A DNA stretch of 64,000 bases, taken from contig NC_135218.1 in the NCBI RefSeq assembly GCF_052324685.1, positions 13,865,858-13,929,857 of the forward strand, given 5' to 3'. Below are positions 1 through 64,000 of this stretch, piece after piece. Positions within the stretch are counted from its first letter, which is position 1, and every line of letters begins with the position of its first letter. The position numbers and the translations under genes are program-made. The notes beneath the pieces were generated by a model that saw nothing but the letters and a program-made list of their open reading frames with translations, ran no database searches and was not told the DNA's origin. Source of the DNA: Brachyhypopomus gauderio. Taxonomy: Eukaryota > Chordata > Actinopteri > Gymnotiformes > Hypopomidae.

Positions 1-659
1 GAATGTTATCTTAACACTCCAAAGCATGAACAGTATTTCTTGCCCCACAAATGTTCTCTTCACACCAGACAATGCATGCCCTCTCGCCATGAGTGATGCA
101 CTACAACAGCCCCTTTGGAAAACAACAAGCATTTGAATGAATAATTACTCCATACAGTATTATAGCTGTTAGGTATACAGGTATACACTGTATACAAAGT
201 GGAATGCCTGAGATGATGTCAGAAAATGGGAAATAAATGTTTTTAAATGTTCCTCATATACTCTGTCAAATTGTACACACACACTGCAAGTGAGTGAGGG
301 CTTAGTGGAACAAATTTGTAGACCATTTATAGCCTGCTGTCATTTAACTGGATAAGATTTCTTCCTCTCAACATAATCTCTAGTTCTTTTAGCCAGTATA
401 AGACACTTCTTATGTAATCTCTTCTTAGTGCTACCTGGAAACACTGCCCTCTGGGGTGAAGCAAACAAACATTTGCTTTAACTAGAAAGTGATTTAATGA
501 ACTGAGTCAACTGAAAAATTTGCAAGAAGTGTCATTTTTTCATGTAACAATTTTTTAAGTCAGTGTTTAATGTGTAAATCGGTACAGCTTATCTTTGACT
601 CAGTATGTGTCACTAACATTCATACATATACACACACACACACACACACACCACCACCA
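1..659. other. AT-rich intergenic stretch, no gene
   Basis: I see no coding exon, RNA gene or clear mobile element here. A short (CA)n run followed by CAC repeats lies at about 628-660. Confidence 0.5.
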
Positions 660-669
660 CCTCACTCCA

Positions 670-1135
670 GGACGAGCTAGACACATTTTACGCATGTGCT
701 TAGGTCGATGATGCTGGACTCCCTGAAAGACACCCTGCCTCCTGCTGAGGAAAAGGCACCTCCGTGGCTAATGAGCACAGTTCCTCTACATGAATATACA
801 CTTGCCAAGCAGCAGGTCCAGATGGCATATCTCAGACATGTGCTTAAAGAACGTGCAGTTCAGTTCACTGGAGTATTCACTGACATTTTCTACCTAACAC
901 TCTCACTGTCTCTGTGTCCAGTGTGTTTCAAATAGCTATTGTACCAGTACCAAAAGACAAACACCATAACCTGTCTGAATGACTGGCACCCTGTAGTTCT
1001 TACCTCTATTAAAAGCAAGTGCTCTGAGAACCCAAGGAGCAGGAACTGTGCCCATTACCTTCTGTGGTCTACCATCAATGTGTGATTTCAAAAGTGTCTT
1101 GAAATCACTGTTTATGGTTAGACTAAGACTTTGCA
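670..1135 (+). pseudogene. LINE reverse-transcriptase remnant (L2/Rex-like)
   Basis: Translation of the + strand gives broken pieces that follow the order of a fish L2/Rex-type reverse transcriptase. A stretch reading GVFTDIFYLTLSLSLCPVCF at about 868-932 is followed, after a stop, by a PVPK-like piece and then LNDWHPVVLTSI, the usual NDYRPVALTS motif. In-frame stops and missing flanks show it is dead. It resembles the family of the minus-strand copy at about 41.2-42.0 kb. The assignment rests on motif order alone. Confidence 0.6.
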
Positions 1136-1595
1136 AATGTTACCAGTAAAAAAAAAAACTAATATTTTACAAACTATCCTTGTTTTCCACCACCTTTAAT
1201 TTTTTTTTATAAAAAGCAGCTCGCTCTCCAATCAGCAGCCCGCCTTGTCCTCGTGTAAAAAAGAAAGGCTGCAACTTCCAAAAAAAAAAAAAAAGCTAGC
1301 TAACCAGGAAATAAAGTCTTCCGATATGTATCTTGTAACACGGCCACTTATTTTCAGTAAACCATTCTTTCGGACCAGCATGTGAAAACGGATACTTGCT
1401 GTCTAATCAATCGTGAGTTAATCAGCTTCTCAGCAGTCCACCGTGTTTTAGACCTGCTGTGGGGGGTCCAGCATTTCTCGTCTCGTTAGCGTTTCAGACG
1501 CATCTAAAACTTGACGTTAAAACCTTTTCGGTTACTTCCTTCACAAATGTTGTGAAATCCACGTATGTTTCTATCAGAAAGACACGTCCTGGTAG
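1136..1595. promoter_or_regulatory. 5' flank of the PLCXD gene
   Basis: This interval between the LINE remnant and the PLCXD start codon holds poly-A and poly-T runs and no coding signal. It must contain the promoter and 5' UTR of the gene. I see no convincing TATA box, so the exact start is not placed. Confidence 0.35.
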
Positions 1596-3323
1596 ATGGC
1601 GCCGATTTTAGAGAATGACAATAACAACGAAGACTGGATGTCCACTTTACCCGAAGAACTGTGGGACGTTCCTTTAACCAACTTGGCTATACCAGGTGTG
1701 ATATTGCCTTTTTAATCTTATAGTCGTCGACCAGTTGTCAGTGACTATGTCAGTGACATTCTTAACTATGTCTGTTTACCTGACACATTCTTCCACTCAG
1801 GTAGTCACGATGCAATGAGCTACTGCCTGGATATTGGCTCTCCACTGGTCAGATCAGAATCTGATACCTTTAGGCTCCTGGATAGAGTTTTTTACTGTTT
1901 CACTCGCCCAATCATTTACAAATGGGCCACTACACAGGCAAGTGTATATGCACAACTGAAAATATGACAATGTAAATTCAACACAATCGCATGATGTATG
2001 GACATGTTAGACACAGTATGCTTTAAAAAATTGATTGTTTTATTCTAACAATAGATAAAAAGCATTTTGGATCAGCTGCAAACAGGAGTTCGATACTTTG
2101 ACCTTCGAATTGCTCACAAACAAGGTGACACTTCAAATGATCTTTACTTCACTCATGTCATCTACACCCAGCTCACTGTTGTGGTAAGTGTGTGTTGCCC
2201 TGCTTGTGTTTCTTACCAGTCTAATGTATAGCTTAATTACTGCAAAATGAACGGAGATCAGTTCTGGTCACTTTTCCACAATGTTTTGCAGGAAACTCTA
2301 CAAATGGTTGCTACTTGGCTCACAGCTCACCCCAAAGAGATCGTCATCCTGGCCTGTAGTCACTTTGAAGGCATGAGTGAAATACTACATGAGGAATTTA
2401 TTTATTCACTAAAAAAAATATTTGGCTCTAAACTGTGCCCTCACAAAGTAAGTGGTGGATTAGAAACCATGTTTTTTTCACAATCAAGCAGTGCTATCTT
2501 TTAGGTATTGAGAAAAGTGTATATTCTAATTTGAATGTTTTGTATGAGTTATTTCCTTTTATTCATTGTGTTCTCCTGTCTCATTAGGCTGATGTCACCT
2601 TGCGTGGCCTGTGGTTGTCCGGCTATCAGGTAGTACTGTCCTATGATGACCAGGCAGCAGAAATCCATAACGAACTGTGGCCTGAAATTCCTTACTGGTG
2701 GGCAAACAAGGATAATGCTGACCAACTCCTCCAGTATCTCAACTGGAAGAAAGACGTTGGCCGTCCAGGTCTGGGACAAGTATTTGAATTAGTCTCATTA
2801 TGTGACCAATCGGTACTCTATAAACTTCTATTTTTCATGTTCTTTTTGATGGCTTCTTTGACTTTGTAGCTTAAAGACACTTGACAGATTTTCTAATGAA
2901 GACAAATATAGTGAGATCGGCTGGCATGGTGAATGGTACCTAAATTAATTTTGTAAGCCCTGCTCAATGTCACCATTGTCATTTAAAAGTGATGCTGCAA
3001 AACACAAATTGGGACATCTTTAACAATAACCATTTGTTGGTCTTTGAGTATCTGCTTCTTGTACCGTCTGTACAGATGGCTTCTTTGTAGCTGGCCTGAA
3101 CTTAACTGCAGACCGATGTTTCATGACATCAAACCCACACCTGTCCCTGAAGTCCTTGACTCTGGAGAACTGGGAGTGTGTGAGGAGATGGCTGGAGGAT
3201 CAGAAACCTGGAGGTGACTCCATGAGCCTCAACATCATTGCAGGAGACTTTGTTGGGCCTGTCCCATTCTGCTCAGTTGTAATTGGCCTTAACAAAAAAC
3301 TACTGAAACAAAATGGTCACTGA
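1596..3323 (+). CDS. plcxd1: PI-PLC X domain-containing protein (PLCXD, probably PLCXD1)
   Basis: Six exons: 1596-1695, 1801-1937, 2055-2183, 2292-2447, 2588-2768 and 3076-3323. Joined they give 951 nt, 316 residues plus stop, close to the roughly 320 of the family. The protein is one phosphatidylinositol-specific phospholipase C X domain. The two catalytic histidines are visible in GSHDAMSY (about H36) and in YFTHVIY (about H113). There is no Y, C2 or PH domain and no signal peptide, as expected for this atypical PLC family, whose substrate and role are poorly defined. The start is the first ATG, in a good context. Intron 2 appears to use a GC donor (CAG|gcaagt). The convergent neighbour is GTPBP6, the same pair as PLCXD1-GTPBP6 in the human PAR1, which favours PLCXD1 over PLCXD2 or PLCXD3. 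A poly(A) signal AATAAA lies at 3773-3778. Confidence 0.93.
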
Positions 3324-3859
3324 TGGCAGATCATTTAAGATTTTATTTGGGTTTCATTTAATCAGAGGGGTAATCCAACTTTGACTTGCATTGTGAAAGT
3401 GAAATTGTCAATGTGGGTGTTGAAAACTGTTGCTGTAATTTGTCTAAGTTAAAAGTAATAATTTGAGACAAGTAATTCTGGAAGACTGTACTTCAAGCTT
3501 CCTCATTTTAGCTACGTAAATAGCACTGGAACCATGAAAAAGGAAGTTTCATATGTAGCTTTTCAAAATTTGCTTTAAATGGTCAAGATGATGGCGGCTG
3601 TATTTAAACATACCTCAGCATTACTTTATTGGAGACACGGAGAATGAGATTTGCATATAGTCACTGTCATATCGTCACTGGTATCTGGTCACTTTATGGC
3701 TCAACTTTGTACACACACTTTGTATACACTATTTTACAATGAATGCGTGGATTGGTTTAAATTTGTTTTATAAATAAATATATACCATGCTATTTCCCCA
3801 GGGTGTAATTGACTTCAAAAATAGACAGTTATTCTGGCTCAGAGTCAGACCGTCTGTTG
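3324..3859. other. Convergent 3' UTR region of PLCXD and GTPBP6
   Basis: About 540 bp separate the two stop codons of this tail-to-tail pair. An AATAAA on the + strand at 3773-3778 probably ends the PLCXD transcript. TTTATT words on the + strand (for example near 3340 and 3626) are possible minus-strand signals for GTPBP6, so the two 3' UTRs may overlap. No other gene is visible. Confidence 0.5.
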
Positions 3860-6800
3860 CTAAGTGACCTGAAAAAGCTTCCTGTAGCGGCCATATGCAG
3901 CAGCACTGATGATCACCTTGACGCTGGCAGTACAGTCATCTTCAGCGTCATATACCTCCTGAACAGTAGCTTCCTTGTACAGCCACCTGCACATAAACAC
4001 ACATGTACAAACTCATTTCCCCCCTAGGGTTGTATGTACAAACTAGTGGGACATCGGTAGCCCCAGTGATTTACATGTCAACTCACCCTAACTGAGGGCT
4101 GTTGAGCTGCACTTTGAGAATCATGGTCTGTTTCCCAGTCAACTTCACAACAGCTTCTTCAACTCTGTGCTTTAACTCATCCAAGCCCAACTCTTCCAGG
4201 GCTGATACAGGCACCACCCCTGGCTCGCTTGGCACGTAGCTAATCGAACATATAAACGAAAAGTTCTTACTTGCAACACAATTAAAGCTTCAGGCCTTAT
4301 GACCTGGTCATACTGGTGAGGTCTTACCCTTCAACGAGGTCAATCTTGTTGTGCACCTCTATTATGGAGTTCATGAGTCTCTCTGGTATCTGAAGGTTCT
4401 TTAGAACGTTTAACACATTGACCTTTTGGTTGACAGTCTCTGGGTGATTAATGTCCCTCACATGAACAATGAGATCCTGATAAAGGAAAGAGGATATCAG
4501 AATATACTGGGATGCATTTTATAATCTTTCATTTGGTGATATTCACTGAAATATTTGCCTCCATAACTGATCCTTCAGGTTCTCTAGGTACGTACGGAGA
4601 GTGCCACTTCCTCTAGTGTCGTGGAAAAAGAGTCTATGAGCTGGTGAGGTAGCTGGGAGAGGAAGCCAATTGTGTCCACATACAGTACAGTCATGTAACT
4701 GGGCAGCTGCCCTGCGTGTACAGTGATATCCAGAGTAGCAAAAAGCTGATCTTTCGGCTGAAGACCAGATTCCCCCGTCAGCGCTTTGATCAGCGTGGTC
4801 TTACCTAAGGAGACAAAACCAGCCATGTGTTCACTGGTCCAAACGCACTTCACCTGATGTTCAAACCTGATTCCACAGAGTTGGCCACAGGTTAGGCCAA
4901 AGGGAGCCGGCATCTCACCACAGTTGGTGTAACCCAAGACGGAGACGATGGGAATGTCTTTGTGCTTGCGCTGCGAGCGGAGCAGGTGTCTCTTCTTTCT
5001 CAGACACTCTAGAGCAGTGCGGATTTTCAGCTCTCGCTCCTTCAGAAGTCTCTGCTGTATCTCGTAGAGAGTTTCACCTGCGGGAGCCACGAGGGACGAT
5101 ACCAGTCTTACCCCAGGAAGGAGGGTGAATGTGGCGTGACTGTTCAGACTTCAAGTGAAGCACAGGCTCTTACCTGAACCCATGATATACCTTGAACCTC
5201 CACCTTGCTGGTCCAAGTTTGCTACTTCATTCTTTAATCGTGATCTTTGGAGAACAAAGAGAAAAAAATGGTGGTGTTTTAAATGCTTTAAAAACCGATG
5301 AGTTTTACTTATAATATTAACAACCGATAATGATAATAATTATATGACTATTTCAAACTCAGCTTTCTGCCTTTGGGCAGTAACAGAAAGAGCATTCACA
5401 CCTCAGCAGTGGAATCTCTGCCAAGGAAATCTGCAGTTTGGCTTCTTTTGTTCTGGCATTGCGGCGGAAAATGTGTAAAACCAGAGAGTATCTGTCGAAC
5501 ACTTTCATGCCCCATTCATCCTGCAGCTCCCTCTTAAACAACATCAGAGCAGGAACCATCACTTCAGAGCACCCGTCCTTCCTTACAACTCTTTGTACAG
5601 AATTACAATGTCAGGGATGAATTAAAACCAAAATATTATAGGGCTTAAGGCATGCGTGGAAAACTGAAACTATCATTAGGAGTAATGACGTATTTAATGT
5701 TTAATCAGATTACACCATCTGGCACATATTCATTTCAAGTTAAATTAACCTGAACAGAAAGCACAGGGTACAGCATAAATATTAATTAGACCATGTGTGG
5801 GTCTCCATAGCTTGAAATATGGTTTTGTATAAACCTGTATTTGTACAAAATGTAGATTTACCAGCCTTGAAACCACAGTAAAGAACAATTAAAGCATACA
5901 ATCATTTAAGTTATATGAATTGTTAAGTTAGCACCATGAATATCCGTGAACTTAACTAGCTCATGTGTGATGTGGCAGGGTGCCAACACTCACCTCAGAC
6001 ACTGGCGAGAGGCGCTCCACGTTCATGAAAACTGCTGTGATACCAGATGTTCTTCTGATTCTCTCTACACGAACGTATCAGACTTGAGGGAATATTGTCC
6101 TTCACGTATTAAATAACAAGTCAACCTGACCAAACAAGAAGGGTGCATTGAATACCTGTGAGGATCTGGAAATTTCCCTTGCCAAAAATTCTCTTCTTTT
6201 CTGGTGTTTTGGTAGAGAGAATTATCTTGTCAACAACTGTCCAGTTCTGTAAGGTGTTCACCAGACCAACAGCCTCTGCCATTTGGAGATCAGCTTAAAC
6301 ACAACAAAGAGACACATTTTTTCCCCCCCATCATAGGCAAATTGTCTCTGATAATACTATATATTGTTGCAACCTGCACAGACATGGACAGGTGTCTAGA
6401 AAATATCAGTGCTATAAAAAGCAGAAAAGTAAATTCATACCTTTATTAAAATTTTTGCTATTAGTAGAGGTGTTTAATGATGTTTAATGGTCATCGTTAA
6501 GGCAAATCTAATTAAAAGTGTTGAATCTAATCTTAGTTATGCATACCTAAAGAATCTAATTACCTACAGCATCAGAATGATCAGACTCCTTGGTTTACTG
6601 GGATTAATACCTGTCGTCAGACGTTGCTTTTTCTGTCCCCATTTGACATCAGGATGAACAATGAAGACCCTGTGGTCCCCTTCACCTAAGTCTGTGGGGA
6701 CCTGCTGCTGGAAGAGCTCTTCCACCTCCATGTCATCAATGAAATCCTCTTCATTCTCAGGACTGCCCATGCTTCCAAACCCAGAACTGGCATCTTTGTT

Positions 6801-7070
6801 CTTGGATTTACAAAAACTCACTGAAAAGTCCCTGTTTGGCAAATATGGCTGCAGTGATTTCATAAATCCATAACCTCTGTGTGCACCATTTGATCCCTGG
6901 TATGAACATGGCAACGGTGTATTTAATTTAAGGTGTTTCGGTTGATATGATGTGCATGTAACTAAATTCGCAATGCTGTTTTGCGTTGTCCACAGTGAAC
7001 ATCTCTTCCAAGTAAAACTGCATATCGTGAACACGTGTTTCCCCACAATACTGTATTTAGCAGGATTCAT
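3860..7070 (-). CDS. gtpbp6: GTP-binding protein 6 (HflX family GTPase)
   Basis: Read on the minus strand, about ten exons encode an HflX-type GTPase. Approximate spans are 7070-6611, 6293-6156, 6064-5994, ~5580-5402, ~5243-5175, 5078-4918, 4804-4598, ~4478-4328, ~4238-4087 and ~3990-3860 (stop). Exon 1 gives a basic, Ser/Thr-rich N terminus consistent with mitochondrial import, then an acidic stretch. The HflX N-terminal domain and a basic coiled linker (RLLKERELKIRTALECLRKK) follow. The G domain shows a P-loop split across two exons (GYTNCG|KTTLIKAL), G3 as VDTIGFLSQLP and G4 as HNKIDL. The C terminus (VKVIISAAAYGRYRKLF) is typical of GTPBP6. Human GTPBP6 acts in mitochondrial ribosome assembly and recycling. 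I see no frame break. The acceptor of exon 4 (5580 area) is the least certain boundary. Confidence 0.92.
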
Positions 7071-7691
7071 GGCTTTCTTTCGATGTTAGTCCATATCAAA
7101 ATCCAACTCGAGTCTTATTTAACATAATCGAGAGAGAACAGAAAAATATAAGTAGCAATTGCTTAACATAAACGCTTTTTAAAATAAACGCATGTGGGGT
7201 AAATGTACTATTTGCATTTAAAACCACCAGATGTAACTATCAAACCTCCCTCTGTTTTGAAACTTCTCTGTAACCGTGTTCGTACTTCTTCACTTCGATA
7301 AGAGAAGGTAGGTACAGCAACATCGATGAATCTTCACCGCCACCTATTGGACACTTTTACAATTGTCACTTGATATTTGCCTCATAATACACTTACAAAT
7401 ACACGGGCGCATAGAATAGTGAAAGAACATGCATTTACCGCTAATAAACACTGCTCTGTATAAATTTTTGACAATATATAATTGTCAAAATATCCGTACA
7501 AGTCTAGTTTCGACGGACTTTTATATTGAAAATGTGTTTAGTGTGCGGCCATGTCTGAACTCTTCATCATGTTGTGATTGGTTCCCTCTCCGCCTGCACT
7601 GTTAAAGTAGCTTCCTAGCTAGATTTTTTTCTAGTTAAAGTCTGTGACGATTTCTGAAATACGTACTTTAATGTCTAGCATTTTAAAGGCA
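7071..7691. promoter_or_regulatory. Bidirectional promoter between GTPBP6 and NIT2
   Basis: The start codons of gtpbp6 (-) and nit2 (+) are 0.62 kb apart and face away from each other. The interval must hold both 5' UTRs and promoters. A CCAAT-box word (ATTGG, GTGATTGGTTCCC) lies at about 7576-7588, close to the nit2 side. I see no strong TATA box. The bidirectional arrangement is inferred from layout. Confidence 0.55.
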
Positions 7692-10600
7692 ATGTCAAGT
7701 GAGTGAAAAATCTGTTTTTTTTAATGGGACGAATTTGTCTGCGTGCCATTCTGATGTCCGATGATATTTCGGCCTTCCATAATGTGCATGGGTTATTATA
7801 GCTAGATATCCAACTAATGGCACCTGTCATTATCATTTTGATACTTTTAGCTGACTATAATCCATTATATTCTCTCTCTCTCTTAAGCACACTGTTAAAT
7901 TCTAAAAGTCTAATGAACAAATTCCGTTCCCAGAGTTCCGTCTGGCTGTGGTGCAGTTGCGCGTAACTACATCGAAGGCTGAAAACTTGACTCGGACCAA
8001 GAGGTTGGTGCATGAAGCAGCGGGCCAGGGGGCCAAGCTGGTGGTTTTACCCGTGAGTCACCGTGAACCCATAGCCGCACTAGTCTTGGACCATAAACAT
8101 CTACAGTTTGGTTTCTCCTCAATTTAGGAGTGAACATTGACAATTGTACCACTGTTTTTCTTAAGGAGTGCTTCAACTCTCCATATGGGACAGGTTTCTT
8201 TGCAGAATATGCTGAGAAAATCCCAGGAGAATCATCCCAGGCATTGTCAGAGATTGCCAAGGAGTGTGAGATTTACCTAATAGGCGGTAAGAGCTTACAT
8301 TCAATAGGCTACATTACACATAAAGGTATGTTTCTCAAGAGCCTTTGTAGCATTTTGCACAGAAGAAGAGACAGAAGACAGCATTTTTAAAAACATACAT
8401 TAAAACACATGGTCAAGTAAATAAACCTGCGGAGAGGTTCACAGCATTATGGGAGTCCTCTCTGCTTTCTGACCAACCCTCAGCCCAAAGTTCATGATGG
8501 CACATAATTATGATTCACATATTTGTTTTCCAGGTTCTTTTCCAGAGGAGGATGGGGGGAAACTGTTTAACACATGTTCGGTTTTTGGTCCTGATGGTAA
8601 GCTACTGGTCAAACACAGAAAGGTTAGTGTGAGTTACAGATTAGGGGGGGAAACTGCTTCGCATAACTGAAAGTTAGGTTGTAACAGAACATTGGTGCAG
8701 AGATGGTCAACTGCAAGTTGGTCTACATAATTTGTTGACTTATTAACTTACATAAAAATCTAATTTTGTGTGAATCTGTGTATGATAACTCTGAGGTGAT
8801 TGGGGACTTTCTGAAAATGGAGCACTGTCATTGAAGCTACTGCATTTTGTTTCTTATGCCCTAAAATGTTGTCTCCACCTTCTCCCTACAGATCCATCTC
8901 TTTGACATTGATGTTCCTGGGAAAATACGTTTTCAGGAGTCTGAGATACTAAGCCCTGGGAGCAGCTTATCCATTTTTGAAACCCGTGAGTGTTCAGTGT
9001 AGCTGACGCATCATGATTACACTTCTGCTTATGGGATTATTTTAACAATATTCTTAATTTTTCCTTCACAGCATACTGTAAAGTGGGTGTAGGTATTTGT
9101 TATGACATGCGCTTTGCAGAGCTTGCACAGATCTACGCCAAAAGAGGTGAGTTGTGTGAACGGGATTGCAGAATTGGTTGGAGTTGGTAGATTGTTGTGT
9201 GTGGTTCTGTTTTGATCGTACTAGTTGAGTGATTCCTAGGTTGATGGACAGTGGGTGTTTTGTAGAAGTCCAAATGCCCCACAGTCTTTGACAGTGCAGT
9301 TATAACAAACCTGATGTGAGTGTGGAACAAATGAGGGGGGAAGGGGGGGGGGGGTGTTTGATGGATTTGTCAAATGATCTCTGAAAATTGCAGACTGGTT
9401 TAACTTATGGGTTGACTTAGTTTAAAAGAGAATAATGTGAAAAGACTCCATGTTTCCATGGTGTTGGTGTGCAAAAACATTTCAGTATTAGACAGCGAAC
9501 TTTTGGTGGTAACGTTAGAATCAACCAGACTCAGCTTGTAAGGAAAATTGTTGGATAATATTGTCAATACACCCCCTACTTCATGCTCTTTGTAGGCTGT
9601 CAGCTGTTGGTATATCCTGGTGCCTTCAACATGACCACAGGGCCGGCTCACTGGGAGCTGCTACAGAGAGCTCGGTCAGTGCCTGCACTGTGAATCAAAC
9701 TCTGGATTATTCTCTACCATCTCTTTGTATCAAACTGTTGTGTTTCCTTAGTGCGGTGGATAACCAGGTGTACGTGGCCACTGCTTCACCAGCGAGAGAT
9801 GATACAGCCAGCTACGTGGCGTGGGGTCACAGCTCTGTCATCAACCCCTGGTCAGTGCCTTGGGTTATTGGCCAACCGGGTTTAGACACTGATATACGGA
9901 ACTTCAGCAATGTGGTGAGGAATAATCGACTATGGTGGCTGTTTTTATCTCATGCAGGGGTGAGGTGATCACAAAGGCAGGATCTGATGAGGCTATTGTG
10001 TATGCTGATATTGGTAAGTTTTAGTAGTTCTTTAAAACATAAATGTGTCCATTATGAAAACAATTTTTACTTCTTAATTGTAATCATTATATTTAATTTA
10101 TGTAGTATTTTCTTATTGAAATAATACCTGCCGCATTAAGAAATCAGACTACGCCACTTTTGGAATTCATGTTATACCTCAAAAGGCCACAAGTTCATCA
10201 AACCAGGGAACAGCAGGCATTGGCTCCCAACACGTATTATTAAAACATGTATTATTAAAAAGTGAGCGAATATTAGTATTGTTATACTATTACTAATATT
10301 AGTATTAGTATTGTTAACCTTTTAAATCCTGTAAGGCGCTTTGTGACAACATGTGTTGTGAAAAGCGCTATACAAATAAACTTTGATTGATTGATTGATT
10401 GATATTACAATTTTATTTCAAAATGTTAAAATAGCTTAGCCAACTATAAAATCCAGGATATAATAGTCATATCAGGGATTGGACAGCAGGGGGATGCAGA
10501 CTTTCCAGCTTCCAAAAACTGCAGTCAATGGGCTAAAATAACTAAGGCTTAGTTACTAAGCCAATCTCAGCCACTTCCAAGGCGGATGACCACCATAGTG

Positions 10601-11477
10601 AAGGCACACCACCACTCTGAAAAGAAACCTTCCCACCTGAAGCACTCAGTGCTGGAAAAGAAAATGCAACAAAGAAAATGCAAATATGAATCAAACTGCT
10701 CACCAGTAAGCCCTTGAAACAGTCCTCTCATGGCTTCCCAGGAGGGGAAGCGTAAATGTTTTGCATACATTTGACATAGAACCTTGTCACATTGTCACAC
10801 AAGAGCTAAAAGTAGGCAAAGAGAACCATATCAAACATATAAGACTTATTAGTCATTTATGTATTGAGGAAAGTGATTTAAAGTTACATATCTGAGTGGC
10901 AAAACAAAGTGAACCATTGCTTTCGGTATCTGGTGTGACCCCCTTATGCAGCGCTAACGGCATATAAACATTTCTGCTAATTGTTGATTAGTCATTTGTT
11001 TGATTTGGTTCTCTTGGAACATGCTGCTGTGACGACTGTTCACGCCTGGCACTCCCATTGCGAAAGGCAGGGAAAATGACGTTTGTGGACGCCACATGTA
11101 AACACATGCCTCAGGGCACAGTGCAGGGAGGCTCCTCGGGAGTGAATCAACAAACCGTATTTTCCCAAGGACATTTAAACACAGCGCTCTGTGGTTAATA
11201 GGACAATCAGGAAGCGAAATAAAGCCCCAGAAAGAAATGATATTGTAAGGTAAATCTTAACTTGCCACAGTAATTAGTCATTTATTTCAGGACATTTCAA
11301 TTGGCAAGACGTGGCTGTTTAACACCAGTTTCTGCTGTTTGCTTCAGTGTGTTTGCAGAGAAATATGTTCTTTCTCTTACAGACCTGCAGTACTTAGCCG
11401 ATGTGCGCCAGCAGATTCCAATCACAAGGCAAAAACGTGACGATTTATACACGGTCAGTGCTGTTCATGAGGGATGA
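7692..11477 (+). CDS. nit2: Omega-amidase NIT2 (nitrilase family)
   Basis: Ten exons: 7692-7698, 7934-8052, 8166-8286, 8534-8622, 8892-8985, 9072-9146, 9596-9674, 9752-9850, 9958-10013 and 11383-11477. Joined they give 834 nt, 277 residues plus stop, the normal NIT2 length. Exon 1 is only seven bases (MS plus one base) and splices to make [11 protein letters not shown]. The nitrilase catalytic triad is visible at the expected places: Glu43 in [10 protein letters not shown], Lys112 at the exon 4/5 joint ([14 protein letters not shown]) and Cys153 in [13 protein letters not shown]2 hydrolyses alpha-ketoglutaramate and alpha-ketosuccinamate, the omega-amides made by glutamine and asparagine transaminases, in cytosol and mitochondria. 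The 1.37 kb last intron carries a retroposon tail. A poly(A) signal AATAAA is at 11768-11773. Confidence 0.96.
10316..10402 (+). repeat. 5'-truncated retroposon tail with (TTGA)n end
   Basis: An 85-90 bp piece in nit2 intron 9 ends in GAAAAGCGCTATACAAATAA, then CTTTGATTGA and more TTGA repeats. The same sequence, in reverse orientation and much longer, is found inside the large transposon at 54205-54890, so this is a 5'-truncated copy of that family. The microsatellite tail and truncation pattern fit LINE-mediated retroposition. I cannot tell SINE from LINE 3' end. Confidence 0.75.
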
Positions 11478-12072
11478 GCTGCAATCAAGAAGAGATCTGG
11501 ACACTTACGTAATGATGTCACAGCTGAGGACAAACCGTCTGTCTGCTGGACTTTGTTCTACTGGACAGTGACTGTCAAGGGACTGAGATTTAAGCGCTAT
11601 CTACAGAAAGTGCTTGAAAGTGATTTTCCCCCTCACTTATGTCAGATCAGTTTTATTCTTTATTATTTCATTATTTTTCTCAGCACATAAATTCTTTGCA
11701 ATAGACCATTATTTACCTCAATGGGTAATCTGAATAAGTGCTCAGATATTATGATCTTCCACATTGAAATAAATTTGTTTATATATATAACTATAGTACG
11801 TGAGTTTTGAGTGATGAGCCACAAGTGTTTCTGGTATATCCTGATCAGTTTCAGCTAGTAACTCAACCCTTGGTCCAACTATACTCAAAGTTAACCACCT
11901 AGTATTTTATACATAGCAACAATGAACACATTTAATATTTCCTCATGTGCTGTAATATTATTTTTGTTATACATTAGTTATAATCCTGTCCTTTAAAGCA
12001 CAGTTGAATGTATTCTTATGCTAAGAGATTAGTTCTGATTTGGAATTAATGAATACAGTTCAGCAGTGAAAG
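11478..12072. other. NIT2 3' UTR and intergenic space
   Basis: This begins with the nit2 3' UTR, with a likely poly(A) signal AATAAA at 11768-11773. The remainder up to the solo LTR is AT-rich and shows no gene. Confidence 0.55.
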
Positions 12073-12388
12073 TGTAATGCGAGGAGGGGTGAAACGGGAT
12101 ACCAGGCAGAGAACGTTCTTTGGACATATAACGTTTATTTGACATCAAACGGGCACCCGCTACCTAGAATCAAACAAAGAATGCAGACAACACATATGTT
12201 TAAATTCAGTGATGCTAACTAGATTGCAATATATAATGCTGACAAAACGAGACAGGTGCAATGAAAAACACGAATAACACAGACAACACATGAACACACA
12301 CCAAGACATACACAGAATTGACCATATATGGGCGAACGTAAGTACATGGACACACCCGAAGGGAGGGGTCAGGGGCTGTACCGTGATA
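12073..12388 (-). mobile_element. Solo LTR-like element
   Basis: About 316 bp bounded by TGTAATGC on the left and CCGTGATA on the right. On the minus strand it begins with a GC-rich block containing CCCCTCCCTTCGGGTGTG, related to the LTR start of the miniature element at 38.4 kb and the LTR at 63.6 kb. It contains AATAAACG on the minus strand as a poly(A) signal near 12130. Only one LTR is present and no internal region is visible. The flanking 5-mers (GAAAG and GAGTG) match poorly, so the target duplication has decayed or the ends are off by a few bases. Confidence 0.6.
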
Positions 12389-14493
12389 GAGTGTCATGTT
12401 TTCCCAGTTGAAATGAACAAAGTTTATAGGATCCAATTCTGCTGAAACAAAGAGGCTGAAGTACTTGCATTAAAGTTTGTGAATTTCCAGATCAAGCCCC
12501 TATCAGACTCTAGTGACATAATAGTGAAGCATGTTCTGAAGCTAATTCATCATTTTGTTTGTCCCATGTGACATTACCATGTGTGTAAAGGGTTACAGGA
12601 CGCATCTCTCTCAGGCGGCCTGTATCCATGATTATCATTTCTGTTTTGCCAAAGTCTGAATCCTCTGAAAACCATGAAAAAAGAAAGAAAAATAAGCAAG
12701 CATCATTGGGCCAACGTTTCATGTAGTATGCATCCGATCTATGCTGTCTTCATCACACCTGACCAGAACACCGTGAGGCGGTCTTCATCAGTTGGCGTTT
12801 GACTGCAGCACTACCTGCACGTGCTCTTCTTGCCTCCTGGTCCCACTTGATTTGAAAGCCCAGAGCCGTTGCCACCAGCATGACGACCAGCATGCAGAGA
12901 GTGAGGCTGAACACCCACGGGAACGCAGAATGGTGCTGCATCACTGGATCCAGCTGCACACCAACTGATTGAACAGAACAGCATGTCCACCATGCTCAGA
13001 CCAGAACAGGGTTAAGGGGCCATCAGTCTGTGTTCTACTTACAGACTTCCAGTGAATAAGAGCAGTGATGTCATTTTTGTTTTAGATCATGATGACTTAC
13101 ATTCATACTAATAGACAAATGTAAGTAAAATGATTTATGTATTTATTATAGACTACTTGAATTATATTATAATAATAAGGAATACATGGTTACTCGTGCT
13201 TACAGAGTGGACATTCATAGAAGTCATCGTTATCATAGGCCTATAGATGGCACAGTCACTATGGTTTAATACTCACAAGTTGTGGTGAGAGATTCATTCA
13301 GTAACTGGTTTACTATGGTACAGGATACAGTACTGTCCAATGAGATGTTTGCCTTGAGCACACTGGTGATGTTGTAGAGCTGAGAATAGGGAAGAGTGCC
13401 CACACGTGTAGTGACTGTCTCTACCTCGGGCCACTGTGAAAAGTTGATCAACCAAAGGACTGAAGGTTTGGGAAACCCTCCCCAAGACTGGCAGACAAAT
13501 CGAGCTACATCTTCATCCATGCTGGGTTGTTGCAGTAACAGAGGGGATGTAAAATGAGCTTGAAAGAAAAAAGAAATAAGTTACAAATTTAAATTGATGT
13601 GACCTTCTAAAGGAAATCTGTTTTGCATTCCAACAGCATTAATGACTTTGTCATTAAACTTTGCCCCCTAAAGACAGTCTAACTAAAAGTCTAGCTCTGC
13701 CACTGCTAGAAGTCTATGTACAGTCTAGGTCTATGTTCGGTGCTGACAACAATGGATAACACGGGAGTTTATGAACAGTAAACCACTTTACAGTGTAACT
13801 AAGTCTTCATGATGGCTTATGTTTACTCTCAGTTGTGAATTTATTATGCCTATGCAACACATTGCATATCAGGGCATTTGTTAGACTGGAATAAAAATAA
13901 TCTAATATTTAATTTCCAAAGCAAATAATAATAATAATTATTGGCAATCTATAAATATGTAGTTACAGCATATACACAACATATGCTCATATTAAAAAGC
14001 TTAAATTAGTCTGAATGGCGTTACCTGCAACAGTGAGGCAGGAAGTACATATTACTGCACTTGTTCCCTTGTCAAGAAAGTTTATGTGCATACTGTAATT
14101 TTGGGTATCTGAGACACTGATGTTGCTCAGCTTCATGGTGAAGTCTCCAGGTTTTGTCATGTTTATGAGTGAGTGCTCTTGTTTCTGATTGAGTCTCTTC
14201 TCGTGTCCTTCTGTCCACGCTGCTGTATACACTACATCATTACCTCTTCTCCATTCAAATGAGATGTTCAAAGAAGCCAAATTCTCGTGTCCATTATAAA
14301 GGCAGGGAAGAAGAACGTCTTCCCCACTCACTCCAACAACACATGCTTCAGCTAAATGGAAACATACTGATAAGATTACAGATTACAGATAAAAAGAATT
14401 GAGCGAAACAGTACAATACTTAGTGAATGACCTACCTTGAAATGCAGAAAAACTTAAAACTTTCAGCAACGTCATGAACCACGTTTTACTCAT
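12215..14493 (-). CDS. B7-like immunoglobulin-superfamily membrane protein
   Basis: Minus-strand exons: 14493-14436 (signal peptide beginning MSKTWFMTLLKVLSF), 14351-14025 (IgV), 13558-13277 (IgC-like), about 12968-12816 (stalk plus transmembrane), about 12667-12583 and about 12438-12215 (tail). The IgV domain starts VSGEDVLLPCLYNG. In the usual DxxxYxC motif it reads DTQNYSM, so the canonical second cysteine seems to be methionine. The C-like domain has both cysteines, in RFVCQSWGGFPKPSVLW and STVSCTIVNQ, plus several N-glycosylation sites. A hydrophobic helix (VFSLTLCMLVVMLVATALGF) is followed by a short basic cytoplasmic tail. Domain order and the GGFPKPSVLW motif fit the CD80/CD86/ICOSLG branch of the B7 family, ligands for T-cell costimulatory receptors. 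I do not assign a specific orthologue. The last exon reads from host sequence into the solo LTR, which supplies the stop codon. Frames were joined by eye. Confidence 0.75.
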
Positions 14494-15298
14494 CTCCTGT
14501 AGTCTATGAAATCAGCCAATAGATTTAAGATCCAGAACGCGGATCTTAAACTTTTTAACCGGTAGATCTTAAACTACCACTTGACTTTTTGTAAGTGGTA
14601 ACCTACGATCAGTTTTTTTTTTAATCAACAATGTCATCGTACAACGTTGTCGATAATGCAAGCGTAGACCTGTCGGTATAGATGAATTTGTATAGCGTAA
14701 AAACCGTTTTTATGCGGGAAACGTCAGATCAAGAACGAGCAAATTAGGAAGAAGGCAATTAAATTAAGAAAGTTTTAAACCAAATAATAATATCAACAAT
14801 ATAATGCTTAAACAAGAATGCTTCGGAACACCCCCCATTGTTGTATAACTCCATAAACTGGTTTAACTGGTGAGTTGAACGTTGAAAGTTTGTTTATACA
14901 CTAACGTAGAGAAACTATTCTTCCTGGCCCTGTTATTGCCCCTGTCAGTGCCCGTATGAGTATTTTTAACCCTCTATGTCCATACATCTGTCTTCAGGGG
15001 CTTCATGTGTGTCCCTGTCTCTGTCCCTGTCTCCATGCATGTGCTGTGCATGGAGATCGTTGTGTCTAGCAGCAATGGCTATAGTTGACTCACCCTCAAG
15101 CAACAGTAGGCTTATAATAACATGGGAGACACCCTCTCCTTTTTCAAGTATGTTCTATTTAATAACAATGATTTCCCATTCATAGCAGTATATAACAAGG
15201 TTTTGTGATTTTTGTGTTTGTTAATTTTGTTTGTATTTTTGACCTATCTATACTACAATCTAGGATGGATATTTTAATTTCATAAGGCATTTCTCGGT
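14494..15298. other. Upstream region of the B7-like gene, no further gene seen
   Basis: This AT-rich flank presumably includes the minus-strand promoter of the B7-like gene just above 14493. A short open stretch at 14976-15185 has no recognisable protein similarity. I see nothing else. Confidence 0.4.
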
Positions 15299-15309
15299 TT
15301 GCTTCCATC

Positions 15310-15485
15310 CTTACAGGTGTACACCCATCATAATGCTAAGGGAGGCTGCCGTCTGTTCTCAGGAGTTCAGAATGCTGCACCTGCCTCCTGGAATCACCCC
15401 CAGAATTGCTTGGCCCTTCGAGAGCTGCTCTCTCTGGAAGAGATCAAGACCATTCTGGATGATCTGGAGGCAGGTGCATTAGGAT
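15310..15485 (+). pseudogene. Possible LINE reverse-transcriptase C-terminal remnant
   Basis: The frame at about 15317-15476 reads QNAAPASWNHPQNCLALREL and then LLSLEEIKTILDDLE. This resembles the short C-terminal tail found in many fish LINE ORF2 proteins (AASTWNxLQxxLKL...F...I). It has no recognisable upstream reverse-transcriptase domain. A host exon is possible but I have no support for one. Confidence 0.4.
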
Positions 15486-16405
15486 GTAGGTTGTTTTCCC
15501 GAGTTTGAGTGTCGTTGTTTGTTTTGAATGATTGTGTTTTATTGCTAAAGAGAAGCATCTATATCACTATGATGATTGTGTAATTATGTTTGCAATACGT
15601 ATTAATTGTATTGCTGCTGTGACATCCTTGTAAAAGAGATTGTTAATCACAGTGGGCATTATTATCCTGATTAAAAAGAAGGTTTATATTAAGGGAGATT
15701 CAAATACATTGAAACCCTGTGGCATATGGCGGAAATGACAGAAAAGAGCGCAAGCTAAGAATAGCAATGGGAAGGCCAGTCAGCTCTAAGCTCTTTCCTA
15801 GCACAGAAGCGACACAGAGGGGCCACAGAGGGCCACAGAGGGCCACGTCGTCGCAGGAGGAGGACCACGGGGTCGCTTTCAAGGCCAGACGCTGTAAACA
15901 GAACAGAGAGAAACGCGTAAACAGAAATCATGCATAAAATACTGCGGAGCTACAAAACTTAGGAACAAAAATAAAACACGAACCTGCTGGTAATTGGACA
16001 TTTCGCTGACAATTTCTTATCTTACGTTTAAAAGTCAAATAAGCATCAACAGATTGCTCTCTGCCAACTGATCAGTACTGAAATTAAAAAATAAAACGTG
16101 GAACTATCGTATTAGACGTATTGACCCCGCCCCATAAAAATAAATCTTATGTTCAGGTTAAATAGGCTATTTATCAACAGTCTTAAAAGATCGGTAACAT
16201 ATAGCTTATGGCAATTCAGTTAATAGATATTCAAAAATTTGCACAACATAGTGTGCAACTGTTAAAAGGCCACGAATGTTTACTCCGGTGATGCCGATGA
16301 TACATCAGTGATCATATTTAACTGGGACAGTTTTACATTGATAATATCATTGCGCGTGTTGCATCATCAAACCGCAATCAACGAGCTCGACGCTGGGCAA
16401 ACGAT

Positions 16406-16504
16406 GTGGCGCGCGCCTCCGTAGATCCGTGCAGCAATGGGGCGCGCGCCTCCGCAGCGCCGTGCAGTCATGTGGTGCACGCCTCCGCAGCGCCGCGCAG
16501 CCAC
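16406..16504. repeat. GC-rich 33-bp tandem repeat, three copies, CTH 5' flank
   Basis: Three consecutive 33-bp units share the core CGCCTCCGCAGCGCCG with small changes and are followed by CCACCAATAAA. They lie 175-270 bp upstream of the cth start codon in otherwise AT-rich DNA. This is a local CpG-rich block with several GCGC-type words and a CCAAT word just after it. A promoter role is inferred from position only. Confidence 0.65.
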
Positions 16505-16678
16505 CAATAAACTTCGTCTTCCTTTAGTACAGATACAGTGATTGGTCTCTACGCAGGTTGTTTCCACACGCTCACGTTAAACGTTAACCAGTCGAAGTAT
16601 ATGAATTATCGGTAGACTTTTTAAATTATTGCTATCGTATCTCAGGGGCTTCACAGGCAGACCTTTCAGGACTAACAC

Positions 16679-29747
<13,069 letters not shown>

Positions 29748-30190
29748 ACATACCAAGATGGGCCAGGAGCTGGGACACTTCCACAGTGCAGATGACACGT
29801 TCTTTATGTGAACAAAGAATGATCATCTTTATACGATGATTGTGCTTATGCTTGAAATATTTTTCTGATGTCAGGGATCAGGAAAACAAAAAATTGTTTC
29901 CATGATTTTTTATCCAGGTGAAATTCTTTTCATTCTTCTCTCATTCTATTAAACCAGGTGAAAGGTAAAGTTAATGCCATCTTATTTTAAAGTTGCTGCT
30001 TTTGCGTTTTTTACGCAAAAAAAGTGCCATCTTTTGATTGGCTCCTAAAGTATTGGGGCCTTGCAGAAATCAGAATGTGAGTAATCAGAGGATGAGAAAG
30101 GGAACACTGCTATATTGTGGTATTAAAAACAAACAAAAAAAAACATTTATTTGCCTACTGTTGGATTGTGAATAAAATGTGTAAAACACA
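29748..30190 (+). other. CTH 3' UTR
   Basis: After the TGA at 29745-29747 there is no further coding sequence. A poly(A) signal AATAAA at 30171-30176 makes a transcript end near 30190 likely. The limits are inferred. Confidence 0.6.
30171..30176 (+). terminator. Poly(A) signal of CTH
   Basis: Canonical AATAAA in GTGAATAAAATG, 424 bp after the stop codon in exon 12. Confidence 0.6.
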
Positions 30191-30748
30191 AAAGCTCTTG
30201 AACATTTTTTTCCACTGACACCAAGACATCACCAAGTACACACGGAGAATCTGTGAAACACTGTGCAGTCAAATGACCCTCAGTAACTCAACATTGTCTT
30301 CACAGACTATAGAAATGGTGCTTTAGCTCTGTCATGTGTGCTGCTGGACCCATTAAAACCATTTGTAATCTCATTCACTGTTTCATTTCTCATTACTGAA
30401 CTTGTTTTGATGGTGGCATGACGAAATCAATTTCTTTATAGTGACTGAACACAGGACAGGGAGAATTTGTAGATAAATAGTGAAAGACATGTCTAATATC
30501 TTTAATAAAGCGGATGGACAACTATTGTATGTGGCTGATAATTAATTCTTACTTGACAGGTCTAATAGGACATGACTAATCTTTTGTAATGCCTTGATGT
30601 CATTTGACATTACTCATTCTTTATTGTGCATTATTTTTCAATATGAACTTTTCAGTCATGGGGTAATTGCAGATTTAGTGGAAGAACCCATCAGGATTTC
30701 TGCAATTAGCTTGCTTGGGGATTTATTTAGTGAACCCTATAATTATAC

Positions 30749-32147
30749 CAGAGGTGGGGACTCGAGTCACATGACTTGGACTCGAGTCAGACTCGAGTCA
30801 TTAATATTAAGACTTTTGACTTGACTTGAAAAAATATTCAGAGACTTAGACTTGACTTGGACTTTTACACCAATAACTTGGGACTTGAATTGGACTTGAA
30901 CCTGTTTACTTGCAAAGACTTGATTTTTTTTACACCAAATCTAAATTTTAAAACGCATATTAATATTTATAATGTGCGCCCCATTAATTTCATTTCCGTC
31001 CTTCTGACGCAGACCAGTCCTCTGCTTTTCCATACTCTGTACGTGTGTGCATGAGCTGCAGCACAACCAATCAAATGGGGGGTTGGCGAACGTAAATTTT
31101 TACCGGGCGGGGTGTAAAATGGACACAAATTAAGTATTATATCGCGATCGATCGATCGCCAGGGGTTGGTGCCAGAGCGAACTAGTAACTCATTGAATCA
31201 TAGATGTGGATCAGAGGTAAATAAACTAGATTTTTTTTCCGTCGTGAGAAATCGGACGTGTGGCGTGAGAGCGTGTGAAGACGGTCAAATGCGTGTGTCT
31301 CACGCTCAATGCGTGAGAGTTGGCAACCCTGGGTTCTGTATCTGAACTCGGGGAAGAGAGCCTCTCTCTGTCACCATCATAATATCCAGTTCTATCTCAG
31401 CATGGATTGTGTATTTGAAGACATCTACGTCGAGAAAAAAATATATTGACAAAAGTGGAGCGAGTTTTCAGCTATGGGGACTTCATTCATCGTGCACAAA
31501 TGACATACAGACTTTTGGCCAGGAAATGCAATGCAGAATAGTTTACTGAAATGTCTAAAGTTGCAGATTCCTGTTAATTGTTCAGTTCTTATATTTGTTT
31601 GTCTTGTGTCACTCACACATGTTCTCCAAGAAACCAGATAAGAGAAGAGAGGGAAAATGCTGTTATGGTTCTTTGTATTGTACTGTGAAAATAGCACTTT
31701 TTATTTGAACATGGAGTTCTACTTATGACTTTTTCACAGAATATTTATTTCTGGAAAATTGTAGTTTAAAGTATGAATATTTTTGCAGCTAAGTTTAACA
31801 AATTGAACTGTGCAATAAAGAGGTGTAATTTTAATTTTTTTAATACTTCGTGTTTTCAGTTGCACATGTTTTATCAAGATTTGAGGAGAATACAGATTTT
31901 AAAAAGAACGCATGTCTATTATTTACATTTAAAATATACCTGCAACATTGGTAAAAAAAAAAAAAAAAGACTCGAAAGGACTTGAAATTCCAAGTTTCAG
32001 ACTTGGGACTTGACTTGACTGATGCCTGTCTTGACTCGAGACTTGACTTGACTTGAGTGTCTTTGCTTGAGACTTGACTCGGGACTTGAGGTATAAAGAC
32101 TTGGACTTACTTGAGACTTGCAAAACACTGACTTGGTCCCACCTCTG
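30749..32147. mobile_element. Non-autonomous hAT-type transposon, 1.4 kb
   Basis: The element starts CAGAGGTGGGGACTCGAGTC and ends GGTCCCACCTCTG, forming short imperfect terminal inverted repeats. It is flanked by identical 8-bp copies of AATTATAC (30741-30748 and 32148-32155), the target-site length of hAT elements. Both ends carry many subterminal copies of ACTTGG/ACTCGAGTC words (30760-30910 and 31970-32135), likely transposase-binding repeats. No transposase frame is found inside, so it must be mobilised in trans. The interior is AT-rich and probably unrelated filler. Confidence 0.92.
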
Positions 32148-32155
32148 AATTATAC

Positions 32156-35100
32156 GTTCTGCTTAAGAACTCATCAGGCAAAATCAAATTTCACAGCTGT
32201 TGCTTGTCATGCTGCAAATGCACAGCAGCTAGGCGTGTTACCTACAGAACCTTATTTGTGTCTAAGAATCAGTACTCTTAAAAACAAAAGTCAATGAACT
32301 TTTTTAGACAGGTCAAAATTGTCAAGAACAGTCAGTGGTCATTGTGCCACTAGTAAAACGTTTACCTTAAAATCTTTGTTATTGTTCATAGAGTCATGTA
32401 TTAGCTTCCTGAAGTAAATAAAGTTACTGATAGATCACATAAAGATGGACCATGAATAAGGTTCAGATGGAGCTCTTAACTTCCCTTTATCCCTTGCCTA
32501 ACCTGCATCTACAGTGATCAAGTCGTAGTTGGAGAGGAGAGGAGAGGCACTTGCATGCACACTGTATTAAAGGCACAGTGTTTTGGAGCCAGATTTACAC
32601 CTGAGAACACCAATTACAATTATACTACAAACCAACCTTGATTAGTTTTGGTTTGATGGATATCAACACACGTCATTTTTGTTTTACATTTCTCATAAAA
32701 CCTTGTAAGAAGGTTGCCGAATCTTGAATGGAGAAGATTGCTTCATCCATCCCAAATATGTTCCCTAATGGCCTGTTGTATGTAACAAATGATGTTTAGA
32801 TTTTAGCATCTCAGTGTTACCATTGAGGTGCACAAATTCCCTTGTCTTACATTCTTTCACTAACAACTTTAATTCTGTTATAATATTAAATGACGTTGGA
32901 AACCCCATATAGTCGGACATTCTACACCTTCTGTAAGGGAAGATGTGGCACGCCGGGGCGGTAAAAGCGCTGACTCTTCTTATTCTCCACAAGATGTTGC
33001 CATGTGTCTGTGGGAATTTGTGCTCGTTCAATCAAAAGTCCCGTTGTGTGTTCACTAATGATGGATGAGAAATTTGAAAACAGCTTTCCAGTAAATTTTC
33101 AATGTGTTCACTGGGGTTTAGGTCAGGTTGCTGTGCAGAGACCTGGAGTTCCTCCACATTAAAACTTTTCAAACCATGTGTTTATGGACCATGGGTTTAT
33201 GGACTGGGTTTTATTGATTTGCTTGTGCCCAGGGCACAGTGATCTTGGTCAGGAAATGGCCTTTTGTAAACTTGCCACAAAGTTGGAAGCATGTAACTGT
33301 CTAAAATGCCAAACCAAACTTTGTATGCCAAACCATTAACATTAACCTTTACTAGAACTAAGGGTCCTAGCCCAAGCTGTGAAAAACCCCAGTGCATTAT
33401 CTCTCTGCTGCCAAACTCAACGTATTCCAGCAGGTAGTGTTCTCTTGACATTCTCCAAACCCAGATTCATACATCAGACTCCTAGACAAAATGTTGCCAG
33501 AGCTTCAGAGTTCAGTGGTGGTGGCCAGAACGTGGCAATACACATAGTTATCTTAGGCTTATGTGCTGGCCAGCTATTACCAGACGCTCTAGAAACACAC
33601 ATTTTGTGCTGCTGTTGCCTCCAGAGGCAGTTTGAAATTATTTATATGAACATTAGTCTTCCTAAAGAGTATTAGGAATGTTTACTTTTTCCCAAATGAA
33701 CTATTTCTCCAACTTGGCATGAGTAGTCCTGGCTTTTTAATCAACGTGGTAAATCATTATTGGCAGATGAATTGTTCCAGAGTAATTATCAACCCAGAAG
33801 CTATGCTACTCTGATTAAGAGGTTTGTCAGGTTCTAGTTGAATTCCTTGAATTCTGGCAAATGAGGTTCATTGTTTCTAGGAAACCTTAGAAGCAAATGT
33901 ACAATTGCATTTCACATGATATGATCACGTATGGCTTCACTAAAGTGTCAAAAGAAACTGTTTTAATTATTTGAATGTTAATTGAGGGCACATTAAGATG
34001 TTACTACTGAAAACATTGATAGAAATTGTCTTTAGAAATTGTGTATACACCAATTCTGTGGCTATGGTAAAATTATTCTTGATTTGTTGGCATGTACAGT
34101 AATTACACAATTTTGGATAATGGTCATTGCTTGGTAAAGCAACTATATCTGAACATCAAAGACAGAGATTCTTACACAAGCAAGACACCTCAAAGGATTC
34201 TTTTGTCAGAACAGAAGATTGCATTGTTTCATTGAAATGATGGTTACACCTAGGTCACCATGTTTTCCTAAATCCACTAATGCCTTTGTTCATGCACTCC
34301 AAAAAAGCCCAGACAGACTCACATCCTGGAGATTACAGTAGACACAGAGTTTGATATTGCAGTGTCCTCATTGAAGCACACTCATTTGCATATTCAATAT
34401 ATTAATCACAGTACAGTCAACTGGACAATGATAATGATGTAGTTTTTGCACATGAATTGAAAACATTAGCCATGAGGTGAAATCTTTGTGTTATTTCAAA
34501 TGCTTACTTATGTATATTTATATAATCTAATTCTTTCATATATTCCACATTGTGCATTGCAGAGTGTGGTTCGTAATTTTTATTTTTTATCAATAAAATG
34601 TTTCCCCTGCATTTCAGGGGAACAGTTAACGTGATCTTACATGTGATGCATGTTTGGCCCACCTGGCCTTTTGCAGAAGGCTATTCATTCTCAGGCATCG
34701 TCTCTTAATCCCAGACACATCCTGATTAATGTTGGCATTTCATTAAAGCCAGGTAAAACAGTTCATTCATTATGCACCTATTCACCATTCACTTTGCTCT
34801 GGATTCTGCAGATGCTTTTCATTAAGTGAATGCATATTCACTGACAGTATATTGCCTATTTTTCACACCATCCCATTTCATTTGACTCTTCAGTTAGCAA
34901 CATACAGAATTATTTAAGTGCAATTAATTATATTAAGTGCAGTGCATGCCCACAAGTCACAGTAAACGCTACATAGCATGCAGTGGCCCTTGTGGTCTAT
35001 TTCTTAGGAAGTGTGGATTTATTTCCGTGTGAAAAGCTTTTTGTGGTAACCATTACAAATCATACTTTTTCCAACGCAGTGCACAGAGCCTGGAGCTATA

Positions 35101-38100
35101 AAAACAGTAATGGAACAAATCATAGAAGTAATTGACAGTATGAATTGGCTCTTGAAGCCTGATCTTTCTTTGTGGAAGCCGACTCCTCAGAACAAGCTCT
35201 TTTCATCTTCTGTCCAACTTCCCACTTGCCTCGAATTTGATTATGGTTCAACCACTTTTGAAAACTACTGTCACTATCACAGCAAGAAGCTTTAGAAAAA
35301 AACCATATAATTCTTCAAAAAGTCATTGTCAAAGTCATTGAATCTGTTTGATATTCTCGTCAGAGCTGAGACCTGGTCAACATCCCTACAGAGAATTTAT
35401 TGTTAATCTTATATTTTCATAGAATCAGAGCAAGAGCTGCATCCTTTATTATTCACAGTTTTTTTGTTAATTAACACTGTTGTCTTGGTATAATAATGGT
35501 TTAAAAGTCATTCGATATAGTTCATCACACTGATGAATAGGTGGGTCGTTGCTGGGCTGGCCAGATTTTATCCGTGTAAATCTTTTCCAGGTGGAATTCT
35601 GACAGCAGCTGCCGATGGTGACCACCTAACATTATTGATTCATACTGCAGGGCTTCATTCAAGAACCATTATTTTTTAATCGGCATATTAATGATTACAC
35701 TGGGGTGAGAAATTACATATACATTCAAAATCAAACGGAACACAGTACATGCATAAATCATGTTGTGCTTTTTCCATGCAGGTACCTCCCCAAGTGGGAA
35801 ATATAAACTATAAAGAATGTTCTTATTGACTTTGGACTACTGAAGGAACTTGGAGTCAGCACAAGATTTGTTGCAGTGCCATGGCTGTACCTTCCATCAT
35901 ACAAAAGTCCTCCATGTTACAATGTAATATATGATAGCATCACACATTTTCTTACCTTTTTGACTTTTTTATACCTTTCTGAATACAAAAGCCAAAAGCA
36001 ACTTCATTATTTGTTATTGGGTTGCCATGTTGGTCTCAGTCAGAGGCCATATCCCCATCTGAGGGGCTCCTTTCTGAGTTTATTCCTCCTGCTCAGGGAG
36101 GCTCTGCCTTCCACTGTCAGCTTGTCTTGCTTCTCTGCTGTAATTATAGATGGGAAAGCACCAGCGTCTTTGGGAACAGGAAATGACATCACTGCCTCTT
36201 CACGTTTCTATGGTCATTACATCATTTCAAAGAAAGGGCTGCTGATATGACTGATGCTGGGAAACAACAATAAAGAGGTGATTGTATGAACACTTTTTTT
36301 TTGCACAGATTCACATATAATATTTTTTAGAACTATTTGCTATTTATTAATTACCTTCACTCATATCACATATCATACAGTTAGATGTTTCACTATTAGT
36401 CTTACAAATCCATTTATATGCCACCCCTTTTTACATTTTGGAGTGAACAACTCTGTCCTCTATATTTTACATACAACCTAAAACTTATTCCATATAACAG
36501 TTTCCGCAGTTTCTATAATACATGCTGAGACACTATACAGGTAAGCATTGCCCTCAGGTGTACACGGGCTGCAGTTCATATGACCACATGAACTCACATT
36601 TTCTTTAATGCAGAATCAAAACAGGGCCTGAACTTCAGAAATACAGCATGGCAATACTTTCTTTTAAATCAAGAAGGTTTGCAAAAATAATAGCCTTTTT
36701 GCACAATACCTTTGAGCAATAGCTTTCATTACAGGCTGGTTGGAGGCTCTGACTTTAAATGAAACAGCAGAAAGAATATGTCTGTTTTGTTGAAGATGTT
36801 TTCTGTCTTCTGATATTTGTTTGAAGATTTGTACAATTTTTTTTCTGAACAGGATTGTTCGGCTTCAAACAGTAATTGCCACAGGACAGAAGTTAAATAT
36901 GCATTCACTTGTTTTATAAATGTATTGGTTTTTTTATGTATTATTAACATTATAATATAAACATTTTAATACAATAACCACATCACAATTTCTCCCCTTT
37001 CACATGACACATGCCCACAGGAGCAACACAGGAGAATTGGGAGGCCTTCTGCAGTTAACACCTTTATGGTGTTGTGACTAAATAATTTATCAGCAAAATA
37101 TTAGGTACAATAATACACAACCTCTGTTTGAAAAGCTGAACACTGGGGGATACAGATTCAGAATTAATTGATGTACCAAAATGATTTTATGCAACTATAT
37201 CGATCCCTACTTTACTGCCATGACAATCTGTTTACCCAAGATTTATGGAGCTTCCAGGAGTCTTCCTGGTACTCACACAACGTTATACATCATTTTGCAC
37301 TCAGCTGTGCTGGTCTGGTGTGTTACCTTTGTTAGTGACTGAGTACAAATGATTTTCAGATCAATGTAAGACTTGGTCTGCTAATCCTTTAAAAAAAACA
37401 AAAGGGTAAAAACAAATGTCTTGGTAATAGAACGTAAAATAGATTTTTTTTAAGCATACAAAATCCCTACAAATTACAGCCCTATTGTAATTTGTATTCC
37501 AGCAACTGCAAATGTGCCTTTACCTCCCGGACCTCTGCTCTATTTGTGGAGCAGCATATGTTTTCAGATTTGCTTTATTAAAGTTAGGAGCGTGGATATA
37601 GCTTGTGGTATTGGGTTTGCTACCAGGCTGAACGGAGCCCACATAAACTATTTAGTACTACCATTTGGCCATAAATCATGTGGCCGCACCACTGCACTGA
37701 GGGCGTTGAGGCCACAGGCCTTGTTTCACAGTACATTTCATTTTTATATTGGTAGACATTGGCTATATGCGCTTCTGTAGTTGCTGTTTGCATGCACAAT
37801 TGCCATCCAGAGTGCAACGATGCAGCATCATAGCATGCTGGTATAGCATGCATAGTGGGCATGTAAGTATTTACTGCTTTGCCACCAAGGTGCTTTACAT
37901 TTTACAATTACAGCATTTGGCATTCACTCTTACCCAGTGCAACATGTGTGTGTTCTTCCTGGGAACTGGATCCATGACTTTGTATTTGTATTTGCTCCCA
38001 TATATTTCAGTTATATACCAAGTATGAGTACACTTACAGTTGCTGTACATTTTATATTTTTGTTTATAAAAAAATTGTTTATAAATATAGCACCAACATG

Positions 38101-38387
38101 AAGCACAAAATAGTTATTGTGTATAGGCTAGTTATTTTTGGATCATACATAGCTATTTAAATAACGTATCACATGGCTGAGGCTGCTTTTAAAAGTCCTT
38201 TTATTATGCTTTCTAGCAGTCAGTTTCATGTTAAATAACGCACTTCAGATTCAGATTTATTGGTCATACATTGTACAAGTACAAGATGAAATGCTTTTTG
38301 TAATGTAAGCTTGCCGATTACAAGCTTACATAATTACTCTGTATAAGGATGGAGAAGGTGTAAGGTGTGAGAAATTTAGTGAATTAG
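32156..38387. other. Gene-free stretch downstream of CTH
   Basis: I find no supported exon. It contains the second copies of the duplicated segments (32437-32525 and 33570-33650) and a possible old retroposon end at 38247-38305. The non-repetitive block at about 34600-34980 is an untested candidate for a conserved non-coding element. Open frames such as 35876-36250 have no recognisable domain. Confidence 0.5.
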
Positions 38388-39273
38388 TGTGACGATAGGT
38401 GCGGCGGCAAGGACGAGACACAAATCCTTCTTGCGGCTTACGTCACTTTTAATATATATACACAAATAGCGCTTTAAAGCGCACGGGCAACACTTAACAG
38501 TAACACAGACGTGTATACGTTAGACAACGACGAGCACAGGACACTGCGCGAGCGCATGTTAAATAGACAAACCACATTAGCCCCACGTGATTACGAGACG
38601 AGTCACAGGTGAGACGGATTATCACAAGACATAACCATCACCACGTAATTCCACAGACGCAGACGATGCACGTGGACAACATAAACACACGCCCAAAAGG
38701 GAGGGGCCGGGGTCCTCAACGTGACAGACGCCCCCTCCAAGGGCACTACCCGTCCCGGGGTGCCAACAGGACCGAGTGCCCCGAACCCACGACGATGGGC
38801 GGATCCGACACAGCAGATAGGAGCACTCGGGGTCCCGCTTCAGCTGCGCCAGAGTCGCGTGGAGTCGTGGCGCGGGGGGGAGGAAGACGCGTGGTGATGC
38901 CGCTTACTGGGCTTCTTGCCCTTCTTTGGCCGGGTCTTATAGCCTGGCATGTTGGTGTCTCAAACGGCTCGTCGTTCTGTGACGATAGGTGCGGCGGCAA
39001 GGACGAGACACAAATCCTTCTTGCGGCTTACGTCACTTTTAATATATATACACAAATAGCGCTTTAAAGTGCACGGGCAACACTTAATAGTAACACAGAC
39101 GTGTATACGTTAGACAATGACGAGCCCCCACGTGATTACGAGACGAGTCACAGGTGAGACGAATTATCACAAGACATAACCATCACCCCGTAGTTCCACA
39201 GACGCAGACGATGCACGTGGACATCGTAAAAACACACGCCCAAAAGGGAGGGGCCGGGGTCCTCAACGTGACA
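38388..39273 (-). mobile_element. Miniature LTR retrotransposon (TRIM-like)
   Basis: Two direct repeats starting TGTGACGATAGGTGCGGCGG and ending CAACGTGACA lie at 38388-38726 (339 bp) and 38978-39273 (296 bp). They differ mainly by one deletion of about 43 bp in the second. The whole is flanked by the 5-bp duplication ATTAG (38383-38387 and 39274-39278). Only 251 bp separate the LTRs, so no gag-pol can be present. On the minus strand a purine-rich GGAGGGGGC precedes the left LTR like a polypurine tract. A small frame starting MPGYKTRPKKGKKPSKRHHH begins in the leader. This gives a minus orientation. The internal region is related to that of the LTR element at the right window edge. Confidence 0.9.
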
Positions 39274-39328
39274 ATTAGGCTATCTAGCTGCATAGTATAT
39301 AAATAGATTATTAGCTATGATGTTCTTA

Positions 39329-39426
39329 GTTCCACTAATACTTGTTGGTATTTCCATTAATACTTGTTGGTATTTCCATTAATACTTGTTGGTATTTCCA
39401 TTAATACATGTTGGTATTTCCACTAA
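39329..39426. repeat. 22-bp tandem repeat, about 4.5 copies
   Basis: The unit TTTCCATTAATACTTGTTGG plus TA is repeated four times with one or two changes, then a partial copy. It begins 50 bp after the miniature LTR element. Confidence 0.9.
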
Positions 39427-41200
39427 GAGCAGCATACTGGTGTTCTAGGGTTTACTCTAAATTGAAGGATAACAGTTCATTTTGAGCTGTTTAGGTTGCA
39501 GAAGTATTAGGTGTCCTGTAGATTGCAGAATGTGTGTGGTACGGTGTATGTGGTGGATTTGCTGCAGCCCGTATCCACACTCAGCCTTTTGCCTGTGCAG
39601 GTCTCTACTTGCAGGGCAATATTTGCATTAGTCTGATCAATAATTTACAGCACCAATAACTCAATGGCTCCCTTTCATTACGTGTGTACCATACTTTACA
39701 ACAAGAGGTGCAGGAAAACAAGGCCGTACTCAGCACTTATTCACCTCCCAGTCTACATGTACAAAGGCAAGAGCATCTGGCACAGGTCAACTTTGGTTCA
39801 AATATGTTTTCTTTGAACCTTCTCATTATTATGAGATACATTAGAACAACGTGTATTTTATAGTGCCTGTCTAAATTAAATCCCATGAACCATAAGAGAC
39901 AGACTGAGGCTGAGGCTGTGGCTTCTGAGGCTGGTGATTCAGTAACTCTAAACGTACCTTCATCTGACACTCAATCCAAATTTGTTCAAATCTAAAAGCT
40001 GCATAATGCAGGAAATGTGATAACTGGTATATATACTGAAAATGGAGCAGCTTCCCAAAAAATCATAGTTTCTTGGTAGCTGGTGGATTGGATTGGTAGA
40101 TTGATTTCAACAACTACAAACTGATTGAGGTAATAGCAGACACTGCACTGTTTTTCTGAGGGAATTGAAGATGTTTATTAGTGATTTTAGAAGGATAAAC
40201 GTTTATTCCCCTCTCTCCTTCTGGACTATTGTTTTAAGTATTGTTATCTGGTTCCAAGTACACAGTGTTTTGATAAGTCGATGCCAGCCATCAATGGAAA
40301 AGTATACAGCAATAAAAAACATGTACTCTTCAGGAAATCACAATGCACACAGAGAAAGAAAGCTTGTAAAATTAAGTATAAACCAACACTCTCCCCTGTG
40401 TTCGTCAGATGGTAAGATGATAAACTAAAGATGCAGGTTGAACGGAAGCAAAATCAAGAAATAATCACATAAATATTATACATAAGTAATAGAGACCTTC
40501 AAGAGAGCTAAGCTAACACAGTCTGCATTCTAATAACCTAACGAACTTACAATGTGCCGTTACTTAAAATTATGATTATGTAATTAAGTACATTTTTTTA
40601 TGTAAAGAAAAATTACAAGCCGAAAAAAAGTGACAAGGGAAATATTGGAAATGTTGAACATCTGTTGTTGCTGTTGTGATGAAGTTCACAAATTGTTGTG
40701 ATCCAAAAATACATACAGATGAATTAATAATTCAGATTTCATTCTGCAACCAGATTCTAACAGCGTTTTCCTATAATTTGACCTAGTCAGTAGGTGAAAT
40801 AACCTCCTTTAAATAGATCCCATGGATCCATTAGTCTTTACCATGAAGTTGACCGGTGATGTTGGAAACCAGTAAACATGATGAGAACCTTCCCATTTAG
40901 CCTCAGGCTCTGTGGACCTTGTGCTACATCATGCACTGTCCAGACAGGTCAAAAGGGGCTAGCAGCATGGAGACTCAGTATATACAGTGTATTTATATAT
41001 CCTATATAGTTTATATAATAGAATAAAACCAGGAGAATAGGTATAAGGACTGACAAGTAAGAAAAGGATGTACTTGTGAACATGTATATATATATATGTG
41101 TGGTACATGTACATGTACAGGATATTAGAGGATAATATGAACAATTTTACAGCAGAGGAAAGATGCATTATTGTGTGGTAAATCCTTGGGCCACATTACT
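39427..41200. other. Gene-free stretch with one half of a dispersed duplication
   Basis: No supported exon. The segment at about 40150-40400 aligns with 43160-43420 in the same orientation. An AT-rich stretch with TA and ACATGTACATGT repeats lies at about 41080-41120. Confidence 0.5.
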
Positions 41201-41224
41201 GGAGGTTTGAGAGGTCAAGTTTAG

Positions 41225-41990
41225 AGTGCTGCTTGTTTACTGCAGTTAATGAGCACTACAGCTATGGGGAAGAATCTGTTTGCATGTCTGGTTGCGCTGG
41301 AGTCTTTTACCACAGGGAATGGGCAGGAAGAAGTGGCAGTCAGGATGAGAGGAGTCCGTTCCAATCTCGCCAGTGTGCTTTGTGATGCTGCTGTTGTAAA
41401 TGTCCTGAAGGGCTGGGATGTTATAGCCAATGATGCTCTCTATTGTCCTGATTGAGTGGTGGAGTTTGGTCCTCTTATGTAAAGTGAATCATCAGGACAT
41501 GTTGCATGTTAGATTTCTTTAGCTGCCTCAGAAGGAACATGCTTTGCTCTGCTATCTTTACAATGGACACCATATTTTCCTCCCACTTGAAGTTCCTGGA
41601 TGCGGTGGTGTCCAGGAAATTGAGTGATTCCACATTGGAGACCACAGAACCATTAATGGCGAGGAGTGATAGGGAAGTGGGTTTGTCTGAAATCCACCAC
41701 CATCTCTACAGTGTTCTGGGTGTTCAACAGCAGGTGGTTTTGGCTGCACCAGGGTCAGGGTTATGGTAGAGTTAGTGTTAAAACTAATAGCCTTTTCTGA
41801 GAGTTCATCTGTCTGACATTTGTTTCCTAGTCTGACCTGCTTAGTCCTGTTTGTCAAGTAGTCAGTGACCCACTGGTAGATGGCATCTGGGACTCAGAGC
41901 TGGGACAGTCTGACATTAATGAGCTCTGGCACTATGACCAGGTGATCTAGCACCAGATGTTCAAACACCTGAATGACTGCAGGGGTCAGA
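41225..41990 (-). pseudogene. L2/Rex-like LINE reverse-transcriptase 3' half, degenerate
   Basis: On the minus strand, pieces in shifting frames follow the end of a fish LINE reverse transcriptase. In order they are TDYLTNRTKQVRLGNKC, then LNTQNTVEMVVDFRQ (the LNTxKTKEMVVDFR motif), then a LGTTI/W-like region. Next comes a terminal part with NSTTQSGQ and SHPDCHFF-like sequence, ending near 41225. Stops and frameshifts are frequent. It is an old, inactive copy, probably of the same family as the piece at 670-1135. Confidence 0.7.
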
Positions 41991-41999
41991 GCTTGTAGT

Positions 42000-44900
42000 C
42001 ATTATGTCCTGCAATTTTTGTTTTGTTTTTGTTAATGAGCTGGTGGTCTCAGTGTGAAAGGGCCTGATATTTGTAATCTCCTGCAGGTTAGGGGCAATGT
42101 GGCTTTTCAGTTTGTCTATTTTGTTTTTGCTGCTTTAATCTGTAACAAGTAATCTCTGTCACAAATTTGTATTTGCCCTCCTTGTAGAGAACTTTGACAC
42201 CTCTCCTGTTTCCATTTCCCCTGCAAAGCTGTCAGAGTTCAGCTGAAAACAATGGGTTATCATTCCTCTCATACCTTCATTTCACTCACACTATAGTTGA
42301 AATGCAACTGTCTTCGCACAAGCTGAGGTCACGCTGTAATTTGTTCCACCTCTTTTAAAACGAATTGGTTGAATCAAAGCACCTTTTTCGTTTTTTAATG
42401 TGCCCTCTGTTCTATCTTTTTGGTTTTGACAACAGGTTTGTTAGACTTGAATAGTTTCCAGTTTGTTGGAATGAGATGAGCAATACTATTGTGGGAGTTC
42501 CTGAGTGCTACTCATTTAACTACACAATAAAAGCATTTATGTGTAATTTAGCGGCAGACCAGAATCTTTCTCCCCCAGATAAGTGCTAACAAAGTCAGAG
42601 TGATGGGGAGTGTGTTGAGACTGGACCCCTCTGTTTGGAATAACTGGTTTTGTCGGCTTGCAGTTTAACACCTTGCAAGCACGCGCTTTGGGCATTATGT
42701 AAACACTGGTCAAATTAAATGAAGAAAATTATCTGGAAAAGTAAAATGACTACAATTTGATGATTGAATGACAACAACTATGATGATTGAATTTGCTAGC
42801 ATTTAACATCCAATACCACTTAAATAACTCAGAGCTTTGTGCAACAGTTTCTATAAAATTGCTCTATACTTTTTTAATTTGTTTTTTTAATCACTTTATG
42901 CCATTACTTGCCAAGACAAGACCAGTCAACTCACCACTGACATTCTCAAACGTGTGATGAGTCAGGTTCCTTTCCCATCAGTTTATTTGCAGTGGGCAGG
43001 GTTGCCTTGTCTGACGTGCACTGGGTTCAGCCAAACGTCTTCTGGCCTTGTGTTCTTCTTCATGTTTTGGCAAATCATATGCTCTTATCTGCAAATGGCA
43101 GTGTTTGGACTGAACTCACCACATACTGAGCAAAGAAGAAATAAGCAGACATCACACATTTTTCTGAGTGAGTTGTAGATGTTGATTGGATGTTGCTAGG
43201 AAGAAGGTCTTCTCCTCCTGAAGAGACACATAAATGTTTTGACTACTGTTATCTGGTACCAAGTACAGAAGCACAGAACGTTGTCAAGCAATGTCACCAA
43301 ACAATGGGAATGTTTTCAGAAATGGAGAAAAAAACATTCTGTTTGCTCTAAAGGGAATCACAAACATTGCACTGCACACAAAGAAGCTTACAAAATTAAA
43401 CATGATCCAATAGGTGTTAGCAGTAGTTTTAGATAGAATTCTATCCACTGTTGAGAAGTGGATCTAAAGTTTTAATCTGAAGTTAACCAGAGCTGCAGGA
43501 GATCATGGCCTCTATACAGTCCCTTGATGGAGTATTGTAAGAAGCACTCTGTGTAAATGAACTGTGAGCAGTGGTAGTGCTCGTAACCCTAACCTTCTTA
43601 ATCCTGCGACTGCAGCGTGCTAGAGTGAAGGAAAGATGCTCAACCTGCTTCTGAGACAGATCAAGGCTGCAGTGGTGCAATAACATGGCATGGAAAGAGA
43701 TTAATTATAACATTATGAATTAGATGATTAGATGAATTATAATAATTAATTATATGCAAATAAAACGATCATTAAAAACGATAAAAACGATCATTATTTA
43801 TATGCAAATATTTTTAAAAGCAGTAAAACAACATAAACGTGGACATGGGTGAACATATCTTGCAAACAACTAGCATCAAACAAACAAATGTAGACACATA
43901 CACAGATGCCACTCACAGAGGAACATAGAGAAACAGAGGAACAGGACAAGGTACAGTGAGCAAGTTACTGCCAGACCTGAATATGAGGAAGCTTCTAAAG
44001 ATGATGAAGTGTAGATGAGGAAGATTAGGTGTTACAGTATATAACCAAATCTCGTTGTGTGTGTGAGCACTCTAGCAGCAGATTTTTAATGCATTGAAGT
44101 CTGTTGAGATAGTTGGTAGGAAGACCCATAAACAAGGAGTTATGATAGTTAATATGAGAACTGGTGAAGGCATGGACCATCATTATTCATCAGTTGCATA
44201 ATTAATATTCAGAAAAGGGCAGACAGGCAATATTGCAGAGAGGATGTGGAATGCTGCATTATACAGCATATATATTCCTGATGTTGCAGAGTTTGGTATA
44301 GATCTCAAGAAATCAAGGACTTGGGGTGATCATTATTTCTTTTACATGTTTTTAAGATTTATGACATTTTGTTAGAATCTGTGATTAGAGACTTGATTGG
44401 TCGAAATGGCAATGAGAGAGAACGATTTCCTGAAGCACTTTGCGGGGAAATGAATAATGTTCCTTAAGAATAAATGTCAGTTTTAATGGTGAGGTTCATG
44501 GTCCAACTTTTCACTTTAGTAGATGAAAAAGGATATTCTCTGCTCAAGGTTTTTAGCGATAAGTCACAGACAAACTCATTAGCCCATAATATAAGTGGAC
44601 TTAGGCCAAGTGTCACTGATCAAGAGATTTAACTGTGAAATACAATATATGCTCATTACACTGAAACAGCACTTTAAAAGTGTGTTATTTTAAGACATAA
44701 AATTCTCATTTGCAGACCTCACCCACCCCATCCATATGCTCACCCAAATGGAAATTCAAGCCATCTGGGTTTGTCATGTACCACTTTTTCATCAACTAAG
44801 TGCTGGTGCTCGTGTTGGAGCTGCTGCTGTTCCCACGTTCCCATGAACAGGTGGGACACTCCAACAACGCTGTACTTAGTACCTTGGAAAACCAACCAGT

Positions 44901-45050
44901 GAAGCAGCGACACAATGACGCATGTGGAGAGCAAAGGCTGATCTGTCTGCCCTGATCCAGAAGATCTACTGCAGAACTGCTGAAGAACGTGCATGCTGGC
45001 CATGCTAGTAAGGGTTCAAATCATATAGTACATCAGAGCTTGCTGTGGTC
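42000..45050. other. Gene-free stretch
   Basis: No supported exon. It holds the second copy (about 43160-43420) of the duplicated segment whose partner is at 40150-40400. A pair of TATATGCAAATA octamer-like words about 48 bp apart lies near 43751 and 43799. A frame at 44740-45003 (-) has no recognised domain and may belong to the following Tc1 remnant. Confidence 0.45.
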
Positions 45051-45059
45051 AGAGCACTC

Positions 45060-45275
45060 ATGCTGATTTTTGTCCCTCTCTAAAAGGGCCTTTGATGGGC
45101 ACGTGAGCATCGGATCTGGATGAAGAAGCAATGGAAGAAGTTGCCGTGGTCTGATGAATCACAGTTCCTTCACATCATGTAGATGGCTGGATGTGCGTCC
45201 ATGGGGATGAGCAGCCAGCATGAGGAAGACTTACACAATAATTGGCAGGTGGTTTTAATGTTATGGTTAAATCGA
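45060..45275 (+). mobile_element. Internally deleted Tc1-like element remnant
   Basis: GGGCACGTGAGCATCGGATC, a WSDES-like TGGTCTGATGAATCAC and GTCCATGGGGATGAG follow the middle of a common fish Tc1-like transposase gene. The element then jumps to its usual right end, GGCAGGTGGTTTTAATGTTA. Most of the gene is missing, so it is inactive. Left end not defined. Confidence 0.6.
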
Positions 45276-45729
45276 CGTAGGGATAGGTAGGTGGGGATAT
45301 GAAAGTGTGGACCAAGAGATATGAGTGGTGTAAAGCATACCACTGTAAAACATGGTGGAAGTGGTTACCTGGCCTAAAATGACATGGCCATGGATTTGGA
45401 GACTAAGGCAAAGTGATCTACTGCACATGTAATTGCTGAATGTTTTAAAAGCTTTGAGATGGTAAAACTCCTGCAGCTGATTGTGAATGGCAACTCTCTG
45501 ACTGATGACATTCAGCAATGCATGAACCCTTTAGGATTATGGCCATGTCCACTGATCCGTGAAATGATTTCAGGCAGTTCTGGCATTCCTGAGGGCATTG
45601 GTACACTGCCAGAGATCTCGTCATCAGTTGAATCGATCCACTGTAAACTAAGGAGATTCTAGGCATTTAATATTCAGACAGATAATCAGGTGAAATCTCA
45701 TTACACAATCACAAGGTTCTTTCATTGCT

Positions 45730-46600
45730 AATATTATCATGTGCTCCAAGACTACAACTTCTCCCCTGGATCCTCTTAACTAAAACCTGTCTACCCACAC
45801 TGCTTCCCCATCTCACCCTTCTTATTAATCAATCACTCCTACTTGGAGAGGTCCCTTCTATCTATAAAATAGCTGCTGTCACACCCATACTTAAGAAACC
45901 TGGTCTTGACCCTTCAGATCTCAACAATTATCACCCTATCTCCAATCTACCCTTTCTGTCTAAGGCTCTTGAAGGAACTCTGGCCTGCCAATTGCAAGAG
46001 TACCTGGGTTCCGTCTGGGTTCCGACCATTCCACAGCACTGAAACAGACTTGGTTGGGGTTGTAAATGATCTGTTGGTAGCTGCTGATACTGGCTCCCTC
46101 AGCATTCTCCTGCTCTTGGACTTATCTGCTGCATTTGACACAGTCATTCCATTCTCTTGTCTCGTCTACATGACCTAGGCTTCAAATGGTCCAAAACTCT
46201 GCTGCTCGTCTCCTCATTTACACCCACATACATGATCACATTACACTCTGGATCTTCACTGGCTCCCTGTTACATATTGGATTCAATTCAAGATTCTCTT
46301 ATTGACCTATAAGGCTCTAAACAACATGGCTCCTCCTTATCTGTCTGACCTCCTACTTCCCTACAGAACTTCTAGATCTCTTAGATCTTCTACTGTTGGA
46401 CTTCTAAAGGTACCATCATCTAAACTCTGTAGCTTTGGTGATCAGGCTTTTTCCAGACTCGCTCCTCGACTGTGGAACCCCCTTCCAACTGTGATCAAAC
46501 AGTCTCCCTCTATTTGGGAAAAGCAGATGTGTTGTCAGTTACCAGGATTTTTATGTCCTGTCCATCAGTGGGGACTCCCACCATACAGTCAACCCATGCT
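45730..46600 (+). pseudogene. L2-clade LINE reverse transcriptase, internally deleted
   Basis: The + strand encodes [20 protein letters not shown] and [20 protein letters not shown], then in another frame [20 protein letters not shown] and [16 protein letters not shown]. These are the classic L2 motifs. The middle of the enzyme is missing. The sequence resumes with LTYKALNNMAPPYLSDLLLP and the C terminus (AFSRLAPRLWNPLP). The frame changes and the central deletion make it non-functional. Confidence 0.85.
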
Positions 46601-46639
46601 AATCATGGTGTCCTTCTGTCTTACTCTGTGACAAACCAG

Positions 46640-49014
46640 CCAGTATTGTTCAATATGATATGAGCGATATGATATTAGTGATACGATATGAGTGATTACT
46701 GTTCTCCCCATGTGGCAACTGCATTTTATGTCATGTTAAAAAGGTTTCTGTCTTTACTGAGTGGTGTTTTATAGAATGGAAATGCCCTTTACTGTGCTTG
46801 TTGAAAATCAACAAAACAAAACACAAAGCACAAATTGACTGGGTCCCCGAATAGCTGAAAATGAGAATCTTTATTCTTATACAGGCTTATTAGCATTCAG
46901 GAAAAGTCTCTACACACAAGAGGTCAGTGCTCCCTTTACCATATCAGCCAGCCTAACACAGACCTGTTGCATGCATCTTTGACAATTCAGCATTACCACA
47001 GCCATCTGTTATATTCCACAGTGGCGCGCTGCCAGTAGGACATTTATATAGATTTTTTGATGAAGTCTGCTGCTGAAGATGGAAGCAGTGAACAGTGCAA
47101 ATGTAAAGTCCTATATATTGCTCATTTATTTAAACAAGGTGTTTACCTCACAGACCAACATTTACCCAGTCTGTCTTTATGACTGTAGAGGTCAAAGAAA
47201 ATGAAACCTTAATTACTGGAACTCTGTGGGGAGTGAAACCTGCATATTGATTAACAAGGAAGCCAAGATATAATTAGAATTATCATCATTGCAAGTACAT
47301 ATCTGTGTTTGTTGTTTAGACTTGTCAGAGTATAATGGAACGCTGTATGTTGGCAGTAACTATAAAGTGAGAGGTGAATAAGTACATAGTCACTCCTAAT
47401 GACCCATGAGTTATGGCTCTGCTAGGATTCAGTGCAAGTCTTCAGTAATAATCAGCTCAGCATCAAAGTCATATTTTACACAATGACTATAGTGGATGTG
47501 AATTATAATTCACTGACTTCATTTGTCCTTTTCACTTCTTATCTTTCAGCCCACTGCCAAATTCTGTCCTTATTGGGATTCACATCACCTCCAGTGTGGA
47601 AGGTGAATTCCTTTCTGGGGTGAGTGGAGGGAGGGGCTAATGCACATTAATAAACTGCAGATGAGTGGGCTTCAAGCAGCAGGGATCCATGCACGGTGAC
47701 CTGACCTCCAAAGACCACACCTCACAACTGTTCAATATAGTCAAAACCGTGGTGAGGTCGATGGCATGTCAACAGCTTCTGAACATAAATGTACATAACA
47801 CATAATCTCATATATCAGCAATATATGACTAAATCAGTAAAAATAAATAAATTGGTGTGTGAATTTCTGAGTGACATTTTCTTATCACAGGGCACCTAGG
47901 ATAGTTTATGGATTAAATAGCAATTTTCATTCTGGAATCTCACTTGTTCAGCAACAAACCTGGCACAGCCTTCAATATTTAAATTCTGCATATTCATACA
48001 ATATGTTCATTAACATATACAATTTCAAGTTGTAAAGAGCTGAATTATAAGGTTCTAAGGTTTAAGCACAATGCTCTTTACACTGACGTGTTATACAAAA
48101 TAATAGTAATTACAGTCAGTTCTAGTAATTCTAGTAATAAAGTTAAGCGTGTAAGGAAAAGATGCACTGGTGTAGAAGTTTGCCTGCTGCTATATTTAAT
48201 GTACTCTATCTGATGTGGAACTGGCTGGAACAGGATGCACTCTCATTCATGTATCCATAGCAACAGAGGAGCATTGCTGTTTTGGTGTGGCATTATCTGT
48301 TCTTCTATAAACTTAGAAATGACAAAATTGAATTTTAAGTTCTTTTTCTGAGAGGGAAGAGCAAGATTATGTGCTAAGAGTACAATGTATGAATAAATGT
48401 GATGGACTACATCTAAGTTATATGCTGAAAGATGTTCTAGATATATTTGCTTTATGTTCATTCAGTTATTCTCACTGTTGTTGTTTTATTTAATCATTTT
48501 CAAGACACTTCTTGTCACACAGGTGAAAAAAACATGCAGGGAAGCAAATGCACGTCTCCAACTGCTGAGTTTAGATAAAGTAACAAAATATAAGGAAGCC
48601 AACACAAAAGTGTGCTAACAGGAACAAAAGAAAGCCAACATAACGTCAGTGACCCAAGTCGGTCACATAAACAGAAACAGTGTAAATAATGAACACCATA
48701 ATGACATAATGTATCACAGGTGGTGTATAGAACGAGACACGTACACCACCTGAGTGGGACATAGGTAGCGACATACCAAAACAAGTGCAACTAAAGATCA
48801 AACATAAACCAAAACCATGAGCAAGGGCTTGACGGAGGCCATGGGCAAGGAATGACTGCCACATTTTTTTATCATTACACAAATTCCAAAGACCTGGAAC
48901 CATATATATATATATAGTTAAATGGAAAATATAATAATAATGAAAGAGCAGTGCTGAAATACAGTGCTGCAGAAGTAAAGTGTAAGGCCTACAGTTCTAT
49001 GGAAAACACAGATA
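46640..49014. other. Gene-free AT-rich stretch
   Basis: No supported exon or element. It starts with a short degenerate GATATGA repeat (about 46655-46695) and contains a (TA)n run near 48901-48916. Confidence 0.5.
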
Positions 49015-49528
49015 CACTATATTGCCAAGTACTATTTACTCACCCATCCAAATTATCGGAATCAGGTGATGAACTCTGAATGCTTCTGCATACCAAGATC
49101 TTGGACAATTCCATGCTCCCAACTTTGTGGGAACAGTTTGGAGTTGGCCCCTTCCTCTTCCAACATGACAATGTCTTTAAAGACAGGAATGGCAGAGTCT
49201 GGTGTGGATGAACTTGACTGGCCTGCACAGAGTCTTGACCTCAACCCGATAGAACACCTTTGGGATGAATTTGAGTGGAGACTGAGAGCCAGGCCTTCAC
49301 GTCCAACATCAGTATGTGGCCTCACAAATGCTCTTCTGGAAGAATGGTCAAACATACCCATAAACACACACCTAAACCTTGTTGAAAGCCTTCCCAGAAG
49401 AGTTGAAGCTGTTCTAGCTGCAAAGGTTGGACCAATGTCTTATTGAACCCTATGGATTAGGAATGGGATGTTACTTAAGCTTATATGTGAGTCAAGGAAG
49501 GTGAGCTAATACTTTTGGCAATATAGTG
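49015..49528 (+). mobile_element. Deleted Tc1-family transposon, both ends kept
   Basis: The element runs from CACTATATTGCCAAG to GGCAATATAGTG between TA dinucleotides. It is 514 bp, against about 1.6 kb for a complete copy. The left end joins directly to the 3' third of the transposase gene. LTWPAQS-like sequence is followed by LDLNPIEHLWDEFEWRLRAR, which keeps the catalytic glutamate region, while the N-terminal DNA-binding part and first aspartate are lost. It is non-autonomous and probably dead. Confidence 0.85.
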
Positions 49529-49534
49529 TATATA

Positions 49535-49730
49535 TACAGTGTTGACTGAAAGTTTGTGAACTCCTTAGTTAGTTCAGATTTTTCTGCTCTTTTGAGTTCA
49601 AAATTGAATTCTTTGGCCACAATCACAGGCACCGTGTTTGGAGTAAAGTCAACAGTGCATATAAAGAGAGGAACCTCCTCCCAACAGTGGAGCATGGTGG
49701 TGGAAATGTGAAGGTCAATTTTTAATAGAT
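49535..49730 (+). mobile_element. Second, shorter Tc1-like remnant (tentative)
   Basis: ACAGTGTTGACTGAAAGTTT looks like a terminal repeat. A piece reading roughly TVHIKRGTSSQQWSMVV corresponds to the region just before the HGGG box of Tc1 transposases ([10 protein letters not shown]). No second end is visible. Confidence 0.4.
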
Positions 49731-50232
49731 TCTAAAAATGTATGGGTGATGAAATGTATTTGTGCTCTCTTGTGTATGGGAGAAATGTATTTGTGCTCTC
49801 CTGTAAAATTAGTCAAATTTTTCTTATTGTCCTCTAGTTCCAAGGCCTCCATTTGAGTTGAAAAGGGCAGAACATTATTTGTGGAAGAGCGTAAGCCAAA
49901 GACAAGTGCTGTAAACACAGTACAGTGGCATTCATAAGTACTGGAACCATAATGTCAAAACTCATACAAACTCCAAACTCCAAAAGCCCTTAAAGAATAA
50001 AAGATGAATATTAGACAAACTAAGAATGTTTAAGTGTTTTTCTTGAACTGTTTTGGGTTGATGCCTTGCTTGGTGGAACAAGATCTAAAACAGATCTAAA
50101 AGATCTAAAATGTGTTTTATACGTTAGGATTGGTTGTCCATGACATGCAGTAACTACAATGAGCCGACATCACCAGGATTCTGTCTGTCTGTCCACTCAA
50201 GTGGTCATTGAAGGCTAATCTCAAATAAAAGA

Positions 50233-50238
50233 CACAAC
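50233..50238 (+). other. Left target-site duplication (CACAAC)
   Basis: Six bases directly before TATGGAGC, repeated exactly at 60978-60983 after the other end. Confidence 0.9.
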
Positions 50239-50332
50239 TATGGAGCTATTATAGTGTCACCAGAACCTGAACCTGAAATCATTATTACTTGAAAAAACAG
50301 TCTGTAAAATCCTCGCAGGTATGCAAAAATTC

Positions 50333-50530
50333 GAGTTAAAATTCAGGTTCAGGTCGAAATTCAGGTTCGGGTCGCAATTCAGGTTCGGGTCGCAATTCAG
50401 GTTCGGGTCGAAATTCAGGTTCGGGTCGTAATTCAGGTTCGGGTCGAAATTCAGGTTCAGGTCGTAATTCAGGTTCAGGTCGAAATTCAGGTTCGGGTCG
50501 AAATTCAGGTTCAGGTTGAAATGCGGTTCA
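50333..50530 (+). repeat. 18-bp subterminal repeat array, left arm
   Basis: Ten units of the type AAATTCAGGTTCGGGTCG, plus a partial eleventh, with variation at the first base and at GGG/AGG. The identical array sits in the right arm at 60686-60883. Because the unit is a multiple of three, it yields an open frame reading NLNFDP repeats; I regard that as by-product. Likely transposase-binding or structural repeats. Confidence 0.9.
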
Positions 50531-50661
50531 TCCGGGATACGTAGGATGAGCAAACAAACTCAGAGCTAATCGAACTGCATCTGGCCAATCACAAAACATA
50601 TCAGAGGTCAATGGGAGGTGCGTCTTTCTACCAGTTTTGTAAAAGGACCATTCGGAAGACC

Positions 50662-50697
50662 ATGGCCGAAGATCGCACTGTCGGAGCTTTTCCAGCT
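50662..50697 (+). other. TIR-encoded first exon, left copy
   Basis: ATGGCCGAAGATCGCACTGT begins a 12-codon exon ([12 protein letters not shown]) ending in a good donor, GCT|gtaagt. In the right arm the identical exon starts the transposase gene. Here it faces the HECT gene, but the phase does not fit the first HECT exon I can see (51257). A bridging exon or a different HECT start would be needed. The frame is also open upstream from an ATG at 50611. Confidence 0.6.
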
Positions 50698-51256
50698 GTA
50701 AGTAAACCTATTTATTACTTTATCCTCTTTTTCATTAGGACCACACCAGAGTTCATTGTTTATTGCTCGTTTGTAAATGGAAAATCAGATTTTGGATTTC
50801 TTTCTTAAGACGAGTATGGCGTGAAGCACATGTTGGCAGGCTAGTTTGCTGGGCGTACACTGTGCGATTTTTGGCCCATTTTCAGCCGATTTTTCACTCG
50901 TGCGACTATTTTTGCGATCGGGCCGAGTTTCGACCTATTGAAAATGCATTCTATTGATCCACATAAAAAATACAATGAGTCTGAAGAACCCTCTAATTAT
51001 GCTGTGTTCTAGTTAATGAACTAATGATGAACCATCTTTGAGTGTAAGTGTGACATGTTATTAACATGGAGCAAGAAACGAGCGCATGAAACACAAATGG
51101 GGATTTTAATAAAATACAAGAAACGGACACATACTGAGGACCAGCAGTAAAAGTATCAATCAGTGGATTATAGGGCTCAAATGCAAAGCATTGGAGGGGC
51201 ACCTGTGGGGACTTGAATAGCGAAGTAAAATGAACTTGTTCATATTTTTACTTTAG

Positions 51257-54100
51257 GAGGATGGGGAAGACGAAAGCTGTCTCTTGTGCCCCCAGAAGAT
51301 TGTGGATATACTGGCAAAATTCTGAGAGCAGCTTGTAAAGGGCCCATTTATATAGCTCCACTTCAAGAACAGCTGGACACTAATCCATTGCCCCCTACAT
51401 CAGAAACATTCAGCAACATGACAAAAGCTCTGTGTCAGAAGTGCAAAACGTTATATCCACTCCAAGTCCTGGCTGATCACATCAAGTCATGTGAAATCAC
51501 AGCTGTGGAAGACTCTGTGGAAGAATCTGACCATCTAGACAGTGATGGTAATGAGCCAAAAGGGACCAAATGTAAGTAATTTTGTGTAAAGTAAAAGTAC
51601 ATTTGCAATGCTGATATAATATGATATATAATTATATTGCTAAAAATAAATGCTAGAAATGAAGTCTTAGTTATGATGTGAATTCTGTGCTTCCATTTTC
51701 TCAGCACCTGTTGATCACACCTGTCCAATATGCCTAAAAACATTCCCTTACGAAACCATTGAAATACACGCAAGTTCATGTGGAGAAAGGTATTCATGGA
51801 TTTGTCAAATGCTAACATCTCACTTTTGTCATTTTCCTTTTTTACATTATTTAAAATGTATAAATTAGAGGGATAGGAATGGTCCAAAATTGGCTCGAAT
51901 TAAGAATTTCTACACTGATATTCTATTAAAACCATTTTCTTCTCCTGTAAAGTTGTCTCATTGAACATATGAGGTTTTGTTTTGACCATTGTAGTGCTGA
52001 CAGCTATTCAGAAGTTGCGGATGAGGTATTGCCAGGCTGTAGTGCCAAGATTGTGGATGGTTGGTGCTGTATTCTATTACAAAATACAAGTAGTCTTACA
52101 TTTAGAAGCCTTGTGTATGTCATGCTTGCCTTTATTGGCCATTTGAGTTTCTCATGGGTTTTCCCGTTTCCCAATCCATAGAGTGGCAGTCAATCCCAGA
52201 CCCTATCAAAGCCATGTCTCTGTATCGAGAGACACAACTTCGTAACCATGCTACACAGGCACCTTTGAGTCTGTACATGGACATGAGAAGCACCCCAGCA
52301 GAACGAGATGGGGCCCTGATCTCTTTCTACAAGAAGACACGTGTGGAATGGGCTCGACCTTTGTACTGCAAATTGGAAGGTACAGACTTTACAATAGAAA
52401 TGAGTAGTTAACAATGACATGTTTTATTTAAAAATCTGGCTATTTTCACAGGTGATTGTGCTGTTGGGGAAGGTGTTACACGGTTCTTTTTTTCAACCTG
52501 CATTGATAGACTGAAGTCTGGATTTTCTGTAAACCTGGGTAATTCATCCACATTTTGTAGTAATGAATAAGAAACAGTGGTATATTATACTGCTTTCACA
52601 AAAATCACAATGCATAATTATACTGAAATTATTTCTGCATTTCAGCAAACATTGGGGTCACCAGACTTTTCGAGGGAGAAGTAGATCATTTGGTGCCGTC
52701 AGCCTCCCCCTTTCTTGTTGACAGTGATCTGTTTGTTGTGGCTGGGAGAATTTTGGGACATTCCTTTATACATGGAGGGCCATGTCTGTCTGGTTTGAGC
52801 CCAGCTTTTGTGCATGTTCTTCTGAAACAGCAACTGTGCAGCTAAATGACTGTCCAGACTTGGATATCCGTGAAACAGTGAAGCTTGTAGGTTAATCCTT
52901 TTATGATGCAGTTTTTATTTTATTGTATACCTGTTAAAATGTCTAACAGTTATTGTCAATCAACATATCATATTATCTAACCTTTTTGTATCTTTAAAGC
53001 TTGAGAAGTCTGAACTTTCAAATGAAGAAAAGAACACAGTGCAAGATTTGGCGTATGCTTGGGATCTCCCTGGTGTAACTAATGATAACAGGAGGTGGCT
53101 TTTTGAAAAGATGCTCATCCATGCTGTACGGTTTTCACTCCTTATTGTGGATCAAGATAATAGATTTGTGGAATTATTGCTTGAGTCATATAAAATTGAC
53201 ATTTTATATAAAATGCTTTGTGTAATTTTAACAGGTAATTGGACGAATCATGCGGCAAATCAAACAAATGAGACGTGGCCTCAAGGAAACCCCGATGTGG
53301 TCAGTTTTGTCCCAACGCCCAGACACGGTGCCTCTGCTTTTCCCAAGAGAATCATTACAGTGCGTCCCAGAGGTTGGTAGAAAGCTTACCTTTTTGTAAA
53401 TAAAATAAGCATATTTGCTGATGTTTTTCATGTCCTTATTCAAATATACATTACTTCCTATAGATTAATGCATCTTAAAATCTACATTTATTTGCTTAGT
53501 TTTACATGCAAATTGTTTTGTGAAGTATCAAAGTATGATTGGTCAACTTCTAGCTAAGAATGTCTCAGCTTTGTTTTATGCCTTGTATGTGTAGTTAGTT
53601 CTGCAGACAGTTTGCTGGCCTGAACAAGAGGAGGATGATTCTGATTCAGAATATCCACTTGCCACCAAGTGCCGCATCTCTGGATTCCTTCGACACTTCA
53701 TTCAAACTGGTAATGTGGAAAAATGTCCACTTGTTTGTCTTTCTTTTAGGATTTGTCAAAGTCTTAAAGGATTTTATCTTTAGCGACTTACAAACCTGCT
53801 TCATTCACAGCATCACCTACTGAGATCAAAAGTCTGCTGAAGTTCTGGACAGGGTGGGAGGTTCTACCTAGAGAGCTCACCTTTGAAATTGTTAAAGGTA
53901 GCCTTCCAACAGCATCTACCTGCTTCGAGGTGCTCAAGATCCCTGGCCATTATGAAGATTTTGAGGCTTTTAGGAGTGATTTGCTGTCATGCATTGGTAC
54001 CCATCTCACTGGGTTTTGGGCTCATTTAAATTCGGATCTTTTTTTTCTGTTGTTCCATATATTAGTGACTGCTGTTCAGTTGGCACTAGCCAGAATTTAA
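51257..54100 (+). CDS. UBZ-finger and HECT-domain ubiquitin ligase-like gene, apparently frameshifted
   Basis: About nine exons on the + strand: 51257-~51571, ~51705-51790, ~51994-52025, ~52186-52379, ~52453-52540, 52646-~52892, ~53002-53140, 53236-~53371, ~53595-53700 and ~53812 to the stop at 54100. The N-terminal part has two C2HC fingers of UBZ/Rad18 type (CQKCKTLYPLQVLADHIKSC and CPICLKTFPYETIEIHASSC). The rest follows the HECT region of the fish G2E3-like family: TRLFEGEVDHLVPSASPFL, GRILGHSFIHGGPCLSGLSP, YAWDLPGVTNDNRRWLFEKM. It ends in STCFEVLKIPGHYEDFEAFR, which holds the expected catalytic cysteine. HECT enzymes take ubiquitin from an E2 on that cysteine and pass it to substrates. 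Near 52818 (CATGTTCTTCTGAAAC) the frame shifts by one base, so this copy may be broken, unless the read is wrong. The translation start is not settled: first in-frame ATG at 51418. Cargo role unknown. Confidence 0.7.
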
Positions 54101-54204
54101 ACCAAAAGTGCTGAATACATTTACTCAAGAGTTTGTTACAAGTTCTTAATATTTTCCCCCATGTTGGCAAATTCTTCAGGTTGCAGTTTTGGCTCCTTCT
54201 AGCT

Positions 54205-54890
54205 CAATCAATCAATCAATCAAAGTTTATTTGTATAGCGCTTTTAACAACTCAAGTTGTCGCAAAGCAGCTTTACAGGGTTTACAAGGTTAACAATACT
54301 ATGGGTCCAGAACCCTAATGAGCAAGCCAAAGGCGACAGTGGCGAGGAAAAACTCCCTATGGTGGTGAGGAATAGGAAGAAACCTCGGGAGAACCAAGAC
54401 TCAAAAGGGAACCCATCCTCCATTGGGCGGCCCGTTAACACACAAATACACAAGTCACACATAATTCACACAATCAGACTAGGTAAAAGGTAGAATTGAA
54501 AGTTCTGGGTTTTGATATTGTCACTGTAAATGTCTGTTGATGAATGCCAGGCTTTCATTCCGTGTCGGAGCAGTGATGCTGGTATTGTAGGCTCCGACTG
54601 CAGTGTTACTCCCCAGGTGAACCCCGGTATCAGCACATCCACCGGCAGCCAGACCATCCCCCAGGTGCCTGCAAGTGCCTGTATCCAATCGTCTTGGGTA
54701 GAGCCATGCAAGAAGATAGATAATACAGACTGAGTGGACATGAATTTAAACCACCGTTGATTTAAATGTACGTAGCTCACGTGCCAGTGATCAGCATGTG
54801 GCTCCGGCAGACTAATCTATAGCAGCATAACTAAAGGGAGAGGTTCAGAGGTGACCACAGGCATGAGGGCTCACTGAGACATTGCTTTCC
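54205..54890 (-). mobile_element. Retroposon (LINE/SINE-type) nested in the transposon
   Basis: On the minus strand it ends AAAAGCGCTATACAAATAAA, CTTTGATTGA and further TTGA repeats, the same 3' end as the truncated copy at 10316-10402. Its body contains the conserved CCTCGGGAGAACCAAGACTC and CAGAGGTGACCACAGGCATG type blocks (given as + strand) of a very common fish repeat. It lies between the HECT and transposase genes and interrupts neither. The 5' boundary near 54890 is approximate. Confidence 0.7.
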
Positions 54891-55446
54891 AGTCAAGTCA
54901 TAGTCACAAATAGAGTGACTATGCTCAAGACTTTTTGCTGAAAGGGCAAAATGCCTTTGCAAGTTTGGTTAATTTTCTCTAGCAAATAAATACAGATGGC
55001 AATTCTCAAAATCTGCAATTGTCAATGGACTTCAAGTTCAGGTTTTAAGGTAGTAACAATTCCATTTAAGGTAGCAATAGTTTTAAGGGAAATATAATAA
55101 ACCTGAATTAAAATCTGATCTAAATGCATGCAACGATAGACTGTTGAGCCTGGGGAGTGTAAATTTATATATTACAATGTTTGGTTTATTCATAGGCGAG
55201 TCCATAACCTGATAGTATATAGAACAGTGTGGTGTTTTTTTTTTTTTGTATACACACATGACCCACATTGTTTATAGTGGAATGGGCATTAAAACATTCT
55301 TTAATTTGTGTTTGAGTGAAGCATTTTTCTTCTCAAAGCCAGTCCTTGAGTAAATATAGCTTAAATAAATCTGCATATCATGTGGTTATCTAGCCTAGGG
55401 TTTGGAAACACTGGGTTAATACCTACAACACACAAACCGTTATGTA
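54891..55446. other. Spacer between the two transposon genes
   Basis: AT-rich, no open frame of interest. It contains a duplicated TAGCAAT/TTTAAGGTAG word near 55050-55085. Confidence 0.4.
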
Positions 55447-55451
55447 ACCAC

Positions 55452-55807
55452 TGTTACGACCCCACGATTTCATGGGACTATGTTTGGGGTGTGGGGCAGT
55501 AGCATGCCGGTTGCGGACAAGATGAAATGAAAGAACGCGGAAACCAGTCGGATGCGTTAAAAGAACTCTTTACTGCAGAGTGGTAATCACCACAACAACC
55601 ATAAAGGCAGTAAAGCTCGTGTCGCCTCTCAGCGACTTCCAGCAATCACAGCAACCACACATACATACACAACCATAAAGGCAGTAAAGCTCGTGTCGCC
55701 TCCCAGCGTGGCCGACAGAATCCACTCGTGATGAGATCCACCTGTTGAAAATTAACCAGAAAAAAAAAAAGAAAGCAACCTCCCCAAAATCCACAGTACA
55801 CGTAACA
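55452..55807. mobile_element. Solo LTR nested in the transposon
   Basis: 356 bp from TGTTACGACCCCACG to CACGTAACA, with the TG...CA ends of an LTR. It is flanked by perfect 5-bp copies of ACCAC (55447-55451 and 55808-55812). No internal region or second LTR is present. Inside, CCATAAAGGCAGTAAAGCTC and the following GTGTCGCCTC occur twice, at about 55600 and 55671, a local tandem duplication. Confidence 0.9.
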
Positions 55808-56184
55808 ACCACACATCAGCCAAGTCATCCTCTATCCAAGTTCTAGACTAAGACCATTTGAGTCCAAGTTCTCTTGGGTGTCGTCGTCTCCGGTAAGTTG
55901 TTGATGTCCATAGAATTTAGTGTAGAAGCCACAATCCAGCGATACATTCTTAGAAGTCCGTTCCTCCCCAATGTTTGTATGCAACTGAAAAAGAAAACGA
56001 GAGAAAGCAGTAGCAGCATGTACATATACACAATGTATAGCAAACCATAATGAGCAGAACCGGAGGCAGCTGTTTTATTATACACCTTTTCAAATAATTC
56101 AAAATGCCTTTATAAATATTCTTGTCATGACAAAAACAACAATAGCTTATATGGACTAATACACCACTTTTTAATATACAGACC

Positions 56185-59100
56185 TTATTGATTATCCAAC
56201 AAATAAGAAGCATGATGCAAACAATTCAGATAGATATCACGCCCATAACTATCTGATGATGCAGTTGGTTGTACAGCTAATCTAAGCAGCTCAAGGCTCC
56301 TGGGGTTAAGTGGACATTCCAAGCCTGGCAGGATGACACCTTGGTGTTCTTCCACATCCAATCCAGAATCTTCCCAGTCAATGGCATCAATATGAATTCC
56401 CTAAATGTACATAGCCCAGTAATAAGTGTTAATTGCACACATTAATAACCACAAAGATAATTAAAAATGTTTTAATTACATCACCTCTGACATTCCTGGT
56501 TCTCCGACTGGATTCTGCATGAGGCCGAGGTGCCACAGCTGATTTGGTGTCATATTTTGTTCAGTCCGGACTGGGTGATCATCCCAGCCGCGTGCAAATC
56601 TGGACAGATCATCTTTCAGCCGTGGCAGAAACGAGTAGTGAACACAGTAGAGGTGCAAGCTGTCAGCAATGTCAAGAAGCCCATCCTCTTCCAAGGTGTG
56701 AAGAACATCGTAGTACACCTGGGTGACTGCTAACCACACATCTCGCCACAGGCGTTCTATTCTGCAAAAATAAAAAAACCTAACAAAATTAACCAATTAC
56801 AAGCGCATCTTCGAACATGTATAATTATGCTGAATAGAATAGTAATGCTGCTTGATTTTCTTTCTTGCATTAAATTACTTTATACTGTTTTGGGACCGGA
56901 TGTGAAACAGTTGTGAATGAAGTATGGTGACCCCATGTCATGTTAAATCAGTTCATACCTCTGATTGTGGACACTCTTTCCAGAAATAAAGCTTCCACAC
57001 CCAGTTCCTCGTACTGTGAACATTGCCTGAGCAATATCCACATTCTCCACACCTTGATCTGCTCTCACTCTGGAATAGGTGCATGGTGTGCTAACTTTTA
57101 CAACCAAACCATTCTTCATATTAAATAGTTCTGGGCTAAAATAACATTATTGAAAAGGACAGTAAGGCTTTACTCACTTCTTAGGCCATCCAAACCTCCT
57201 CACACCATCTAAGAAGAATGCATAAGCTGTTGAAGCCTTGTTGTTTGAAGCAGCATTGAGATACATGATCTGTAAAAACAAAAGTCAGTACTGTGATATT
57301 GCTACAATATACATGCTCAAAAATAGTGTTGAGGCACTCTCTAAGACAAAGTTTATAACTTTTTAAGCCAAACATATTTAATCCATCATTTACAACAGAA
57401 CATTTTCAGGTTCACTGACAATACCATATATTAGTGGTAATCAAGTGAAAAGTGAAAAGGGGAAATACATGATTTTTTTAATTTCTATGAAATGTAATCA
57501 AATATATTTTTTTCATAAAGGTTCATATATATACATTTGGTATATACTTCAAACATGACATTTTATGGAAACAAGAATTTAGATGTCAAAGTTAGACCCT
57601 ACCTTCCTTGAGAAGCCATCAATACCACCAAACACCACAATATTGTACCTGTGAAAATAAAGAGAATGGCTACTAAGCCTAGAGAATAAGTGATGGCTGA
57701 AGAATTAATTGGTTTTATCAAAATCTGTCTTTTAAGGTAATAAAAACAAGATAAATAATGCAGAGCTCATAACCTGGCAATGAGGTACACTGTATATAGT
57801 ATTCAGTCCTCAAAGAATTGGACATGCTGAACTTCTTAGCGAGAAAAATAAATGCCTGGAGCTTAAAAGGTGTATTGCATAATTTCTTTTTCTGCTTTAC
57901 ATAAATAAATCATAAAAGTGATCTGAAATATCCCATTCAAGAGACACAGTCAGAATTGTTTACCCAATTTGTGATAAAAACCTTAAGTGGTTTGAAGACT
58001 CTAAAAGCTACATCACAGAATTCAAAAATGGTCACAAATATTTATTAATGATTGTTTTGAAAAACTTGTTTGAAAATTGACCTAAAATATTTTTGTTCAA
58101 GGTTAAAAGCTAAATGCAGGGTGTTAAGTTTTCCTTTGTCAACATTACATACTGTATAAGAACTTGGAAGACATGTCTACTTCACTGGCGGTTTGGTAAA
58201 TATTTGTGATCAAAGTGACTCCTGGTTCTATTCACCACCACTAGGAATAGCCTAAATCATAGTCAATTTTTCAAAAATGAACCCAAACTGGAATGACTCT
58301 TTACATCTAAATTAAAATGGGATATTAAACATCAAATCATTAAGCCCTGCATCAAGTATATCCGAGTAAATTTCAATAACAAAATAATGACATTTAAACA
58401 AAAAAGGTGGGAAAATGGGTGGGCAAACAAATGTGAAAAAAGAATGAATAATAAGAACACTGTAAGCACAGACCTGCGAGTATATCAGTTCCCTGCATGC
58501 AACAGGCTACCTACCTGATGAGCTTGTGATTGGTGTCAATGTGTTGCATACACAATGGTCCAGGAACAGAGTACTTGCGGCGGATAACACAACCCATACT
58601 TGACAATCTAAGCAAAATGCCAGCAGTGTCAACACGATGCATTGAGGCCCTCACTCTTGCCCACTGCACGCGGTGGCCCTCAGACTGAAGACACCCCTTG
58701 ACTGTCCGATAGCCTGCATGCGGAAGCCTTGACTTGATGTTTCTGACCATCATGTCTAGATCTTCATCAGAAAGAGTAGAGTACATATTTGACACAGACA
58801 TATTGAACTCGCGCATTCTACGATGTACTGTGCTTTTTGAAACTCTGAGAATTCTGGCAACACATGATGCCGATAGTCCAATCTCAAAAAGGTCTTTCAA
58901 GTGCTCAGATGTAATTTGAAGTCTTGAAAGCCCATGGGGTCCCATCTCCCAAAAAACAGAAGAGGGTGACTCTGGTGATGCGAGCAGAGCACAAAGATCC
59001 GAGTGAAACCTATCCAGTGCCTCCTTCACGACATCTGGTAGGAAGCCTACACTGGCTGCACTTATTAAGATTCTTTCTTGACTGATGACATACAGCATAT

Positions 59101-60554
59101 AGTCAAAATCAGGAGCATTACTTGAAAGAGCATGTTCAAGCCTTGTCTGGAGTCTTGAGATGCAATCTTGTCTAAAAGCTTCCTGCAATATCAAACATGA
59201 CACTAAATAAAATATGAAACACTGGCACTCATCATAGTTACTGAGCTACACATAACCAATGAAAAACCTTTCATAACGTGTATATTTTTTAACAATTAAA
59301 GTAATAAAAACAATAGGTTTCCCACATTACGTGTGTGAACCCTAATAATTTCGACCATCACTTTAGGATGTTAACAGAAGATCCTTTTCATGTATTCACA
59401 TTAAGTTAGTACCAGTCTGAAAACACACTTTCCCTTTACATACAGCATTTTACACTGACAGTTCATAAAATATTTAACCAGTTATGAGGAGCTTGTTATC
59501 TTGACCAGGTCGGCTTAAGCATAATCTCACTGTACATTTGTTAGAATACTGCACCCTCCACAACTTCGCCGAGTTAGGCGGTTGAATATGCAGCCTCTAA
59601 ACTGACTCCCGTGCAAAACAGAACGTATTTTGTTCTTATTGCAAAATAAATATATGTTGAATAATGTTGCTTCGTTGCAAACACCAACTCACATTCCCGT
59701 AACCTTCACTAAAATATTCCAAGCAATTTTGCCGGAAGAATATAGCTGTGATTTAAGTTAGAATAGGACTATGTGTATGCGCGGTGTCTACTAATAACTC
59801 CGATAATAAAAACGCTGTTTTTTCTATGCGCGCACACACACGCACAGCGGCTTAATCATTTTTACCGACTGTGATTTGTGACTAATGTCAATACACCTAC
59901 ACCAGAATATATAATGCTTCTTTGCGGAATGCACAACGTAGCTGCAGCTTCAGTGCTTCCGTCACGTACTTACATACGTTAAAACAAAATGCTGTTCATC
60001 TTCGATACTGAAGAAACCTAACACGGATACTAACTGGGCGTACACTGTAGGATATTTTAAATCGTGTACTCAGCTCCAGCTCAAACTGTACGACTAAATC
60101 GCAAGGAGAGTCGGCTCGTAGAGCTGCTTCAACAGTGCGATACTCTCACGAGGAGCGATTTGAATTTCAAACATGTTTGATGTTCTTGCGACGCTGCGAT
60201 TTCTGATCGAGAGTTGGTCGTGAGGTGTGAATCGCTCCTCGGTTACCTGTGTAAACCACACGATGCACGACACGCGATTGAGCCGAAACTCGGCCCGATC
60301 GCAAAAATAGTCGCACGAGTGAAAAATCGGCTGAAAATGGGCCAAAAATCGCACAGTGTACGCCCAGCAAACTAGCCTGCCAACATGTGGTTCACGCCAT
60401 ACTCGTCTTAAGAAAGAAATCCAAAATCTGATTTTCCATTTACAAACGAGCAATAAACAATGAACTCTGGTGTGGTCCTAATGAAAAAGAGGATAAAGTA
60501 ATAAATAGGTTTACTTACAGCTGGAAAAGCTCCGACAGTGCGATCTTCGGCCAT
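56185..60554 (-). CDS. DDE integrase-like transposase of the IS3EU-like element
   Basis: Seven minus-strand exons: 60554-60519, 59182-58515, 57648-57603, 57269-57178, 57069-56959, 56761-56485 and 56400-56185. All have GT-AG borders and sum to 1446 nt, 481 residues plus stop, with no frame break. Exon 1 ([12 protein letters not shown]) lies in the terminal inverted repeat. Residues about 114-140 ([20 protein letters not shown]) form a helix-turn-helix. The rve-type catalytic core has D228 ([11 protein letters not shown]), D285 ([10 protein letters not shown]) and E320 ([13 protein letters not shown]), with 34 residues between the last two. This matches retroviral-type and IS3-type integrase folds. 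A C-terminal region with [11 protein letters not shown] follows. No reverse transcriptase or protease is fused. It should cut the element ends and join them to the 6-bp staggered target. The start was chosen because exon 1 joins exon 2 in phase. Confidence 0.88.
60034..60367. mobile_element. MITE in transposase intron 1, right arm
   Basis: 334 bp with inverted ends: CTGGGCGTACACTGT on the left and ACAGTGTACGCCCAG on the right. It has no coding capacity. The flanks (TAA before, CAA after) do not give a clear target duplication, so the superfamily is not assigned. Its right 84 bp belong to the terminal inverted repeat; the left arm has only that part. Confidence 0.75.
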
Positions 60555-60977
60555 GGTCTTCCGAATGGTCCTTTTACAAAACTGGCAGAAAGACGCACCT
60601 CCCATTGACCTCTGATATGTTTTGTGATTGGCCAGATGCAGTTCGATTAGCTCTGAGTTTGTTTGCTCATCCTACGTATCCCGGATGAACCGCATTTCAA
60701 CCTGAACCTGAATTTCGACCCGAACCTGAATTTCGACCTGAACCTGAATTACGACCTGAACCTGAATTTCGACCCGAACCTGAATTACGACCCGAACCTG
60801 AATTTCGACCCGAACCTGAATTGCGACCCGAACCTGAATTGCGACCCGAACCTGAATTTCGACCTGAACCTGAATTTTAACTCGAATTTTTGCATACCTG
60901 CGAGGATTTTACAGACTGTTTTTTCAAGTAATAATGATTTCAGGTTCAGGTTCTGGTGACACTATAATAGCTCCATA
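60284..60977 (-). repeat. Right terminal inverted repeat, 694 bp
   Basis: Reverse complement of 50239-50932. It carries the transposase first exon at 60554-60519 and the 18-bp array at 60686-60883. The inner border at 60284 falls inside the MITE. Confidence 0.93.
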
Positions 60978-60983
60978 CACAAC
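60978..60983 (+). other. Right target-site duplication (CACAAC)
   Basis: Exact copy of 50233-50238, directly after the terminal ...CTCCATA. Confidence 0.9.
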
Positions 60984-61938
60984 CAGCAGGAGTCCAAAGC
61001 AAATGGAAGTTAAGCCAAGCAAGTTGTACGTGACATATGTTCTAGCATCTATTTTCAATGAAAACCTGGAGACTGAGCAGTTGCTGTCTTGTTTTTGTAA
61101 ACCACTAAAAATACAAAACCTAAAATAGCTGAGCAAAAACAAAAGACTTTTTATGTCTGAAAAACTGTCCAGAGATTTTTCTCTTGTGTGTTTTAATAGC
61201 AGTAGAGCATAATGCAACAGAATGGTCCTTTCAGAAAACCGCTTTAATATTACGTCTCCGTCTTTTCCCTGTCCACGGTAACCAACCAAATTTGCCAGGT
61301 GGTGATACGCAGATCTCAGATTGACCCTATAGATTTGAGGTTGTCAAGGAAACACTCATTAATCACTCAGAGACCACACACCCTGGATAGAACAATATCA
61401 CCTGGAATCTTTCCTAAAACTGAACCTGCATGTAAATGTTGAGTCACGTGTTCTGTTTTCCATAGCACTGTAGGCACTTCCCTTTGATGTGTCTTCTAGT
61501 ATTTCATTATTATTATATTTTCCATTTAACTAAATATGTTTTGCTTTACTTTGTAAAGCACCATGCCTGACTTGCCTCTCAAGCCATGAACACAGGTTAT
61601 CATAGTAAGGGCATTTTTCTGTCTATAATCACTGTACCCAGGCAGGCTGTATGAGGTCTCATCTGATTCTTCCATATACATAAATATGCTGTTGTGCTAA
61701 AGAAAATGCTTATTTGCAATTTAAGACTAATTTAATGTTAAATAAACATTCAAAATTCACATCTGCCTGACTAATCAGGCCCCAGATCCTCAGTCTGCTT
61801 TTCTTTCCCAAAGGAAGGGAAACAGAAGGATACACATTAGCATTTCAAGGCAGCCAAATCGTGTAATATTTAGAGCAGCATAAGGGCATAAGGTTGCCAT
61901 CTCTGTTCCACATTGCAGCTACACAACCCTCTCACACG
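60984..61938. other. Gene-free spacer
   Basis: No supported exon, RNA gene or clear element between the transposon and the minisatellite. Confidence 0.5.
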
Positions 61939-62307
61939 GCTCTTTATGGTGGGCCCCGGCTGGTTATACACAGCTCTTTATGGTGGGCCCCGGCTGGTTA
62001 TACACAGCTCTTTATGGTGGGCCCCGGCTGGTTATACATGGCTCTTTATGGTGGGCCCTGGCTGGTTATACACAGCTCTTTATGGTGGGCCCCGGCTGGT
62101 TATACACGGCTCTTTATGGTGGGCCCCAGCTGGTTATACACGGCTCTTTATGGTGGGCCCCGGCTGGTTATACATGGCTCTTTATGGTGGGCCCCGGCTG
62201 GTTATACACGGCTCTTTATGGTGGGCCCCGGCTGGTTATACACGGCTCTTTATGGTGGGCCCCGGCTGGTTATACATGGCTCTTTATGGTGGGCCCCGGC
62301 TGGTTAC
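61939..62307. repeat. 34-bp minisatellite, about 11 copies
   Basis: The unit GGCTCTTTATGGTGGGCCCC followed by GGCTGGTTATACAC is repeated about 10.8 times. Variation is limited to CACA/CACG/CATG at the unit joint and single changes in the GGCCCC run. Because 34 is not a multiple of three, one peptide pattern (LWWAPAGYT) shows in all three forward frames. Confidence 0.97.
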
Positions 62308-63573
62308 TCTGCAGTGTTGCAGCTGAGGAGCATTTTGCAAGGCGTACACGTATCATAAGTGACCTGAGATGGCATGTGTTTAACTCTCCATTATTCTGTG
62401 AATGGCTCAGCGGGCTGGGGAAATGTACTCCGTTGACCCGCTGAGAGGTTCTGTACACAGTGGTCGTATGTGAGCGACCACGCCTCCCAGAACAAGAGCT
62501 CATGATTAGCATTATATTATTATCCTCATATTTATTGTGCAAGGGGATACCCAAACTGAAGTAGACTGAAAGTACACAAGAGCTCTACATAGAGGAGGAG
62601 ATTGTGAAGGTGTGGGCTCCACGGGTCCGGCACTAAGTGAGCTGATGGGCTTATACATCATGTGAAGTGCTGCTTCCCAGACAGGCTGATGCAGGCTACA
62701 TACAGACTCATTCAACCCTCATAAAGATTCATTTAACAAATGAAAATTCCATCTGCAAGCTGCAGGTCCTCTTCAAAGGCCCAGTGGGATATTACTCCAC
62801 TCTCAGCACAGCAGATGTTCCCTCTCCATCACCTCTGGTTTTTGTCAGATGTACCAGAGAGAGTGAAGATTATAGGATCCAGGTCATGTAATGAAATATA
62901 AATGCGGTCACATGTGGATCACTGGATTTATTGTGTTTATCATCTGTTTGAGAATGATAAGGCAACTTCATTTTATCAAGGATGTGGTGTATAAATGAGG
63001 TAATGGAATTACATTCAGCTGGCATAATTTGTCTTAACTCAAAAGGAAAATGTGAAGGTTAAATGAGAGATGTATAGGTGCTTAACTCAAATCTTCACCT
63101 AAACAGGTAAATATGACACAGCAGATCAAATAACAAACAGTAACAAAATCAATTTGTGGTATCAATTTGGATTAAAATGGTGCTCCAGGTTTTTTTTTTA
63201 ACTGAACACAGCATACCCTCTGACATATAGTTGACATAGAACATTTTCATGTGTTCAAGGCAATTTACACATTGAAATATTACTTAAATTAAAATTTTGG
63301 AGGGACACTTGACTTACAATAATAATCATATTCAACATTGAATGGCCAGAAACACATCACAAAGGCATTGCGGATTTGTCTTCTTCTGTGGCTCATTTCA
63401 TTCAAAGTTTTAAAGGTAATTGTTATTATTGCCATAATAATTGGTTGGAGGGGTCAATGTTTACCAGACCATTTGAAATTAAAACAAATTGTGGAAATAA
63501 AAGTGACATAGTAACATGCATTTCCATCAGAAACTCAAACATGCACTGCACGTACATCAAGACAAACACTAAG
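62308..63573. other. Gene-free stretch
   Basis: No supported exon. A short inverted repeat (AGCGGGCTGGGG...TTGACCCGCTGAG) lies near 62408-62445. The rest is AT-rich. Confidence 0.5.
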
Positions 63574-63908
63574 TGTCACACTCGAGGGAGGAGGCACGAC
63601 GAGTGATAACGGTGCAACACAGAACGTTTATTATAAAAAAAGACGTGTAAGCCCCGTGCGTAGAGTAAGCACAAAAACACTCACACTGGCACGAAACTTT
63701 AGACAAAGACGAGCACAAGACACTGCGCGAACGCACATTAAATAGGTGATTAACACAAACCCTCGTGATCTCGAGACAAGGAACAGGTGAGACTACGAAC
63801 ACACTCACGGACAACACACACCCACGGAACTACATACATGGACATAACGACACGCAGACAACGTAGTGGCACGCCCAAAGGGAAGGGTCCGGAGTCATCA
63901 CCGTAACA
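63574..63908 (-). mobile_element. LTR of an element cut by the window edge
   Basis: 335 bp from TGTCACACTCGAGGG to CACCGTAACA. A TTTATTATA near 63627 is a minus-strand AATAAA poly(A) signal. The block CACGCCCAAAGGGAAGGGTC matches the miniature element at 38.4 kb. CTAAG at 63569-63573 is the predicted target duplication. In minus orientation this is the 3' LTR, preceded by the purine-rich GGAGGGGGGTTC. Confidence 0.8.
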
Positions 63909-64000
63909 GAACCCCCCTCCAGGGGCTCGTGGAGCGTTCCGCGCAGCTGGAAAGCCCCGAACCTACACCAACGGGCAGGTCCGGAGCCGCCAAGATCACG
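63909..64000 (-). mobile_element. Internal region of the right-edge LTR element (partial)
   Basis: The 92 bp start with GAACCCCCCTCCAGGGGC. A later part, CCCCGAACCTACACCAACGG, aligns with CCCCGAACCCACGACGATGG in the interior of the 38.4-39.3 kb element. The window ends before it can be seen whether this copy has gag-pol genes. Confidence 0.7.

Follow-up and report, generated by a model that had tools for sequence, protein, structure and literature searches.

Positions 50239–60977 of the window, the 64,000-nucleotide stretch of Brachyhypopomus gauderio DNA analyzed here, are a DNA transposon with defined ends that carries two genes facing each other; one encodes an integrase-like DDE transposase, the other a HECT ubiquitin ligase. 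The first coding exon of each gene lies inside an inverted repeat, the point newly added by this analysis, and both proteins therefore begin alike. The ends, the target-site duplication, the intact integrase gene, and the common first exon are established in the window, whereas the recurring N-terminus, the correlated distances, and the conserved HECT catalytic cysteine are established on annotated proteins. Taken together, these results make it probable that the element represents a recurrent IS3EU-type two-gene transposon of fishes in which the ligase would serve as an accessory factor for the element.

Element ends and the integrase gene

The element is flanked on both sides by the 6-bp sequence CACAAC and bounded by inverted repeats of 694 bp, which agree at 692 of 694 positions in an exact comparison, the mismatches being at 50630 and 50826. 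Its ends at 50239 and 60977 have the form TAT..ATA (end letters TATGGAGC..GCTCCATA). The bounded mobile element of the original prediction, which had named the same duplication, repeats, and ends, is thus confirmed. The boundary features are as follows.

50233–50238: left target-site duplication, CACAAC
50239–50932, plus strand: left terminal inverted repeat, 694 bp, containing the HECT gene 5′ end and first coding exon
50339–50522, plus strand: 18-bp tandem repeat, 10.2 copies, in the left inverted repeat; candidate transposase-binding array
60284–60977, minus strand: right terminal inverted repeat, 694 bp, containing the integrase gene 5′ end and first coding exon
60694–60877, minus strand: mirror counterpart of that 18-bp tandem repeat, also with 10.2 copies, in the right inverted repeat
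60978–60983: right target-site duplication, CACAAC

The integrase gene consists of seven minus-strand exons with GT/AG splice sites and is open across 481 codons. Its product matches Pfam PF24764 (rva_4) with an E value of 4.1e-70, so that the intact 481-aa DDE integrase predicted earlier also holds. The catalytic residues are D228, D285, and E320, and no CxxC pair precedes D228 in the translation—that is, there is no HHCC finger upstream. Membership in the Mutator (MULE) superfamily was considered and rejected, since the transposase is an rva_4 integrase and no MULE family is found among its 8 Pfam rows (E ≤ 0.05). The exons are as follows.

60519–60554, minus strand: exon 1, the same 12-residue coding exon as HECT exon 1, in the right repeat
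58515–59182, minus strand: exon 2, HTH region and first catalytic residue, D228
57603–57648, minus strand: exon 3
57178–57269, minus strand: exon 4
56959–57069, minus strand: exon 5, catalytic D285
56485–56761, minus strand: exon 6, catalytic E320
56185–56400, minus strand: exon 7 and stop

The HECT gene and its protein family

A plus-strand HECT gene faces the integrase gene, with a match to PF00632 (Pfam, E 5.5e-17) on read-through of its pieces. The HECT gene originally predicted opposite the integrase is thus present, but it is not intact, a matter on which the prediction was silent: the gene in the window is dead, with 5′ exons absent and the reading frame broken near 52824 and again near 54016, directly before the stop, although the catalytic-cysteine motif PTASTC is still present. 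An intact relative, P0121 (723 aa), is encoded at another B. gauderio locus. In a tblastn comparison (E ≤ 1e-3), its residues 1–31 match both inverted repeats and residues 191–720 match downstream, while residues ~32–190 find no match anywhere in the window; P0121, a product of another gene, thereby repeats HECT exon 1 of the window repeat. An initial gene model spliced exon 1 straight to the 51257 exon and counted a short frame-0 stretch of the latter as coding sequence; that stretch was dropped because P0121 reads this exon in another frame and has more coding sequence upstream. The exons of the HECT gene are as follows.

50662–50697, plus strand: exon 1, 12 residues, donor GTAAGT; annotated homologs begin at an in-frame ATG equivalent to 50611
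51257–51571, plus strand: exon (GGWGRRKL..) with the first C2HC finger; this copy showed no exon between it and exon 1 (P0121 residues ~32–190)
51705–51789, plus strand: exon, second C2HC finger
51995–52059, plus strand: exon
52182–52379, plus strand: exon
52452–52538, plus strand: exon
52646–52886, plus strand: exon, frame break near 52824
53000–53125, plus strand: exon
53235–53372, plus strand: exon
53595–53709, plus strand: exon
53811–54100, plus strand: last exon, PTASTC catalytic-cysteine motif; the second frame break, near 54016, changes the C-terminus

The HECT protein has the bilobal HECT-domain fold with a catalytic cysteine near the C-terminus, and its nearest PDB chains by fold or sequence include the HECT E3 ligases UBR5, HUWE1, and AREL1, at 14–20% identity. 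The cysteine (C689 in P0121) is kept in 127 of the 130 homologs with a residue at that column (37 of 167 have none), and the HECT catalytic site is conserved about as well as that of the integrase. P0121 also contains two CxxC..H..C fingers. The UBZ finger of the original prediction is thereby weakly supported, as matches to XAF1_C, WRNIP1, and zf_UBZ (Pfam, E 0.001–0.08) occur in two of nine family members scanned, all under the curated cut-offs; a RAD18 match (E 0.06) is likewise under cut-off. HECT-like proteins of this group are numerous in fishes, amounting to 181 clusters at E ≤ 0.001 in a search whose query included the dropped frame-0 stretch (the Pfam scan of the HECT pieces did not). 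Several homologs are named "G2/M phase-specific E3 ubiquitin-protein ligase-like" by NCBI, the G2E3 label being a matter of that naming only. Among viral contigs, no relative of P0121 or of the integrase alignment was found.

Recurrence in other fishes

The arrangement had been predicted to recur as a two-gene system, and this is borne out for annotated proteins, on which the evidence beyond the window rests, by common first-exon peptides, gene numbers, and correlated distances. Identical N-termini of 10–29 residues occur in 5 of 242 same-species HECT/integrase pairs (from a knifefish, a catfish, zebrafish, a loach, and a medaka relative) versus 0 of 6805 cross-species pairs. In these other species, too, the common exon presumably lies in the inverted repeats. 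On the HECT side, the proteins from zebrafish and Paramisgurnus share just 31–33% identity with P0121; neither has a precomputed HECT domain, and a Pfam scan finds none in the zebrafish protein. The 237 same-species pairs without a common N-terminus of at least 10 residues may be unmatched pairs, have unannotated small exons, or come from elements without the arrangement. The count of 242 omits Dissostichus mawsoni (P0032, P0067, and P0209), a species in both lists, whose N-termini agree in the first M only. A single predicted D. mawsoni protein, P0209, has both HECT and rva_4 domains; this fusion was not counted as evidence, because the two genes face each other in the window element.

Integrase and HECT family distances are correlated (r 0.84, p 0.0005) over ten pairs, which were chosen by hand, four of them on closeness of gene number alone, and with some HECT overlaps short, at 61–69 columns. 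Among these is the pair P0127/P0006, which has 12 N-terminal residues in common and lies outside the count of 242. Furthermore, HECT and integrase genes bear neighboring numbers in O. javanicus and in two Melanotaenia pairs. Among the matches listed, 93 pairs from 20 species whose entries have a visible LOC number include at least two differing by 1 and at least five differing by 60 or less, against expectations of 0.006 and 0.37, respectively, calculated on the assumption that the numbers spread evenly over a block of 30,000.

Role of the ligase and relation to known systems

In the mechanism that we favor, the integrase would cut and insert the element at 6-bp staggered sites. Since each gene begins in one of the long inverted repeats, one duplicated sequence would supply both with a presumed promoter, start codon, and first coding exon, so that the two proteins are probably produced in step and with the same N-terminal peptide. 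If the repeats must stay alike for transposition, the 5′ ends of the two genes would stay alike as well. The ligase would most likely ubiquitylate host proteins (of repair, silencing, or antiviral type) or transposition proteins, to the benefit of the element. In the window copy, the integrase gene alone is intact and any ligase would come from other copies; as this copy has near-identical repeats and a dead HECT gene, an element can look recent without a ligase in cis.

The same observations bear on other roles for the HECT protein. It might act as a brake, attaching ubiquitin to the integrase and holding copy number down, with the common promoter keeping brake and engine proportionate. The common 5′ region and first exon do suggest co-expression, and a copy with a broken HECT gene and near-identical repeats is what would be expected if loss of the brake were harmless to movement; however, a selfish element should seldom retain a brake for long, as a general consideration, and the HECT catalytic site is kept about as well as that of the integrase, and we consider a brake unlikely. 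That conservation bears also on a HECT protein that lacks ligase activity and partners the integrase by means of its fingers and N-terminal domain, as a ubiquitin binder or scaffold; the retention of the catalytic cysteine in nearly all homologs reaching its column renders this improbable.

A host HECT gene that was passively captured and rides along without function would accord with the dead gene in the window and with the G2E3-like names of several homologs, but the N-terminus common to both proteins recurs in five species from knifefish to medaka type, and the HECT protein co-diverges with the integrase with its active site kept, so that such capture seems very improbable. That the HECT exons belong to a separate host gene or other element merely nested inside is scarcely credible, even though HECT-like proteins of this group abound in fishes, as HECT exon 1 lies within the inverted repeat itself and is repeated in P0121. 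Both readings were set aside on the common first exon, the recurrence, and the co-divergence. More tentatively, the two-gene transposon may form an old teleost-wide class in which a HECT ligase is the standing partner of the transposase, and whose coding inverted repeats give one promoter and a common N-terminal peptide, perhaps an address tag co-locating both proteins; we hold this broader view to be possible, with the chances somewhat against it.

If the ligase does help the element to transpose, this would help account for the large number of unnamed or "G2E3-like" HECT genes in fish genomes, and annotators would be warned that a good part of fish HECT genes may be transposon genes. Exonic inverted repeats also suggest a route to co-regulation of two genes in one element. 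Should the ligase aid transposition, the element would be a defined case, in fish, of a DNA transposon rewiring host ubiquitin signaling.

In the open-access PMC literature (subscription papers and Repbase being outside its scope), no paper linking IS3EU with HECT was found, nor one joining HECT, transposable elements, integrase, and teleost. Unclassified Cottus repeats are described as matching various proteins, G2E3 included, in the available part of PMC5638112, which is consistent with a HECT-carrying transposon class. The element shares with IS3EU/GingerRoot, as described in the accessible portion of PMC10045372, TA..TA termini, a 6-bp target duplication, and an integrase-type DDE core without an HHCC finger and with the first D 100–300 residues from the N-terminus; HECT and ubiquitin have 0 occurrences in that main text, whereas the window element has a HECT partner gene. 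Fungal TET-positive IS3EU families likewise combine a transposase with an oppositely oriented second gene, but there the second gene encodes an alpha-kinase and is separated from the transposase by a TET/JBP dioxygenase, and HECT and ubiquitin again have 0 occurrences (PMC12730594, as far as available). The two genes of the window element converge and each has its 5′ end in an inverted repeat, promoter presumed; this follows the pattern of maize MuDR, whose two genes also converge and have promoters and start sites in or beside the repeats; MuDR differs in its Mutator transposase, repeats of ~215 bp, and a mudrB gene of unknown function, and a common coding exon, present in the window element, goes unmentioned in the accessible text (PMC3440606). 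With UBR5, HUWE1, and AREL1 the transposon HECT protein shares the bilobal fold and the catalytic cysteine in a TASTC motif, and it differs from the solved chains by its low identity, its own N-terminal domain, and the two C2HC fingers. Finally, the VTD/OTU deubiquitinases of Helitrons are also ubiquitin-system enzymes with a conserved active site carried by vertebrate DNA transposons, yet, according to the available part of PMC9741609, they remove ubiquitin and sit within the open reading frame of a rolling-circle element. A ligase that aids transposition would be their mirror image.

Organization of the transposon and its two genes

Positions of the element and of the first coding exon common to its two genes
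50239-60977, transposon element, starting with TAT and ending with ATA (direct sequence reading)
50662-50697, shared first exon of the HECT gene, in the left repeat (exon models)
60519-60554, shared first exon of the integrase gene, in the right repeat (exon models)

The element is flanked on both sides by CACAAC and is bounded by terminal inverted repeats of 694 bp each, which are identical at 692 positions (mismatches at 50630 and 50826), with the match ending past position 694 in a pairwise comparison of both ends. Within each repeat, an 18-bp unit is repeated in tandem 10.2 times, forming an array that may bind the transposase. The termini, target duplication, and core fit the published description of IS3EU/GingerRoot (PMC10045372). 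HECT or ubiquitin occurs nowhere in the main text of two IS3EU papers (PMC10045372, PMC12730594), and no paper linking IS3EU with HECT was found in the open PMC literature; Repbase or the subscription literature may record the pair.

The integrase gene, on the minus strand, comprises seven exons with GT/AG borders and 481 codons without a stop, and its product matches the Pfam integrase core family rva_4 (E 4.1e-70). A homolog search yielded 1677 proteins at E<=0.001 from 7991 scored candidates, the best 120 of which were used. An alignment of 23 sequences shows no variation at D228, D285, or E320, and these residues were kept in 119/120, 114/116, and 118/120, respectively, of the listed homologs with a residue there. 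The names shown among these homologs are those of fishes, with one cluster additionally carrying a ferret label. P0001, an annotated integrase of the electric knifefish Brachyhypopomus gauderio (order Gymnotiformes), can be read from the window in order, minus one splice-junction residue, and includes a retained intron piece; the window thus very probably belongs to this species, and P0001 is probably the annotation of this very locus.

The second gene faces the integrase gene; its exons lie between 50662 and 54100, and its product has two C2HC fingers and a HECT domain (PF00632). The best homolog is P0121, a B. gauderio protein of 723 aa (99% identity over 93% of the query), which has another gene number than P0001 and is encoded on another contig. 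In a tblastn search of the window, P0121 residues 1-31 matched inside the repeats and residues 191-720 downstream, with no match for the residues between; furthermore, the reading frame is broken near 52824 and near the stop. Thus, judging from these breaks and the unmatched middle, the element's HECT copy cannot produce a normal ligase; another B. gauderio gene is predicted to be able to do so.

Among the HECT homologs, P0196, P0205, and P0217, from carp-like fishes, carry an additional RING-type region, and P0205 a B-box region as well (precomputed Pfam domains); these are possibly fusions with TRIM-like genes. P0209, from Dissostichus mawsoni, combines a HECT domain and the rva_4 core within one predicted protein, perhaps two adjacent genes fused by annotation.

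Other features of the window were also recorded.

54204-54301, between the two genes, dispersed repeat of the CAATCAATCAAAGTTTATTTGTATAGCGC type, matching 10306-10402 on the opposite strand (91.8% over 98 bp); probably a later nested insertion
27824-29443, element of the Tc1/Sleeping Beauty type; open frame of 345 codons (HTH_Tnp_Tc3_2, HTH_SB, DDE_3) and 48-nt ends, 85% complementary
22342-22770, open frame, piece of a Cys/Met metabolism PLP enzyme (PF01053, E 1.6e-19); probable host exon
4584-5150, minus strand, open frame with GTP-binding domain matches (MMR_HSR1, and GTP-bdg_M under the cut-off); probable host GTPase exon
13987-14382, minus strand, immunoglobulin V-set domain (E 4.7e-6) in an open frame
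61867-62444, three overlapping open frames across a repetitive GGPRLVIHSSLWWAPAGYT.. stretch; by its look a minisatellite, not a gene

Recurrence of the shared N-terminus and probable co-inheritance

The annotated P0121 and P0001 have the same N-terminal start of 29 residues and then diverge. When the 120 integrases were compared with 167 HECT homologs, six pairs had at least 10 residues in common, every one at position 1 of both proteins; the next-longest match within residues 1-60 was 6 residues long. Across 39 species with both families (species assigned from the homolog tables), a prefix of at least 10 residues was common to 5 of 242 same-species pairs versus none of 6805 cross-species pairs, among which the longest was 6. 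Three proteins of one further species, Dissostichus mawsoni, inadvertently omitted from the same-species count, have no prefix in common beyond M.

Residues in the common prefix of same-species pairs
B. gauderio, 29
Danio rerio, 24
Paramisgurnus dabryanus, 23
Oryzias javanicus, 11
Trichomycterus rosablanca, 10

The Oryzias javanicus pair has adjacent locus tags (OJAV_G00067790/00067800), and two Melanotaenia pairs have LOC numbers 1 apart, one with 5 N-terminal residues in common. We infer, from DNA seen for the window alone, that the shared exon lies inside inverted repeats in other species too.

Integrase and HECT distances were correlated (r = 0.84, permutation p = 0.0005) over ten pairs that we chose by exon or gene-number linkage, with shared exons excluded in the exon-linked pairs and some HECT proteins partial (shortest overlaps, 61-69 columns). 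The exon-linked pairs alone (n=6) gave r = 0.92 and p = 0.004. Integrase distances were 0.27 from catfish to the medaka relative and 0.47 from catfish to knifefish, and HECT distances ran in the same direction (0.38 and 0.42), a pattern that does not look like the host relationships. These results suggest an old pair, passed on as one unit.

Possible mechanism and related systems

In the mechanism proposed, the integrase would cut the element ends and insert the element with a 6-bp stagger, and the repeats would be expected to serve as twin promoters, because both genes begin inside them. The ligase would ubiquitylate host or transposition proteins and thereby help the element; the main rival explanation is that it acts as a brake on the integrase.

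The expected twin promoters have a parallel in maize MuDR, which has two convergent genes with promoters inside its repeats (PMC3440606). Precedents for cargo like the ligase are provided by Helitrons of vertebrates and other animals, which carry deubiquitinases (PMC9741609), and by fungal TET-positive IS3EU elements, with an alpha-kinase opposite the transposase (PMC12730594).
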